Below are positions 1 to 64,000 of a stretch of 64,000 nt of DNA, piece by piece; position 1 is the first letter of the stretch, and the number at the start of each line of letters is the position of its first letter. Position numbers and translations under genes: made by a program. The notes beneath the pieces are model-generated. The model did not search any database and had not been told where the DNA came from. It saw nothing but the letters and a program-made list of their open reading frames with translations. Source of the DNA: Gammaproteobacteria bacterium (lineage in GTDB: Bacteria > Pseudomonadota > Gammaproteobacteria > JAPPPA01); assembly GCA_030425645.1 (NCBI GenBank), contig JAUHZK010000001.1, positions 62,001 through 126,000 of the forward strand, in the 5' to 3' direction.

Positions 1-1
1 G

Positions 2-1174
2 CTAATAGATCAGGGTTTGTTGATCTATTTCCCGGCCCCCCACTCATTTACTGGCGAACACGTGGTCGAGCTGCAGGGCCATGGCGGCCCAGTTGTTATG
101 CGTCTGTTATTAGCTAGAGCCTGTGAACTAGGCGCTAGGCCGGCAAAGCCAGGCGAATTTTCAGAACGCGCCTTCCTTAACGACAAGCTCGATCTGGCAC
201 AGGCAGAAGCGATTGCCGACTTAATTAGCTCTGGTTCCGAGCAAGCCGCCAAGGCGGCAATGCAGTCATTACAAGGAGCGTTTTCTAAACGGGTTCACCA
301 CCTGGTAGAGCTAGTGACGCAGTTGCGAATGTATGTCGAAGCCGCCATCGATTTCCCAGATGAGGAAGACGTTGATTTTCTCGGTGACGGAGAAGTGCTG
401 CGGCAACTATCCGAAATTCAGTTTTATTTTGAAACCACGTTAGATGCGGCTGAACAAGGCCGCTTGATGCAGGAAGGCATGACAGTGGTATTGGCTGGCC
501 GCCCGAATGTTGGCAAATCCAGCTTGTTGAATGCATTAACCGGCGAAGAGACCGCAATTGTCACCGATATCGCCGGCACCACCCGAGATGTGCTGCGCGA
601 GCAAATTAACTTAGATGGAATGCCGCTGCATATTGTCGATACCGCTGGTTTGCGTGAAGCAACAGACGTCGTTGAAGCGGAGGGTATTCGTCGAGCCCGA
701 ACAGAAATTGAACGCGCTGACCGAGTGCTACTTCTTGTCGACAGCGAACAAGGTTTCGCAGAGCAAGAAACCCAGCTTCTCGATGCCTTGCCTAGCAATG
801 TGCCGGTGACCCTCGTTAACAATAAAACAGACTTAGCCCCCCCTTTAGAGGTGAGCCATACGCGTATTAATCAGCGTTTAGATATCTCTGCCAAGCGGGG
901 AAATGGTATTGCTGAGCTGCGGGAGCACCTGATCAGTAGCATGGGCTTTGAAGCTACGGCTGGTAGTTTTAGCGCGCGCCAGCGTCACCTCGATGCGCTT
1001 GATGAAGCTTGGCAATATGTTCAAGGCGCCAGCGAGCAATTGATGGCCGGAGCCGGTGAACTGGTGGCTGAAGAGCTTCGTCTGGCGCAACAAAGCCTTG
1101 GTGAAATTACTGGAAAAGTCACCGCTGATGACTTGCTAGGAAAAATCTTTTCAACGTTCTGCATAGGAAAGTAA
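2..1174 (+). CDS. mnmE: tRNA uridine-5-carboxymethylaminomethyl GTPase MnmE, 5' end missing
   Basis: With MnmG, MnmE makes the cmnm5 modification at the wobble uridine of certain tRNAs; it is a cytoplasmic GTPase. The frame is open from the first bases of the window ([19 protein letters not shown]), so the true start lies upstream and roughly the first 60-70 residues of a family of about 455 residues are missing. Visible features are the N-terminal folate-binding domain remnant with the PHSFTGE motif, a helical domain, a Ras-like G domain with P-loop GRPNVGKSS, the AGTTRD switch and DTAGL, NKTD, and the diagnostic C-terminal CIGK whose cysteine is essential in the family. The gene is intact at its 3' end. 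Its usual neighbour mnmG follows only after two unrelated genes. Confidence 0.97.
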
Positions 1175-1271
1175 ACAAAAAACAAAAAGCGTTAAAAAAT
1201 CATATTTGAATTAGGGTTCGGCCGCGTCAATACTCCAGCAATAACTAACGGATGTTATTAAGGGGTAAACA

Positions 1272-2963
1272 ATGACACCGATAAGAACCATCACCCGCTT
1301 GGGGGCGGCGTTTTTTGCAGTAACGGCTTTCAGTTCGCCGTCGTTTGCTTTCCAGGTCACGGAGGGCGACTTCAGTTTTAGACTGAATACTGATATTGGT
1401 GCCGGCGTAGTCGTTCGCACCGAAGAGCAGGACAAAGAGCTGATTGGCTTTGCTAATGGCGGTAGAGCATTTTCGGTTAACTCAGACGATGGCAATCAGA
1501 ACTTTGAACGAGGTGATCTAGGTGTTGCGGCGTTAAGGTTAGATAGCCGCTTCAACGTAGATTACAAAGGGTTGGCGTTAACTGGTCGGGTTTATGGTCG
1601 TTATGATCCGATCTACGATAGTGATACCCCTTTACAAGAAGGCCGCCCCGCTCTGTCGGAGGAAACCCAGGACAGACTAGGCTTAAGGGCAGACTTAGAA
1701 GAGCTTTATCTTAGTTACGACTTTGAAATTGGCGACCAAACGTTGAGTGCCGCTGTCGGCCGACAAGTTCTCAATTGGGGTGAAGTACTTACTATCCCGG
1801 GCGGCATAAACTTTGATGCATTTGATGTCGCTAGGCTTCGGGTTCCCGGTGCGTCTGTTTCAGAAGCAAAGCGTGCCAATGGGCTAGTTCGCCTAGGTCT
1901 CGATTTTACAGATAACGTAACGTTTGACTTCTTCTACCAGTACGAGTGGCAGGCAACACTGCCAGATGCCCAAGGTAGCTATTTCTCTACTAATGACTGG
2001 GTTGTACCAGGCGGCGAGTTTGCCATGCTTGGTTTTGGAATCCGGGAAGAGCAATTTCCTGGGGCCACCTTGCAGAGGGCAGCGGACAACCGGCCATCGG
2101 ACAACGGTCAGTACGGTATTAACATTAAGTGGTATGTAGAAGCGCTGAATGATACAGAGTTTGGCTTTGTTGCCGCTAACTATCATAGTCGCGTTCCCTA
2201 TGGCTCTGGTTTTGCAAGAACTACTACGCCAGATACGGGGCAATACTTTGCAGACTACCCTGAAGATATCCGCCTGTTCGGATTAACGATGGCAACAACT
2301 ATCGGAGACTGGTCTGTCGGTGCTGAATGGGCTTACCGTCCTAATTTGCCGTTGCAAGTCGACGAAGTAGAACTGTTCTATGAAGGCCTTGATTTGCCGG
2401 GTCAAATTCCCGGTTTTGTAGGTGTGGGCAATTATGTCCAAGGCTGGCGTAGACACGAAGTTTCTCAGGCGTCTCTATCACTACTAAACACTTGGGGGCC
2501 CGGTAACTGGTTTGCCGCAGACAGTGTCGTGCTGTTGCTAGAACTGGCCGCCAACAAAGTGCACGACCTGCCATCAGAGGATGTTCTACGGTATGAAGGT
2601 CCGGCAACTTACCTAAAAGGGCCACCTGATCCGGCCGGCCAAAGCCCAGCGGAACAACAAGGTGGTTGGGCTACGGATTTTTCATGGGGCTATCGCGCCA
2701 TTGTTCGCACGGAATATAACAATGCGATTGGAAACTGGAATCTGAACCCCCGTTTGCAATGGTTTCATGACGTTGATGGGGTAACGCCTGGCAACGGAGG
2801 CGCATTTGTTGAAGGCCGCCAGCAAGCAAGCCTGATCGCCAACTTTGAATCTCCTGGCAGATTAGAAATAGAAGTCGGCTATAACGCTTACTTCGGCGGT
2901 GGCAACGCCAACCTATTGGGTGATCGAGACCACGTGTCACTTGCCGTTGAATACAGTTTCTAG
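1272..2963 (+). CDS. DUF1302 family outer-membrane-like protein
   Basis: This 563-residue protein has a Sec signal peptide (cleavage near residue 26, after PSFA) and then the pattern of DUF1302: a beta-rich chain with the conserved block GRQVLNWGEVLTIPGGINFDAF, an ALRVPGA-like segment and FYQYEWQ, ending in an aromatic terminal residue (EYSF) as in beta-barrel outer-membrane proteins. Family members are usually encoded beside lipid or sterol metabolism genes, often with a DUF1329 partner. Here the partner is a lipase-like lipoprotein 8 bases downstream, so an operon is likely. A good Shine-Dalgarno (AAGGGG) precedes the ATG. The biochemical role is not known; import or handling of a hydrophobic substrate is an inference from family context. 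Confidence 0.85.
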   Translation: MTPIRTITRLGAAFFAVTAFSSPSFAFQVTEGDFSFRLNTDIGAGVVVRTEEQDKELIGFANGGRAFSVNSDDGNQNFERGDLGVAALRLDSRFNVDYKGLALTGRVYGRYDPIYDSDTPLQEGRPALSEETQDRLGLRADLEELYLSYDFEIGDQTLSAAVGRQVLNWGEVLTIPGGINFDAFDVARLRVPGASVSEAKRANGLVRLGLDFTDNVTFDFFYQYEWQATLPDAQGSYFSTNDWVVPGGEFAMLGFGIREEQFPGATLQRAADNRPSDNGQYGINIKWYVEALNDTEFGFVAANYHSRVPYGSGFARTTTPDTGQYFADYPEDIRLFGLTMATTIGDWSVGAEWAYRPNLPLQVDEVELFYEGLDLPGQIPGFVGVGNYVQGWRRHEVSQASLSLLNTWGPGNWFAADSVVLLLELAANKVHDLPSEDVLRYEGPATYLKGPPDPAGQSPAEQQGGWATDFSWGYRAIVRTEYNNAIGNWNLNPRLQWFHDVDGVTPGNGGAFVEGRQQASLIANFESPGRLEIEVGYNAYFGGGNANLLGDRDHVSLAVEYSF

Positions 2964-2971
2964 GGGTTATC

Positions 2972-5518
2972 ATGAAATACGCTATCCAAAAAACCATGAA
3001 ACTTGTGGCCTTGTTAGCGGCCACAATGCTACTCGTTGCTTGTCCTTCTGAGGGTGACAACACACCTACTGGGGCGGAGCCAGACTCGGCCACTGACCAA
3101 GCCAAGGCATCATTAAAGTTCTCCCCGTTTACCGGAGAGTTTCCGCTACCGATTAATATATTGTTTGACCTTGATCCAACGTCTACGGACTTCACTTTAG
3201 ACATTCCGTCCGAAAGTCCGCCGGCAATTGCGGGCAACCAATTAGATGGTTGGTCAACGGTGGCTCCGTTCACTATTGCGGCCACGGAGGATTTGACCCT
3301 TGAAAGCGTTCAGGCACCGGGCGCTGTCAGAGTATTTCGAGTATGTGGTGACCCATTTAAAGTAGGCGCTCCCACCGGTAAGGCGCTGGGTGAGTTGGAG
3401 CTTGGTAAAGACTTCAGCGTAGGTTTGGCGAAAGCCTCAGACGCAACCATTATCGTCAAGCCGCTTAAGCCGCTAGTGGACAAGTATGACGAGACGTCTG
3501 TACGGGTTTGTGATGCTGGGGCGCAGGGCAATCTGAACAAAGGAAATACTTATATTGTAGTCGTCACCAATGCGGTTCAGTCGGCTGATGGAGACCAAGT
3601 GGGCCCGTCAGATACCTATGAGCTAATGAAGAACCCTCTGTGTTTCTACAAGTTTGAGACAGATCGTTACCCAGACCCCGATGACGAAACGGCACCGGCA
3701 TTTCCAGACTGCCCAGGCACTACGCAGGAAACCCCTACGGGGGTTACTCAAGCAGGGATTGAAGCGGGAATAGCGACGGCCGCGGACTCGAGTCAGCAGA
3801 GCACAGAAAACATTAGGCGACTAATTGCTGGACAAGAAGCTCTAGCGCAGGGCATTTCAGCGCAAGCAAATGCAATGGGCAGCCCACTGCCGGTGATTGA
3901 TACTCAAGACATTGCTTTAAGTTATAGCTTCTCGACGGTGGCGATTGATAACCCAGGGACTCTACAAGTGCCGGTTGCTGATCCTAGAGAGAGCGGAGAA
4001 AAGCTAGCGCCAGTGACGACCAAGTTTCTTGATACTTGGGATATTGTGAAGTTGGCAGCTAATGCTTCTGGCGGCGCGCAAACGGTAACTGTGTTTGAAA
4101 CCGGTGAGACCGTCACCGACACCGATGGCAGCGGTCGAATTCTAGTGGGAGAACTTACAGTACCTTACTACCTCACCGCCTTTAGCCCGGAAAATCCAAC
4201 TGGTCCTTTGACAGAACCTTGGCGGGCTGATCCAGAAAAGAGCCTTAATAAGAACAGCAGCAATCTAACGTTCTTTAACCCGGCGCCAATAAAAACACAG
4301 GATATTAAAATCCCTCTACTCGCAGTAGTACCCAATACACCGCCGCCGCAAGGGGGGTATCCGGTCGCAATTTTGCAGCACGGTATCACTACCAATCGTG
4401 TAGCTGTTGGGGCCGTGGCGGAGCAATTGTCTAGGAATGGTATTGCGTCGGTGTCAATTGACCTACCTTTGCATGGCATCAGCAGCAGCGATCCAACTTT
4501 TGCGAAGTTGCGTTCTGACTCAGATGAGTTGTCACAGTTGCCGATTACGGCAGAGGAACGAACATTTGATGTTGATTATCTCAATGCAGAAGGAGCTGCA
4601 GGCCCAGATGGTGTCGCGGACCCTTCAGGCTCGCACTTTATAAACCTGTCAAATCTTGTTGTTTCACGGGATAACCTACGACAAGCTGTCTCTGATTTGT
4701 TAACGCTGAAAGCGGCACTGATCAACTTACGTGGCGTTAACCCTTTGAATCAAACGCAAACTGCGGTGTTTGATTCAACTAACGTAATGTACTTCGGTCA
4801 TTCATTGGGCGGCATAGTAGGGGGAACGTTCTTAGCCCAAGCCGACGATATTGATGCCGCCAGCTTGGCCACCCCCGGTGCCGGCATTGCTAAGCTGCTA
4901 GACGCTTCCGCAGCATTTGGACCTCGGATAACCTTAGGCCTAAGTGCTGCTGAGGTTTTCGAAGGTACCGCAGACTTTGAATCGTTCCTCTACTTTGCCC
5001 AAGCGGCCGTGGATATTGCTGACCCAGTTAACCAAGCAAGTAAAGTTACCGCGCCGCTTCACATGATTGAAGTAGTTGGTGGTGGCTTGGCGACTTCCCT
5101 ACCGCCAGCAGCGATGACCATTCCGTTGCCGAGTGACTTAGTGGTGCCAAATAACGCTTTTGACCCGCAAGTAGGTCCAGACCCAGATTCGCTGGACGAC
5201 GACATTGAGAAAATTCCTGAAACTGGTCTTGGTGGAACGCAAGCACTTACCGATGCGTTCGGTATCACCAATATTGAGTCGAGAATTCAAGGCACCTGTA
5301 ACACACGCTCGAACGAACCTACGCCGGTGGTTGTTCAGTTTGATACCGGGTCTCACTCCACGGTTGCCATACCTACTGACACGATTAATGGCTTAGATTT
5401 CGATTTCTCAGCTGAGTTTGCTGAAATGCTGAGTCAAGTCGTTGGTTTTTTCAAGCGAGTAGCCAATGGCGCAGCGGCTGAAGTGCCTATCGATGTAAGT
5501 TGTGCATCCGCTGGCTAA
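2972..5518 (+). CDS. Lipase-like surface lipoprotein, Pla-1/cef (VolA-like) family
   Basis: An 848-residue lipoprotein: the signal peptide ends in the lipobox LVAC with Cys24. The N-terminal half resembles the bacterial virulence-factor lipase N-terminal domain of the Pla-1/cef extracellular lipases. The C-terminal half is an alpha/beta hydrolase with the nucleophile elbow GHSLGG at residues 609-614 (Ser611) and an upstream HG-containing oxyanion segment (AILQHGITTNR). A histidine near the end (GSHSTVA) may complete the triad. It probably hydrolyses lipid or phospholipid esters at the cell surface, releasing fatty acids that the beta-oxidation genes elsewhere in the window could use (inference). 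Start chosen for the AGGGGT ribosome site 8 bases after the DUF1302 stop. A strong terminator follows. Confidence 0.85.
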   Translation: MKYAIQKTMKLVALLAATMLLVACPSEGDNTPTGAEPDSATDQAKASLKFSPFTGEFPLPINILFDLDPTSTDFTLDIPSESPPAIAGNQLDGWSTVAPFTIAATEDLTLESVQAPGAVRVFRVCGDPFKVGAPTGKALGELELGKDFSVGLAKASDATIIVKPLKPLVDKYDETSVRVCDAGAQGNLNKGNTYIVVVTNAVQSADGDQVGPSDTYELMKNPLCFYKFETDRYPDPDDETAPAFPDCPGTTQETPTGVTQAGIEAGIATAADSSQQSTENIRRLIAGQEALAQGISAQANAMGSPLPVIDTQDIALSYSFSTVAIDNPGTLQVPVADPRESGEKLAPVTTKFLDTWDIVKLAANASGGAQTVTVFETGETVTDTDGSGRILVGELTVPYYLTAFSPENPTGPLTEPWRADPEKSLNKNSSNLTFFNPAPIKTQDIKIPLLAVVPNTPPPQGGYPVAILQHGITTNRVAVGAVAEQLSRNGIASVSIDLPLHGISSSDPTFAKLRSDSDELSQLPITAEERTFDVDYLNAEGAAGPDGVADPSGSHFINLSNLVVSRDNLRQAVSDLLTLKAALINLRGVNPLNQTQTAVFDSTNVMYFGHSLGGIVGGTFLAQADDIDAASLATPGAGIAKLLDASAAFGPRITLGLSAAEVFEGTADFESFLYFAQAAVDIADPVNQASKVTAPLHMIEVVGGGLATSLPPAAMTIPLPSDLVVPNNAFDPQVGPDPDSLDDDIEKIPETGLGGTQALTDAFGITNIESRIQGTCNTRSNEPTPVVVQFDTGSHSTVAIPTDTINGLDFDFSAEFAEMLSQVVGFFKRVANGAAAEVPIDVSCASAG

Positions 5519-5543
5519 TATTTATACAAACCTTTAAAATCCG

Positions 5544-5580
5544 CGCCCCGTTAAAAGCCATGCTTTTGCGGGGCGTTTTT
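5544..5580 (+). terminator. Rho-independent terminator after the lipase gene
   Basis: CGCCCCG (5544-5550) pairs with CGGGGCG (5569-5575), with an inner AAAAGC/GCTTTT stem around a CAT loop, followed by five T. It closes the DUF1302-lipase unit before mnmG. Confidence 0.9.
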
Positions 5581-5597
5581 ATTAATAGGTTGATGGA

Positions 5598-7487
5598 ATG
5601 CAATACCCAGAACGTTTTGATGTGATTGTGATTGGCGGCGGCCATGCTGGTACCGAAGCTGCGTTGGCAGCGGCGCGTATGGGCGTGTCTACGTTATTGC
5701 TAAGTCACAATATTGAGACGCTGGGGCAGATGTCCTGCAACCCTGCTATTGGCGGCATTGGCAAAGGTCACCTCGTTAAAGAAATTGACGCACTCGGCGG
5801 CGCCATGGCACAAGCGGCCGATCGCGCGGGTATTCAATGGCGTACTTTAAACGCTAGCAAAGGCCCTGCGGTTAGAGCCACTCGTGCTCAGGCGGATCGC
5901 GTGCTCTACAAAGCAGCTATTCTTTCAATGTTGGAAAACCAGGACAACCTGACTATTTTTCAGCAATCTGCCGACGACCTCATAGTTGAGGGTGACCGAG
6001 TCACTGGCGTGGTTACCCAAATGGGCCTGCGTTTTGAAGCCTCAGCGGTAGTGATTACCACCGGCACATTTTTAGGTGGTGTTATCCACGTCGGTATGGA
6101 GAATTCCAGTGGCGGACGTGCGGGCGACGCGCCCAGTATTGCCCTCGCCCATCGTTTACGCGAGTTACCATTTACCGTCGGCCGTTTAAAAACCGGCACC
6201 CCGCCGCGTATTGATGGGCGCACGGTTGACTGGTCGGTAATGCAGGAGCAGCCAGGGGATACCCCGACGCCAGTATTCTCTTATATTGGGAGTCAGGCAG
6301 ATCACCCTGAGCAAATTTCTTGCTACATCACCTACACCAACGAAAAAACACACGACATTATTCGTAGTGGTTTTGATCGTTCGCCAATGTTCAGCGGCAA
6401 AATTGAAGGCACCGGGCCCCGTTATTGCCCTAGCGTAGAAGATAAAGTTAACCGCTACGCCGATAAAACCTCACACCAAATTTTTGTTGAGCCAGAAGGC
6501 TTAACCACCCACGAGTTATACCCCAACGGTATTTCCACCAGCTTGCCGTTTGATATCCAATACCAGTTAGTGCGTAGCATAAAGGGTTTTGAAAATGCCC
6601 ATATCACGCGCCCCGGTTACGCCATTGAATACGACTATTTTGATCCGCGTGGCCTAAAACATAGTTTGGAAACCCAACATATCAATGGCCTTTACTTTGC
6701 TGGTCAAATTAACGGCACCACCGGTTATGAAGAAGCCGGCGCCCAAGGTTTATTGGCAGGTTTAAACGCAGCCTTACAAGCGCGCGGCGAAGCGCCTTGG
6801 TGCCCTCGCCGAGACGAAGCTTATCTAGGCGTTTTGGTTGACGATTTGGTTACCAACGGCACCATCGAGCCTTACCGCATGTTTACTAGCCGCGCGGAAT
6901 ACCGGTTATTGCTGCGCGAGGACAATGCCGATCTACGCCTAACGCCCAAAGGCCGCGAATTAGGCTTGGTAGACGATCATCGCTGGCAATGTTTTGAAAC
7001 CAAACGTGAGGCGGTCGCCTTAGAGCGCGAGCGTTTTAAAACAACGGTTATCCAGCCTGCCGATGTGCCGGCCGAGCTAGCGGAAGCCTTTAATGGTGAA
7101 TTGCCGCATGAGTATTCAGCCGAAGATTTAATGCGCCGACCCAAGCTAAATTACGAACTACTACGGCAAATTCCTAAACTTTCACCGGGTGCTGAAGATC
7201 CGTTGGTGGCCGAGCAAGTCGAAATCCAAATTAAGTACGCCGGTTATATCGAGCGTCAGCAAATGGAAATCGAAAAAGCGCGCTCACACGAAGAAACAGA
7301 TCTGCCAGAGGCGCTGGACTACACCGAGATTAACGGCCTCTCAAATGAAGTCCGTCAAAAGCTGGTGGATATTCGCCCGGAAACCATTGGCCAAGCTGCG
7401 CGTATTTCCGGAGTCACACCGGCGGCGGTTTCGCTGTTGCTTGTGCATTTAAAGAAGAAAGGCTTTCCACTACGCAAAACCGCTTGA
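5598..7487 (+). CDS. mnmG: tRNA uridine-5-carboxymethylaminomethyl modification enzyme MnmG (GidA)
   Basis: FAD-dependent partner of MnmE in wobble-uridine modification. At 629 residues it has the usual full length. The N-terminus carries the dinucleotide-binding motif [12 protein letters not shown], followed by [23 protein letters not shown], the signature of the family; later blocks include [14 protein letters not shown]-like residues, [14 protein letters not shown] and the C-terminal helical domain that contacts MnmE and tRNA ([20 protein letters not shown]). It is preceded by a terminator and so is probably read from its own promoter in the short gap. In many gammaproteobacteria mnmE, mnmG and rsmG lie together; here rsmG does not follow. 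Confidence 0.98.
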
Positions 7488-7521
7488 TAAGGTTTAACCT
7501 TCATTGAAGGAAACCTGAGCT

Positions 7522-9171
7522 ATGCGTTTTGCGCTTCTACTCTTGGCAGCAGGCTTAACGGCCAACTTGGCGGCCTGCGGCGGCCAAACGGAACCCACCA
7601 CAACCGCTGAACCGGTAACGGATACCGGTAGCCCCTTAGGCGTTCGTGGTCCGGTTGCTGGCGTTATCCGCAAAGCCAACGGTGCAGAACCGCCCACGCT
7701 TGACCCCCATCGCGCGCAAGACGTTACCAGCAGCAATATTCTGCGAGACCTATTTGAACCGCTAGTGGGAGAAGCGCCCGATGGCAGCTTGCAAGCGGGT
7801 GCCGCGGCCAACTGGCAGATCAGTGCCGATGGCAAAACCTATACTTTTTTTATTGATAAGGCCGCCTATTGGTCGAATGGTGACCCAGTAACTGCCGAAG
7901 ATTTTGTTTTTAGCTTACGCCGTTCCGTTGACCCCGCCACCGGCTCGCATTACGCCCAAATCTTGGAGCCGATTAATAACGCAGCTGACGTTATAGCGGG
8001 CAAGCAGCCCCCAGAAGCTTTGGGTGTAAAAGCGTTAAATGACAAAACCCTAGAAATTACACTCAATGCGCCCACGCCTTATTTTCTGGGGTTGTTAACG
8101 CATTCAACCGCTTATCCGGTGCATCCGGCGTCGGTGCAAGAACATGGCGACCAATTTATCCGCGCCGGCAAGTTAATCAGTAATGGAGCTTATGAGTTAG
8201 CGGAATGGCAGATTCAATCGCATATTAAATTGAGTGCGCAAAAACACTGGCGTAAAGCGCATGGTGTAGCCACCGTTTACTACCTGCCAATCGATGACCA
8301 AGAGGCGGCGCTAAAACGTTACCGCGCCAATGAGATTGATTACAACGACAGCTTGCCAGTAGGCAAATGCGAATGGGTACAGAAAAACCTAGGCGATGAC
8401 TTAGTTACCCATGCTTATTTAGGCACTTACTATTTTGGCCTTAATACTAGTAAGCCGCCGTTTGATAATGCCGATTTACGAAAGGCGCTGTCGTTGTCAG
8501 TGGACCGTGAGTTACTGATTAATAAGATTCTAAAATGCGGCCAAATTCCGGCGTACAGCTGGGTGCCTCCTAACGTCAATAACTATCAACAACAGTTACC
8601 CGAATGGGCAAGCTGGGATCAAACGCAACGCGATGCTGAAGCCGCCAAGCTTTATCAGCAAGCCGGTTACGGCGCGGAAAATCCGCTGCGGTTTGAACTG
8701 CTTTACAACACCTCCGAAGGTCATAAAAAGATCGCCACGGTGTTGTCGGCCATGTGGAAACAAAAGCTTGGCGCTGAAGTCAGCCTGCGTAACCAAGAGT
8801 GGAAGGTATTTTTAAATACCAAACGTGACGCCAGCAAAACAGAAATGTTTCGCGCGGGCTGGATTGGCGACTATAACGACGCCTTTACCTTTGCTGAAAT
8901 TTTACGCGGCGGTCACGGTATGAATGACCAAGGCTGGGACAACCCCGAGTACAATGCGCTGCTAAAAGCTTCCGCTACGGAAACAGATAGGGGTAAGCGA
9001 CAAAACCTGCTGCAGCAGGCCGAACAAGTTTTACTGGCAGAGCAGCCGATTATTCCGCTCTACTTTTATGTAAATAACAGCCTCGTTAAGCCTTGGGTAC
9101 AGGGTTATCAGGGCAACGTCATGGACCATCATTTTTCTTATCGTTGGTCCATTAAAGAACAGACCAAATGA
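7522..9171 (+). CDS. Oligopeptide ABC transporter substrate-binding lipoprotein (OppA-like)
   Basis: A 549-residue SBP_bac_5 protein. The signal peptide ends in LAAC with Cys19, so it should be a lipoprotein rather than free periplasmic. The domain shows [26 protein letters not shown] and W.DGKTYTF-type landmarks of OppA/MppA peptide-binding proteins. No permease or ATPase gene is adjacent, so it either serves a transporter encoded elsewhere or delivers murein peptides as MppA does. The stop overlaps the hemE start (ATGA), which implies translational coupling. A GAAGGA ribosome site sits upstream of the ATG. Confidence 0.92.
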
Positions 9172-10217
9172 CCGAACTAAAAAACGACTTATTGCTGCGC
9201 GCGTTACTGCGCCAACCTGTTGAACGCACGCCTGTGTGGATGATGCGCCAAGCCGGACGCTATTTGCCTGAATACCGGGCCACACGCGAGCAAGCCGGTA
9301 GCTTTGTAAAGTTAATGAAGAATCCAGAACTGGCCTGTGAAGTCACCATGCAGCCATTGCGCCGCTATCCGATTGACGCGGCGATTCTGTTCTCAGATAT
9401 TCTCACCATCCCCGATGCCATGGGTCTTGGCTTACATTTTGTCACTGGCGAAGGGCCCAAGTTCGAGCACGTTATTGCTAGCAAAGCTGATGTTGATAAA
9501 TTGCCAGTGCCCGACCCAGAGGCGGAAATGCCCTACGTGATGGATGCCGTCCGCACGATTCGCAAAGCCCTTAACGGCGATGTGCCGCTGATTGGTTTTT
9601 CCGGTAGCCCCTGGACTTTGGCTACCTATATGGTTGAAGGCGGTAGCAGCAAAGACTTCGCCAAAATCAAAGCTATGGCTTATGGCGACCCGCAAGCTGC
9701 GCATGCGCTATTAGATAAATTGGCACAAAGCGTGACCAGTTATCTAAATGCGCAAATCGCCGCCGGTGCGCAGGCCGTGCAAATTTTCGATACCTGGGGT
9801 GGCGCTTTAAGCGGGCCGATGTATCAAGAGTTTTCGTTGCGCTATATGCAGCAAATTGTTGAAGGCCTAAATCGCAAAAATGAAGGCCGCCAAGTGCCGG
9901 TTATTCTTTTCACCAAAGGCGGTGGCCAGTGGTTAGAGGCGATGGCAAACACCGGTGCGGATGCACTGGGTTTAGATTGGACCACCGATATTACTCAAGC
10001 GCGTCAGCGCGTCGGCCATAAAGTCGCTCTGCAAGGCAATATGGATCCCTCCATTTTGTATGCGCCTATCGATACCATTCGTAGCGAAGTGAAAAAGGTT
10101 TTAGACGGTTTTGGTGAAGGCACGGGCCACGTCTTTAACTTAGGGCATGGCATTACGCCGGGTGTAAATCCGGAACATGCCGGGGCGATGTTTGCGGCTG
10201 TGCGCGAGTTCGGCTAG
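9168..10217 (+). CDS. hemE: Uroporphyrinogen decarboxylase
   Basis: Decarboxylates the four acetate side chains of uroporphyrinogen III to give coproporphyrinogen III in haem synthesis; cytoplasmic. At 349 residues the length is typical. The N-terminal signature [16 protein letters not shown] is present, followed by the catalytic-site aspartate segment ([17 protein letters not shown]), [17 protein letters not shown] and the C-terminal [11 protein letters not shown] and FNLGHGITP blocks. It overlaps the peptide-binding lipoprotein gene by four bases, an odd but probably co-transcribed pairing. Confidence 0.98.
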
Positions 10218-10233
10218 CCAGCACTTGACGCAT

Positions 10234-10268
10234 CTCTCCAACAGCGCGAAAGTGGTGCTATTGGAGAG
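10234..10268 (+). promoter_or_regulatory. Inverted repeat that would sequester the patatin ribosome site
   Basis: CTCTCCAA (10234-10241) is perfectly complementary to TTGGAGAG (10261-10268). The right arm contains the Shine-Dalgarno GGAGAG for the ATG at 10274, so folding would hide it. Regulation is an inference from position. Confidence 0.4.
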
Positions 10269-10273
10269 AACAA

Positions 10274-11311
10274 ATGACAGATAAACCCTATCGAATTCTC
10301 GCTATTGATGGCGGTGGCGTACGCGGCCTGATTCCAGCCATTTGGTTAGCCCGTTTAGAAAAAGAACTAGGGCAGCCGCTGAATCGCTATTTTGACCTCG
10401 TTGTTGGCACCAGCACCGGCAGCCTCTTGGCCTGCGCCGTGGCCAATGGCACACCAATGGCGGAAACCGCTCAAATTTATATTGACCGTGCCGCGCAAGT
10501 GTTTCCTCAGGGTGATGGCCGCTTTTGGGATAACGCCAAACGTTTTGTTACTCAGCGTTTTGCTGGCCCGCAATACAAGGCTGATGGTCTGCAAACCACT
10601 TTGAAAGATGTCTTTAACGACAAGCAGTTTGGTGAGTGCAAAATTCCCACCATGGTCACTACCTATAACCTGCTTAACCGTCGTGCCTTAATGCTTAAAA
10701 GTTGGCGTGGTGATCACGGCAGTTTGCCGATGTGGGAAGTCTGCGCCGCCTCTAGTTCTGCCCCGACCTTTTTCCCCGCGCATGTGATGCGTGTTGGTGT
10801 GGCGGACTTGCCGTTAGTCGACGGTGGCGTGGTTGCTGCGAGTCCGGCAGCATCGGCGCTCACTGAAGCTATTCGCTTAAACCGTGAAGAAGGCCTCGAG
10901 CGCAGCATGGATGACTATGTCATGGTCAGCCTTGGTACCGGTGTTTCTACGCGACATATCTCCATCGAAGAAGGACTGAGCTGGGGTCCTTGGGACTGGG
11001 CTATTCCGCTGTTTGATATTGTTTTTGATGGTAACCGCCAAGCGGTTAACTATATGTGTCGCAACCTACTAACGCCGGAAAACTATATTCGCGTGCAGGT
11101 ACGCCTTGATGCGGCGAGCAGTGATATGGACAACGCCGACCCGAGCAATATCAATGCCCTAGCGGCGATTGCGCAGAACTATATGGCGCAAGACGAAGGC
11201 AAGCACACCATCGAGCGGATAGTGAAAAAGCTCCAGAGCTGTTCGCCTAACAATGGTGGCCAAGTACATGCGCTGCGCCCGAGTGACCCATTTACCGGCC
11301 AAGCGCATTAG
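10274..11311 (+). CDS. Patatin-like phospholipase
   Basis: A 345-residue patatin-family lipid acyl hydrolase with a Ser-Asp dyad. The N-terminus shows the oxyanion motif DGGGVRG, then the nucleophile elbow GTSTG at residues 45-49 (Ser47), and the catalytic aspartate in DGG at 183-185. No signal peptide is visible, so it should act from the cytoplasm on membrane lipids. It resembles CapV-type effectors only in the general family motifs and has no cyclase partner nearby. It could be a housekeeping phospholipase. The start follows GGAGAG, which lies in the arm of an inverted repeat. Confidence 0.92.
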   Translation: MTDKPYRILAIDGGGVRGLIPAIWLARLEKELGQPLNRYFDLVVGTSTGSLLACAVANGTPMAETAQIYIDRAAQVFPQGDGRFWDNAKRFVTQRFAGPQYKADGLQTTLKDVFNDKQFGECKIPTMVTTYNLLNRRALMLKSWRGDHGSLPMWEVCAASSSAPTFFPAHVMRVGVADLPLVDGGVVAASPAASALTEAIRLNREEGLERSMDDYVMVSLGTGVSTRHISIEEGLSWGPWDWAIPLFDIVFDGNRQAVNYMCRNLLTPENYIRVQVRLDAASSDMDNADPSNINALAAIAQNYMAQDEGKHTIERIVKKLQSCSPNNGGQVHALRPSDPFTGQAH

Positions 11312-11437
11312 TTAATCCGTGCCCTAAAAAGCTGTCTAGATTGTAGCCAGCCCTGCTTTCCGCTATCCTTCCGCGGCTATTTTCGCCCGCGCCCCTCTGG
11401 CGTGGCGGAAAATTCGATTTAAAACAGGAGTTCTTCC

Positions 11438-12415
11438 ATGAAACAACCTTTGCGCGTCACCATTACCGGTGCTGCTGGCCAAATCGGCTACGCAATGGCT
11501 TTCCGTATTGCCTCAGGCGACATGCTGGGCAAAGACCAACCCGTTATTCTGCAGTTGCTAGAAATCACCCCAGCGCTAGACGCTCTTAAAGGTGTGGTTA
11601 TGGAACTGAATGACTGTGCTTTCCCATTGGTGCACGGCATTGTTGCTACCGACAAGCTTGAAGAAGCTTTCGACGGCACTGATTACGCATTGCTTGTTGG
11701 CGCACGTCCTCGTGGCCCAGGCATGGAGCGTAAAGATTTGTTGTCTGCTAACGGCGCTATCTTTGGCCCACAAGGCAAGGCAATCAACGACCACGCTAGC
11801 CGTGACGTTAAAGTATTGGTTGTAGGTAACCCTGCTAACACCAACGCTTTGATCGCTCAGTGCAATGCACCTGACCTGAACCCAGGCCAGTTCACTGCAA
11901 TGATGCGTTTGGACCACAACCGTGCGATCAGCCAGTTGGCTGAGAAAACCGGCGCTCACAGCACCGACGTTGACAGCATGATTGTTTGGGGCAACCACTC
12001 TGCTACTCAATACCCTGATCTTCATCACACCACTGTGAAAGGTCAGCCAGCATTGGATCAAGTCGACGCAGACTGGTACGCGAATGACTACATTCCTACC
12101 GTACAGCAACGTGGCGCAGCCATTATTGCTGCTCGTGGTGCTTCTTCTGCGGCTTCTGCTGCGGGCGCAGCGATCGACCATATGCGTAACTGGCACTTGG
12201 GTTCTGACGGCAAAATCGTTTCTATGGCGATTCCTTCAGACGGTAGCTACGGCATCGAGCCAGGCATCATTTTCTCTTACCCAGTGATCTGCAAAGATGG
12301 CGGTTACGAGATTGTGCAAGGCCTAGAAATCAACGAGTTCAGCCAAGAGCGTATTAACGCGACTGAAGCTGAGCTACGTGAAGAGCGTGCTGCGGTAGAA
12401 GATCTACTTGGCTAA
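11438..12415 (+). CDS. mdh: Malate dehydrogenase
   Basis: NAD-dependent interconversion of malate and oxaloacetate in the TCA cycle; cytoplasmic. The 325-residue protein has the Rossmann motif [20 protein letters not shown], the substrate-binding arginine loop in [14 protein letters not shown], the NAD-contacting VGNPANTNA and the catalytic histidine in [11 protein letters not shown]. This is the class typical of Burkholderia/Xanthomonas/Cellvibrio-like bacteria, not the E. coli type. An AGGAG site precedes the ATG, and a strong terminator follows the stop. Its promoter should lie in the 126-base gap after the patatin gene. Confidence 0.98.
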
Positions 12416-12434
12416 TCGCTTGCTAGCGTGATTT

Positions 12435-12469
12435 AAAAAGGCCGCTTGGGTTTCCAAGCGGCCTTTTTT
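12435..12469. terminator. Bidirectional terminator between mdh and the YhhN-like gene
   Basis: GGCCGCTTGG (12440-12449), GTTT loop, CCAAGCGGCC (12454-12463), flanked by A5 on the left and T6 on the right, so it can stop transcription of both convergent genes. Confidence 0.93.
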
Positions 12470-12482
12470 ATGGAGCTGATTT

Positions 12483-13274
12483 TTAGCGGCTTGTTTCCGC
12501 TTCAAGCCTGGCACCCAGCACCGGCAGGCGCACAATTAAACATTGTGCGCCAATATAGCTCAGCCAAACCCAATGGGTTGCCATGCCAGTCGGTACGCCG
12601 CCTTGGTTAAGCGCAATGCCAATTAAAGCGTCAGAAATCATAAATGAGATAGCGCCAACGGTTACCCAGTAGGCAGTGCGACCCCAAACGTAGCTGAGCC
12701 AGCCACTGGTGATCCCCATCAGAACAACCAAGCAGACATAGAAAAGTGTTGCTCGTTGGATCAACACGGACATGTCATTGTCAAACACGAGCCGCCAAAG
12801 CAGCACTGAAGCCGGTAACCAAACAATTAGGCTGGCCAGTTTCAAGGTTTTAATTCGATTGCTATTTATATGACTGGCTGCGGCACTGCTACTACGCCAA
12901 AACAGCAGCACATAAATACTTTGCATCACCGCAAAGGCGGGAATTGAAAGTAAGTGACGTTGGGCAGTAATACCACTTAGGTCAACTAAGCCCGAGTTAA
13001 TCAGGTCGCCGCTAAAAGCGAACAGCAGTGCTATGAATAACCACCGCGCTTGCCAAGCCCAGTGTGAGTCCGCTTGTTTAAGGTGGCTAAAGTTGCGATA
13101 GCTAAGCAGCAACAGCGCGGCCATTTGCAGTAAATGGACTACTCGCAGGCCGGGCATCCATTGTGGCTGCTGTTGCAGCGCAAAGATCGCGGCTACTTCA
13201 AAGACAAACGCGGCGGCTAACAGTAACCATGTCTGCGCAACCATGCGCTCACTAGTAGCTACCCAGTTGCTCAT
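12483..13274 (-). CDS. YhhN-like (TMEM86/lysoplasmalogenase family) membrane protein
   Basis: A 263-residue integral membrane protein with about eight hydrophobic segments and no signal peptide. The arrangement and two short acidic motifs in membrane segments (FSGDLINS and MISDALIGI) resemble the YhhN family, whose characterised animal members cleave the vinyl-ether bond of lysoplasmalogens. The ATG lies one base after the glpK stop, so the two genes are almost certainly co-translated. A link between glycerol phosphorylation and an ether-lipid enzyme would be sensible but is inference. It could instead be an unrelated polytopic protein. Confidence 0.5.
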   Translation of the reverse strand: MSNWVATSERMVAQTWLLLAAAFVFEVAAIFALQQQPQWMPGLRVVHLLQMAALLLLSYRNFSHLKQADSHWAWQARWLFIALLFAFSGDLINSGLVDLSGITAQRHLLSIPAFAVMQSIYVLLFWRSSSAAASHINSNRIKTLKLASLIVWLPASVLLWRLVFDNDMSVLIQRATLFYVCLVVLMGITSGWLSYVWGRTAYWVTVGAISFMISDALIGIALNQGGVPTGMATHWVWLSYIGAQCLIVRLPVLGARLEAETSR

Positions 13275-13275
13275 G

Positions 13276-14757
13276 CTATTTGGCGCGGACTTTGCGCACG
13301 GCGTTTTGCCAGCCGCGATAGCGTCGTTCCCGGTCTACTTCGGTCATACGGCTATTAAAGCGTTGCTCGCAACGCCAATGACTGCCAATTTCGTCCAATG
13401 ATTCGTAAACACCGGCAGCAAGGCCCGCTAAATAAGCGGCGCCCAAGGCGGTGGTCTCGGTTACCTCAGGCCGTTCGCAGGGACTGCCGAGCATGTCAGC
13501 TAAGCGCTGCACTACCCAGTCATTCACAACCATGCCGCCGTCTACGCGAAGGGTGTCAATTTGCGCGCCGTCGGCCCGCATCGCATCAAGCAAGTCGCGG
13601 GTTTGATAAGCAACTGACTCGAGCGCTGCCCTTACCACATGGGCAATCCCAGTATCGCGGGTGATACCGAGTACCGCGCCGCGAGCGTCGGGATCCCAAT
13701 ACGGTGCGCCCAAACCCGTAAACGCAGGTACTAGATAAACCCCGTGTGAAGAGTCGATGCCTTCCGCTAGGGCCTTGGTTTCGCCGGCTTTTTGAATCAG
13801 TTCGAGGCCATCACGTAACCATTGCACGGCGGTGCCAGCATTAAAAATAGACCCTTCTAGGGCGTAGGTGGTTTTGCCGTTAAGGCGATAAGCCACCGTT
13901 GTTAGCAGGCGGTTTTTCGATGCCAACGGTTTGTCGCCGGTATTAAGCATCACAAAACAGCCGGTGCCGTAAGTACTTTTAATCATGCCCGGCTCAAAGC
14001 AGGCCTGACCGACGGTGGCGGCCTGTTGGTCGCCAATCAGGGCGCGGATAGGAATGGCCGCGCCAAACAGCTCAGGGTCAGTTTCGCCGTAGTTATCGGC
14101 TGAATCTTTAACCTCGGGTAATACCGCGGCGGGTACATTGAGTAGCTCTAACAACTCTCGATCCCATTCGCCGCTACGGATGTTATATAGCAGTGTGCGA
14201 CAGGCGTTACTGGCGTCGGTGGCATGCTGTTTACCGCCAGTCAGGCGCCAAAGTAAAAAGGTATCGATGGTGCCAAATGCTAGCTCGCCGTTTTCGGCGC
14301 GCTTACGCAAACCTGGGTCGCGATCTAGAATCCAAGCTAGTTTGGTGCCGGAGAAATAGGCGTCGAGTAGCAGGCCAGTGCGCTTGGTGACCATGTCTTC
14401 GACACCCTCGTCACGCAACTTGGCGCAATGTTCGGCGGTACGGCGGTCTTGCCAGACGATGGCGTTGTAAACCGGCTTTCCAGTTTCACGATCCCACACT
14501 ACAGTGGTTTCGCGTTGGTTGGTAATGCCGATACCAGCAATGTCGCTGGCACTAATATTGGCGTCGGCGATGGCTTGGCGGCAGGTGTTTAAAGTGGTTT
14601 CCCAAATTTGTTCGGGGTCATGCTCTACCCAGCCGTCGGTTGGATAAATCTGGTCAAATTCCTGTTGCCCAACGCCGAGCTGTTGCCCGTCTTGATTGAA
14701 AATAATGGCGCGGCTGCTTGTGGTACCTTGGTCAATAGCCAAGAGATAGGTAGTCAT
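13276..14757 (-). CDS. glpK: Glycerol kinase
   Basis: Phosphorylates glycerol to sn-glycerol-3-phosphate; cytoplasmic FGGY-family sugar kinase. The 493-residue protein starts [14 protein letters not shown], has the family blocks [30 protein letters not shown] and [14 protein letters not shown], and ends with the second ATP-binding half containing [18 protein letters not shown] gives a good ribosome site. No glpF, glpD or glpR is adjacent; the only operon partner is the YhhN-like membrane gene. The glycerol may come from the lipases encoded nearby (inference). Confidence 0.98.
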
Positions 14758-14867
14758 GCGCGGTCCCCTGTGGCGCTGGTTCTTTTTCGTGGCTAGAGCA
14801 TGGCGTTGTCAGCCTTTACGGTCAAGGCTTTACAATAAACTTGCTACCAAGAAGTGGGGTAAAAAGA

Positions 14868-15797
14868 ATGCAAGCCATACAGTTTGAAGTCACCACTGAT
14901 GACGGATTGCCGCTATTTGTACGTGGCTGGCTGCCCGCCGCTGAGACGCCAAAGGCGATTATTCAGATCGCCCATGGCATGGCTGAACACAGTGCGCGCT
15001 ACCAGTGGCTGGCAACACAGTTCACACAGGCAGGCTTTGCCGTGTATGCCAATGATCATCGAGGTCACGGCGAAACGGCCGTAGCGCAAAAAATGCCGCA
15101 TGGCTTCTTTGCCGATTCCCAGGGCTGGCAGAAAGTGGTGGATGATTTAGCGGCGGTGAATCGCCATATTCAGGCCCAGCACGTTGGCGTGCCGGTGTTG
15201 CTATTGGCGCACAGCATGGGCTCGCATATCGGGCAAAGTTATCTAATTCGCTATGGCGACACGGTCTCGGCTGCAATGTTAAGTGGCACTAGGGGCTCAA
15301 CCGGACCGATACGTTATCTAGGTCAGTTACTGGCCTTGGTCGAAAGCTGGCGGGTTGGCGCGCGTGGCCAAAGCGGCTTGTTAGATTCGATGTCTTATGA
15401 CGCCTTCAACAAGAGTTTTCGTCCTGCTAGAACCCGGTTTGACTGGCTCTCTCGAGATCAGAGCCAAGTAGACAAATACATTGCTGATCCTTGGTGTGGC
15501 TTTTCTTGTTCGCCCCGTATGTGGCGGGACTTGTTGGGTGGTTTGGGTTTTAATGACCAGCGCCGCCAGCAAAATAAAATCAACAAGCATCTACCTATCG
15601 CCCTGATCACGGGCGCACGCGACACTAGTAATGACGCCGAGGCGGGTGTTCGTAAACTAGAAAAGCGATATCTGGCTGTAGGAATTAAACGTGTTGATGT
15701 CCGGGTGTATGCAGACGGCCGTCATGAAATGTTTAATGAGATTAATCGCGAAGAGGTAGCCAGCGATACCATCGCTTGGTTTAATAGCTGCCTATAA
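14868..15797 (+). CDS. Alpha/beta hydrolase, monoacylglycerol-lipase-like (Hydrolase_4)
   Basis: A soluble hydrolase of 309 residues from the chosen ATG, which is preceded by GGGGTAAAAAGA; an upstream TTG at 14841 is in frame but has no better site. It shows the order typical of monoglyceride lipases: HGMAEHSARY near the oxyanion hole, NDHRGHGE, nucleophile elbow AHSMGS, and a late acid and histidine (TGARDTSND, DGRHEMFNE). It is divergently transcribed from glpK, so a lipid-to-glycerol pathway is possible: monoacylglycerol hydrolysis here and glycerol phosphorylation next door. That pairing is an inference from position. Confidence 0.85.
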   Translation: MQAIQFEVTTDDGLPLFVRGWLPAAETPKAIIQIAHGMAEHSARYQWLATQFTQAGFAVYANDHRGHGETAVAQKMPHGFFADSQGWQKVVDDLAAVNRHIQAQHVGVPVLLLAHSMGSHIGQSYLIRYGDTVSAAMLSGTRGSTGPIRYLGQLLALVESWRVGARGQSGLLDSMSYDAFNKSFRPARTRFDWLSRDQSQVDKYIADPWCGFSCSPRMWRDLLGGLGFNDQRRQQNKINKHLPIALITGARDTSNDAEAGVRKLEKRYLAVGIKRVDVRVYADGRHEMFNEINREEVASDTIAWFNSCL

Positions 15798-15835
15798 GTC
15801 CGCTGTTTTATACATTTCGGTGGCGACTGGGTAAC

Positions 15836-15849
15836 GCGGATCAATCCGC
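15836..15849 (+). promoter_or_regulatory. Perfect inverted repeat ahead of the export cluster
   Basis: GCGGAT-CA-ATCCGC lies 13 bases before the ATG at 15863, directly upstream of TTTGGGGAAA (15851-15860), which serves as ribosome site. It could be an operator or leader hairpin. The second unit of the cluster has the same arrangement. Confidence 0.4.
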
Positions 15850-15862
15850 ATTTGGGGAAAAC

Positions 15863-16630
15863 ATGTTGGGTTTAATAACACGGAGCTATGCCAGGACGAT
15901 GTTCTCGGCAGGTTTGCTCTGTCTCGTTCTGGTGTGGCCGGCGCTGCTACAAGCGCAGCCGTTGCCGGCTATTTTCGTAGCAGAACAACAAGCGGTATTG
16001 GCGGCGGAACGCCCTGCCTTGTTAAAAAGCTTGCCGGTTAAGGTAGGTGAACAGGTTGAAAAAGGGCAGCTGCTAGCTGTTTTTGACAGTGGTGAATTAG
16101 AACGTGATTTGGCCACTAGCCGTGCGCAACGTAATTACTTGTTAGACGAGATAACCGCCACAGAACGGCTCATACAACAAGGAATGGCAAAGGCGGGTGA
16201 CTTGGCCAAGCTGAAGAAAGACGCCGACATAGCCCTCGCCAATATTCTTTGGTTGAAAGGCCAAGCGAGTCGCGCTCGCCTTACCGCGCCCTTTAGTGGC
16301 ACGGTCGTGGCTTTGCATGCCAATGCGCATGAATGGTTACAAACCGGCCAACCGCTGCTGAAACTGGTTGCAGAAGACGATTTGAGTTTAGTCACCAGCG
16401 TGCAAGAGCAAATGGCGGCTAACTTGCAAATAGGCACCGTCTACCTCGTTAAAATTATGGCGCTGAAAACGCAAATTAAGGCCAAGCTAACGGCGGTGTT
16501 GCCACAGGTAGATGTCCAAAGTGGCACGGTGGATATTCGTTTAAAACCTTTGTTTGTGGATGGGCAAGCCGCAGCAGTATTTCCAGGTATGCGCGCCCAG
16601 CTTTCGTTGTTGGAGGTAGATGGTGACTGA
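15863..16630 (+). CDS. HlyD/RND-type periplasmic adaptor protein
   Basis: A 255-residue membrane-fusion-type adaptor. A long n-region is followed by a hydrophobic stretch ending ALLQAQ, so it is probably exported and cleaved, or anchored. It then has a lipoyl-like half (VKVGEQVEKGQLLAVFDSGELE), a short helical hairpin (about residues 75-130), the second lipoyl half (LTAPFSGTVVALHANAHEWLQTGQPLLKL) and a beta-barrel. Such proteins bridge an inner-membrane component to a TolC-type channel. The next gene starts inside its last codons (11-base overlap). No pump gene of the ABC, RND or MFS type is present in the cluster. A downstream ATG at 15899 is an alternative start. Confidence 0.88.
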   Translation: MLGLITRSYARTMFSAGLLCLVLVWPALLQAQPLPAIFVAEQQAVLAAERPALLKSLPVKVGEQVEKGQLLAVFDSGELERDLATSRAQRNYLLDEITATERLIQQGMAKAGDLAKLKKDADIALANILWLKGQASRARLTAPFSGTVVALHANAHEWLQTGQPLLKLVAEDDLSLVTSVQEQMAANLQIGTVYLVKIMALKTQIKAKLTAVLPQVDVQSGTVDIRLKPLFVDGQAAAVFPGMRAQLSLLEVDGD

Positions 16631-17867
16631 ACCAGCCAGCCAACTTTTAGCGCAGGTACTACAGATAACGGTAGATGTTGCGAAAGACACCAATTTAACC
16701 ACTGCGCGGCAGTTGCTAGCGGCCAAACTAGCGGCCCTATTCCGCGCCGACCGAGTATTGCTGGTGGCGACTACCGGCAAAGCTAAGCTGATTGCCAGCG
16801 ACAGCTATACGGGTCGCCCGCCCGCCAATGCATATAGCGACGAGCTGCTCATGACGGCGGCGAAGATGAAGGCGCAGGCCGATGGCGACAGCTGCTTTGA
16901 GCAACAGAACCTCTGGTTAGCACTGGGTGCTGGCCAAGCATTATTGCTGCAGCGGCCGGCCGCTAACCCGTGGCAAGCGGCAGAGTTGCAGTTACTAAAG
17001 CAGGTCGCGCCGGCATTGGCAGCCTCGATCCGCCCCAGTCGGGAATCACGCCAATGGCGTCAGCGTCGATGGGCAATACTCGCCTTAGTGTTGGCTGCGC
17101 TAATGCTGCCGGTACCGGATACGGTGGTGGCGCCGGCGCTGGTTGAGTCACAGCAGGCTGATCAGGTTTATGCGCCGTTAAGTGGTGTGGTTGAAACCTT
17201 GCTAGTTAAACCAGGAGCGACGGTTGAGGTAGGCGACTTGTTGCTGCGTTACCAGCAGCGTGACTGGCAACAACAGCGGCGACAGGCGCTGCGTGAGCAA
17301 CAGCTGGCTGAGGCCGAGCTCGAGCGCCTCAGCGCAGCCGCTTGGCAAGATAGCCAGGCCCGCGCCGCGATGCCAGCGCAGCAACTGCGGATTGAGCAGG
17401 CAACTCAACAGCTAAGCTACCTAGAGACGTTGTTGGCAGATACGGAGGTACGTGCCGAACAGGCTGGCACGCTGCTGTTGGATGATGCGCAGGAGTTGTC
17501 GGGCGCACTGGTGCAAGCAGGTGAGTTGTTGTTTACGGTGGCGGACGCGGAGCAGTTACGCCTAAAGCTGAATGTGTCGGTGGCCGATTTTGGTAAGTTG
17601 GCACCCGGCGGCACATTGCATTTCCGTACTGACGCGGCACCGTTTAAACGCTGGTCAGCAACACTATCTCATCTTGGAGCGGAAGTGCAGCTGTCGGAAC
17701 AGCAACAACCGAGCATCGTTGCGATGGCGTCTTTTGCAGAACCGAGCGAAGTCGCGCTGCGTTTGGGAGAACGCGGCACGGCCAGAATTGATGCCGGTTG
17801 GACGCTATTGGGCATTAAGGTTTTCCGCAAGCCCTGGCAGCAACTTCGTCGCGTATTACCGTTCTAG
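16620..17867 (+). CDS. GAF-like domain/HlyD fusion membrane adaptor
   Basis: A 415-residue protein with three parts. Residues 1 to about 140 form a soluble GAF-like domain (VDVAKDTNLTTARQLLAAKL start, FRADRVLLV, GQALLLQRP). One membrane segment follows at about 147-165 (WAILALVLAALMLPVPDTV). The periplasmic part is HlyD-like, with split lipoyl motifs (YAPLSGVVETLLVKPGATVEVGDLLL and RAEQAGTLLLDDAQELSGALVQAGELLF) around a coiled coil at about 215-285. It should sit in the inner membrane with the GAF-like domain in the cytoplasm. The start overlaps the first adaptor gene; a GTG one codon later is possible. A sensing role for the GAF part is inference. Confidence 0.85.
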   Translation: MVTEPASQLLAQVLQITVDVAKDTNLTTARQLLAAKLAALFRADRVLLVATTGKAKLIASDSYTGRPPANAYSDELLMTAAKMKAQADGDSCFEQQNLWLALGAGQALLLQRPAANPWQAAELQLLKQVAPALAASIRPSRESRQWRQRRWAILALVLAALMLPVPDTVVAPALVESQQADQVYAPLSGVVETLLVKPGATVEVGDLLLRYQQRDWQQQRRQALREQQLAEAELERLSAAAWQDSQARAAMPAQQLRIEQATQQLSYLETLLADTEVRAEQAGTLLLDDAQELSGALVQAGELLFTVADAEQLRLKLNVSVADFGKLAPGGTLHFRTDAAPFKRWSATLSHLGAEVQLSEQQQPSIVAMASFAEPSEVALRLGERGTARIDAGWTLLGIKVFRKPWQQLRRVLPF

Positions 17868-18021
17868 TTATATTTAAAACTTTTATTAACTAATCGTTCT
17901 AATTACTTGATTTTATTACATTGCTCTTCGCTGTATTATTAATTAACGTATAAGACACAAATTAACCGATCGTAAATCCTGCTGCGAGGGGCATTCGCAG
18001 CTCCATTTTGGGGAAAGTGCC
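17868..18021 (+). promoter_or_regulatory. AT-rich leader of the second export unit, with hairpin and GGGG ribosome site
   Basis: A 154-base gap, A+T-rich in its first half, with TATAAG at 17949-17954 as a possible -10. A hairpin GCTGCGA (17981-17987)/TCGCAGC (17995-18001) with a GGGGCAT loop comes next, then TTTGGGGAAA (18007-18016) ahead of the ATG. The hairpin plus TTTGGGGAAA order repeats that upstream of 15863. I could not identify a convincing -35. Confidence 0.4.
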
Positions 18022-19926
18022 ATGGATCATTTAAGCAGTCACAGCGGCTTAATTAAGAGGGTGCGGGTTTTGGGGGTAGCAGCGTTAATAGCCGCAGTTT
18101 CCAGCGCCTGCGTAAGTACACATAATGTAGATATGGAAGGCGATCGGGCAGTTAATCTGCGTGACGATATGCGTCGCTTGGCCGAGAGCCGCATGGTCTT
18201 GCCCGACAAGGCGCTGACCTTAAACGAGGCGATTAACTTCGCCCTCGTCTACAACCTAGATTTGCGCGTAGCAGAGCTAGAGCAGCAAATAGCCAAAGAT
18301 GATGCTTTGGCTACTCGCTTGGGTATGTTGCCCAACTTAAACCTCAATGCTTCGCAAACCCGTCGTTCCGAAGACCGCACACAAGACTATATTGATGCCG
18401 ACACTGGCGCGGTACAAAACTCTAATACGCTGAGCTCATTCAAAAGCTCTCTGACGGCGGACTTAAGCCTGACCTGGAACGTGTTGGACTTTGGTATGTC
18501 TTGGGTGCGTTCGCGTCAGGCGGGTTACCAAACACGTATTGCCGATTTGCAGCGGCTGCGACAGGCTCAGCTGCTGGCGTTGGAGATCACCAACGCTTAC
18601 TGGCGAGCGGCACTAGCTGAAGACAGCCTCGACTATATCCGCGCCGTGGCGGTTGAAATGCGCCAGCAGAAATCCATGATTGAGCGCAGCGTGGCAGAGC
18701 ATCGCGTTGACCCCATCATGGCCAAGGATGCGCAACGCCGGATTGTCGAACTTGAGATCACCATTCGTGATTTACAGGCCGAAGTCTCAAGCTCAAGAAT
18801 AGAGCTGTCGCGCTTGATGGGCCTCAAGCAAGGTGGCGACTTCCAGTTGGAGCGTGAAGCCATTCGTCCGATTTTGGCCGGCTTACCGCGCCCGCATCAG
18901 CTTGATGTGGCGTTGCTCGAGAACCATGCCCTACACCACCGCCCCGAGCTGTTCGCCGCCGATTTTGAGGAAAAAATTAGCCGCGACAATGTGCGTGCGG
19001 AGCTGTTGTCGATGTTCCCTGACCTAACCTTTGGCATTGGCCGTCACTACGATGATAACCGCCTATTACATGCCAATAACTGGAACACCGTAGGGGTTAA
19101 CTTCGGCTGGAACCTGCTCAAGTTGCCTTCTCTGGCGAAGCGTAAAAATGCCCGTGAACACGAGTTAGAACAAACCCAGTACGAGCGTCTGCAAACTACC
19201 GTTGGCGTGGTCACTCAGGTGCATCTTGCGCTGCTGGACTATGCCGTAAAAGTAGACCGCATGCTGCTTTTGGACGAGTCTTATACCTTGGCTAACGACG
19301 TTCTGACCATGGTTCAGGAACATAATCGGCTAGGCAAAATATCTGACCTCGCCGTAACCGAACGCGTACTGCAAGACCTGGCCGCTAAGATGCGCCGTGA
19401 CCAATCCGTTGTCGATGTGATGGTGTCTTACCGCCGCATGCTATCTAGTTCCGGCGTGGATTTGTCGTACTGGAACTCGGACCTCAACGAGCTAGCCCTA
19501 TTAAAGCAAGGTGGCAATGAAGCTTTAGAGGCAACCATTGCACCGGAGCGCAAAATTGTTGCTCACCATGTCGGGCTCAAGGAAACCAGCAACCTATTCC
19601 CTTGGGCTCTGCAGGTAGGTGCTTATCGTAACGAGGCAGCCTTGGCGCCACGCCTACAGCAAGCGCAACAGCTACTAAGCCGTCTACTCGAGCGCACTGA
19701 GCCGGTGGTTACACGTCACCCCAACCCTGACGGCGGCAACATTTACCGTGCGCGTTATCTTGGCTTCACCGAAAAACAAGCGCGCCGCGCTTGCGAGCTG
19801 CTAAAGCAACAAAATATGGACTGCTGGGTAGACAAGCATGACCCTCAGTTGCGGGTTGGTGACTTCATAGTGTGTGATAGCCAAATCGGTAGCCGAGAAT
19901 CGGAGGTAAAGCCATGCGCAAACTAG
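18022..19926 (+). CDS. TolC-family outer-membrane lipoprotein with C-terminal SPOR domain
   Basis: A 634-residue protein. The N-terminus ends in a lipobox-like SSAC (Cys30). Residues about 60-490 follow the TolC pattern: long amphipathic helices with the start LTLNEAINFALVYNLDLRVAELEQQIAKD and two internal halves containing LTADLSLTWNVLDFG and VGVNFGWNLL. The last part (about 535-615) resembles a SPOR domain (WALQVGAYRNEAALAPRLQQAQQLL, IYRARYLGFTEKQARRACELLKQQNMDCWV), a fold that binds peptidoglycan strands lacking stem peptides. A TolC-SPOR fusion is unusual: it would tie the channel to the wall or the division site (inference). The next gene overlaps its end by 13 bases. Confidence 0.88.
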   Translation: MDHLSSHSGLIKRVRVLGVAALIAAVSSACVSTHNVDMEGDRAVNLRDDMRRLAESRMVLPDKALTLNEAINFALVYNLDLRVAELEQQIAKDDALATRLGMLPNLNLNASQTRRSEDRTQDYIDADTGAVQNSNTLSSFKSSLTADLSLTWNVLDFGMSWVRSRQAGYQTRIADLQRLRQAQLLALEITNAYWRAALAEDSLDYIRAVAVEMRQQKSMIERSVAEHRVDPIMAKDAQRRIVELEITIRDLQAEVSSSRIELSRLMGLKQGGDFQLEREAIRPILAGLPRPHQLDVALLENHALHHRPELFAADFEEKISRDNVRAELLSMFPDLTFGIGRHYDDNRLLHANNWNTVGVNFGWNLLKLPSLAKRKNAREHELEQTQYERLQTTVGVVTQVHLALLDYAVKVDRMLLLDESYTLANDVLTMVQEHNRLGKISDLAVTERVLQDLAAKMRRDQSVVDVMVSYRRMLSSSGVDLSYWNSDLNELALLKQGGNEALEATIAPERKIVAHHVGLKETSNLFPWALQVGAYRNEAALAPRLQQAQQLLSRLLERTEPVVTRHPNPDGGNIYRARYLGFTEKQARRACELLKQQNMDCWVDKHDPQLRVGDFIVCDSQIGSRESEVKPCAN

Positions 19927-22424
19927 AACAGCGAGTGGTATTAGATGCGGCTGCCGTAGCCGTAGTCGATGATGTGGCCTTGGATATCCAGCCACGTGCG
20001 GGCGGCTTAGATATAGCTGTAAACCAAGGTGCCACCGTAGCGGAAGGCGGCCAACACCAATTGTCCGCGGCTGAACTGAGCGCTACATCCAGTCAGCCGC
20101 CTGAGAATGTGGTCTATACCATTACGGCATTGCCTAACCATGGCCAAGTGCTACTGAATGGCAATGCCGCCATGAGTTTTACGCAGTTAGAACTGAATAA
20201 TGGCTTGGTGAGCTACATCCACGATGGCGATGAAAATAGCATGCTCGATAGCTTCAGCTTCAAGGTTAAAGACAACCTTACCGGTGAGGCTAACGGCGTT
20301 TTTGAATTCACAGTTGACCCTGTCAATGATGAAAACCCAGCGATTGACCTTAACGGCGATAACCCAGGTCGCGGCTTCATTGCCAACTTTGTTGAAAATG
20401 GTGACCCGATCTCAATTGTAAATAGTGGCGAAGTGACTATTACCGATGGAGATTCGGACGCCGTAAACCTAGAGAGCGTTACTATTCGGCTGACCAATAA
20501 TGCCGACGGTGCTGAAGAGTTTTTGCAGGTTGATGTGGGCGACAGTGGAATCGTCGCCAGTCTTGACTATGACAATGGCGAAGCCGTGTTAACACTGAGC
20601 AATACAGCATCGATCGAAGCTTACGAAAACGTCATGAGCAGCCTAGTTTATGGCAACCACAGTGACGCTCCCTCGACCGAGAATCGGATCATCCAAGTCA
20701 CCGCGTTTGACGGCGAAAATAGCAGTAATATTTCCACCATCTTGGTTAGCGTCGAGGCACGTAATGACGCCCCGACCTGGAGTCACCCTGCTAGCCAAGT
20801 AGCCATTGAGGACACCCCCACATTGATCGACGGGATTACCGTTAGCGATGTGGATGCAGGTACGGGCGAACTCATGGTGACGCTCACGGTTAGTCATGGC
20901 AGCCTCTCGCTGCCGACCGATGCGGGTTTAACTGCGCTGCAGAATAATGGCAGTAACAACGTGGTACTGCGCGGCACTCTCGATAGCCTGAATCAGGCCC
21001 TTGCCGGTTTGACTTACACCGGCAGTACGGACTTTAACGGCCTCGATGAGTTGCAGCTCTTGGTTGACGACCAAGGGAGCCAAGGTAGCGGTGCTGCGCT
21101 TACGGCTTCAAGCAGTATGGTTATTGACCTGTCTGACACCAGCGTTAGTGCGGTTAACGATGCGCCGGTGATTGCGGCGCCAGCGAGCGCCACCACGCTT
21201 GAAGACAATGCCATCAGTTTTACTGACATCAGCATTACCGATGTCGACGCTGATGACGGCCTGCCCCGCGTGACCATCAGTGCTGAAAATGGCCAACTCA
21301 GTCTCGCTAGCATAAGTGGGCTTACCCTGATTTCAGGCGCTGCGGACGGGAGCAGCGAAGTGGTTGTAGAGGGTAGCCTGAGCGATATCAATGCCGCTTT
21401 GAATGGCCTTACGTTTACCCCTGATGAAAACTACTCTGGCCAAGCGGCGTTAGTTGTTGCCGTTAACGACCAAAGCCCGGTTAACCCTGGTCCGCTATCG
21501 GATGAGCAGCGGATTGAAATCGCGGTGACCCCAAGTAACGATTTGCCGCAGCTCGATATTAATGAGCCGTTAGTCCTCGCCACGCCGGATGCCCCTGCTC
21601 CAATTGGCGGCGAATTACTCGCTGCTAGTGATCCGGATAATGCCAACAGCGACCTCCGTTATACCCTCTCTGGTGTACCGGAGAATGGTGAGCTGATGTT
21701 AGATGGCACAACGTTGCAAGTAGGTGACAGCTTTTCCCAGGAGGATATCAACAGTGGCCGAATTAGCTACGCCGCTAGCGATATGAGTTTTGAGCGGGAT
21801 CAGTTTGAATTTGCCTTATCTGACCCAGCTACAACCGGTGCACCGCCGGTGACGGCAACCTTTGATATTTTAATGCGCGACGGTAGTGCCCCTAACCCCG
21901 GTGTATTTACGGCCGGGTATGAATCAGCGGCAGAGCCGCTATTTGGCAATTCGGTGGCGGCCGAGAGTGACGGCTTGCCCGCACAGGCTGGCTCGCCGTT
22001 GTTAGAAAAGCTGGATCTAAACCGACCTGATTATCTGCAAAGTGCGGCTAAGCAGCTGCAGGAATTGGCCGCCAACGCCGACTTAGGCTTAACCGGTTTG
22101 GCCAGCACGGTCGAGTTAGGCTCGCCAAGCAGTGATGCCAATGCCATCTTGCGTAGCTGTAGCGAAGTGGCTGGTTTGGGTGCTTGCAATTTAGCTGCCG
22201 CTGACGCCCCAGAGGCGCGTTTGGCTAACGCTCAGCCAGAGCTGCTCGGCCGTTATATGGAAGCTGGCAGCCTAAGCCCTCAGGCAGTGCCGACCGATGA
22301 TCTACTCGTTGCCGCAGCTAAGTGCGATCACTTAAATGAAGCTCCGGCGGTGTTTGCTGAAGACTATCGCAGCGGAGATGCTGGCGAGTGTGCGGTGGCT
22401 AGCCCTTCTAACCCTAGCCGTTAG
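19914..22424 (+). CDS. Cadherin/CSPG-repeat protein with N-terminal LEPR-like motif; likely substrate of the adjacent exporter
   Basis: An 836-residue acidic, beta-rich protein. It begins MRKLEQRVVLDAAA, matching the LEPR-type motif (LEPR.hhhDAA and variants) found at the start of large bacterial surface proteins, and has no hydrophobic signal peptide. The body holds about five Ig/cadherin-like repeats: CSPG-type units near residues 35-140 and 555-660 (PNHGQVLLNG, PENGELMLDG) and cadherin-like units at about 150-550 with NDAP linkers and DVDA/DSDA acidic loops suited to calcium. The C-terminal about 150 residues are of unknown fold and carry four cysteines. There are no RTX GGxGxD repeats. 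It overlaps the TolC-SPOR gene and precedes the M50 gene, which suggests it is handled by them. Confidence 0.82.
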   Translation: MRKLEQRVVLDAAAVAVVDDVALDIQPRAGGLDIAVNQGATVAEGGQHQLSAAELSATSSQPPENVVYTITALPNHGQVLLNGNAAMSFTQLELNNGLVSYIHDGDENSMLDSFSFKVKDNLTGEANGVFEFTVDPVNDENPAIDLNGDNPGRGFIANFVENGDPISIVNSGEVTITDGDSDAVNLESVTIRLTNNADGAEEFLQVDVGDSGIVASLDYDNGEAVLTLSNTASIEAYENVMSSLVYGNHSDAPSTENRIIQVTAFDGENSSNISTILVSVEARNDAPTWSHPASQVAIEDTPTLIDGITVSDVDAGTGELMVTLTVSHGSLSLPTDAGLTALQNNGSNNVVLRGTLDSLNQALAGLTYTGSTDFNGLDELQLLVDDQGSQGSGAALTASSSMVIDLSDTSVSAVNDAPVIAAPASATTLEDNAISFTDISITDVDADDGLPRVTISAENGQLSLASISGLTLISGAADGSSEVVVEGSLSDINAALNGLTFTPDENYSGQAALVVAVNDQSPVNPGPLSDEQRIEIAVTPSNDLPQLDINEPLVLATPDAPAPIGGELLAASDPDNANSDLRYTLSGVPENGELMLDGTTLQVGDSFSQEDINSGRISYAASDMSFERDQFEFALSDPATTGAPPVTATFDILMRDGSAPNPGVFTAGYESAAEPLFGNSVAAESDGLPAQAGSPLLEKLDLNRPDYLQSAAKQLQELAANADLGLTGLASTVELGSPSSDANAILRSCSEVAGLGACNLAAADAPEARLANAQPELLGRYMEAGSLSPQAVPTDDLLVAAAKCDHLNEAPAVFAEDYRSGDAGECAVASPSNPSR

Positions 22425-22438
22425 TTCAAGAGCTATTA

Positions 22439-24481
22439 ATGACAATGGCGCCGCCAAAGTCGAGCATGAGCATATCGTCCTTGCAGGAGGCGTCGCTGTT
22501 GCCGCCGGGCTGGGCTGGTTTTAGGCCGGAGTTATTGTTACACCAAGTCGACTCCGGCCAATACCTGTTAGAAGATCCGCAAAGCGGTGATTTGTTTGAG
22601 TTAAGCCGCTCTGAGGCCGAGGTGGCGCGCCGGTTAGTGCAATCGGCGTCGGCCACGGGCGCTTGTCAGCAGCTTGTGCGTGAGCAGGTGATTTCTGCTT
22701 CTGCGTTAGGTCGTTTTTTAATGGATTGTCAGCAGCAGGGCCTCTGCCGCCAAACGCCAGCAACAGATCAGAGTGTTAGTTGGTCGTTAATGTGGCGCGT
22801 GCCGCTCTGGCGTCCGCAACAATTTTTGCAGCGTTGGTTGCCCGCTTTAAACCCACTATTTAGCCGCCATTTTGCTTGGTTGTTAGTGCTGCTCGGCGGT
22901 GTGGGTTTTGCCGGTATTGCGCCGCAGTTGGAGCTGTATGCAAGTACCGCCAATTACCTGGCTACCCCGGCGGGTATGTTGTTGTTTGTTTGTTGCATTG
23001 TTGTATTGAAGCTAGGCCATGAGTTGGCTCACGCATTTACAGCAGCGCGTTTGGGTGTCGAAGTTCGGCAAATCGGTATCATTTTTATGTTGTTGTGGCC
23101 GCTGTTGTATACCGATGTAACTGATGCGTGGAAGGTTGCTGACCGGCGCAAACGGGCCAGCATTGCCCTAGCCGGCATTGTCTTTGAATTGGCAGTAGCT
23201 GCCATTGCCGCCTGTCTATGGCTACTGTTGCCTGATGGCATCGCCAGAACCCTGGCCTTTATTTTTTCGAGTGTGGCCTTGGTTAGCTCCCTGCTTATTA
23301 ACCTCAATCCGCTGATGCGCTTTGATGGCTACTACGCATTGATGGACTATTGGAACCTGCCGAATTTGCAACAGCAGGCCCAGGCGCATTGCCAGCAATG
23401 GCGGCGGCACAAAATGTGGGGTGCAGCTGCTGTCAACTGGCGACCTCGGTTATGGGTGTATGGCTGGACTGCCTGGGTTTGGCGATGGCTGATTTCGACG
23501 CTAATTATCGGGCTGGTGTGGACCAGCCTAGGGGCGCCTATTGCCATTATCGTTGGGGTGTTTTTTATGCGTAATTTACTGTGGACGCCATTGCAGCAAG
23601 AATGGCGGTTCTTAAGAGATGGCGGCTTCTGGCGTAGCGCCCATAGCCGCCGTACCGCGATCGGTTTGATTATGTTGTTGGCGTTGCTGCTAGTGCCATT
23701 GCCGCGGTCGCTAGATATCGCCGCTACGGTGTCGGCCGCAGATCAGCAGCATCATAGTTTTCCGCTAGCGGCCGAATTACTTGATGATTTGCCGGCACTA
23801 GGCCAAGTGGCTGAAAAAGGCGGTTTGCTGTTAAGTGCTCAACAACCGGCGTTAACACGGGACTTGGCCTTAGCTGAGCAAGAACTAGAGCTGCGGCAAC
23901 GCCGCCACGACGCGCTATTGCTCACCGGCGAACAAGGCGGTCTTCGTAAGACAGCGCTGGCTGAGTTGGCGCGAGCGAAACAAGACCTAGAGCGGCTGCA
24001 GAAGCAGCAGCAGGATTTGCTGATTAAAGCCAAGCCGGCGGCCGTTGTGATGGCGCGTGATGAACAGCTGCGCGCAGGTGATACGGTGCGAGCGGGTGCC
24101 ACTTTATTGGTAACGGCCAACCCGCAAATGGCACAGCTAGATTTGTATCTGTCTCAGCGCCAGTTGGCTGAGTGGTTAGAGCAAACCGCCGCGGGCGTAA
24201 CAATCACATTGGCGAACGGCCAGCAGCTATTTCAGGTGTTAGCGGATAATTTGCCGGAGCCGCAATTGCAGCTTAGTCCGCCAGCAGTTTTGATGGACCA
24301 TGCTGGCGGGCCAATTGCTACCCAAATTTCCGTTACCGGGAAACCACAAGCCTTGGGTAGCTGGTATCAACTACAGCTACCGTTAGCGGCGCCGGCACCC
24401 TACTTAAATATGCCGGCCATCGTAAATGTAGAGCTTGGTTACCGGAATTTGGCAGCACGCCTATTTGATGCCTTTAGTTAA
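22439..24481 (+). CDS. M50 (site-2-protease-like) membrane protein with PqqD-like N-terminus and HlyD-like C-terminus
   Basis: A 680-residue protein. Residues about 25-110 resemble a PqqD-type winged-helix peptide-binding domain (YLLEDPQSGDLFELSRSEAEVARRLV). The membrane core has the zinc-metalloprotease motif HELAH at 194-198 and the second motif NPLMRFDGY at 290-298 (Asp296), both intact, among about seven membrane segments. After the last one (LIMLLALLLVPLP) comes a periplasmic HlyD-like arm with a coiled coil at about 475-535. The layout suggests recognition of a peptide in the cytoplasm, intramembrane cleavage, and direct contact with an adaptor or TolC channel. It follows the LEPR-motif gene by 14 bases. 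All functional statements beyond the motifs are inference. Confidence 0.87.
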   Translation: MTMAPPKSSMSISSLQEASLLPPGWAGFRPELLLHQVDSGQYLLEDPQSGDLFELSRSEAEVARRLVQSASATGACQQLVREQVISASALGRFLMDCQQQGLCRQTPATDQSVSWSLMWRVPLWRPQQFLQRWLPALNPLFSRHFAWLLVLLGGVGFAGIAPQLELYASTANYLATPAGMLLFVCCIVVLKLGHELAHAFTAARLGVEVRQIGIIFMLLWPLLYTDVTDAWKVADRRKRASIALAGIVFELAVAAIAACLWLLLPDGIARTLAFIFSSVALVSSLLINLNPLMRFDGYYALMDYWNLPNLQQQAQAHCQQWRRHKMWGAAAVNWRPRLWVYGWTAWVWRWLISTLIIGLVWTSLGAPIAIIVGVFFMRNLLWTPLQQEWRFLRDGGFWRSAHSRRTAIGLIMLLALLLVPLPRSLDIAATVSAADQQHHSFPLAAELLDDLPALGQVAEKGGLLLSAQQPALTRDLALAEQELELRQRRHDALLLTGEQGGLRKTALAELARAKQDLERLQKQQQDLLIKAKPAAVVMARDEQLRAGDTVRAGATLLVTANPQMAQLDLYLSQRQLAEWLEQTAAGVTITLANGQQLFQVLADNLPEPQLQLSPPAVLMDHAGGPIATQISVTGKPQALGSWYQLQLPLAAPAPYLNMPAIVNVELGYRNLAARLFDAFS

Positions 24482-24508
24482 GCTGCCCGGCTTAGCTGCA
24501 AATTAGTC

Positions 24509-24534
24509 AGCGCCGCCACGTATAATGCGGCGCT
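24509..24534 (+). promoter_or_regulatory. Hairpin with TATAAT in its loop, ahead of uup
   Basis: AGCGCCGC (24509-24516) pairs with GCGGCGCT (24527-24534); TATAAT (24521-24526) lies in the loop. It could be a -10 element for uup or a weak end signal for the export cluster, since no T-run follows. Role undecided. Confidence 0.35.
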
Positions 24535-24561
24535 AATTTAGCTTCATCAAGGGGCCGCTCT

Positions 24562-26430
24562 GTGCTGCTGTCTTTACGCGAGACGTCTTTAACTTATAGC
24601 GAAAAACCATTACTCAATGACATCAACTTTCAAGTAGATGCTGGTGAGCGGGTTTGCTTGGTTGGTCGTAATGGCGCTGGTAAATCGAGCCTAATGAAGA
24701 TTATTGCCGGCGATATCGAGGCCGATAGTGGCACGCGTGCATTGCAGGACCAGCTGCGGGTGGCGCGCCTTGTGCAAGATGTACCGCACGACATTGAAGG
24801 TACCGTCTACGATGTGGTGACGGCGGGTTTGGGTAATGTCGGCAGCCTAATCAACCAGTATGAGCAAGCTGCCGCCCAAGGTGAAAACGCCGAGGCCCTG
24901 CTCGATTTGCAACATCAGATTGAGGCGCAAAGCGGCTGGGATGCAAAACGTCAGGTAGATGAAGTGCTGTCGCGCATGGAGCTTGATGGCATGGCGTTTT
25001 TCCAGAGCCTATCAGGTGGCCTTAAACGGCGGGTGCTGCTTGCGCAGGCCTTAGCTAGTGACCCTCAACTATTGTTGCTTGACGAGCCGACTAACCACCT
25101 CGATATCGAAGCCGTTAAATGGCTAGAAAGCTTTATTCGCAATGGTCACTTTGCGGTGGTATTTGTGACCCACGATCGCGCCTTTTTGGATGCTATTGCG
25201 ACGCGTATTGTCGAAGTTGATCGTGGCCAGCTGTTTAACTTCCCTGGCCGTTACAGCGAATACCGGCAGCGCAAGGCGGAGATGTTAGATGTTGAACGCA
25301 AGCAAAAAGCAGAGTTCGACAAAAACTTAGCCGAAGAAGAAGCTTGGATCCGACGAGGTGTGAAGGCGCGTACCAAACGTAACGTTGGCCGTGTTCGCCG
25401 GCTAGAAGATTTGCGTGAGGAAGCCGAGGCGCATCAGAAGTATCAAGCGCGGGCCACCATTCAGGCGCAGATGGCGGAGAACACCGGTAAACGGGTGATC
25501 GAAGCAAAAAATATCAGCTACAGCATTGCCGGGAAAACCCTCGTTAACGATTTCAGCCTGAAAATTATTCGTGGACAGAAAATTGGCTTAATGGGGCCAA
25601 ACGGCTGTGGCAAGACAACCTTGCTGAGGTTGTTATTGCAGGAGCTTAAGGCAGACAGCGGCACCATTATTGAAGGTAGCAATCTGCAAGTTGGCTATTT
25701 TGATCAAACGCGTAAAGCGCTCCGTTTAGACAAAACAGCGGCTTGGAACATTGCTGAAGGTTACGAAAAAATCGACTTCAACGGCCGTAGCTTGCACGTA
25801 TTGGGTTACTTGAAAGCATTCCTGTTCACTCCGGATCGTTCGCAGTCTTTGGTAGACGTGTTGTCGGGCGGAGAACGCAATCGCCTGTTATTGGCGCGCC
25901 TATTTGCTCATCCCGCCAATGTTTTGGTGATGGACGAACCAACCAATGACTTGGACGTTGAGACCTTAGAGTTGCTCGAGGATTTGGTAAACGGGTTTGC
26001 GGGCACGGTGCTGCTGGTGTCGCATGACCGAGAGTTCGTAAACAACGTTGTTGACGGCATTATTACCTATGCAGGTGATGGCCAATTTGACTACTTTGTT
26101 GGCAATTATGACGACTGGTTGAGACAGCAAAAACAACAGCAGAAGGTGGCAAAGGCAAAGCCGAAAGCGGCGGCGGTGTCGGCGCCAAAGCCGAAAAAAA
26201 CCAAACTGAGTTACAAGTTTCAGCTAGAGCTAGATCAGCTGCCTAAGCAAATAGAGCAGCTAGAAGAAGACATCGCTGCTTTATCTTCGGCGATGGCAGA
26301 CCCGCAATTTTTTAAGCAAGATGTGGCGACGGTAACCGCCGAGCAAGAAAAAATGACGGGCCTACAAGCCGAACTAGAAGCCGCATTTAGCCGCTGGGAA
26401 GCATTAGAAGCCATGCAGAATGGCGAGTAG
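24562..26430 (+). CDS. uup: ABC-F family ATPase Uup
   Basis: A soluble tandem ABC ATPase of 622 residues, without membrane segments. It has two P-loops (GRNGAGKSS, GPNGCGKTT), two signatures (LSGGLKRRV, LSGGERNRL) and two Walker B motifs (LLLDEPTNHLD, VMDEPTNDLD), joined by the charged ABC-F linker. The C-terminus carries the Uup coiled-coil domain (KTKLSYKFQLELDQLPKQIEQLEEDI), which separates it from EttA/YheS-type paralogues. The family acts on ribosomes or DNA-associated transactions and is not a transporter. Translation starts with GTG after an AAGGGG site. It should not be counted as the missing energy source of the upstream export cluster. Confidence 0.95.
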   Translation: MLLSLRETSLTYSEKPLLNDINFQVDAGERVCLVGRNGAGKSSLMKIIAGDIEADSGTRALQDQLRVARLVQDVPHDIEGTVYDVVTAGLGNVGSLINQYEQAAAQGENAEALLDLQHQIEAQSGWDAKRQVDEVLSRMELDGMAFFQSLSGGLKRRVLLAQALASDPQLLLLDEPTNHLDIEAVKWLESFIRNGHFAVVFVTHDRAFLDAIATRIVEVDRGQLFNFPGRYSEYRQRKAEMLDVERKQKAEFDKNLAEEEAWIRRGVKARTKRNVGRVRRLEDLREEAEAHQKYQARATIQAQMAENTGKRVIEAKNISYSIAGKTLVNDFSLKIIRGQKIGLMGPNGCGKTTLLRLLLQELKADSGTIIEGSNLQVGYFDQTRKALRLDKTAAWNIAEGYEKIDFNGRSLHVLGYLKAFLFTPDRSQSLVDVLSGGERNRLLLARLFAHPANVLVMDEPTNDLDVETLELLEDLVNGFAGTVLLVSHDREFVNNVVDGIITYAGDGQFDYFVGNYDDWLRQQKQQQKVAKAKPKAAAVSAPKPKKTKLSYKFQLELDQLPKQIEQLEEDIAALSSAMADPQFFKQDVATVTAEQEKMTGLQAELEAAFSRWEALEAMQNGE

Positions 26431-26448
26431 GAAAACTAGAGAGTGGCC

Positions 26449-27108
26449 ATGTCAGAGTTGAAAACCGCATTAGTACTAGGTGGCAGTGGCCTAATCGGCC
26501 GCCAATTAGTGAATGAGCTGCTAGAGAGCCAACATTATCAGCGGGTGACGGTGTTGCTAAGGCGTCCATTAGCGGACTTACCTGAAGGCGCTGAGCAGCG
26601 CATTGAGGATTTTGATGCACTTATTGCTAGCGCTGAGCCTTTGGAGGCGAATGACGTCTTCTGTTGTTTAGGTACTACCATTAAGACAGTGAAAGGCGAT
26701 AAGGCGGCTTTCTACCGCATTGACCATGACTACCCGGTTGCGCTAGCTCAATTGGCACAGCAAGGCGGTGCAGAGCGCTGTTTTGTGGTTTCTGCCTTAG
26801 GCGCAAATGCCGCAAGCCGTGTTTATTACAACCGTGTCAAAGGTGAAATGGAGCGTGACCTTCGGGCGCTAAATTTTGCCGCCTTACATATTTATCAGCC
26901 GTCTTTGCTGATTGGTAAGCGGGACCATTTGGATCAGCCCAGTCGCTCCGGCGAAGGCGTGGGGCAAGCGTTGATGCCGCTGCTTAACCTGCTGCTACAA
27001 GGCGCGTTACGCAAGTACCGCGCAACCCCAGCGGATTCTGTAGCCGCAGCCATGGCGGCCGACGCACAGCGACAAACCCAAGGGCTTGAGATTCATCATT
27101 TCGAGTAA
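26449..27108 (+). CDS. NAD(P)-binding epimerase-like oxidoreductase (atypical SDR)
   Basis: A 219-residue Rossmann protein with N-terminal nucleotide motif ALVLGGSGLIGRQLV and mid-chain FVVSALGANAASRVYYNRVKGEMERDL, in which the YNRVKG segment supplies the Tyr-x-x-x-Lys-like site of atypical SDRs related to YraR/HTATIP2. The substrate is unknown. I take ATG at 26449 as start because GAGAG lies at the right distance; GTG at 26443 is in frame. It follows uup by 18 bases and may be co-transcribed. The stop lies in a 16-base palindrome shared with the convergent fabR. Confidence 0.78.
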   Translation: MSELKTALVLGGSGLIGRQLVNELLESQHYQRVTVLLRRPLADLPEGAEQRIEDFDALIASAEPLEANDVFCCLGTTIKTVKGDKAAFYRIDHDYPVALAQLAQQGGAERCFVVSALGANAASRVYYNRVKGEMERDLRALNFAALHIYQPSLLIGKRDHLDQPSRSGEGVGQALMPLLNLLLQGALRKYRATPADSVAAAMAADAQRQTQGLEIHHFE

Positions 27109-27122
27109 GCTTAATTAAGCTT
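27107..27122. repeat. 16-base palindrome shared by two convergent stop codons
   Basis: AAGCTTAATTAAGCTT is a perfect palindrome containing most of the TAA of the forward gene (27106-27108) and the TAA of the reverse gene (27117-27115). It could act as a weak bidirectional end signal, though it lacks a G+C stem. Confidence 0.4.
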
Positions 27123-27732
27123 TGGGTTCCGCCATGCGCTCGCTGCCGAGCATAATCATCCTTAGTTGCTGTACTAGTCGTGCTGCTAGTTCAGCGCGAC
27201 TATCGGCGGTCATACTGAGGGCATTGCCGGCACCGCCGAAGGTAATCGCAACCATGGCGTCAGCGGTGGCATAAGGGTCAAATATTGGACGCTGCTTGGC
27301 CTGTCCGAGTCGCTCTAGGTCTTCCGCCAGTTCGTTAGTGAAGTAGCGAATCTCGGTGCGAATAGCACGACGCCAGCTTTCCGAACCGCTGCCCTGTTCT
27401 CTGAGTAGCATGTGAAACAGTTGTGGCTCTCTCGCAATGTGATCAAACAGCGCGGCGACAGAGGCGTCAATCACCGACTGACTATGGGCGAGCTTTTGTC
27501 GCGCTTCCCGCATTACCGTCCGCAGGCCTTGTCCTGCAACATCAACTAGCGCCAGTCCCAGGTCTTCCATATCGTCAAAATGCCGGTAAAAAGCATTGGG
27601 TGCTAAGCCGGCTTCACGGGCCACCTCGCGCAAGCTCAGTGAGCCAAAACTACGTTGCTGGTTGAGCAGGCCGAGAGCGGCATCAATTAAATTTTGGCGG
27701 GTCTGTTGTTTCTTGTCGGTGCGGCTGCTCAT
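27115..27732 (-). CDS. fabR: TetR-family fatty-acid desaturation regulator FabR/DesT
   Basis: A repressor of unsaturated-fatty-acid genes. The N-terminal helix-turn-helix (QRSFGSLSLREVAREAGLAPNAFYRHFDDMEDLGLALVD) is close to that of E. coli FabR and Pseudomonas DesT. The C-terminal ligand domain should read acyl-CoA composition. The start at 27732 (MSSRTDKKQQTRQ) matches the family N-terminus and has GAGG eight bases upstream; an ATG six codons earlier is possible. It is divergent from the ferredoxin reductase-desaturase pair, the exact arrangement of DesT with desCB, and two identical 16-base sites lie between them. Confidence 0.9.
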   Translation of the reverse strand: MSSRTDKKQQTRQNLIDAALGLLNQQRSFGSLSLREVAREAGLAPNAFYRHFDDMEDLGLALVDVAGQGLRTVMREARQKLAHSQSVIDASVAALFDHIAREPQLFHMLLREQGSGSESWRRAIRTEIRYFTNELAEDLERLGQAKQRPIFDPYATADAMVAITFGGAGNALSMTADSRAELAARLVQQLRMIMLGSERMAEPKA

Positions 27733-27760
27733 TCTGCGAACCTCTAGCATTTGCGCATTT

Positions 27761-27776
27761 GTGTACGCGTGTACAC
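27761..27776 (-). promoter_or_regulatory. Putative FabR operator, fabR-proximal
   Basis: GTGTACGCGTGTACAC: inverted hexamers GTGTAC/GTACAC around a four-base centre. It is the exact reverse complement of the site at 27889-27904. It lies 28 bases from the fabR ATG, consistent with autoregulation. Confidence 0.75.
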
Positions 27777-27849
27777 AAAAGTTATTGGCTCAATTTATAG
27801 TAAAAACAGCCACTTGACTATGGTTGTTGGTCAGCTGTTGTACAAAAAA

Positions 27850-27879
27850 TTGACAGCTTTAGCGTTTTGTCCGTAAAGT
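27850..27879 (+). promoter_or_regulatory. Promoter of the reductase-desaturase operon
   Basis: TTGACA at 27850-27855 and TAAAGT at 27874-27879 with an 18-base spacer. The predicted start of transcription (about 27886) abuts the operator at 27889, so bound repressor would block initiation. Confidence 0.65.
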
Positions 27880-27888
27880 TTAATTTCT

Positions 27889-27904
27889 GTGTACACGCGT
27901 ACAC
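27889..27904 (+). promoter_or_regulatory. Putative FabR operator, desaturase-proximal
   Basis: GTGTACACGCGTACAC, exact reverse complement of the site at 27761-27776, just downstream of the predicted transcription start of the desaturase operon. Confidence 0.78.
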
Positions 27905-27930
27905 TCAATAATTCTAAAGAGACAAAGTGA

Positions 27931-29043
27931 ATGAACAGGGCGAGCAGTTGGTTAGATAAACGCCGCACGCGTATTAAAAGTTGGAGCGATGGTGTTGAGC
28001 GAAAAATGTTAGCGGCTCAGTGGCGCTCGACAACCGTAGACCTGTTTTCGTTCGCTTTGGAGCCATTGTGGGACAAACAGCATTTTCCGGCGCGAGTTGA
28101 AGCGATTGAACACGGTGATGATGCCACTCACCTGTGGCTTAGACCGGCGCAACGCTGGGCATGGCCACAAGCCGGTCAATTTGTCTCGTTACTGTTGCAA
28201 CACGATGGTCAAACGCTGAGCCGTTGCTACAGCTTTTCTAGCTTAGATGTGAAGGCTGATCGGGTTCGGCTAACCGTCTGCAAGGTTAGCGACGGTCTGT
28301 TCTCACAACAACTAATACCGCGCTTGCGAGTAGGTAACTTGTTACATATTTCGGCTGCCGCTGGGGACTTTGTATTGCCCCAGAATCAGGCACCGCTATT
28401 CCTTTGCGCGGCTGGCTCCGGTATTACGCCCATGCTGCCACTGGCTGAATCAGCCTTGGCTGAGGGGCGCGCGGTACAGCTGTTGGCAGTGCAGCGCGGC
28501 CAGCAGCCGCTATTGTGGTCAGAGTGGCGAGCTTTACAGCAGCGCTATCCAAACCTGCTGCGTTGTGAACTCTGGAATACCAATCAGCAAGGTCGGCCGA
28601 CCGCCCTAGATCTAGAAAAGCGGCTGCAAACCCTTAGCCCGTCGGTTGAGGTTTTTGTTTGTGGCAATCATGGCTATCGCGAGGTCGTTGAAAAAGCCTG
28701 CTGGGCGCAACAGCTGCCGGCGGCCCAATTGCACATGGAGAGTTTTTACCAGCTGGTGACAGCGCCGCAGTTAGCACCTGAAACCCAGGTTGTGGCCAAG
28801 GTTAAGTTAAACGACGGCCGTCAAATCCCGGTACAACAGGGCCAAACCATATTGCAGGCGGCTAAGGCAGCGGGCGTAACAATGCAGCATTGTTGTGGCC
28901 AAGGGGTTTGCCGCAGCTGTGAAACTCGAAAGGTATCGGGTGTTGTTGAGAATATCCAAACTGGCCTAAAGCAACTGCGAGATGGCGAGTGGATCCTGCC
29001 CTGTATTAGTGCCCCCGTTGGTAATGTGGAGCTGGCGATATGA
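27931..29043 (+). CDS. Ferredoxin reductase with 2Fe-2S domain, electron donor to the desaturase (DesC-like)
   Basis: A 370-residue flavo-iron-sulfur protein in the order FAD-binding domain (about residues 50-140, RCYSFSS), NAD-binding domain (about 150-250, LCAAGSGITPMLPL) and plant-type 2Fe-2S domain at the C-terminus. The cluster ligands are visible as Cys322, Cys327, Cys330 and Cys358. It should pass electrons from NAD(P)H to the di-iron desaturase whose gene overlaps it by four bases (ATGA). No signal peptide is seen; a hydrophobic N-terminal region is modest. The gene pair and the adjacent FabR-type regulator match the Pseudomonas desCB-desT locus. Confidence 0.93.
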   Translation: MNRASSWLDKRRTRIKSWSDGVERKMLAAQWRSTTVDLFSFALEPLWDKQHFPARVEAIEHGDDATHLWLRPAQRWAWPQAGQFVSLLLQHDGQTLSRCYSFSSLDVKADRVRLTVCKVSDGLFSQQLIPRLRVGNLLHISAAAGDFVLPQNQAPLFLCAAGSGITPMLPLAESALAEGRAVQLLAVQRGQQPLLWSEWRALQQRYPNLLRCELWNTNQQGRPTALDLEKRLQTLSPSVEVFVCGNHGYREVVEKACWAQQLPAAQLHMESFYQLVTAPQLAPETQVVAKVKLNDGRQIPVQQGQTILQAAKAAGVTMQHCCGQGVCRSCETRKVSGVVENIQTGLKQLRDGEWILPCISAPVGNVELAI

Positions 29044-30110
29044 CCACCGTTATCAACTGGTCAGAGGAAAAATTGGATGCCCTACAGCGTGATCTCGATG
29101 CTGTATTAGCCCGCGAGATGGCTGACCTAGGCCCTAAGGACGAGGCCCACTTGAAGAAGGTCACTGGGCTGGCGCGCTATTGTCATTGGGCAGGGCGCGG
29201 TTTGCTGTTGCTCAGCTTTGAACCGGTTGGTTGGGCCTTAGGCGTGGCCCACTTAACCGCCTACAAAATCCTAGAAAATATGGAGATTGGCCATAACGTT
29301 TTGCACGGTCAGTATGATTTTCTAGACAACCCCAAGTATCAATCAAAATCCTACGAATGGGACATGGCGCCAACGGCAGCCGGATGGCAGCACGAGCATA
29401 ATTACCTTCATCACACTTACACCAATGTGATCGGTAAAGACCGCGATTTTGGTTACGGCATATTCCGTCTGTCGGATGATATTCCTTGGCAGCGAAAACA
29501 TCTGCTGCAGCCGCTGTATAACGTTTTAAACGCGTTCTTCTTTCAGTATGCCATTGCCAATTATTGTGCCGGCGACGATGTCAGCATTGGCCAGCGAGAC
29601 CGCCGTGATGCCAAGTGGCGCGCGTACATGGGTAAACAGTTACGCCATATAGCGAAGGAATATATCTTCTGGCCATTGTTGGCCGGGCCGTTCTTTTGGA
29701 AGGTGGCCTTAGGAAACTTTATCGCTGATCTAGGGCGCAATATATGGGCGTCTTCGGTTATTTATTGCGGTCATTTTGGTGCCGACGCACACACCTTTGA
29801 GCACATAGGTGACGAGCAGGAACATCGCGGTCGTTGGTATCTGCGCCAGCTATTAGGTTCGTGCAACATCAAATCGGGCAAATACATGCAATGGGCGAGT
29901 GGACACCTGTCGCATCAAATTGAGCACCACCTATTTCCGACTTTGCCTGCTTGGCGCTATCCAAAGATCGCCGCTGAGGTTGGAGCTATTTGTGAAAAGC
30001 ATGGCATTTACTACAACAATCGCAGTATGTTCCGACAACTAAGCGGGGCGTGGTATCGTATTGTGCGCTATGCGTTTCCTGGCCCTGGCAGACCGCTCGC
30101 GCCGCAATAA
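29040..30110 (+). CDS. Acyl-CoA/fatty-acid desaturase (DesB-like)
   Basis: A 356-residue membrane di-iron desaturase that introduces a double bond into acyl chains. Three histidine boxes are complete: HNVLH at 85-89, HEHNYLHH at 118-125 and HQIEHH at 292-297. Hydrophobic segments near residues 55-80 and 150-235 fit the family. The order, the overlap with the reductase gene and the FabR-type regulator indicate a regulated route to unsaturated fatty acids for membrane fluidity. The positional specificity (delta-9 is likely from the DesB comparison) cannot be read from the sequence alone. Confidence 0.94.
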   Translation: MTTVINWSEEKLDALQRDLDAVLAREMADLGPKDEAHLKKVTGLARYCHWAGRGLLLLSFEPVGWALGVAHLTAYKILENMEIGHNVLHGQYDFLDNPKYQSKSYEWDMAPTAAGWQHEHNYLHHTYTNVIGKDRDFGYGIFRLSDDIPWQRKHLLQPLYNVLNAFFFQYAIANYCAGDDVSIGQRDRRDAKWRAYMGKQLRHIAKEYIFWPLLAGPFFWKVALGNFIADLGRNIWASSVIYCGHFGADAHTFEHIGDEQEHRGRWYLRQLLGSCNIKSGKYMQWASGHLSHQIEHHLFPTLPAWRYPKIAAEVGAICEKHGIYYNNRSMFRQLSGAWYRIVRYAFPGPGRPLAPQ

Positions 30111-30181
30111 AGACCGCTTGTCTTTGCAAACGATCGTTAATAATCTACAATTGGTCATTATAGGCCGACCAGCGGTCGCTC

Positions 30182-30281
30182 TATAACTGGCGGTTTACCC
30201 GAAACCTGCCAAACTTAGGCGAAGTCCTAGGAAAAAACATAGTCTCCTCCAACTGCCCCGACGTTTTTGGGGCTTTCTTTT
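30182..30281 (+). ncRNA. Candidate small RNA or structured leader between desaturase and SDR genes
   Basis: After a possible -10 CTATAACT come a hairpin (GGTTT-ACCCG-AAACC, with flanking GGC/GCC), a second short hairpin TAGG/CCTA, an unpaired CTCCTCC that could bind Shine-Dalgarno sequences, and a terminator GCCCC (30255-30259)/GGGGC (30269-30273) followed by TTTCTTTT. I do not recognise it as a known RNA family. It could equally be just the 3' untranslated region and terminator of the desaturase operon. Confidence 0.35.
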
Positions 30282-30354
30282 ATCTGTCTCTTGAGCCCGC
30301 CTTTTTAAACCTTCGGCGGCCGGTTACACTGCTGGCAATCTTTAGGAGAACGGA

Positions 30355-31155
30355 ATGGCTTTTCAATACCAAGGCGCAACGGCACTAATTACCGGCGCTT
30401 CATCAGGCATCGGCGAATCCTTCGCGCGAATACTGGCAGCCAAAGGCTGCAACTTAATCCTTGTGGCGCGCTCAGAGGACGTGTTGAACGAGCTTGCTGG
30501 TGATTTACATGATGAGCACGGCGTGACCGTCGATGTCATGGCGACCGATTTAAGTGAATTGCAGGGCTGCAGCAATGTGATTGAGGCAACTCAAGCCCTT
30601 GGCAGAGAAGTGGATTTGCTTATCAATAACGCCGGTTTTGGCACCATGGGGCCATTTGTAAAAGCTGATAGCGCTCGCGAGCGCCAAGAGATTGATCTTA
30701 ACGTTACGGCTTTAACCAGTTTATGCCATGCCTTTTTGCCCGCCATGGTGGCGCGTAAACGTGGCGCTATTATTAACGTTGCTTCAACCGCGAGTTTTCA
30801 ACCGATGCCTTACCTAGCTGTCTATGCGGCGACTAAGGCTTATGTAAGGTCGTTGTCGGAGGCATTGCATGCTGAGAGCAAATCCAGAGGCGTGACGGTT
30901 ACGGCACTGTGCCCTGGTCCTGTAGCGACTAACTTTTTTGCGGCCACCGAATCAAAAGATATCGACAGCATGGTGAAAAGGGTATCCGGCATCATGATGA
31001 CTCCAGATCAGGTTGCCAAAGACGCATTGGCGGCTATGGAGAAAGGTCGTGCGGTGATTGTGCCGGGAGCGCCGAATAAGCTGGGTGCCTTGGCCGCATC
31101 ATTAACGCCCAATCGCATGCTGACGGGTATTCTGGCCAAAACTATGAAGGCCTAA
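30355..31155 (+). CDS. Short-chain dehydrogenase/reductase
   Basis: A 266-residue classical SDR: cofactor motif TGASSGIGESFARIL, NNAGFG, a serine in NVASTASF and the catalytic YAATKAY. The sequence resembles the DltE/YqjQ-like COG0300 group, which acts on lipid or acyl substrates. There is no signal peptide, though the C-terminus (LGALAASLTPNRMLTGILAKTMKA) is of the kind that associates with membranes. TAGGAG gives a clear ribosome site. It stands alone between a terminator and comM; substrate unknown. Confidence 0.9.
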   Translation: MAFQYQGATALITGASSGIGESFARILAAKGCNLILVARSEDVLNELAGDLHDEHGVTVDVMATDLSELQGCSNVIEATQALGREVDLLINNAGFGTMGPFVKADSARERQEIDLNVTALTSLCHAFLPAMVARKRGAIINVASTASFQPMPYLAVYAATKAYVRSLSEALHAESKSRGVTVTALCPGPVATNFFAATESKDIDSMVKRVSGIMMTPDQVAKDALAAMEKGRAVIVPGAPNKLGALAASLTPNRMLTGILAKTMKA

Positions 31156-31169
31156 TTTGGAATGATTAC

Positions 31170-31195
31170 TAGGGCAGCTTGGGGAAGCTGCCCTA
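31170..31195 (+). terminator. Hairpin between SDR and comM
   Basis: TAGGGCAGCTT (31170-31180), loop GGGG, AAGCTGCCCTA (31185-31195): a perfect 11-base stem. It lacks a T-run, so it may be a weak terminator or mRNA-stabilising structure 12 bases before the comM start. Confidence 0.5.
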
Positions 31196-31207
31196 TTAGG
31201 GGGAGTT

Positions 31208-32689
31208 GTGGGGTTATCTCGAGTTTATAGCCGGGCGCTGTTGGGGTTGGAGGCGCCGCTGGTGACAGTGGAAGTTCATGTTGCGGGTGGCTTGCCAAGC
31301 GTCAATATGGTCGGTCTGCCTGACGCGGCAGTGCGTGAGGCAAAAGACCGCGTGCGTAGCGCAATTCAAAATAGCGGCTTTGAGTTTCCGGCGAGCCGGG
31401 TCACGGTTAACTTAGCGCCGGCCGACCTACCCAAAGACGGCACCGCATTTGATCTGCCGATCGCCCTTGGCGTGCTAGCAGCGAGCGGTCAACTCGCTAA
31501 TGATGTCTTAAAGGAAGTGGAGCTGTTGGGTGAGCTGGCACTTAATGGTGAGTTGCGTGCCGTGCGGGGTGCCTTACCCATAGCGATGTCGTTGCCAGCT
31601 GCCGAGCGGGCGCTACTGTTGCCAAGAGAAAATGCCAGTGAAGCGGCCTTGGTTGACGGGCTAACGGTGCTGCCAGCGGCACACCTTGCTGACGTAGTGG
31701 CCGCACTCAATAGTGGCAAGCCAATGGCACCGCAACTTTCGACTACCCCGCCACCGGAACCGAAAAGCCCATTGGATATGGCTGATGTTAAAGGCCAAGC
31801 GCAAGCTAAGCGCGCGTTGTTGGTGGCCGCAGCCGGCGGACACAATGTCCTAATGGAGGGGCCGCCGGGTTCGGGTAAGTCGATGCTGGCAAAACGCCTA
31901 CCAGGCATATTGCCGCGGCTAAGCAATGCTGAAGCCTTAGAAGTTGCTGCGGTGCATTCGCTCGCGGGCCTAGCGTTACAGCTGGATCAGTTTTATCAAC
32001 GCCCGTTCCGTAGCGTTAATGCGAGTGCGTCAGCTGTGGCGTTATTAGGTGGAGCCCGCCAACAGTTAGGCGAAATATCTCTCGGCCACCTTGGCGTGGT
32101 TTTTCTGGATGAATGCGTGGAGTTTGCACGCAGTAGTTTGGAAGCCCTTAGAGACCCGCTTGAAAATGGTTACATTGATATTTCCCGTGCCGCCACTAAA
32201 CAGCGCTATCCGGCGCAGTTTCAGCTAGTGCTGGCAATGAACCCCTGCCCCTGTGGAGACCCGGATAACTGCCGTGACACGCCCGACCAGATTAACCGTT
32301 ATCGGGGCAAGCTTTCGGCACCGATATTAGATCGCGTTGATGTGCGCATTAGCGTGCCGCGATTACCTCATGACGAGTTAAGCGCGAGTGGTCGCGAACA
32401 AGCATCCAGCCGTGCATTGCAGGCTCAGGTAGAAGCCGCCCGTGACAGACAGCAACGTCGTCAAGGCAAAGCCAATGCTTGGCTAACGGCGGCAGAATTG
32501 GAACGACATATTCATGCCAGTGGCGAAGCTTTGCAATTGTTGGCGGCGGCAATGGAACGACTGAATCTAACTGCCCGCGGCTACCATCGACTGCTGAAGG
32601 TGGCGCGGAGTGTGGCGGACCTAGATGGCCAAGATGAGGTGCTGGCCACGCATATGGCTGAAGCGATTGCGTATCGCGGTGGCGCCTAG
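31208..32689 (+). CDS. comM: ComM/YifB family AAA+ ATPase
   Basis: A hexameric helicase that promotes branch migration during natural transformation in Vibrio; homologues are widespread. The 493-residue protein has the N-terminal ChlI-like domain (VEVHVAGGLPSVNMVGLPDAAVREAKDRVRSA), a Mg-chelatase-type AAA+ core with Walker A GPPGSGKS at 218-225 and Walker B VVFLDE, then the C-terminal lid with the zinc-like NPCPCGD segment. Translation starts with GTG after AGGGGGAG. Its stop codon overlaps the stop of the convergent cyclase gene in CTAG. No other competence genes are in the window. Confidence 0.94.
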   Translation: MGLSRVYSRALLGLEAPLVTVEVHVAGGLPSVNMVGLPDAAVREAKDRVRSAIQNSGFEFPASRVTVNLAPADLPKDGTAFDLPIALGVLAASGQLANDVLKEVELLGELALNGELRAVRGALPIAMSLPAAERALLLPRENASEAALVDGLTVLPAAHLADVVAALNSGKPMAPQLSTTPPPEPKSPLDMADVKGQAQAKRALLVAAAGGHNVLMEGPPGSGKSMLAKRLPGILPRLSNAEALEVAAVHSLAGLALQLDQFYQRPFRSVNASASAVALLGGARQQLGEISLGHLGVVFLDECVEFARSSLEALRDPLENGYIDISRAATKQRYPAQFQLVLAMNPCPCGDPDNCRDTPDQINRYRGKLSAPILDRVDVRISVPRLPHDELSASGREQASSRALQAQVEAARDRQQRRQGKANAWLTAAELERHIHASGEALQLLAAAMERLNLTARGYHRLLKVARSVADLDGQDEVLATHMAEAIAYRGGA

Positions 32690-33858
32690 GCTTGCTTGGC
32701 GTTTGATGTGGCGGCCACTAGCTGGGGTTCACGGTTTAGTTCGCGGTGGTTGGATACCACGATGTTACGGCCCCGCCGTTTGGCTATATATAGGGCGCGA
32801 TCGGCTTCGGTAACGAGTAGATCTTGGTTCACGCCGGGCTCAGGTTGGATGCAAGCTACACCAACGCTGATGGTGCATTTAAGCCGGCCCTGATCGGTGT
32901 TTAGTTGGCTATTGGCGACGGCGGCGCGTAATCGCTCTCCCAAGCGTAGTGCTGCACTCAAGTGGGTGTTGCTGAGTAAAACCGCAAACTCCTCACCTCC
33001 GTAGCGGGTGACGATGTCGCGGTCTCGCACCTGCTGTGAAAGGATCACCGATAGTTGTTGCAAGGCCAAGTCGCCGGCCCGATGTCCATGTTGGTCGTTG
33101 AGATGTTTAAAGTGATCGACATCAATCATCAGCAGCGCGACGGGTTGTTGGCGATGTTCGGCTTGGCGCCAAATAACATCGAGTTCGGTATCAAAGCTGA
33201 GACGATTGAGTAGCCCCGTTAAGTAGTCATGGGTGGCTTGGTGTTTGTAGAGCTCTTGCCTGGCTGATACGGCGTCATGCTCGGTATTCAGCCGCAACAC
33301 CACGTGTTCAAAACGGTAAAGGTTTGAAATAAGTAAGACAAATGCTGGGCTGCTAATGCAGGTCCAGACTAGTAGGTGCCTTGCGCCCTCGCGGTCGGGT
33401 GTCTCCACCAACGCTGGTAGTAAATAAGCCAAGGTTGTACCGCTAAAAATCATGCAAATAGCACCGCACCAGCGTAAGGCTTGTTGGCTTGGAAAAATCA
33501 TGTAGCAAAACAAGTAGCACATTGGCATATGTGCGAACAGCAGCATGAATAGGCTGGTGTCGTTATCGGCAAAAATGGGGCCGTTAAAAATGCTTAGTAG
33601 TCGAACCTCGATGATGGTTGCGAGTAGCAGCATCATGACGTTAGCGACCTTACTTGTTGCTTGTGGACGCCGCCAGGCAACTACCCCCGCGACAAGAAAA
33701 AGCATGCCGCTAACAGTAAAAAAGGACGTCTCCCATGTTCTAGCGGGCAGGCTGGGAATGACCCACGCACCGGCAAGACATAGCGCGCCAAGTAGCGGCG
33801 CACTTAGCAGGGTGCTACGACGTCTGAGTTCGTCTAGTGTTTGCGGTACAGCGTTCAT
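32686..33858 (-). CDS. Membrane-bound diguanylate cyclase (GGDEF)
   Basis: Synthesises cyclic di-GMP. The 390-residue protein has about six N-terminal membrane helices (residues about 18-195) acting as an unknown sensor, a short helical linker and a GGDEF domain. The active-site motif is GGEEF at 287-291, fully competent, and an inhibitory I-site RDRD is at 278-281, so product feedback is expected. A perfect 22-base inverted repeat lies just upstream of the ATG and may be an operator. It stands alone as a transcription unit, convergent with comM. Confidence 0.93.
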   Translation of the reverse strand: MNAVPQTLDELRRRSTLLSAPLLGALCLAGAWVIPSLPARTWETSFFTVSGMLFLVAGVVAWRRPQATSKVANVMMLLLATIIEVRLLSIFNGPIFADNDTSLFMLLFAHMPMCYLFCYMIFPSQQALRWCGAICMIFSGTTLAYLLPALVETPDREGARHLLVWTCISSPAFVLLISNLYRFEHVVLRLNTEHDAVSARQELYKHQATHDYLTGLLNRLSFDTELDVIWRQAEHRQQPVALLMIDVDHFKHLNDQHGHRAGDLALQQLSVILSQQVRDRDIVTRYGGEEFAVLLSNTHLSAALRLGERLRAAVANSQLNTDQGRLKCTISVGVACIQPEPGVNQDLLVTEADRALYIAKRRGRNIVVSNHRELNREPQLVAATSNAKQA

Positions 33859-34266
33859 ATCTACTAAATAAACGATTGATCGTTTATTCTAAGATCTTTA
33901 GGGCTCAATGCAAGTAGCTGTAATGAAATTGCACTGTTTTGGCGCGTGATAGTGAAAGAAGCGACAAGAGCCAGCTAGGCCACTGGCCCTTAGTTGACCA
34001 AAACTACCGCTGACAACAAACCGTTCAGTTCCGAGATTTGGAGGGTGGCAGGAGGTTTCCCCAAGCTATTAGTGTTAAGCCTTTTCGGTCAGCGGCCGCC
34101 ATATACCAGACACTCCAAGTGCCAGAATTGGCGAGAGCTTTAACTCTGAAGACCGTCCCGCCGCTATAAACAAGCAAGCCTTGCAAAGCGCTTGCCAAGC
34201 TTTACCAGCTGGGTACACTGGGATGGCGCTCAGGCGTATTGATTTTTACTTTTTGGGAGAGACAAG
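33859..34266. other. 408-base intergenic region upstream of the first DUF3015 gene
   Basis: No gene is evident. It holds the cyclase promoter region with an inverted repeat (33867-33888), a small GCCAG/CTGGC hairpin (33970-33987), a distant complementary pair CCGCTGAC (34007-34014)/GTCAGCGG (34088-34095) and a candidate promoter for the DUF3015 gene, TTGCCA (34192-34197) and TACACT (34214-34219), spacer 16. A structured RNA in 34000-34100 is possible but unproven. Confidence 0.5.
33867..33888. promoter_or_regulatory. Perfect 22-base inverted repeat upstream of the diguanylate cyclase
   Basis: AATAAACGAT (33867-33876), TG, ATCGTTTATT (33879-33888). It begins 9 bases before the cyclase ATG (reverse strand). 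The length and symmetry suit a dimeric repressor site, for example of a TetR-type protein. Confidence 0.55.
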
Positions 34267-34719
34267 GTGAAGAAAATTTTAGCAGCTGCTGCGGTTGCAG
34301 CTATGCCGTTTGCTCCGGCCGCAATAGCAGACACGGATGTTGGCTGTGGTATCGGTTCAATTCTGTGGGAGGGGCAAACTGGTAAGGTTTCGCATATTCT
34401 CGCGGCTACCACTAATGGCTCATCGGGCAACCAAACCTTCGGTATTACCTTTGGTACTTTGGGTTGTGATGGTACGGACAAAGTTACATCACGAATGAAG
34501 CTAGCGGTTTATACCGATGAAAACCTTGACCAGTTGATGGTTGATGCGTCGCGTGGTGCAGGCGAATCATTGGATGTGTTTATGGAGCTTTACGGTGTAG
34601 ACGCTAGTCAGCGTGATGCCATGGCGGCCAAGATCCAAGACAACTTCGCAGCGATCTTCCCTAATGAAGATGTAAATGCCGAGGACGTGTTGAGCGCTGT
34701 TGATGCGCTAATGGCCTAA
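34267..34719 (+). CDS. DUF3015 family periplasmic protein, copy 1
   Basis: A 150-residue exported protein: Sec signal peptide to about residue 21 (PAAIA), then the DUF3015 pattern CGIGSILW, VSHILAATTNGSSGNQTFGITFGTLGC with paired cysteines, and a helical C-terminal half. The function of the family is unknown. It starts with GTG after GGGAGAG. The next gene, a DUF4105 protein, begins 21 bases after its stop with an intrinsic terminator inside its first codons, so most transcripts may end here. A diverged second copy with the same partner lies at 39306. Confidence 0.85.
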   Translation: MKKILAAAAVAAMPFAPAAIADTDVGCGIGSILWEGQTGKVSHILAATTNGSSGNQTFGITFGTLGCDGTDKVTSRMKLAVYTDENLDQLMVDASRGAGESLDVFMELYGVDASQRDAMAAKIQDNFAAIFPNEDVNAEDVLSAVDALMA

Positions 34720-34740
34720 TTGCAGAGGGTCAGTTACCCA

Positions 34741-36651
34741 ATGTATTGGCTCAAGCGGGCAGCGTGTTTAGCGCTGTCCGTTTTTTTTGTAGTGCCGAAT
34801 GCCGTCGCTGATACGGACGCCGCGGCTTGGCAACGGGCGGCGACGCAGCTGAGCTTATGGCAGCATCCGTACTGGCATAAACTATTGCACTATCAGCGTA
34901 GCGGCGATGGTGTGGTGAGCCTTGCCGGTGGTGAGAGGCTTTTTGTGCATGAGCAAGGCGCCAGCCAGCCGCAGCAAGAATTATTAGCAACGTTAGCGGC
35001 GTTTGCTGAAAATCGTTGGTTACCTCAGCGACAAGAGCATGCGCTTTGTGCATTCCCAGCACGATTGCGTTGGTTAAAACAGCGGTTACAACTGCGTGAC
35101 GCAGACATTCCCAGTTTTGAGTGCCCCAAGCGGGATCTCTGGCAGCAGGAAATTAACCCGACCTCGGCAACCCTAGTTTTTCCAGATGCCTATATCAGTA
35201 GCCCGGGCTCTATGTTTGGGCACACCTTGTTGCGGGTTAACGGTGCCAAACAAGGCGCCAGGGCTGGTTTGCTCGCCTACGCTATTAACTATGCCGCTGA
35301 TGTGCGTGGTGTGGGCCCGCTCGAGTATGCCGTTAAAGGTATTGCTGGTGGCTTCCCCGGTTTCTTTGGCTTGTTCCCCTATTACACCAAGGTCAAGGAG
35401 TACGCTCGCATTGAGCATCGGGACATCTGGGAATACCCGCTCAACCTAAGCGAACTGGAGCTGCAGCGCGTGCTGGAGCATGTGTGGGAATTAAAGCAGG
35501 TTCCCTTCCGCTATTTCTTCTTTAATCAAAACTGCTCATGGCAACTATTGGCCTTGTTAGAGATAGCCCGCCCCGGCGCGGAGCTGCTAAATGGCTTTGG
35601 GATTTACGCAATTCCCGTCGATACCGTGCGCCGTTTACAGCAACAGGGGTTTGTTGCTGCGCAACCGAAGTTGCGGCCATCGCGCCAACGAGCACTGGAT
35701 GGCGCTCGCCAAATTATGAATGCCGAACAGCGCCGCCTGGTGCGCCAGTTAATGTCTGGAGAGCGGCTGCCTAACTCCCCGGCTTTTGAGCAACTAACGG
35801 TAGCTGAGCGAGCTTTGGTATTTGATACCGCTTACGAGCTCCTGCATAACAACTACCGCCGTGGCCAAGGTGAGCGCGAGGTGGTGCTGCCTAGGGCTTA
35901 CGGAATTCTGCGTGCGCGTAGCGCTTTGGGGCTTGCGCCAGAACCACAGTTGTCCGCTGACATTGTGGCGCCAGATCAAGCGCATGCATCCGCCCGCTGG
36001 GGGCTGGCGCTGGGTAGTGATGCTCGCGGCACTTGGCTGGGTTTAGACATCCGCGCAGCGTTCCATGATTTGTTAGATCCGGCAGAGGGCTTTCTGCCGG
36101 GTTATGCGATTGATTTTGGGCGCTTGCAGCTACGCCACTATGTTGAACCCGCTCGCTTAGAGCTTGAAGAACTGACCTTGTTGTCGGCTATTTCGCGCAA
36201 TAATTGGAATGCTTGGGCCAAGCCTTTCTCCTGGGGTTTTAGTTTAGGGTTGAAGCGACCAGCCTGGCTTAAGGCAGCTGACGACGACCCTCGCCTCGGA
36301 TTTACTCTTGAGGCCGACGGTGGTGTCACCGTCGGTTCTGCAAAAAGCCATTTGATGCTTGGCATGGCCCTGGGCGCCCATTGGGGCTCCTTGTTAGACC
36401 GAGATGGCCGACTCGCAGCGGGCCCGAAATTGGCAGCCAAACTAGCGCTGTCAGACAAGCTAAGCGTAGTCTTTGAGACTCAGTATTTAGCCAGCCTTGC
36501 CGGTTTAGACATGGATGACTGGACTAGCGAGTTAGGACTGCAATGGCAGCTCAACCGTAACCAAGGGCTACGGCTGCAGGGCCGCTTAAGCCAGTTAGAG
36601 TCAGCGCCTAATGATCAGGAGTGGAGTCTGACTTGGTTGCGGTATTTTTAG
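34741..36651 (+). CDS. DUF4105 (Lnb N-terminal-like) exported protein, copy 1
   Basis: A 636-residue exported protein. The signal peptide is WLKRAACLALSVFFVVPNAVA, and its codons contain an intrinsic terminator. The N-terminal half is DUF4105: a conserved FGH segment (GSMFGHTLLRVN, His161) and an NC segment (FNQNCSWQLLALLE, Cys265). His-before-Cys is the order of circularly permuted papain-like enzymes, so a thiol hydrolase is possible (inference). The C-terminal about 200 residues look like a beta-barrel ending in an aromatic residue (WLRYF), suggesting outer-membrane insertion. I prefer ATG at 34741 with AGAGGG upstream over the in-frame TTG at 34720. Its 3' end overlaps the convergent exporter gene by 44 bases. 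Confidence 0.82.
   Translation: MYWLKRAACLALSVFFVVPNAVADTDAAAWQRAATQLSLWQHPYWHKLLHYQRSGDGVVSLAGGERLFVHEQGASQPQQELLATLAAFAENRWLPQRQEHALCAFPARLRWLKQRLQLRDADIPSFECPKRDLWQQEINPTSATLVFPDAYISSPGSMFGHTLLRVNGAKQGARAGLLAYAINYAADVRGVGPLEYAVKGIAGGFPGFFGLFPYYTKVKEYARIEHRDIWEYPLNLSELELQRVLEHVWELKQVPFRYFFFNQNCSWQLLALLEIARPGAELLNGFGIYAIPVDTVRRLQQQGFVAAQPKLRPSRQRALDGARQIMNAEQRRLVRQLMSGERLPNSPAFEQLTVAERALVFDTAYELLHNNYRRGQGEREVVLPRAYGILRARSALGLAPEPQLSADIVAPDQAHASARWGLALGSDARGTWLGLDIRAAFHDLLDPAEGFLPGYAIDFGRLQLRHYVEPARLELEELTLLSAISRNNWNAWAKPFSWGFSLGLKRPAWLKAADDDPRLGFTLEADGGVTVGSAKSHLMLGMALGAHWGSLLDRDGRLAAGPKLAAKLALSDKLSVVFETQYLASLAGLDMDDWTSELGLQWQLNRNQGLRLQGRLSQLESAPNDQEWSLTWLRYF
34753..34788 (+). terminator. 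Intrinsic terminator inside the signal-peptide codons of DUF4105 copy 1
   Basis: CGGGCAGCG (34756-34764) pairs with CGCTGTCCG (34772-34780) with one G-U pair, loop TGTTTAG, then T8 (34781-34788). The stem starts 15 bases after the ATG, so an initiating ribosome would cover it. It sits between the DUF3015 and DUF4105 reading frames. Confidence 0.8.
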
Positions 36652-38944
36652 TTTTGCCGTCGAGCTTAATCAGCAGCGGTGGCAAGAATAAGAAGTCGCA
36701 GACCAAAGCCAACAAGATCGTCAGCGAGGTTAGCTGACCCATGTGCTCTGTCAGCTGATAGCTCGACAAGCTAATGACTAAAAACCCTGCGGCCAGAATA
36801 ATGGTGGTTAGCGTCAAGGCGCTGCCCACATTATGGAAGGCGTAGCGCACCGCCTCTTCGGCCGATAAGTTACCTTCGCGTCTCGCGCGTAGGTACTTGC
36901 TAAGGAAGTGAACGGTATCGTCGACCACAATGCCGAGAGTCATCGAGCCCACAATGGCGAGGCTGATGCCGATCTTGCCGACCAATAAGCCCCAGAGGCC
37001 GAAGCCCATAAGTGCCGGGACAATATTCGGAATGAGTGAGATAAGGCCGATTCGCAATGAGCGCATCATTAACATCATCAGGCCAGAAATCATCACCAGC
37101 GCTACCAGCATGCCGCCGATCATACTGGTGAAGTTGCGCCGGGCAATTTGCGCAAACATCTGACCAATACCGACCGCTTCGGCATTACCTACCATGCTGG
37201 CGGGCAAGTTCGCCTGCATCCAAGCCTGGGCATTGCTGCCGAGCGTTGTTAGCGTGGTGGCATCTACTGTATCCATCAGCACGATAAAGCGAGTCAGCTG
37301 TTTGTCTGGGTCTACCATGGTGTTCAGGCTGAGGCCTTGTGGCAGCGAAAGCTCATAAAAGAACAAATACTGTGCTGCTAGTTCTTGGCTGTCTGGGATG
37401 CGGTACCAGGTCTCGTCGTCGCCATGCATGGTTTTATTCAGGCGTTTGTGAATATCCAGAATGCTGATGACTTTGCGGACATTGGGCTGCTCTTCATACC
37501 AAGCTTGGAGCTTGGCTAAAGACTGTAAAAATTCAGGGCTATTAACGCCGCCGGGCTCTTCGCTGCGCAGCGTATATTGCAGCTGCTGCATACCTACCAC
37601 TTTCTCATTAAGAAAGTCGGTGGCGCTGCGGAATGGGATTTCCTCTGAAAAGTATTCAGCGTAATTGTCGCCAAAGCGATTCAACGGAATACCCGCAGAC
37701 AGCGCTAGAATAACGACGCCAACGCCAAGCAATAGTTTGCGTTGATGTTGAATAACAAAGTCGGCAAGGCCGTCAGTCCATCGGGTTTGGCTGGCGGCTT
37801 TGCCTTTCGCTGGTAGCCACATCATCAACGCTGGCATAAAGAACACAGATAGCAAAAAGGCGAAAATCACGCCGACGGCGACGATATTGCCAAGATCGCG
37901 AAACGGTGGCGAGTCGCTGAAGTTCAGCGACAAAAAGCCAATGGCCGTGGTGATGGATGTCAAAAATACGGGTTGTAGATTCAGCCGTAGGCTTTCGGCC
38001 ATGGCCTGTGTTTTGGATTGGCGCTTCTCAATGCCGTAATAGTAGGTAACCAATACGTGTACGCAATCCGCCACCGCCAGCGTCATTACAATCATGCCCG
38101 AAGCCATGCTCGCAGCATTCATGGTAATTCCCATCCAGCCGGCGCTGCCGTAAGCAGCAAGGGTTGAGAGAATAACCACGGCCCACGTTGCCAAGGCTGG
38201 GATTAAGCGTCGGAAATAGGCGATCAGCCCAAACAAAATCAATAGATAGGCGGCTGGAAATAGGTGCGTTAGGTCATAGCGGGTGGTCTGCGCCATGGCG
38301 TCATTAAGCATAATGACACCACTAATATGAAACTGGTGGCCGGGGTATTTGCTGTCGATCTCAGCGGTTAAAGCGCGAATGGCATCGGCAACTTCTGGCA
38401 CTTCGGCTTCGAGATTTATGCGTGGCAACGGCGTGGTGATGTAGATAGCGGCCGAGCCGCCGTCTGCAGCGGCGGTATTGCCAACGATCTCATCGCTCTG
38501 CAAGGCAAAATCTTTGATGGCGCGAGCACGGTCTGCCGATATAGGCCCTTCTTCTGGTACTAGGGCCTCGACGATAATGTCGTCGCCGACTGCGTAGCTA
38601 TTCTGGAAGTTAGACAGGGAGGTTGAGCGCAAAGCATAGGGCAGCTCCCAGCCGCGATCGGTCAGTTCGCGAACTGCTGCTAGCGAATCCGGCGTAAAGA
38701 TATCGCCGTCATCGGCCTCAATCCCCACAACCAGCAATTCTTTCTGCTCAAACTGCGCTTCAAAATCTTCAAACGCCTGTAATTGCGGATTGTTCTTGCC
38801 AAAGTAAACGCGGTAATCGGTGGTTTGTTTTAGCTGGGTAATGCCGCTAAACGCAGCTAGCACAAGCAATAAGCTCGCTAGAACCATGGCGGCAGGCCGA
38901 TTTACCGTGAACAGTCTTAGGCTTTCAAAGTCGTTTTTATACAT
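36608..38944 (-). CDS. MMPL/RND superfamily exporter
   Basis: A 778-residue inner-membrane protein of the RND superfamily (COG1033 type). It has about 12 membrane segments in two halves, each with a large periplasmic loop after its first helix (DYRVYFGKNNPQLQAFEDFEAQF and GDNYAEYFSEEIPFR). The sterol-sensing-like middle region shows ADCVHVLVTYYYG and, in the second half, VDDTVHFLSKY, which carry the acidic residues typical of proton relay. No adaptor protein is adjacent, as is normal for MMPL/HpnN-type lipid exporters. It lies between two DUF3015-DUF4105 pairs, so a shared envelope-lipid role is possible but inferred from position only. Confidence 0.9.
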   Translation of the reverse strand: MYKNDFESLRLFTVNRPAAMVLASLLLVLAAFSGITQLKQTTDYRVYFGKNNPQLQAFEDFEAQFEQKELLVVGIEADDGDIFTPDSLAAVRELTDRGWELPYALRSTSLSNFQNSYAVGDDIIVEALVPEEGPISADRARAIKDFALQSDEIVGNTAAADGGSAAIYITTPLPRINLEAEVPEVADAIRALTAEIDSKYPGHQFHISGVIMLNDAMAQTTRYDLTHLFPAAYLLILFGLIAYFRRLIPALATWAVVILSTLAAYGSAGWMGITMNAASMASGMIVMTLAVADCVHVLVTYYYGIEKRQSKTQAMAESLRLNLQPVFLTSITTAIGFLSLNFSDSPPFRDLGNIVAVGVIFAFLLSVFFMPALMMWLPAKGKAASQTRWTDGLADFVIQHQRKLLLGVGVVILALSAGIPLNRFGDNYAEYFSEEIPFRSATDFLNEKVVGMQQLQYTLRSEEPGGVNSPEFLQSLAKLQAWYEEQPNVRKVISILDIHKRLNKTMHGDDETWYRIPDSQELAAQYLFFYELSLPQGLSLNTMVDPDKQLTRFIVLMDTVDATTLTTLGSNAQAWMQANLPASMVGNAEAVGIGQMFAQIARRNFTSMIGGMLVALVMISGLMMLMMRSLRIGLISLIPNIVPALMGFGLWGLLVGKIGISLAIVGSMTLGIVVDDTVHFLSKYLRARREGNLSAEEAVRYAFHNVGSALTLTTIILAAGFLVISLSSYQLTEHMGQLTSLTILLALVCDFLFLPPLLIKLDGKTKNTATKSDSTPDH

Positions 38945-39305
38945 GAGGCGTCGCTTTTTGACGTATACGATTGTCTACTTCGTGATGCGGGGATTATAGA
39001 ATACTAGGCGGGATTGGGTAGGCCTTACTAGCGACATTGATTCTGATGGGAATAGATTAACTTGGTCAGGCACAAGCACATCGGGCCGTGTGATCAATAA
39101 CCGCTTCCCTAAGCATAACTAGCGCGTCGGCTAGGCATTCGTTTTGCCAGGTTTTGTCTTTTACAGGACGATGCACGGCAGTCACGAGCGATTGCTATCG
39201 CGAGGTGAGCTATAAACGGATGTACAGTTGCAAAGATAAAACAGCCGACGCTAAGATGGCTAGGCGCAGAAGCGTAGAAATATATTATTTTTAGGAGCGA
39301 ATAAA
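38945..39305. other. 361-base intergenic region upstream of the second DUF3015 gene
   Basis: No gene is evident. It should hold the exporter promoter (reverse strand) and, for the DUF3015 gene, a candidate promoter TTGCAA (39228-39233) and TAAGAT (39252-39257) with an 18-base spacer. A short GCGAT/ATCGC hairpin lies at 39188-39201. AGGAG at about 39293 is the ribosome site. Confidence 0.5.
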
Positions 39306-39779
39306 TTGAAAAAATTATTGGTTGCAGCGGCAATGACCGTTCTGGCGTTATCCCCAGCACAAGCGAAGGATAGTAGCACTCGTGATTTCGGGGATATTTT
39401 GGGTGAGTGTGGCTTGGGTGCGATGTTGTTCCCAGATGACCGAACAGTAGCTATCATCACCAACATCACTTGGGACTTGGGTACTACCGCCGCTAGTTCG
39501 AACTCTTCTTCTCCTGGCACTTGTAAAGGTGGTCAAGCCGAAACGGCTAAGCTTGTTATGCAAAGCTACCCAGAGTTGGAGAACGATTTGGCGGCTGGTG
39601 AAGGCGAGCATTTAGCTGCCTTAATGAGTGTTGCTAACTGTGAAGCCGGCGCAGCTGGTGAGTTACGTGCGGACTTTGCAAGCGTTGTTAGTGCGGAAGG
39701 TTTTGCAACGCAAAGCCGAGAGGCGAAAGCGGAGTCGCTATACAATGTTGTGACAAATAGCAGCGCTTGCGCTGTATAA
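39306..39779 (+). CDS. DUF3015 family periplasmic protein, copy 2
   Basis: A 157-residue exported protein: signal peptide to about residue 20 (SPAQA), then ECGLGAMLFPDDRTVAIITNITWDLGTTAASSNSSSPGTC, the classic DUF3015 block, and a helical C-terminal part with further cysteines. It begins with TTG after TAGGAGCG. It is only distantly similar to copy 1 at 34267, so the duplication is old or the copies were acquired separately. The DUF4105 partner starts 12 bases downstream. Function unknown. Confidence 0.87.
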   Translation: MKKLLVAAAMTVLALSPAQAKDSSTRDFGDILGECGLGAMLFPDDRTVAIITNITWDLGTTAASSNSSSPGTCKGGQAETAKLVMQSYPELENDLAAGEGEHLAALMSVANCEAGAAGELRADFASVVSAEGFATQSREAKAESLYNVVTNSSACAV

Positions 39780-39791
39780 AAGAGGTGGTGA

Positions 39792-41696
39792 ATGACGTTC
39801 GCTAGAACTTCGTTCATCAAAGAAAACGCCCAGCTTAAACGCTGGGCGTTTTTTTTGTTGTATGGGCTATCTACTCTGGGCACTGCCGAGGCCGCTGGCT
39901 TACTTGAAAAGTCTCAACAAATGCGTCTCGCGGAATCTGAAGCTTGGAAACGCTTGCTACATATTGAAGATCCAGTAGGAGGCTTGGCGGAAAGTAGCGT
40001 CGTTGATTCTGAGTTCTTTCTTTCGGCAACTGATCATAAGCGGGTGAACCCAGCTAAAGAGTTGCGAGCAACGATAGAGGCCTTTAACACGCCGCCAATG
40101 GGCAACACGAACGATCATGCACAATGTAAATACCCAGCGAGAAAGCATTGGTTGCTGCATCAAACTGGTGTTCCTGAGGAAGTGTTGCCTGCCGTTGTAT
40201 GTCCAAATTTAGATGCATGGGCGAAGCTAGATAAATTGCAATCGGCAAGTCTAATGATGGTGACTGGCTATTTCGGTAATCCGGCCTCATCCTTCGGGCA
40301 CCTTATGCTAAAGCTCAACAATGGTGATACACCTGATGTTAAGTCGTTATTAGATGACGGCATTAATTACGGCGCAGCAGTGCCTGATAATGAACCAATG
40401 TTGGTTTACATCCTGCGCGGCTTGTTTGGTGGTTACCGGGCGGCGTTTAGCAATAAGCCGTTCTACAATACTGACCAGGTTTACACCCGCACCGAATTTA
40501 GAGATATGTGGGAGTACGAGCTAGATTTTTCAGATTATCAGTTGAAGCTCTTTGTGTATCACCTGTGGGAGCTTGTTGAGGCTGGATTTGTTTATTACTT
40601 TTTGGATAAAAACTGTGCCTATCGGCTTGCTGAGTTACTGGAGCTAGTTACTGGATATCGTTTCACGCCCAGGGCTCAACCTTGGTATATCCCTATCACT
40701 ACGTTTAAGCGTTTGAACGAGCTGCAACAGCGGCACGGCGGCCTAATTCGGAGCGTAAAACTTCAGCCAAGTTTGCAGCGAGAAGCTTATGCATTGGCTT
40801 CATCGCTGCCGAAACGGCTGTTAGCGCGTGTCAATGACTATATTAAATATGCGAATTCAGGGACTTTGCCGGAGTTTTATGATTTAAGCCGAAGTGAGCA
40901 AGTGGAAGTTGTCGACACATTGCTTAAGTATTACAACTACAAATTGGTAGCAGCGGAAGAGTCTAGGGGACAGGCATTAACCGACGCAAAAACAGAGTTA
41001 TTGAAACGGCGGTTTAAACTGCCAGATGGGCAGTATCAGCCGTTGCTTTCCTACCCTAGGCTATATGATCCGTCTAAGTTGTCCGGGCCTAATCGTTTCC
41101 AAGTTGGCGCAGCTCGAAGTCGGTCGGCAGATGACTTGATTACGATGCGTTATGCGCCCTATCACCAAGATTTGTTGATGAGAGGCAATTCAGAGAACCT
41201 AGCGTTCACCGCGGTGGACATCGGCGTTTCGTTAAGCAAAGATTCTCGTTTGCGGCTTGATCATCTGACGTTGGCGGATATTACCAAGATTAGGGCCGAG
41301 CCCGCTCCGTATAGAGACGAGGCTCGCAGCTCCTGGCGGGTTAGCATTGAGTCAGCCCGTAATCGGGACGACGATATGGTTACAACGGCGGAGGTTGGTA
41401 TTGGCCTAGCGTCGCAGCTGGCGCCTAACGTCGTTATATATGGCTTTGCCGATGGTTACGTGCAATCTGAACAAGAGCCAGTGGGGGCCGCCATTTCGTT
41501 AGGTGGGCTATACACATTCTTTGATGACGCCTTGAAACTGCAGACGGAATGGCAGTATCGACCGCACTCGAATTATGCCTCTATCCGTTGGTCGGCGAAG
41601 ATGCGTTATAGCTTTTCGTCAAAGCATGAGTTGCGAGCGGAAGCCGAAAACGTTGATGGCTCGATGTACCGGCTGGCTTGGAATTATCGCTGGTAG
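39792..41696 (+). CDS. DUF4105 (Lnb N-terminal-like) exported protein, copy 2
   Basis: A 634-residue exported protein and paralogue of the gene at 34741. The signal peptide LKRWAFFLLYGLSTLGTAEA is encoded by the right half of an intrinsic terminator (39823-39856). The conserved FGH (SSFGHLMLKLN, His170) and NC (LDKNCAYRLAELLE, Cys275) segments match copy 1. The C-terminal region is beta-rich, ending MYRLAWNYRW, as expected for an outer-membrane barrel. AGAGGTGG is the ribosome site. The arrangement DUF3015, embedded terminator, DUF4105 is the same in both copies. Enzymatic activity is possible from the His/Cys pair but unproven. Confidence 0.85.
   Translation: MTFARTSFIKENAQLKRWAFFLLYGLSTLGTAEAAGLLEKSQQMRLAESEAWKRLLHIEDPVGGLAESSVVDSEFFLSATDHKRVNPAKELRATIEAFNTPPMGNTNDHAQCKYPARKHWLLHQTGVPEEVLPAVVCPNLDAWAKLDKLQSASLMMVTGYFGNPASSFGHLMLKLNNGDTPDVKSLLDDGINYGAAVPDNEPMLVYILRGLFGGYRAAFSNKPFYNTDQVYTRTEFRDMWEYELDFSDYQLKLFVYHLWELVEAGFVYYFLDKNCAYRLAELLELVTGYRFTPRAQPWYIPITTFKRLNELQQRHGGLIRSVKLQPSLQREAYALASSLPKRLLARVNDYIKYANSGTLPEFYDLSRSEQVEVVDTLLKYYNYKLVAAEESRGQALTDAKTELLKRRFKLPDGQYQPLLSYPRLYDPSKLSGPNRFQVGAARSRSADDLITMRYAPYHQDLLMRGNSENLAFTAVDIGVSLSKDSRLRLDHLTLADITKIRAEPAPYRDEARSSWRVSIESARNRDDDMVTTAEVGIGLASQLAPNVVIYGFADGYVQSEQEPVGAAISLGGLYTFFDDALKLQTEWQYRPHSNYASIRWSAKMRYSFSSKHELRAEAENVDGSMYRLAWNYRW
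39823..39856 (+). terminator. Intrinsic terminator inside the signal-peptide codons of DUF4105 copy 2
   Basis: AAAACGCCCAGC (39823-39834), loop TTAAAC, GCTGGGCGTTTT (39841-39852), then more T to a total of eight. The stem is perfect over 12 bases. It starts 31 bases after the ATG, within the reading frame, encoding KRWAFF of the signal peptide. Confidence 0.92.
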
Positions 41697-41713
41697 TTGA
41701 GTACAGCAGATAT

Positions 41714-41744
41714 AAAAAAGGCGCTGAACTTCAGCGCCTTTTTT
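41714..41744. terminator. Bidirectional terminator between DUF4105 copy 2 and fadA
   Basis: AAAAAAGGCGCTGA (41714-41727), loop ACT, TCAGCGCCTTTTTT (41731-41744), perfect and symmetrical, so it serves both convergent genes. Confidence 0.95.
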
Positions 41745-41767
41745 AACGACTCGTTCTTTTGTAGGCC

Positions 41768-42943
41768 TTAAGAGGCTTTTTCCAAAATCGTCGCAACACC
41801 TTGGCCTAGGCCGATGCACATGGTCGCTAGGCCGTACTGTGCGTCGTTCTGGTTCATGATGTGAGCCAAAGCGCCGGTAATACGGGTGCCTGAACAGCCC
41901 AGTGGGTGGCCTAGAGCAATCGCGCCGCCTTTGATGTTGATGTTGTCCATCAACTCGCTGTCTTTAATGCCAAGCTCTTTACATACCGCCAGACCTTGCG
42001 CTGCAAAGGCTTCGTTAAGCTCAATGTAGTTCATGTCGGTGATATCTAGACCTGCGGTTTTCAGCGCTTTCTGCGTTGCAGGCACTGGACCACGGCCCAT
42101 GATTGAAGGCTCACAACCGGCTACACCAGTGGCTTTAATACGAGCCATTGGTTTTAGGCCAAGGGCTTTGGCTTTGTCTTCGCACATTACGATCATGCCG
42201 GCGGCGCCGTCAGATAGTGCAGAGGCGTTACCCGCGGTAACGGTGCCGCCACGTGGGTTAAACACTGGGCGCAGTGAAGATAGGCCTTCAAAGCTAGCGT
42301 CGGCACGCGCGACTTCGTCGGTGTCACAAACCACGGCATTGCCGTCTTTGTCGTGGCCGACTACTGGGATGATTTCACCCTTGTAGTTGTCGCCTTGCTG
42401 CTCAGCAATGGCTTTCTGGTGAGAGGCCAGTGAGAACTGATCTTGCTCTTCACGGGTAATGCCGTGCATTTTGCCAAGTAGCTCAGCGGTTAGGCCCATC
42501 ATGCCAGCTGCGGCAGCGGTGTTAACCGATAGCGCTGGGTTAGCGTCGTAACCGTGAGTCATGGGTACGTGGCCCATATGCTCAACACCACCTACCAAGT
42601 AGGTGTCGCCCATGCCAGCAGCGATGTTTGCTGCGGCAATATGGATCGAGGTCATTGAAGAACCACATAGGCGGTTAACGGTTTGCGCAGGAACGCTGGT
42701 AGGAATACCGGCCAATAGCGCGGCGTTACGGCCGATGTTGTAGCCCTGCTCTAGGGTCTGCTGTACGCAGCCCCAGATAACGTCATCAATGTCTTCTGGA
42801 TTGATCGCTTCGTTACGCGCCAATAGCGCTTTCATTACTTCGGCAGAGAGGTTTTCTGCACGAACGTTACGAAACATGCCGTTCTTTGAACGACCCATTG
42901 CCGTACGAGCGGCGTCGATAATTACTGCATTTGCCATGGTCAT
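41768..42943 (-). CDS. fadA: 3-ketoacyl-CoA thiolase
   Basis: The last step of beta-oxidation: thiolytic release of acetyl-CoA. The 391-residue thiolase begins [19 protein letters not shown], has the acyl-accepting cysteine in [13 protein letters not shown], the block [11 protein letters not shown], the [17 protein letters not shown] signature and the second active-site cysteine in CIGLGQG. It follows fadB by 49 bases with AGGAG upstream, the standard fadBA order of the aerobic multienzyme complex. ATG at 42937 (second codon pair) is an alternative start at better spacing from AGGAG. Confidence 0.97.
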
Positions 42944-42992
42944 TTTCTCCTAGGCGTTGCTTAAGCGTAGAAATGTTAGTAGCTATTCCGGC

Positions 42993-45149
42993 CTAGCCGT
43001 AATAGCGGGCGCCAGCGGCAGCCATTTCACGCATTTTGTCAGTCGGTTCAAACAGTTTGCCTAGGTGGCTGTATTTCTCATCGCAAGCTTTCACGATGTT
43101 TGCCATGCCTAGGGTGTCTGCATACTTAAGCGCACCACCGCGGAACGGTGGGAAGCCAATGCCCATGATCAAGCCCATATCAGCTTCTTGAGCTGAATCT
43201 ACGATGCCTTCTTCTAGGCAGCGGGCGGTTTCAATGATCATTGGGATCATGTGGCGCTCGATGATTTCTTCATCGGAGAAGTCTTTGCGCTCTGGGCGAA
43301 TTTCGTCCAATAGAGCTTCGATTTCTTCGTTGTAAGTTTTCTTCGGCTTACCTTTACGGTCTGGCACGTACTCGTAGTAACCCTTGCCGTTTTTCTGGCC
43401 AAAGCGCTCGTTCTCGTAAAGCACGTCTAGCGCAGAGCGCTCGGTTACTTTCATGCGGTCTGGGTAGCCTTCTGCCAAAACGTCGCCTACGTGGTGAGAG
43501 GTATCAACACCGACAACGTCGTTCAGATAAGCCGGGCCCATCGGCCAGCCGAATTTCTCCATTACTTTATCGATCTTGCGGAAATCAGCGCCTTCGCTCA
43601 TTAGGCCGCCAAAGCCGAAGAAGTATGGGAATAGGATGCGGTTTACTAGGAAGCCTGGGCAGTCGTTAACCACGATTGGGGTTTTGCCCATGGCGCTGGC
43701 GTAAGCCACGGTGGTAGCAATGGCTTCGTCAGATGATTTCTCACCACGAATAATTTCTACCAATGGCATACGATGCACAGGGTTAAAGAAGTGCATGCCG
43801 CAGAAGTTTTCAGGCTTCTCTAGCGCTTCTGCTAGGTAGCTGATTGAGATGGAAGAGGTGTTAGAAGTCAGGATAGTGCCTTCTTTCACGTTCTTCTCAA
43901 CGTCTGCCAATACAGCGTGTTTAACTTTAGGGTTTTCAACAACCGCTTCAACCACGATGTCTACTTCGCCAAAGTCGCCGTAGCTCAAAGTTGGGCGAAT
44001 GCTAGATAGAATTTTGCCCATCTTGGCGTTGTCCATCTTCTTGCGCTCAACCTGCTTAGAAAGCAGCTTAGTGGCTTCGCCCATGCCTAGCTCTAGGGCT
44101 GGCTCAGCGATATCTTTCATGATGATTGGGGTGCCTTTAGAGGCAGACTGGTAAGCAATACCGCCGCCCATAATGCCCGCGCCCAATACCGCCGCTTGCT
44201 TCACTTCTTTAGCAATCTTGGCGTGGCCTTTACCTAATTTCTTCAGGTACTGGTCATTCAAGAACAGGCCAATCAAAGAATCGGCAACGGTGGTTTGCGC
44301 CACTTTGGCGAAACCTTTGTTTTCGACTAGCAGCGCGTCATCACGGCTCATGCCCGCAGCTTTTTGAATGCCCTTAACGGCTTCAACTGGCGCTGGGTAG
44401 TGAGGGCCGGCTTTGCCTGCGATAAAGCCTTTAGCAGTTTCGAATACCATCATGGCTTCGATTGGGCCTAGCTGTAACGGGCCGGTTTTCTGTGCGCGGC
44501 GTGCTTTCCAGTCGAAAGTACCGTTGATGGCTAGCTCAAGCATGGCTAGTGCAGCATCACGCTCTTGGCCGTCAGCAACGACTGAGTCAACCGCACCAAT
44601 TTTCAGGGCTTTTTCTGGCTTGTTTGGGGTGCCGCCGGCAATCCATTCGATGGCGTTATCAGCGCCTACCAAACGAGGCAAACGTACGGTGCCACCAAAA
44701 CCAGGGAAGATGCCTAGCTTAACTTCTGGCAAACCGACGGAGGCTTTGCTGCCCGCTACGCGGTAGTCAGTGGTCAATGCCATTTCAAAGCCGCCGCCTA
44801 GGGCGATACCGTTGATGGCGGTGATTGAAGGCATGTCTAAATCTTCAATGGCGTTAAATACGTCATTAGATTCTTTTAGCCAGCCCATTAGCTTGTCTTC
44901 GCCTTCGCTAAAGCTTTTGCCGAACTCGGTGATGTCGGCGCCGACAATAAATACTTTCTTGCCAGAGCTAACTAATAACCCCTTCACGCCAGAAGCTGCA
45001 ATGGCTTCGCCAGCAGCTTTTAGCTCGCCAACGGTTTCGGCGTTGAACTTGTTAACAGAGTCGTTTTGGTTGTCGAACACTAGCTCGGCGATCGGGCCGG
45101 CTTTGCTGTCGACTTGTGAGACCTGAATGGTCTGTCCTTGGTAAATCAT
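42993..45149 (-). CDS. fadB: Fatty acid oxidation complex subunit alpha
   Basis: A bifunctional enoyl-CoA hydratase and 3-hydroxyacyl-CoA dehydrogenase, 718 residues, close to the usual length. The N-terminal crotonase domain (1 to about 190) has the oxyanion segments [17 protein letters not shown] and [13 protein letters not shown]; the dehydrogenase half starts near 310 with [19 protein letters not shown] and contains [17 protein letters not shown] and [10 protein letters not shown]. It forms a complex with FadA encoded downstream. AGGAG precedes the ATG. A FadR- or PsrA-type operator would be expected in the upstream gap, but I did not find a clear one. Confidence 0.97.
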
Positions 45150-45464
45150 CTTGCGGATTGCTCCTGTAACGAAGACGGATATTAAGAATTCGGGTGGCGC
45201 ACTTTGTGGTTATAAAGTATTCAGGAGCGCCTAGGGACTGCGCATTCTGGCAAAGCCCGCCGCGGCGAGCAAGCGCTTGGTGAAAAGCCTAGCTTGATAG
45301 CAGCTGGTGTTGGCCTAAATGGGGCTGAGAATTTACGCCTGATTTGGTGGTTTATGCGAGGAAGCAGGGTTTTTTGTGGTACAAAGAAGTCCAAAAATGT
45401 CCCAATAAAGGCTAAAAAAAGCCTAATAACAACGACTTACAGGATCGTGAGACCGCGAAGCGAT
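45150..45464. other. Intergenic region between divergent fadB and an acetyltransferase gene
   Basis: About 315 bases. A reading frame in the direction of the acetyltransferase stays open from 45294, but the translation is not protein-like there and the family N-terminus fits ATG at 45465. The region should contain the fadBA promoter; no clear operator is visible. Confidence 0.5.
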
Positions 45465-46088
45465 ATGAACCCCGCGCATGTAACTATTGAAAACCTAACT
45501 AGACGTCACCTGCCAGATGCGGTTGAGGTGATTGCACAGGCGTTCTATCAAAACCCGCTGGCAAAGCATGCTTTCCCCGACACTGAGGAAGAGCTGCGCT
45601 TGCGCCGCGTGCGACGCATCTATCGAGCGGTAATGGAAATGGCGTTACAACGCGGTCGCGTTTTTGTGGTGCGTCAGTCAGGTCGGGTGGCGGGCGCTGC
45701 GGTGGCATACCCGCCACGGCATTCTGGCCCGGGCTTGCTTAGCCGAGCACTAAGCGGCGTTGGAGCGCTAACGGTTGGCCCGAGAGCGTCGATGCGTTAC
45801 GTCTCCTATGAGCGTGAAATCCGAAAAATGCGTCCGCAAGAGCCCCACTGGTATCTGTTCTTTTTGGGTGTGACGCCCGCGTTTCATGGCCAAGGTATCG
45901 GCCGCGCCTTTGTTCGCCATATTTGCCGTATGGCGGATGCCGATGGCGTCGACTGTTATTTAGAGACCTCGGTGCAATCGCAGTTGGACTTCTATGCCGA
46001 GTATGGTTTTGAGTTGGTGGAAAGCCGTTCGCTAAAGTTTTTAGATGGCATGGTGGTAAACGGCATGTTGCGGAAAGCCCAGCGCTAA
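45465..46088 (+). CDS. GNAT-family N-acetyltransferase
   Basis: A 207-residue acetyltransferase beginning MNPAHVTIENLTRRHLPDAVEVIAQAF. The acetyl-CoA-binding motif A is WYLFFLGVTPAFHGQGIGRAFVRHI, with Q-G-I-G-R-A as the pyrophosphate loop, and the C-terminal LDFYAEYGFELVESRSL matches the family. The substrate is unknown. The chosen ATG lacks a strong ribosome site; the frame is open upstream to 45294, so an N-terminal extension cannot be fully excluded. A strong terminator follows. Confidence 0.85.
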   Translation: MNPAHVTIENLTRRHLPDAVEVIAQAFYQNPLAKHAFPDTEEELRLRRVRRIYRAVMEMALQRGRVFVVRQSGRVAGAAVAYPPRHSGPGLLSRALSGVGALTVGPRASMRYVSYEREIRKMRPQEPHWYLFFLGVTPAFHGQGIGRAFVRHICRMADADGVDCYLETSVQSQLDFYAEYGFELVESRSLKFLDGMVVNGMLRKAQR

Positions 46089-46109
46089 ATCTGGGTTAGC
46101 AAAGGCCAT

Positions 46110-46147
46110 AAAAAAGCCCTGTTGGCACGCGCCAACAGGGCTTTTTT
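46110..46147. terminator. Bidirectional terminator between acetyltransferase and cytochrome c genes
   Basis: AAAAAAGCCCTGTTGGC (46110-46126), loop ACGC, GCCAACAGGGCTTTTTT (46131-46147): perfect 17-base arms including the A and T runs. Confidence 0.96.
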
Positions 46148-46163
46148 GTAAGTGCTGATAGTC

Positions 46164-46472
46164 TTACTGCAGGCCGTCTTGGGCGGCAAAGTAAGCAGCT
46201 AGATCTTCAATGTCTTGATCAGATAGGCCAGCAGCCATGCCCTTCATGATTGGGTTGCTACGTGTGCCGTCTTTGTACGCTTTTAGCGCCTGTACTAAGT
46301 AGCTGCGGTGTTGGCCAGCCAAAATAGGGTTAATGCTAATGGTGCTATTACCACCAGCGCCGTGGCAGGCTGCACAAGCTGCCGCTTTTTGTTCGCCAGC
46401 AGCGGCGTCGCCAGCTGCGTTAGCCAATCCAGCGCTTAGGATGAATGCAGAAGCAAGAAGAATTTTTTTCAT
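46164..46472 (-). CDS. Class I cytochrome c (c553-like), mono-haem
   Basis: A 102-residue periplasmic cytochrome: signal peptide to about residue 19 (LANA), haem site CAACH, and the distal methionine in [21 protein letters not shown]. It is of the small c553/c4-half type that shuttles electrons between membrane complexes. AGGAG precedes the ATG. It follows another small cytochrome gene by 17 bases in the same direction, so the two are probably co-transcribed and may form a c4-like pair or a dihaem complex. Confidence 0.92.
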
Positions 46473-46489
46473 GGTGTAGCTCCTGAGGC

Positions 46490-46819
46490 CTAAGGCTTGT
46501 TAGCAGCGTTAGCAAAGAAAGCGGCGATGTCGGCCATATCTTGGTCTGACAAGTCTGCTGCTTGAGATTTCATGGTTTCGTGCTCGCGGGCGCCATCGCG
46601 ATAGGCTTTAAGCGAGGCAACGATGAAGTCAGCGTGTTGACCCCATAATTTTGGCACGCGGTAGCTTGGATAAACATTGAAGTAGCCATCGACACCGTGG
46701 CAACCCATGCAGGTTTGGGCTTTTAGCTTGCCAGCGGCTTCGTCACCAGCAGCGAGTACGTTGGCGCTGCTCAGCATCGCAGAGGCGGCTGCAGCGGCAA
46801 TAAAGGTTTTCTTCAACAT
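46490..46819 (-). CDS. Class I cytochrome c (c553-like), mono-haem, second
   Basis: A 109-residue periplasmic cytochrome starting [25 protein letters not shown], which is a clear signal peptide. The haem site is CMGCH, and the distal methionine lies in [21 protein letters not shown]. Compared with its neighbour it has an insertion after the haem ([18 protein letters not shown]). The ATG at 46819 with GGAAA upstream is preferred over a TTG four codons earlier. Its partner oxidase or reductase is not in the window. Confidence 0.9.
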
Positions 46820-46892
46820 ATTAGTTTCCAAGTCACGGACGCGTAAGTGCGCGAATTTTAAACTGCTAAGGGCTTAGGCACAATCGCTGTGA

Positions 46893-47198
46893 CTAAGCCA
46901 AGCTCTGAATAAACATAACAGCCATGAATGCCATGGCCACGGCAGTTGCCTCAGTAAGCCAAATCCACGGTTTGTATTGGCCCTTTAGTTGTGGTCGCAG
47001 GCCCCAGGCCGTGAGCCCAGTGAAGCTTACAAAACCAGCCATAAACAACGTCACTAAGTAGATGCCTCGAAGTTCTTCTTGGCTGGTGCGCACTTCTCCT
47101 AGTACCGCGCTATAGAGCACGATTACGGCGAGCATAACGATTTCAAAAAAACTGAAGAAAACGGTCAGACAAAAGTTGATCCAAAAAAGAGAACGCAT
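46893..47198 (-). CDS. Small membrane protein of unknown function
   Basis: A 101-residue protein with three predicted membrane helices (about residues 5-32, 45-65 and 77-99) separated by short charged loops (GEVRTSQEELRG, RPQLKGQYKPW). I do not recognise a family. The ribosome site is weak. It lies upstream of the two cytochrome c genes in the same direction, separated from them by 73 bases, so a role connected with respiration is conceivable but is only a neighbourhood argument. The codon usage and hydrophobic pattern make it a believable gene. Confidence 0.65.
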   Translation of the reverse strand: MRSLFWINFCLTVFFSFFEIVMLAVIVLYSAVLGEVRTSQEELRGIYLVTLFMAGFVSFTGLTAWGLRPQLKGQYKPWIWLTEATAVAMAFMAVMFIQSLA

Positions 47199-47254
47199 AA
47201 CTTAGTGGGTCAGGTGAAAACGATGTTTGGGGGTGGCTATTCTACGCTAGTGCG

Positions 47255-47881
47255 CTAGGCCTTAACCGCTTGCGGATAAATATGGTAACTGCCGACGATT
47301 TCCGCCTGCGCCAAAACATGCCCATCAATGGCGGCGAGTACGTCATTGCCAGTGAAGCTTCCATCGACGTCGCAACGGGCTAAGTCAGTGGCAAAAATTT
47401 GGAAATGGTAATGATGTACGCGCTCGTCGTTCCAAGGTGGGCAAGGGCCGTCGTAGCCAAAATAGTCACCGGCCATTTCAGGGTCGCCAGCGAACCAGCC
47501 GGTGTAGTCGTTAATGCCTTGGCGGCCAGGCCCTAAGGGAGAGGGTTTGCCTTTCGCGGTAATACCATCGCTGCAACTAGCGGCGGCAATCGCGTTAACA
47601 GCGGGCGGAATATCAACCATCACCCAGTGATAAAAGTCGCAGCGCGCTAGGTCTTTGGGCACGGTCTTACCCTCTTGATTAACGTCGTCGCCCACACTCG
47701 GCACGTCTTTGTCCACGCAGAGCAGCACATAGCTTTGGGTGTTTTCTGGTGCACCCGACCAACTTAACTGGGGATTTTTGTTGGCGCATAAGGCAACGTG
47801 ATTAACAGGATCGTATTCGCCGAAGGCAAATTCGCTGGCAATGGCCTCGCCATGCTTAAAGCTATTGCTGTTAATTTTCAT
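47255..47881 (-). CDS. YbhB/YbcL family (PEBP) protein
   Basis: A 208-residue cytoplasmic protein of the phosphatidylethanolamine-binding/Raf-kinase-inhibitor-like fold. Visible blocks are NPQLSWSGAPENTQSYVLLCVDKDVP with the ligand-binding aspartate, DFYHWVMVDIPP, the GINDYTGWF and YFGYDGPCPPWNDERVHHYHFQIFATD segments that form the anion pocket, and the C-terminal HVLAQAEIVGSY. The physiological role of bacterial members is unclear. AGGAG precedes the ATG. It is divergent from an acetyltransferase gene. Confidence 0.93.
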   Translation of the reverse strand: MKINSNSFKHGEAIASEFAFGEYDPVNHVALCANKNPQLSWSGAPENTQSYVLLCVDKDVPSVGDDVNQEGKTVPKDLARCDFYHWVMVDIPPAVNAIAAASCSDGITAKGKPSPLGPGRQGINDYTGWFAGDPEMAGDYFGYDGPCPPWNDERVHHYHFQIFATDLARCDVDGSFTGNDVLAAIDGHVLAQAEIVGSYHIYPQAVKA

Positions 47882-47937
47882 CGCGGTATGCTCCTATTTA
47901 TCCGTTAATGCTGAGTTCACAGGATACCCTCATTACT

Positions 47938-48582
47938 ATGTCTGACAATATTGGGTCGTTAATTATCCGAGCTGCTACAGCTGAAGATGCTGCTGCGGCA
48001 GTACCGTTGATTTATAGCTCAGGCCCCGAGGTTTGGGATTATTTAATGGGTGATGGCTCGCCTGAGTCTTCATTGCCGTTTTTGCATAACGCTTGGGTAA
48101 GCGGCAAGGGCGTTGCTGGGTATAAAGCGCACTGCGTCGCTGAGCGCGATGGCCAAGTGTTGGGCGCGATTGCGGTTTATAGCGCTAAAGCTCATAAAGC
48201 GATGGGCGCTCAAACCTTTGTACAAGCTGTGAAGTATTGGGGCTTGGGGGTTATCCCGCGCATCTATCCAATGTCACGGGTGGGCCGTTGTTACATGCGC
48301 CCGCCAGCAGCAAACGTCGACTATGTGGCGAACTTTGGTGTCGCCGCGGCGGCCCGTGGTCAAGGTGTTGGTACCGCTATGTTGGCTCACTTTCTGGAGC
48401 GCGCCAAGCAGCGCGGCAAGCAGTTTTTTGAGCTCGACGTATCCGTTGACAACCCGCGTGGCCAAGCCTTATATGAGCGCTTCGGTATGCAGGTGGTGGC
48501 GGATAATCATGATCCCTATTTCGAAAAGCGTGGCTTAACAGGTAGTCGCCGCATGCAAATGTCGGTTCCGGCAGCCCGCTAG
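47938..48582 (+). CDS. GNAT-family N-acetyltransferase, second
   Basis: A 214-residue acetyltransferase with the CoA motif VANFGVAAAARGQGVGTAMLAHFLERAKQRG and the C-terminal VSVDNPRGQALYERFGMQVV, features of the RimI-like GNAT fold. The mid region (AVKYWGLGVIPRIYPMSRVGRCYMRPP) is distinctive and may line the substrate site; substrate unknown. ATG at 47938 begins at the folded domain; another ATG at 47908 is in frame, and neither has a strong ribosome site, so the start is uncertain. The gene ends 7 bases from the convergent hydrolase. Confidence 0.85.
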   Translation: MSDNIGSLIIRAATAEDAAAAVPLIYSSGPEVWDYLMGDGSPESSLPFLHNAWVSGKGVAGYKAHCVAERDGQVLGAIAVYSAKAHKAMGAQTFVQAVKYWGLGVIPRIYPMSRVGRCYMRPPAANVDYVANFGVAAAARGQGVGTAMLAHFLERAKQRGKQFFELDVSVDNPRGQALYERFGMQVVADNHDPYFEKRGLTGSRRMQMSVPAAR

Positions 48583-48589
48583 TAGAGAG

Positions 48590-49561
48590 CTAGGCGGCGA
48601 GCGTTTGCCAAATAGGGTGTGCGCTCAAGCAGCTTGGGTCTTCCAGCATAAAGAAGTGGTTGCCGGCCACGGGTTCGGCGCTTATCTGAGGGTTGTGGCG
48701 TGCGGCGCGTTTGGCGGCCGGTGCTAAAAAATCGTAGCTGTCTTTGCCGTAAAACAACAAGCTTGGCACCTGGATGGAGTCGATAGCCTTCCACAGCCCT
48801 CTTGGCGCGTCGCCAAAAATGCTGGCTTCTATCCAAGGCGGGCAACGTAGCTGCTGTCCTCCCGCCGTATTCTCAACTAGGCAGTGAGTTAAGTAGCTAT
48901 ATACCGAATCGTCATGCCAGGTTTTGAGCATGCCGCGTTTGTAGAAATAGCGAAATGCAGTATCTATATCAGGCCACTCTGCCCCTCTGACCCGTGCTTG
49001 TTTAGACAGCGGACTTTGTTTGCCCAAGCCGGTTATGCTCAGCGCGCTCATGGCTTTGGCCATGGCGGGTGGAAACATCATGGCGTCAAACAGCACTAAT
49101 GATTCGAACAAGTCTGGCTCGGAGGCCGCCGCAAGCAGCGTCAGCGCACCACCAAAACTGTGGCCGCAGCCAATCAACCGGCGTTGCTTCAGAAAGCCGT
49201 TTGTTTGCTGTGCTCTGATAACTTCGATAAGCCGTTTTGCGCTGCCGTTCCAGCCGACAAAGCTATGTTGTTTGGGATCGCCATTGTCACTGTCGCCGTG
49301 GCCTTGGGTGTCGTGTAGAAACAGCGCAAAGTTGGCCTGTAGTGGTGCTAGAAAACTTTCGTATAAGCGGCAGGCCATGCCGTTTCCATGAGTGAAATGC
49401 AGCACGGGTGCATTTGCCCCGGCGGCGCTCTCAATAAACTCCCCACGCAGTACTAAGCCGTTGTCGAGCTCATGTTGCCAAACCTTCCCGGCGGGCAATG
49501 GCGGGTGCTGGTATTGGTAGTCGGGGTTAAATTGCTGTTGGTGCGGAGTCGGTTTGGCCAT
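48590..49561 (-). CDS. Alpha/beta hydrolase
   Basis: A 323-residue soluble hydrolase. It has the oxyanion block FTHGNGMACRLYESFLAPL, DTQGHGDSD, the nucleophile elbow GHSFGG, and a late acidic and histidine segment (FYGKDSYDFLAPA, VAGNHFFMLEDP). The substrate is not evident; an ester of hydrophobic type is likely given the family. It lies downstream of a terminator for the tetR-type gene, so it has its own promoter. Confidence in the fold is high; confidence in any precise role is low. Confidence 0.88.
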   Translation of the reverse strand: MAKPTPHQQQFNPDYQYQHPPLPAGKVWQHELDNGLVLRGEFIESAAGANAPVLHFTHGNGMACRLYESFLAPLQANFALFLHDTQGHGDSDNGDPKQHSFVGWNGSAKRLIEVIRAQQTNGFLKQRRLIGCGHSFGGALTLLAAASEPDLFESLVLFDAMMFPPAMAKAMSALSITGLGKQSPLSKQARVRGAEWPDIDTAFRYFYKRGMLKTWHDDSVYSYLTHCLVENTAGGQQLRCPPWIEASIFGDAPRGLWKAIDSIQVPSLLFYGKDSYDFLAPAAKRAARHNPQISAEPVAGNHFFMLEDPSCLSAHPIWQTLAA

Positions 49562-49631
49562 GCCTGCATTCTAGAACGCGCTTATCGAAAAAGGGCTGCC
49601 GCTAGCGCCGCATGGTGGTCGGCGCAGGCAC

Positions 49632-49667
49632 AAAAAAGCCCACTTGCTTGCGCGTAGTGGGCTTTTT
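49632..49667. terminator. Terminator downstream of the TetR-type gene
   Basis: GCCCACT (49638-49644) and AGTGGGC (49656-49662) with an 11-base loop, A6 on one side and T5 on the other. In the reverse direction it ends the regulator transcript. Confidence 0.88.
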
Positions 49668-49700
49668 GGCAGTGGCGAGGCCACTGTTTGTGCTTACGCC

Positions 49701-50369
49701 TTAGCTGGCAATGCGCCCGCTAGCGTTTTTCTCGCCGAACTGTTCGGTATTGGCAGGGCTAAGGCCCTTGCCGTAGGCACGGAAAAACGCGTTCATTAGA
49801 ATTTGGCTGGTGTGGCGGCTTTCCTCTGGCGCACCTCGGCGTAGGGTCAGTACCGAGTTTTCGATAAGTGCCATGAGGGCGCGAGCTACATCTTCAGAAT
49901 TTTCATCAAAAGCAAGCTGGCCACTAGCACGGCCGCGTTCGAATAAGCTGCTCAAGACCGCCATGGCGTTGTCTTGGAAGGCTTTGTTGGTTGTTTCAAT
50001 GCGTCGAGTATCGGCACGGTTAGAAGGCTCCAGCCAGTAACCGGCAATACCGCGCATGACTAGGCGGTCGTGCAACATGGTGTCGACGCCGTCGGCCAAT
50101 GAAGATAAAGCGTCGCTAACCTTAGGTTCGCCGGCGATAGCCGAGAACACATAACGATTAAAAATTTCGTGAACTTCTTTTAGGCAGGCAACATAGAGGT
50201 CGTCTTTGTTTTTAAAGTGCCAGTACATGGCGCCTTTGGAAAGGTCACTTTTCTTGGCAATTTGATCGACCGACACGCCGTCGTAGCCATATTTACCGAA
50301 TAGCGCAAACGCTGAGTCAATAATGATTCTCAGAGTATCGCCTTGTTCTTTGGCAGGTTTTCTAGCCAT
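49701..50369 (-). CDS. TetR-family transcriptional regulator (AcrR/TtgR-like)
   Basis: A 222-residue repressor. The N-terminal helix-turn-helix is IIDSAFALFGKYGYDGVSVDQIAKKSDLSKGAMYWHFKNKDDLYVACL, closest in style to efflux or stress regulators with GAMYWHFKNK. The C-terminal half is the variable ligand-binding domain. The upstream gap contains a promoter and two GACCG-type half-sites that suggest autoregulation. No obvious target gene is divergent; the ubiquinone operon ends on its upstream side. The ligand is unknown. Confidence 0.9.
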   Translation of the reverse strand: MARKPAKEQGDTLRIIIDSAFALFGKYGYDGVSVDQIAKKSDLSKGAMYWHFKNKDDLYVACLKEVHEIFNRYVFSAIAGEPKVSDALSSLADGVDTMLHDRLVMRGIAGYWLEPSNRADTRRIETTNKAFQDNAMAVLSSLFERGRASGQLAFDENSEDVARALMALIENSVLTLRRGAPEESRHTSQILMNAFFRAYGKGLSPANTEQFGEKNASGRIAS

Positions 50370-50471
50370 GTCCGTTCACCGTGGGTCGTTGTCTTTATGT
50401 CGATAGGAGCCGTCGGTAATAAAATTACCAGTCGTATTGGGCTTTGCAAAGCTTTCTACGACGGTTTTTGT

Positions 50472-50541
50472 CCGAACGGTCAGTTCCCATATATGGGCGG
50501 TTAGTTACGGATTGTTAGCAAGCGCCTATACGTTCGGTCAA
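50472..50541 (-). promoter_or_regulatory. TetR-type gene promoter with repeated operator-like motifs
   Basis: On the reverse strand TTGACC (50541-50536) and TAACAA (50517-50512) are spaced by 18 bases. The related motifs GACCGAACG (overlapping the -35) and GACCGTTCGG (50481-50472) share GACCGnnCG, and a perfect CCCATATATGGG palindrome lies at 50486-50497. Autoregulation is an inference. Confidence 0.5.
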
Positions 50542-50556
50542 ATTACACAATTTTAG

Positions 50557-51063
50557 CTAGTTTATGTACTTTGCCAAATCTTTTCTAGCTTCTAGGTGGC
50601 CAGTCTCGGCGGCCTTGCGAATCCACGTTTCGTAATCTTGGCGGGCTTTTCCGCTAAACCGATTAGCAAGAACCCAGGCAATAAGATAGGCGCTGTCGGC
50701 TTCGGCTAGTGTTTGCCAGCGCTGATGGTAAAACGCAAACGCGTCGAAATCGGGCCGTTGATCCGCGGCAATCGCGTAAGCGCGCGCAACCTCGGCGTTC
50801 TGGAAAACTTCGGTACCTTGCAAATAGGCTATGCCCAGCATGGCTTGAGCGCGGGCGTCGCTAAAGGTGTACGCGTCTTTAAACTGTCTTACGGCTAGTT
50901 TTTTGTCGCCACGGTGCCAAGCGGCGATGCCTTTTTCGTAATGGTCCGCGGCCCACTCGGGTTGGTGAAGATTAATGGTTTGTGCTTCGGTGGTTTGGCA
51001 GCCGGTTGCTGTTAGCAGTGTTAGTCCGGCGATCAGCGAGCCCAATAAAATTCGAATTGTCAT
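50557..51063 (-). CDS. TPR/Sel1-like lipoprotein at the end of the ubi operon
   Basis: A 168-residue lipoprotein: signal peptide ending TATGC with Cys22, then helical repeats of the TPR/Sel1 kind ([42 protein letters not shown] and [35 protein letters not shown]). Its ATG overlaps the ubiB stop (ATGA), so it is translationally coupled to the ubiquinone genes. A link to quinone synthesis is not known to me; it may be an envelope scaffold that happens to be co-expressed. Function unassigned. Confidence 0.75.
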
Positions 51064-52697
51064 TTAGAACCTCGATACCAACAGAGGATGGCAAAACCCG
51101 CTAACCCAACACCGATTTGTGGCGCATAAGGACTAACCCCGTAGCTGAACTGTAGCAAGCCGCCAAGCAGTAATGCACTAGAACCGATCAGCGTCCAGCG
51201 TTGTTGGCGTGCGGCTTTGGCTTGTTGTTGTCGCAGTTGTTCTTGGGCTTGCAGTTGTTGCGCTTGGCTGGCGGCGGGATCGAACTGCTCTAATGCTTGC
51301 GAAAGCTTCCAGAGTTTATCGGGTAGCTCGGGCAATTTGCTTTGCCATTTTTCCCATAACGCCTGTGGGCTAAAGCGCTCTTTGGCCCAGCGTTCCAAAT
51401 AAGGTTTAGCAGTGTCCCAGAGGTTGAGATCTGGGTAGAGTTGGCGACCAAGGCCCTCGATGTTAAGCAGGGTTTTTTGCAGCAGCACTAATTGTGGCTG
51501 CACTTCCATTCTGAAGCGGCGGCCAATGCTGAACAGGCGCAGCAGTACCAGGCCGAAAGAAATTTCGCCGAGTGGTTTGTCGAAAAACGGTTCACAGACA
51601 GCGCGGGCGGCAGCCTCGAAGTCGTCAACTCGGGTGTCGGCTGGCACCCAGCCGGATTCAATATGTAACTCTGCCACCCGGCGATAGTCGCGATTGAAGA
51701 AGGCTAGTAGGTTCCAGGCGATATAGCGTTGGTCAGCGTCAGTAAGCGAGCCGATGATGCCGAAGTCCACCGCGATATATTGCGGGTTCTCGGGATCGCG
51801 AACATCAACGAAGATGTTGCCAGGGTGCATATCGGCATGGAAAAAGTTGTCGCGGAAAGTCTGCGTAAAGAAAATCTCTACGCCGCGTTCGGCCAGTACT
51901 TTAAAATTGGTGCCGGCGGCTTTTAGTGCCTCAATGTCACCAATTGGAATGCCGCTAATTTCTTCCAGCACCAGTACATTACTGCGGCAATAATCCCAGT
52001 AGACGGCCGGCACATACAGCAGCGGCGAGTTCTCAAAGTTGCGACGTAGGGTTGAGCCGTTAGCGGCCTCACGCATGAGGTCTAGCTCATCCAAAATAGT
52101 GCGTTCGTATTCAGCAACCACTTCGAGCGGACGTAGTCGGCTAGCGTCGTCGCTATATTTGGCGGCAATGCGCGCTAGCTCATAAAGCACGGCGACGTCC
52201 CGGCGGATGACGTCTTCAATTCCAGGGCGCAGCACTTTGACCACCACGTTTTCGCCGCTATGTAAGGTAGCGCGGTGCACTTGCGCGACCGAGGCAGAGG
52301 CCAGTGGTGTTACCTCAAAGTTAGCGAACAACTCGGCAACCGGTTGCCCAAGAGCCTGTTCAACTTGCTGCTGGGCAATGTCGCCGGCAAATGGCGGTAC
52401 TTTGTCTTGGAGTTTGATTAACTCTTCGGCAATGTCATCCGGCAGCAAGTCGCGGCGTGTCGACAGGGCTTGGCCTAGCTTTACAAAAACGGGGCCTAGT
52501 TCTTCCAGCGCCATGCGAATGCGCTCGCCACGAGGGCGTTGCAGGATGCTACCGCGAGCTAGCCGATGGTGAGGCTGTAGCCGTCCTATCCAGCGGGCTT
52601 TGTGTAGACCTAGGGCAACCAAAACCTCGTCGAGGCCGTAGCGCATAAAAACACGATTTATGTGTAAAAGCCGGCGTGTTTGCTGAATGCCAATCAT
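51060..52697 (-). CDS. ubiB: Ubiquinone biosynthesis ATPase/kinase-like protein UbiB
   Basis: An ADCK/ABC1-family atypical kinase-like protein needed for ubiquinone synthesis, 545 residues. It has the N-terminal family block [26 protein letters not shown], the alanine-rich nucleotide loop replacement ([13 protein letters not shown]), the catalytic-loop [10 protein letters not shown] and the metal-binding VDFGIIG. Two C-terminal hydrophobic segments (about 500-540) should anchor it in the inner membrane. It follows ubiJ in the standard ubiE-ubiJ-ubiB order. Confidence 0.97.
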
Positions 52698-52714
52698 GTT
52701 GTTGCTATGGCCGT

Positions 52715-53371
52715 TTAGGCTTGGCTACGCTGCTTTTTTAGTTGGAACACGCGCGCTTCTAAGCGTGCGGTGTCGTCGCGTAGTTTTTCTACATCGTCAC
52801 GAAAGGCGCCGATTTCTTGGGGCCATGCAAGGTCTTGGCTTTCGTCGCGTAAATATTCGCTGCCATCAGCGAAAAAACTTTTGGCGGCATGCTGTGCTAA
52901 ACCAAATAAGCGCTTGCCAAGTTTTCCTATTTCATAGGCGGGCACGTCGCCCACTACTTTGGCCAGTTGGCCTTCCCAGTCTAAGGGCGCTTCTTGCAAG
53001 AGTTTTTGGAACTGCTGAGCAACGTCGGTGTTGCCTTCGATGCGTAAATCGCTGGCAATCATACTAACCGCGTCTGACTGCCCGGCGGCCATGCGCATTA
53101 GGTCGCCTACCCCTGCTTCAATGCGGGCATCAGGGCGATTATTTTGTGTTGCTGGCTGCGGCGGCAAGCTGACTTCTACGGCACCGTTGGCAATGTACAT
53201 GCGCATACCAATGCCAGCGTTGCGGATGTCTAGCTGCAGGCTGCGGCCGTTGAGGCTAGCCAGTTTTTCGGCGGCTTCTGGGTGCTCTTGAACAACGCGG
53301 TTAACGGCGATTTCGACAGCGCCTAGTAACGGGTTGCCTTCAAGCCAGGCCGGGTTGGCAGTGCTGGTCAT
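52715..53371 (-). CDS. ubiJ: Ubiquinone biosynthesis accessory factor UbiJ
   Basis: A 218-residue SCP2-type lipid-binding protein that serves as scaffold in the soluble Ubi metabolon with UbiK. The N-terminal SCP2 domain ([35 protein letters not shown]) and a C-terminal coiled coil ([30 protein letters not shown]) match the family. Its ATG shares one base with the ubiE stop (TAATG), showing tight coupling. The position between ubiE and ubiB supports the call. Confidence 0.94.
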
Positions 53372-54126
53372 TAGAATTTATACCCGCGATGCAGGGCTAC
53401 AATGCCGCCGGTTAGGTTGTAGTACTGCACGCGGCCAAAGTCGGCATCTTCGAGCATGCCTTTTAATGTTTCTTGGTCCGGGTGCATACGAATGCTTTCC
53501 GCTAAGTAGCGATAGCTGTCTTCGTCATTGGCGACAATGCGACCCATCAGCGGTAGCAACTTGAAGCTGTATTGATCATAGATCGGCGCAAGCCCTGGCA
53601 CAGTCGGTTTCGAAAACTCTAATACCAATAAGCGTCCGCCGGGGCGGAGTACGCGATTGATTTCGCGTAAGGCTTTGTCTTTGTCGGTCACGTTGCGCAG
53701 GCCAAAAGCAATAGTGACGATGTCGAAGGTATTGTCTTCGAAGGGTATTTCCTGGGCGTCGATTTGCATAAATTCGACGTTGCCGACAATGCCTTTGTTG
53801 CGCAGGCGTTGCTTACCTTGGGTAAGCATTTCGTTGTTGATATCTGACATCACCACGCGACCTTGGTCTTTAACCAAGCGCGACATGGCGATACTCAAGT
53901 CGCCGGTACCGGCAGCTAGGTCTAGCGCTTGCTCGCCCGGACGCGGTGCCGCGAGGTCAATGGTGTATTGCTTCCAGATGCGGTGAATGCCCATCGACAT
54001 TAAGTCGTTCATAACGTCGTACTTGCCGGCAACCGAGTCAAAGACTTCGCGCACGCGGTCAGCTTTTTCGTTTACGGGGACTTGGCTAAAGCCAAAATGG
54101 GTTGTGTCGTTAGGCGTCTGAGTCAT
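53371..54126 (-). CDS. ubiE: Ubiquinone/menaquinone C-methyltransferase UbiE
   Basis: SAM-dependent C-methylation of the quinone ring in ubiquinone (and menaquinone) synthesis; cytoplasmic or membrane-peripheral. The 251-residue protein starts with [44 protein letters not shown], the signature of the family, followed by motif [24 protein letters not shown], and the C-terminal [14 protein letters not shown]. First gene of the ubiE-ubiJ-ubiB operon here; its promoter should lie in the 54127-54362 gap. Confidence 0.98.
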
Positions 54127-54362
54127 AGCGCGTTTTCGTTTTTGAGCTGGTTGCTATAGAGCCAATAGTGGCTCTGAATGTTGCGCGCATCATACACCAG
54201 CAAGGCTCTTGCTGGCGTCTGTCGCTGGCGCTTGCTGCAGAAGCTGGCGCTGATCTTTGTTTAACCGCCGTTGGTCGGAAGTGCTGTCATTACGGCAATT
54301 ATCTCGATAAGGTAAACGGTAGTTCAGTTAGTTTTCTCGTTGTTTGTTTGGGTCCTCGTCCT

Positions 54363-57300
54363 ATGAATTTGTCTTTAGCCTCTGCGCGCGGCTTATTGTT
54401 GCTGGCTACGGCGTTGCTTGTTGCCTGTGTCGATCCATCTAACGAAGTGATCAGCGGCGGTGGCACTCCAGACATTACGCAGTGTGGCGTGTTGGCCGGC
54501 GCGGGCGACGCGCGAGATCCGGAAAATGGCTATGTGCCAGCACCCGCAAGACGTTTTGGTGAGGATGGCCGCGAGCATCCTGATGTGTTCTTTTTGGCTT
54601 GGGCGAAGTTAGATGAACGCCTGAAACTAAGCTTTCCAGCGCGCGGCTACGACGGAGACGGTTTTGAAGACAAGCTGTATGTCACCAGAGAAGAGCCCGG
54701 CGGCGGCGTCAGCACTTGGCAACTACTGCCGCTGCTGGATGAATCTTGCGAAGACGAAGAACAAATTCGTATTCATAGCTTTGACGTTGGCCCAGATGGC
54801 AACACCTTGTATTTGTCTATGCGCCGAGATGACGATACTCATCTGGGTATCTATGAATTCAATATTAAGGCCTTCACGTTTGAAAAAATTAGTCCGGATG
54901 AGCCGCATCACTTCTTAAACCCGACCTATGTTGGAGACGAGAACGGCCACCCGCAGCTATTTGTGGCCAAAACCGTCAGTGACAAAGAGATCCCCAATAA
55001 TTATTACAAGTCGGCGACTCTTGTTGATGAATACGATCGTGCCGCTACGCCGTTAATTCATAAGCTGGATACGGTTACTGGCGACCTCTTCCGGGTGGGC
55101 CTTAATAACTCGCATCAGCTAGAGCCGGTATTGCATACCCGCCCAGACGGACAGCGTTTAGTGGTGTTTACGCAATGGGAACACCAAGACAGCACTAACC
55201 GTTTTGCCTTGTGGAAAATGCAGTCAGACGGCTCCGATAACTTCACCTTCTTTGGGCAAGAATCTAGCACTGACAAAGGCAGCGCCGATTTATACGGCGC
55301 CCGTGAAATTAAAAGCGGGCCTTATCAGGGCCATATGCTGATGGGCGAAGGCGCGCGCGGCAGCTTTGTCTCTGAAGGCAATGTAATCATGACTGAGCGC
55401 GTTGATCTTGATCTGCGCTCAGACAAAATCTATCTACAAAGAATGCAAAGCGCTGGTGACGGTGGCGACAGCGGTATTGCTCGCAATCCTGAGCACTTTA
55501 ATGACGAGAGCTTTATTTACAGTTATCGCGCCAACCAAAACCATACCTATGATCTTTGCATTAAAGATTACCCGGTGGATGGCGAAGCTGCGGATATGGA
55601 TGACCCCGGCAAATGTATTGCCGACAGCCCGTTTTTGCATTTAGTACAGGCGCGCAGCTATTTGCCTCCTGCCCATGCGGCCACGCCGGTGTACGACGGT
55701 GCGGTTGGCGACAGCCGTAGCTCATTTAGCAATAATGGCTTGGCAGGCAACGCCGGCTTTTTAACGCAAAAAATGAATAGCTCTGACAACGGCGTTCAGC
55801 AACAGCTTGATGGTGTTGCCGCTGACCAGTTAGGGCTGCGTTTTATCATCCCCTCGCATACTTTTCCGGGGCAGTCAGTCACCGTGGCTGGGGGCGACGG
55901 CGCTCGTGAGCTCAGTGTGCCAGCCAGTGACTATCTACCGATGCAGGAAGATGGTTCGTTTGGCGCTGTGTTGCGCCCCGGCTTATACGCTTGGCAGGTC
56001 GCCAAGAAGTTTGATCGCGGCGATGACGGCTTGGCAGAAGACAATATTTGGATACCGGTACGGGTTGAGCGGCAGGAAATTAACTTTGTTGCCAACCGCG
56101 TAAACGCCTGTAATCAATGCCACCAAGAGCGTGACCAAGCCAATATCGAGTTCTATGAAAACTTTGACTCGATTGCCACGCGAGCAATGAAAAACGGCAG
56201 TTTGCGCGACCCACAAACCGGCGCGCAGATGCCCGATATCACCGCCGATGCAGATTATGCCTACGATAGTGTGCCGGACTTTCACCGCCAGATTGTGCCG
56301 TTGCTAGAGAAGCCACCGCAAAACGCGGCGGGTTTAGGCGGCGAGTCCTGTGTTGATTGTCACCATGCCCGTGACGCTCTTAATCTGAGTAACCGTTCTG
56401 GCCCGAGCGCTTTAAATAGCACCTACCTACGAATGTTAAAAGGCGCGCGCCTATTGGCCGAAGGTCGTGACGATGAAGGCGAGCCGCAAGACAGCGTGCA
56501 GCCGTTTAGTTATCAATCTATTAACCCCATGGGCATGGACAATAACTACCACCCGGCGCCGCTATTGTGGAGTTTGTTGTTAGACGACGATTTAAGCGTG
56601 GCGCCTGCCGAGGGTTATGCCGATGGCAATCGCAACTTGGATCGTGATGGCGATTATGGCGCCCGCTACAGTGTTGCCGTGAATGAGGCAATTGCCGCGA
56701 TTAATGCGGAATATGACCACAGCCAGCATTGGTCTACAGAAGATACCCAGGCCTTTATCAACTTTTCTGCCACGCAGTTTCCGGTTGGCTTATCTGACCG
56801 CATTGAGTTTGAAGGCGCGGGCAGTGCGGCCACAGCGGCGGCGCAAAAGGCTTTCCAAGTTATCGTTAACAACTGCTACAGCTGTCACCATGACTTGGCC
56901 GAAGGTGGCGTTGATAAACCGCTAGCTGAGGGCGGCGCTCGCCCTAAAAGCAAGCGCTTTAATAGCGAGTTTGGTCTGCGCGACGGCCAGCTGCGTTTGG
57001 TTGAACGTAGCCATAAAGCGCGCGAGTCAGACCTTGGCTTCTCGCAATATTTAGAGCAAAGCAATTTGGAGAATGCCCTGCAGCGCACCATGACGTCGGC
57101 TTTGTATCGTATAGATTTTGATAACCCAAGCGACTCTGAACTGCTGACCTACCCCAGCAACGATAATCTGAATGCAAACATCCAGCACCCGCAGGTGCTT
57201 AGCCCTGGCTCGAGTGACTACAACATTCTGTTAGATTGGATTCTGGGCGAGGTGAAGGAAAACCAAGCGCCGCAGCTCGACCAAGGGGCCGACATCACGC

Positions 57301-58529
57301 TCCGCTTTAGCGAATATGACGACCCGGCCTATCGCGGTGATTTTCAGTGGTCGGACCCCGATGGTGACCTTGCCCAGCTATTGATTGAAAAAGTCGCCAG
57401 CAGTGAACATATCCCACAGGACAGCTTTGTCAGCTTGGTATACAACCCCGCTGCCAACTTCAACAGCTGTTCTGAAGCCGATCAATACAGTGCCGATGCT
57501 GAATGCCCGCCGCCCACAAGCTTTACTGAAGCAAAGGCTAAAACCTATGCAATTTTGGGTGATCGCGGCACGCACACGGTCAATCTAACGGTAACGGACG
57601 GCCATAAGCGCAGTAGCTACCCGGTCAATATTGAAATTAGCAAAGGCGACTATGACGTGCCGGCGCCGCAATCTAGCTTGCCGAATGCTTATGCGTATTT
57701 CACCGAGCGCGATACCGGCTTGCTGAAAAAAATCGAATCCGACGGCAGTGAAACCACCATTAGCGAAACCCCGTTAGAAGGCTATAACGAAAACTGGAGC
57801 ACGGTGTATCGGCGGCCGCCGAGCTTCAGTACCGGCGGTGTCGGCTGGCTTTATTTTATGGAGCAAACGGCGCAAAAGATTCACGTTGTGAACGAAGACA
57901 CGGCTGAAGTTATGTTTGTTATCGACATAGACCATGCGCCGAACCGTGAGAGCGACAAACATAAACAAACCACCTACCTGTTGTGGTGGCGTCCTGACGA
58001 CAGCTTGTTGGGTGGTGGTGAGCTGCAAGCCTTGCAAGAGAGCAAACACGGCAGTAACCGCAACGGCATTTATTACGTTGGTTTAGGCAATGGTGGTCAA
58101 CTCAACCAAACCGTAGTGCCGCAGTACCGCAGCAAGCTGGAAGACGGTCAAGACAGTCTGAGTGTTTATGTCTGGCGCAAAGCGACCTTTATGACCAAAC
58201 TGGTGCAGGGCGGCGTAGACCGCTTTAATGTACTGAACTTGGTGACCGGTAAAGCCAAGGGTTTAACTGACTTTAGTTTCCCTGAGAAAACGGTCAATGG
58301 TATTACTTACCCGGCTCGTGATTACTTCAATGTGCGCGCCGTAGTGACCTCTGGCGACGGTGCCTTCTATGGCTTTAACCAAGACGCACAAGCGCTACCC
58401 GAAATGTTCCAATTTGATCCGCTTGAGCAAATTCAGCGGCCGGTGGTGTTGCCTGAATGGCTGGCGAGTTACATGGTCAAGCAGCAGAGCTTGGCAACGC
58501 CATTCCTAGTGATTGAGCCGCGGAGCTAA
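54363..58529 (+). CDS. HzsA-related tri-haem cytochrome c lipoprotein
   Basis: A 1388-residue protein from ATG 54363, whose signal peptide ends in LVAC (Cys22). The frame is open upstream, but that translation is not signal-like. Residues about 40-430 are beta-rich, propeller-like. A central part holds three CxxCH haem sites: CNQCH 583-587, CVDCH 663-667 and CYSCH 838-842. Near 960-1090 a PKD/Ig-like unit precedes a second beta-rich C-terminal region. The overall pattern matches proteins annotated as HzsA-related, named after hydrazine synthase alpha, but the organism type makes anammox chemistry unlikely. An extracellular or surface electron-transfer or oxidase role is inference. The downstream gene starts 3 bases later. 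Confidence 0.78.
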   Translation: MNLSLASARGLLLLATALLVACVDPSNEVISGGGTPDITQCGVLAGAGDARDPENGYVPAPARRFGEDGREHPDVFFLAWAKLDERLKLSFPARGYDGDGFEDKLYVTREEPGGGVSTWQLLPLLDESCEDEEQIRIHSFDVGPDGNTLYLSMRRDDDTHLGIYEFNIKAFTFEKISPDEPHHFLNPTYVGDENGHPQLFVAKTVSDKEIPNNYYKSATLVDEYDRAATPLIHKLDTVTGDLFRVGLNNSHQLEPVLHTRPDGQRLVVFTQWEHQDSTNRFALWKMQSDGSDNFTFFGQESSTDKGSADLYGAREIKSGPYQGHMLMGEGARGSFVSEGNVIMTERVDLDLRSDKIYLQRMQSAGDGGDSGIARNPEHFNDESFIYSYRANQNHTYDLCIKDYPVDGEAADMDDPGKCIADSPFLHLVQARSYLPPAHAATPVYDGAVGDSRSSFSNNGLAGNAGFLTQKMNSSDNGVQQQLDGVAADQLGLRFIIPSHTFPGQSVTVAGGDGARELSVPASDYLPMQEDGSFGAVLRPGLYAWQVAKKFDRGDDGLAEDNIWIPVRVERQEINFVANRVNACNQCHQERDQANIEFYENFDSIATRAMKNGSLRDPQTGAQMPDITADADYAYDSVPDFHRQIVPLLEKPPQNAAGLGGESCVDCHHARDALNLSNRSGPSALNSTYLRMLKGARLLAEGRDDEGEPQDSVQPFSYQSINPMGMDNNYHPAPLLWSLLLDDDLSVAPAEGYADGNRNLDRDGDYGARYSVAVNEAIAAINAEYDHSQHWSTEDTQAFINFSATQFPVGLSDRIEFEGAGSAATAAAQKAFQVIVNNCYSCHHDLAEGGVDKPLAEGGARPKSKRFNSEFGLRDGQLRLVERSHKARESDLGFSQYLEQSNLENALQRTMTSALYRIDFDNPSDSELLTYPSNDNLNANIQHPQVLSPGSSDYNILLDWILGEVKENQAPQLDQGADITLRFSEYDDPAYRGDFQWSDPDGDLAQLLIEKVASSEHIPQDSFVSLVYNPAANFNSCSEADQYSADAECPPPTSFTEAKAKTYAILGDRGTHTVNLTVTDGHKRSSYPVNIEISKGDYDVPAPQSSLPNAYAYFTERDTGLLKKIESDGSETTISETPLEGYNENWSTVYRRPPSFSTGGVGWLYFMEQTAQKIHVVNEDTAEVMFVIDIDHAPNRESDKHKQTTYLLWWRPDDSLLGGGELQALQESKHGSNRNGIYYVGLGNGGQLNQTVVPQYRSKLEDGQDSLSVYVWRKATFMTKLVQGGVDRFNVLNLVTGKAKGLTDFSFPEKTVNGITYPARDYFNVRAVVTSGDGAFYGFNQDAQALPEMFQFDPLEQIQRPVVLPEWLASYMVKQQSLATPFLVIEPRS

Positions 58530-58532
58530 GCG

Positions 58533-59213
58533 ATGCGCCTAACCTTAATGTGCTTGTTGCTGGCGCTACCCTTGTCGGCCGCGGCCGAAAGTTCGCCGTA
58601 TTATTATCAAGGCCCTTGGGTGGCGTTAAAGCTTACCAGCGTCGAGTCGTCGGTAGATGGCGGCGCGGTCGAGCTGGCTTGGCAGCGAGACAACGGCAAC
58701 TTTTGGCGTGTTTCATTCAATACCCTCAGTTTGGATCGGCAAACAGAAGCCGGTGAAAACTTACTGGTCACCGAGGACGTGTCGGTGCAAAGCATTGCCC
58801 TGTTACACGACTGGCTGCCGTTTGGGCGCTATTTCCGCCTTAGCTTGGGCGTGGCGTTGAATGCCTTTTCCAGTAACGACTTCGACGCCGACCTGGAGCC
58901 AGATGGCCAGTACACCATTAACGGCAACCTCTACAGCGGCGATCAGATTGGTGATGTAGAAGGCAGCTTTAGCATCGGCAACCTAACGCCGTTTGTTGGC
59001 GTTGGCCTGCTATGGCCGGTGGGGCTCAACGGTTTTGTTAGTTTAGATATCGGTAATATTGTGGTGACTGACGGCGACGTAAGCTTGCGCGCTACCGACC
59101 CCGCCTTTGCCCAAGTGCAAACCGATTTAGATGCCGCGGCCGCCCACCTAGAAGATCAGGCGGGCGACTTTTTAACAACGTTCTCGTTAGGCTTTGGTGC
59201 CTACTTTTGGTAG
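58533..59213 (+). CDS. Outer-membrane beta-barrel-like protein linked to the HzsA-like gene
   Basis: A 226-residue protein with a Sec signal peptide (cleavage about residue 18-19, SAAAES) and alternating hydrophobic beta strands ending FSLGFGAYFW, whose terminal aromatic residue is typical of outer-membrane barrels. I do not recognise a family. It starts 3 bases after the tri-haem lipoprotein stop, so the two are one operon and the barrel may anchor or export that partner (inference). It converges on hslU with a gap of only 4 bases and no terminator. Confidence 0.75.
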   Translation: MRLTLMCLLLALPLSAAAESSPYYYQGPWVALKLTSVESSVDGGAVELAWQRDNGNFWRVSFNTLSLDRQTEAGENLLVTEDVSVQSIALLHDWLPFGRYFRLSLGVALNAFSSNDFDADLEPDGQYTINGNLYSGDQIGDVEGSFSIGNLTPFVGVGLLWPVGLNGFVSLDIGNIVVTDGDVSLRATDPAFAQVQTDLDAAAAHLEDQAGDFLTTFSLGFGAYFW

Positions 59214-59217
59214 CCCG

Positions 59218-60561
59218 CTAAAGAATGTACTGGCTTAGGTCTTCGTCATCGACCAATTCATTAAGGTGGTCGTTAACGTAGGCGGCGGTCACATTGACTT
59301 TCTCGCCCTGCTTGTCACAAGCCTCGAAAGAAATCGTTTCCAGTAAACGCTCCATCACCGTGTGCAGGCGGCGGGCGCCGATGTTTTCGTTCTTTTCGTT
59401 AACCTGCCAAGCGACTTCGGCAATGCGCTGAATACCATCTTCGGCAAAGCTCAGCTCAACACCTTCGGTTTGCATCAGCGCTTGATATTGGCGTGTTAGC
59501 GCGGCGTCGGGCTCGGCCAGAATACGAACGAAGTCTTCGGCTTTTAGCGCGCTGAGTTCAACCCGAATCGGCAAGCGCCCTTGCAGTTCTGGAATCAGGT
59601 CGGATGGTTTTGCCATCTGGAAGGCGCCACTGGCCACAAACAGAATATGGTCAGTTTTTACCATGCCGTGTTTGGTGGTGATGGTACTGCCTTCAACCAG
59701 CGGCAATAAATCGCGCTGCACGCCTTCGCGAGACACATCGGCCCCGGCGGCTTCGCCACGGCGGCAGACTTTGTCGATCTCGTCTAAGAACACAATGCCG
59801 TTTTGCTCAACGTTATCGAGCGCAACCTGCTTCAGGTCTTCGTTATTCACCATCTTGGCCGCTTCCTCTTCCGCCAACACATTAAAGGCATCTTTGATTT
59901 TCATCTTGCGGCGCTTGCTACGGCCGCTGCCCATTTTTTGGAACATGCCTTGCAGCTGCTCGGTCATTTCTTCCATGCCCGGCGGGCCCATGATTTCTAG
60001 GCCAACCGGATTTTGCGAAACCTCGATTTCAATCTCGCGATCGTCGAGCTCGCCTTCGCGTAGTTTTTTACGCAGTTTTTGGCGGGTATTTTGGTAGCTG
60101 TCGTCAGTCTCGGTATTGCCGGTGGGTGACGGCAGTAATGCGTCTAATACACGCTCTTCGGCGGCCTCTTCGGCGCGGAACTTCACCTTCTCCATCGCCG
60201 TTTCACGCGCTTGTTTCACTGCGATATCGGTTAGGTCTTTAATAATCGAATCGACTTCGCGGCCAACGTAACCGACTTCGGTGAACTTGGTGGCTTCGAT
60301 CTTAATAAACGGCGCATTCGCTAGCTTGGCAAGGCGACGCGCAATCTCGGTTTTGCCAACGCCGGTGGGGCCAATCATCAGAATGTTTTTCGGTGTGATT
60401 TCGCCACGTAGCGGCTCGTCCACCTGCATACGGCGCCAGCGATTACGCAGCGCAATAGCCACGGCGCGCTTGGCACCGTCTTGGCCAATAATATGTTTGT
60501 CTAGTTCGGCCACGATTTCGCGTGGCGTCATGGGGGTGCTGTTATCAAGTTGCTCTGTCAT
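59218..60561 (-). CDS. hslU: ATP-dependent protease ATPase subunit HslU
   Basis: The unfoldase ring of the HslVU protease. The 447-residue AAA+ protein has [34 protein letters not shown], Walker A GPTGVGKT, the pore-loop region [19 protein letters not shown], Walker [11 protein letters not shown] and the conserved C-terminus DLSQYIL that inserts into HslV. It follows hslV by 92 bases, a gap occupied by an inverted CACGAAA-type repeat. Confidence 0.98.
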
Positions 60562-60576
60562 TTGAGTCTCGTGATG

Positions 60577-60636
60577 GCCACGAAATCCACTAAAAACACG
60601 AAAAGACTATTTCGTGGATTTCGCGGGTTTCGTGGC
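60577..60636. repeat. Inverted CACGAAA-type repeat between hslV and hslU
   Basis: GCCACGAAATCCAC (60577-60590) is complementary to GTGGATTTCG (60614-60623) and to the flanking TTTCGTGGC (60628-60636); the right side reads as two tandem TTTCG-containing units. It resembles dispersed intergenic repeats of gammaproteobacteria. A transcript would fold into a strong hairpin between the two genes. Confidence 0.6.
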
Positions 60637-60653
60637 TACAAATTGGTTTGGGG

Positions 60654-61199
60654 TTATTCGCTGTCTAATTCTTCAATCGTTAGGTTGCGATTGGTATAGA
60701 TGCAGATGTCGCCGGCAATATTGAGAGATCGCTCAACAATATCGCGGGCACTTAAATCGGTGTTTTGAACTAAGGCCAAAGCGGCAGAGCGGGCAAAGTC
60801 GCCGCCGGAGCCAATCGCCATTAGGCCTTCTTCGGTGGGTTCAACCACGTCGCCGTTGCCGGTGATGGTAAAGCTGTGATTTTTGTCAGCCACCAGTAGT
60901 AAGGCTTCTAAGCGGCGCAACATGCGATCGGTGCGCCAATCTTTAGCAAGATCGACCGCCGCACGTAGCAGGTTGCCGCCGTGCAGTTCGAGTTTGCCTT
61001 CAAAACGTTCCAGCAAGGTGAAAGCGTCAGCGGTGCCGCCAGCAAAACCCGCAATGACTTTGCCGTTATAAAGCGTGCGTACTTTGCGGGCGTTGCCCTT
61101 CATTACGCTATTGCCAAGTGTGACTTGGCCATCGCCGCCAATCACAACTTTTCCTCCTCGGCGTACCGAGAGGATGGTGGTGCCGCACATCTGTTGCAT
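60654..61199 (-). CDS. hslV: ATP-dependent protease peptidase subunit HslV
   Basis: The proteolytic ring of HslVU. The start at 61199 (AAGGA eight bases upstream) gives [16 protein letters not shown], 181 residues. The catalytic threonine (TTILSVRR) is therefore preceded by a propeptide of six residues, MQQMCG, which must be removed, unlike E. coli where only Met is removed. Other landmarks are [28 protein letters not shown] and [15 protein letters not shown] frame open further upstream to 61259 is not supported by the family length. Confidence 0.97.
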
Positions 61200-61271
61200 G
61201 GCGGATTCCTTTTGTTTGTTAGATGGCTTAAGAAATAGGGGCTGCGCCGCTAAATTCAAGCGATTTCTAGA

Positions 61272-62096
61272 TTAGTTTGGCTTGCGAAAGCGCAGCGTCA
61301 TGCGGTCGGACTCGCCAATGGCCTGATATTTTTCGCGATCTATATCGCCAAGTCGGTAAGACGGCGGCAGTGTCCACACCCCTTTGGGGTGGTCTTTGCT
61401 GTCGAGAGGATTGGCGTTGATTTCAGATTTGGCGTCGAGTACAAAGCCCGCTTGCGTGGCCATTTCGATTACCAGCGTTTCATCCATATAGCCAATTTTG
61501 CGTGATTCGGCGGCGCTAGTGCCGGGGGTTGCCCGGTGTTGAACTACGCCCATCACGCCGCCGGGTTTTAGCGCTGCAAATGCGGCTTGGTAGACCTGCG
61601 GCAAGGAAAACTCGCGTAACCAGTTGTGGTTGCTGCGGAAGGTCAGAATCGCGTCAACGGTGGCAGCTGGTGCGAGCGTGACCTCTTCAGGCGGTGCGAA
61701 TGGCACCACGCGAACGCGATCAAACACCTCGGGGTATTCGGCAAAATGCGCACGCAGCTTGGCTTCTACTTGGCCACGAAAAGCCGGTGGTTTGTTGGGG
61801 TTAAAACTGGCTACGGTGAGTTGGCCTTGTTCGCGCAAGTACGGCGCCAGAATATCTGTATACCAGCCACCGCCGGGCCAAAGTTCGACCACGTGCATGT
61901 CGTTGCTGATGCCGAAAAAAGCCAACGTTTCTGCCGGGTGGCGATGGCTATCGCGGGCTTGTTTGACCTCGCTACGGTGCGAGGCTGCTAGGTGTTTGGC
62001 TACCGCGTCGGCGATACCGCTTTCTGCGTTCCTCTGGTTGTTGCAGGCGCTAAGCAAGCCGACAAACATTAGGCTGAAAATAACGGCGCGGATCAT
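61272..62096 (-). CDS. Class I SAM methyltransferase-like lipoprotein (COG4798 type)
   Basis: A 274-residue protein whose N-terminus is a lipoprotein signal peptide (SLMFVGLLSAC, Cys18), so it should be exported. The domain has motif I VVELWPGGGWYTDILAPYL and a standard Rossmann order with LKPGGVMGVVQHRA. It is related to the predicted methyltransferases of COG4798, many of which have signal peptides although SAM is not thought to be present outside the cytoplasm. It may bind another ligand or be catalytically different. AGGAG precedes this ATG; the upstream in-frame extension overlaps xerC and is rejected. It lies just downstream of xerC. Confidence 0.82.
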   Translation of the reverse strand: MIRAVIFSLMFVGLLSACNNQRNAESGIADAVAKHLAASHRSEVKQARDSHRHPAETLAFFGISNDMHVVELWPGGGWYTDILAPYLREQGQLTVASFNPNKPPAFRGQVEAKLRAHFAEYPEVFDRVRVVPFAPPEEVTLAPAATVDAILTFRSNHNWLREFSLPQVYQAAFAALKPGGVMGVVQHRATPGTSAAESRKIGYMDETLVIEMATQAGFVLDAKSEINANPLDSKDHPKGVWTLPPSYRLGDIDREKYQAIGESDRMTLRFRKPN

Positions 62097-62106
62097 GAGC
62101 GGACTC

Positions 62107-63045
62107 CTAGGACTTATTTTTGCCTGCTTTGGTTTGGGCGCGGGGATGGGCTTGGTCGTAAACCTTGGCGAGGTGTTGATAATCCAAATGTGTATATATC
62201 TGAGTAGTTGAGATATCCGCATGGCCTAACAGTTCCTGCACAGCGCGAAGGTCGCCGCTAGATTGCAGCATATGGCTGGCAAAACTGTGACGCAGCAAGT
62301 GTGGGTGCACCGGTTTATTCACACCGCTGAGTTTGGCCCAGTGATTAAGGCGGGCTTGGATGCTGCGCACGCTTAGCGCCTGGCCGCGTTGGCTGACAAA
62401 GAGCGCGCGGCTGTCGCTGCTAGCAATTTGCGGGCGCAGCTTTAGCCAGTTTTGGATGGCTTCTGCCGCCAGTCGGCCAACCGGCACGCGGCGCTGTTTA
62501 TTGCCTTTACCGTGACGAATGGTGACGGTACGCTCGCCGGGGTCGTAGTCATAACGTTCTAGTTGCGCCAGCTCACTAAGGCGCAGGCCGGAAGAATAAA
62601 ACAACTCCATAATGGCGCTGTCACGCCGTACTAACGGGTTGTTGGTGTCTAGGCTTTGCAGCGGCGCTTCTGCCAGTTGCCCAACCTCTTCTATTTCCAA
62701 CACCTGTGGCAATTTTTGTTCGCGTTTTGGGGCTTTAATACCGGCGCTGGGGTCGTGGTCGGCTAAATGATGTTTTTGCAGCCAGCGATAAAAGCCGCGA
62801 ATAGATGACAGCAAACGATGTAAGCTGGAGGCGCCTAAGCCGTCTTGGCGACGGGCGGCGATGAGTTCACGAATATGATGGCTTTGTAGCTGTTGCCAAT
62901 GTTTTAAACCTTGCTCAGTCAGCAAGGCTTGTAAGTGACCAAGGTCGCGTTGGTAATTGCTAACCGTATGCGGCGACATGCGCCGTTCAGCCAGCAAGTG
63001 TTGCAGGTAATCGGCCAGCTGGTTGGCGGCAGATCCCTTAGCCAT
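62107..63045 (-). CDS. xerC: Tyrosine recombinase XerC
   Basis: Resolves chromosome dimers at dif together with XerD. The 312-residue protein has an N-terminal SAM-like core-binding domain (YLQHLLAERRMSPHTVSNYQRDL) and the catalytic domain with the first arginine in SGLRLSELAQL, the lysine-loop GKGNKQRRVPV, HLLRHSFASHML, LLGHADISTTQIYTHLD with the nucleophilic tyrosine. Its place in dapF-DUF484-xerC is the classic gammaproteobacterial arrangement, so it is not a phage integrase. The ATG lies 2 bases after the DUF484 stop. Confidence 0.97.
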   Translation of the reverse strand: MAKGSAANQLADYLQHLLAERRMSPHTVSNYQRDLGHLQALLTEQGLKHWQQLQSHHIRELIAARRQDGLGASSLHRLLSSIRGFYRWLQKHHLADHDPSAGIKAPKREQKLPQVLEIEEVGQLAEAPLQSLDTNNPLVRRDSAIMELFYSSGLRLSELAQLERYDYDPGERTVTIRHGKGNKQRRVPVGRLAAEAIQNWLKLRPQIASSDSRALFVSQRGQALSVRSIQARLNHWAKLSGVNKPVHPHLLRHSFASHMLQSSGDLRAVQELLGHADISTTQIYTHLDYQHLAKVYDQAHPRAQTKAGKNKS

Positions 63046-63047
63046 GT

Positions 63048-63743
63048 TTATTCCTGCGGGTATTTGCTGCCGAGAATGCCGCCTAGAACCGCACCAAATC
63101 GTTCCAGCAGGCCGGTTCCGGGGCGGTCGGTAAAGCGCATTTCGTCTTTGCTGCCCAGCGCTAGCAGACCCAAGAACTGTTTTTTGTAATGTAGGCTAAG
63201 GACGCAGGCTGAGGCGACTTCTTCAATATGCTGGCCAAAGCAGCTTAGTACCACGGGTTTGTTGAGGCGTCCCATTAGCGTGTTGGGTTGTTGCCGTAAC
63301 TCGTGCAGCTCGGTTGGAATTTGGTCGCCAAGGCTGCCGGCGCTGTGCCAAGCGTAAAAGTCGACACTGAAATCCTGAGTCATGGCGCGCTCTAGTTCTT
63401 GGAACAGTTGGCGCTCAGTGTTGCACTCGGCCAAGTTAACCAGCAATTTGTGTAGGCGCTGAGTAACGGCTTCATTGTTATGTAAGACATCGAGTGTTTC
63501 TTGGCGCTCAAGCTCTAGTTCGGCAATGCGGTCGCGTAGTGCAGTCAATTGCCGTGCTTGCAGCGAAATGCTGGTGCCGTGATTGCTACCTAGCTCTAGC
63601 TGTCGTAATAGCTCTGGGTTCTCGGTAAAAAACGCCGGGTTAGCCAGCAGCCATTCCGCTACCTGCTGCGGTTCAAAATCGTTAGTCGCGGTTTCTTCCG
63701 TGGCTTCGCCGTTGGCATCCAAAATTTCAGCGGTGTTAGTCAT
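63048..63743 (-). CDS. DUF484 family protein
   Basis: A 231-residue protein with the DUF484 opening FEPQQVAEWLLANPAFFTENPELLRQLELGSNHGTSISLQARQLTALRDRIAELE, followed by a GAF-like half. The family is almost always encoded between dapF and xerC, as here, and its function is unknown. A coiled-coil segment is likely at residues about 60-95. The ribosome site is AAGAAG. Confidence 0.95.
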   Translation of the reverse strand: MTNTAEILDANGEATEETATNDFEPQQVAEWLLANPAFFTENPELLRQLELGSNHGTSISLQARQLTALRDRIAELELERQETLDVLHNNEAVTQRLHKLLVNLAECNTERQLFQELERAMTQDFSVDFYAWHSAGSLGDQIPTELHELRQQPNTLMGRLNKPVVLSCFGQHIEEVASACVLSLHYKKQFLGLLALGSKDEMRFTDRPGTGLLERFGAVLGGILGSKYPQE

Positions 63744-63769
63744 CTTCTTATTCGCTATGCCGATGGCGG

Positions 63770-64000
63770 CTATAAATCAATTTCTGCATGGTAGACGGTT
63801 TCTGCCGGCCCCGTCATCCATAAGTCTTCACCCTCGCGCCAGCGGATAAATAAGCTGCCGCCGGGGAGTTGGATTTCGGCCTCGTCACCTAAGGTTTCCC
63901 ATAGGTGATTAACGGCCATGGCCGCACAAGCGCCAGTGCCGCAGGCCTGGGTTTCGCCGGCGCCGCGCTCAAATACGCGCAGTTTGGCAACACTAGGGCT
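63770..64000 (-). CDS. dapF: Diaminopimelate epimerase, C-terminal part only
   Basis: The reverse strand is open from the window edge to a TAG at 63772-63770 and encodes 76 residues: SPSVAKLRVFERGAGETQACGTGACAAMAVNHLW and ending VYHAEIDL. The block GAGETQACGTGACAA carries the second catalytic cysteine of DapF, which interconverts LL- and meso-diaminopimelate for lysine and peptidoglycan synthesis. The 5' portion, about 200 residues, is outside the window. Its position ahead of DUF484 and xerC fits. Confidence 0.97.
   Translation of the reverse strand, partial: SPSVAKLRVFERGAGETQACGTGACAAMAVNHLWETLGDEAEIQLPGGSLFIRWREGEDLWMTGPAETVYHAEIDL

Follow-up and report, generated by a model that had tools for sequence, protein, structure and literature searches.

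The DUF3015-DUF4105 gene pairs

The window (the whole stretch of 64,000 nt analysed here) contains two gene pairs on the forward strand, each comprising a DUF3015 gene followed by a DUF4105 gene:

34192-34219, plus strand: candidate sigma70-like promoter upstream of DUF3015 gene 1 (TTGCCA-16-TACACT, 9/12; a consensus match only)
34267-34719, plus strand: DUF3015 gene 1, encoding a small secreted protein from a GTG start (PF11220, E 5e-40)
34720-36651, plus strand: DUF4105/Lnb-like gene 1 (PF25225, PF13387 Lnb_N and PF25222)
39306-39779, plus strand: DUF3015 gene 2, of a divergent subfamily (E 1e-10)
39792-41696, plus strand: DUF4105/Lnb-like gene 2, with its start at ATG 39792 and a good Shine-Dalgarno sequence (AGAGGTGGTGAATG) upstream of the ATG

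The intergenic gap is 0 nt in pair 1 and 12 nt in pair 2. The likely start of DUF4105 gene 1 is ATG 34741, with TTG 34720 as the alternative, and its Shine-Dalgarno sequence is weaker and has a long spacing, whereas that of DUF4105 gene 2 is strong. A translation start further downstream, beyond the T-runs described below (e.g., GTG 34792), was rejected, since the protein would then lack the signal peptide found throughout the family. In the region around DUF3015 gene 1, promoter matches showed no excess over shuffled sequence. An MMPL-family transporter gene on the opposite strand stands between the two pairs, and its 3′ end overlaps that of DUF4105 gene 1 by 44 nt (36608-36651).

The products of both DUF4105 genes consist of Lnb_N (PF13387, formerly DUF4105; E 4e-50 and 1e-40) together with DUF7843 and DUF7840 domains. 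DUF4105 has been identified as the Bacteroides lipoprotein N-acyltransferase Lnb, a member of the NlpC/P60 superfamily whose catalytic residues are His and Cys (PMC12994826). The corresponding residues, H168 and C272, are invariant among 10 aligned proteins, and judged by these sequence features the window DUF4105 proteins appear to be Lnb-like, putative acyltransferases. For DUF3015, we found no described function in the literature. The first-pass annotation had called the two gene pairs strongly diverged, and indeed identity is just 28%, and the two DUF4105 proteins are separated by a 100%-supported split in the DUF4105 tree. Searches found no viral relatives of the pair 2 DUF4105, and no match for the pair 1 DUF4105 in the only same-genus genome searched.

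Intrinsic terminators within signal-peptide codons

Near the start of each DUF4105 gene, the reading frame runs through a stable GC-rich hairpin followed by a U-rich tract, the structure of an intrinsic terminator:

34756-34788, plus strand: intrinsic terminator 1 (core stem 34756-34780, T8 34781-34788), encoding R-A-A-C-L-A-L-S-V-F-F
39827-39856, plus strand: intrinsic terminator 2 (core stem 39827-39848, T8 39849-39856), encoding A-Q-L-K-R-W-A-F-F

The core stem arms are CGGGCAGCG...CGCTGTCCG in terminator 1 and CGCCCAGC...GCTGGGCG in terminator 2, where the stem can be extended by pairing of the A-tract with the T-tract. Terminator 1 (folded over 34745-34792) reached −21.5 kcal/mol (z −5.0; 0/200 shuffles equally stable) and terminator 2 reached −28.6 kcal/mol (z −8.2; no shuffle equally stable). 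Under the d'Aubenton-Carafa formula, with d > 0 taken as terminator-like, they scored 49.0 and 57.6, respectively. Neither element matched an Rfam family at the gathering score, and only weak sub-threshold matches were returned. Terminator 2 has A-rich flanks (39820-39857), such that the minus strand also reads as a stem with a T-rich tail and the element is possibly bidirectional.

The DUF4105 frame remains open through both T-runs, and the two stem-plus-T8 terminators lie inside the coding frames at the positions given in the first-pass annotation. The codons of pair 1 run ATG (34741) TAT TGG CTC AAG CGG GCA GCG TGT TTA GCG CTG TCC GTT TTT TTT, giving a signal-peptide start of M-Y-W-L-K-R-A-A-C-L-A-L-S-V-F-F, and those of pair 2 run ATG (39792) ... 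AAC GCC CAG CTT AAA CGC TGG GCG TTT TTT TTG (N-A-Q-L-K-R-W-A-F-F-L). As had been noted earlier, the T-run encodes Phe-Phe (TTT TTT) in both pairs. The Lys-Arg codons, likewise remarked on, are placed differently in the two, with AAG CGG at the opening of the stem in pair 1 and CTT AAA CGC (Leu-Lys-Arg) within the loop and the first part of the 3′ arm in pair 2. Counted from the A of ATG 34741, the core stem of pair 1 begins 15 nt downstream, the distance given in the earlier annotation, and that of pair 2 begins 35 nt past ATG 39792. Given that the genes are so tightly packed, a terminator of the upstream gene falls inside the signal-peptide codons of the next one, and this is tolerable because a T-run reads as Phe or Leu, which suits the hydrophobic core, and a GC-rich stem can encode Lys, Arg, and Ala.

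Comparison with the rest of the genome

The genome scan covered 2.44 of 2.75 Mb, with coding sequences taken from a simple purpose-made ORF caller, and returned 622 terminators with d > 0, of which just 14 both scored d ≥ 20 and lay within a coding sequence in sense orientation. The pair 2 element ranked first (57.6) and the pair 1 element second (49.0) among these 14. When the same peptides were re-encoded with random synonymous codons drawn by genome codon usage, 0/3,974 recodings of pair 1 reached 49.0 (best 34.7), while 5/5,484 recodings of pair 2 scored ≥57 against the real 57.6; occasional matches occur in pair 2 because its peptide itself favors such a stem. On the basis of the scan and the recoding, a chance or peptide-driven origin was rejected. 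Across this genome, a terminator is carried by 2 of the 134 junctions with a gap of <20 nt, and these are the two window junctions.

Ten of the 14 in-frame terminators lie within the first 60 nt of an ORF (4/14 lie elsewhere). Several of the ten probably reflect mis-called starts, and the remainder look like terminators of upstream genes that extend into the next gene. Three similar cases are listed here:

C2:53503-53545 of the window's genome (G000, locus L174), minus strand: strong terminator (d 45.7, T9) in the first codons of recF behind dnaN, its stem and T-run encoding LQDFRCFENLELFF
C1:119682-119712 of the same genome (L211), plus strand: FMN_bind gene, overlapping the end of a Porin_O_P gene, with a terminator (d 41.7) in its signal peptide (SLLALLAGFFCFF)
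C11:64149-64186 of the same genome (L274), minus strand: ZnuA-type gene directly behind a porin-like gene, with a terminator (d 25.7) at the end of its signal-peptide codons

The upstream partners (dnaN, Porin_O_P, and porin-like genes) are probably well expressed, and the three cases suggest that start-proximal terminators are a general habit of tightly packed operons.

Conservation of the junction terminator

Loci were collected from named genomes and a sample of the class, with both families found by profile searches, resulting in 127 distinct adjacent DUF3015-DUF4105 junctions from Gamma- and Betaproteobacteria, Nitrospirota, and deltaproteobacterial MAGs. A terminator (d > 0) was present in 95 of these, about 30–67 nt after the DUF3015 stop codon, the hairpin being a median of 18 nt and the T-run a median of 44 nt from that stop. 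By the same rule, other co-directional junctions at the same loci carried a terminator in 9/129 cases, versus 40/59 target junctions. Stems from Pseudomonas (28 distinct sequences) also covary, with 5/8 pairs changed on both sides and none of 500 shuffles scoring as high. The hairpin terminator behind DUF3015 and ahead of DUF4105 is thus a conserved feature of the gene pair across several phyla, and among the 127 pairs examined its placement is that of a partial terminator, between conserved co-directional neighbors and upstream of or within the distal gene.

Stem and T-run are conserved unequally. Most of the 32 junctions lacking a scored terminator keep a strong hairpin in the same place with no proper T-run, as seen in several Pseudomonas, including P. 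aeruginosa PA7 (L025). Two tandem DUF3015 genes precede DUF4105 at five loci (L010, L142, L143, L144, and L146, in genomes G010, G039, G206, G353, and G365). In the literature searched, we found no mention of the DUF3015-DUF4105 junction.

Variable position relative to the DUF4105 start

The position of the element was scored in 92 loci with a callable DUF4105 start. In 82 of these, the T-run begins before the start codon, by as little as 11–14 nt in L102, L104, L161, L008, and L070 and by 55–290 nt in some relatives; overall, the stem lies anywhere from about −300 to +60 nt relative to the start. The other ten loci were scored as embedded, of which about nine hold on reading, namely the two in the window, L026 and L040 (Nitrospirota), L093 (a deltaproteobacterial MAG), L138, L155, L157, and L165, with the calls for L093, L138, L155, and L157 resting on GTG or TTG starts. 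L159 and the non-canonical-start loci L049 and L137 were left out of the embedded count owing to doubtful starts.

On the DUF4105 tree, a quick reconstruction with long branches, seven changes are needed to account for the embedded state, well-supported branches force at least three of them, and the two window embeddings look like separate events in two subfamilies. The loci L161 and L165, from a single genus, show a natural step from a terminator before the start to a terminator inside the ORF: L161 reads stem-T7-CATATG and the gene starts after the terminator, while in L165 (stem-T8) ATA replaces the ATG of L161 and the open frame now starts before the stem. Embedding is a recurrent by-product of tight gene packing. 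The first-pass annotation had argued from the retention of the element in two diverged pairs to a function at these particular codons, and had suggested a survey of homologues for stems at the same codon positions. That argument stands for the junction, where the terminator is conserved (95/127), and fails for the codon position, which is not, as the T-run precedes the start in 82/92 loci.

A probable partial terminator, with read-through into DUF4105

Each window element probably serves its DUF3015 gene as an intrinsic terminator and works as a partial terminator (attenuator) internal to the operon. Polymerases that initiate upstream of DUF3015 would mostly halt at the T8 and leave a short DUF3015 mRNA protected by the hairpin; the minority that continue past it would produce a DUF3015-DUF4105 mRNA, from which the Lnb-like enzyme would be made in small amounts. 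Termination at a T8 run after a strong stem is usually almost complete, and read-through may accordingly be very low. Every RNA holding the embedded DUF4105 start also holds the terminator, and hence DUF4105 expression would need read-through whatever the promoter. On these grounds, together with the conservation of the junction terminator, we infer an excess of DUF3015 over DUF4105 message, a proposal of the first-pass annotation that is well supported.

Inside both window DUF4105 frames, the terminated mRNA would have no stop codon, and the terminated RNAs would end in a stop-less DUF4105 fragment to be cleared by ribosome rescue; the genome encodes a tmRNA (C9:5293-5656). The distance from the DUF3015 stop codon to the core stem is 36 nt in pair 1 and 47 nt in pair 2. 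Experiments in an E. coli system showed that a ribosome positioned at a stop codon ceased to repress termination beyond ~27 nt, and that a terminator located 30 bp inside a second ORF lost only ~10% of its efficiency, as the polymerase is seldom caught by a ribosome over its first 100 nt (PMC4824070). Upstream expression from the same construct was halved because the terminated RNA lacked a stop codon (PMC4824070). Since both window distances exceed ~27 nt and the geometry resembles that of this construct, efficient termination and weak DUF4105 expression are predicted, with some DUF3015 mRNA expected to be lost via ribosome rescue where DUF4105 initiation is good.

The hairpin could instead serve mainly as a REP-like 3′ stabilizer or processing block of the DUF3015 mRNA, with differential expression arising through decay of the distal part. 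Most of the 32 terminator-less junctions, several from Pseudomonas among them, keep a strong hairpin without a T-run, consistent with such a role; a stabilizer, however, needs no T-run, and one follows the stem directly in 95/127 junctions and as T8 in both window copies, making this account unlikely.

It is less plausible still that the ribosome initiating or elongating on DUF4105 itself (or another factor) blocks the hairpin, so that translation drives read-through as in a conditional attenuator. In pair 1, a ribosome initiating at ATG 34741 would extend to the foot of the stem, at about 34756-34759, and pyrBI and the amino-acid leader attenuators couple in this way when pause sites exist (PMC4824070). 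The pair 2 stem, however, begins 35 nt past its ATG, too far for an initiating ribosome to cover, and the stem is ahead of the start codon in 82/92 loci; the stem-ORF geometry on which ribosome coupling would depend is not conserved (about −300 to +60 nt). The small loss of efficiency 30 nt into an ORF and the rarity of a ribosome catching up with the polymerase over the first 100 nt (PMC4824070) also disfavor the translation-coupled antitermination that the first-pass annotation had proposed for pair 1, the only pair whose geometry allows it. That the terminator merely closes a DUF3015 unit, with DUF4105 a separate gene under its own promoter 3′ of the hairpin, is highly improbable: some relatives do have room for one (55–290 nt between T-run and start), but in the window the starts (34741 or 34720; 39792) precede the stem, every DUF4105 message crosses it, and a downstream start would cost the signal peptide found across the family.

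Comparison with known systems

Partial termination within an operon, the reading we prefer, is known from the E. coli rpsU-dnaG junction (T1) and the rplL-rpoB attenuator. As in these systems, an intrinsic terminator would separate a small, abundant product from a downstream one that is scarce and depends on read-through. Their terminators lie between the genes, whereas both window copies occupy signal-peptide codons within the coding sequence of the downstream gene.

Terminators inside ORFs are also found in the ribosome-rescue genes arfA and brfA, the stem in arfA being cut by RNase III (PMC8012679). These yield a stop-less mRNA, as the window elements would, but their stem is near the 3′ end of the ORF and the stop-less product is the functional protein, whereas the window fragment would be a signal-peptide piece of ~16–21 residues and a functional product would need read-through. 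The W48 construct (PMC4824070), which carries the tR2 terminator 30 bp inside a second ORF, has nearly the same geometry, an upstream gene followed by an ORF whose first 30 bp precede the terminator, and there termination stays high while upstream expression halves through non-stop mRNA; W48 is artificial, however, and the window cases are natural and recurrent. The pyrBI attenuator similarly has its terminator within the first ~135 nt of an ORF (PMC4824070), although that ORF encodes a dedicated leader peptide and contains pause sites, whereas the window terminators fall in codons for the signal peptide of a 630-residue enzyme.

Implications

The window elements belong to a known kind, the operon-internal partial terminator, and what is unusual here is the dual-coding placement, with its predicted non-stop-mRNA consequence. 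Speculatively, signal-peptide codons may be a recurrent dual-coding home for operon terminators, whose stop-less 3′ ends could tie the upstream message to ribosome rescue, with tmRNA or ArfA destroying DUF3015 mRNA whenever translation of a terminated transcript begins at the downstream start. We hold this only tentatively; if true, it would constitute a built-in feedback between initiation on the second gene and mRNA stability of the first.

The junction terminator represents a conserved regulatory element, spread over several phyla, in an otherwise uncharacterized operon with an Lnb-like acyltransferase, and its embedded copies are natural cases in which one stretch of DNA is a terminator and a signal peptide at once. 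As these overlaps would yield stop-less mRNAs by design, they offer natural tests of how non-stop messages are handled, as well as of how far the ribosome influences intrinsic termination near a start codon.
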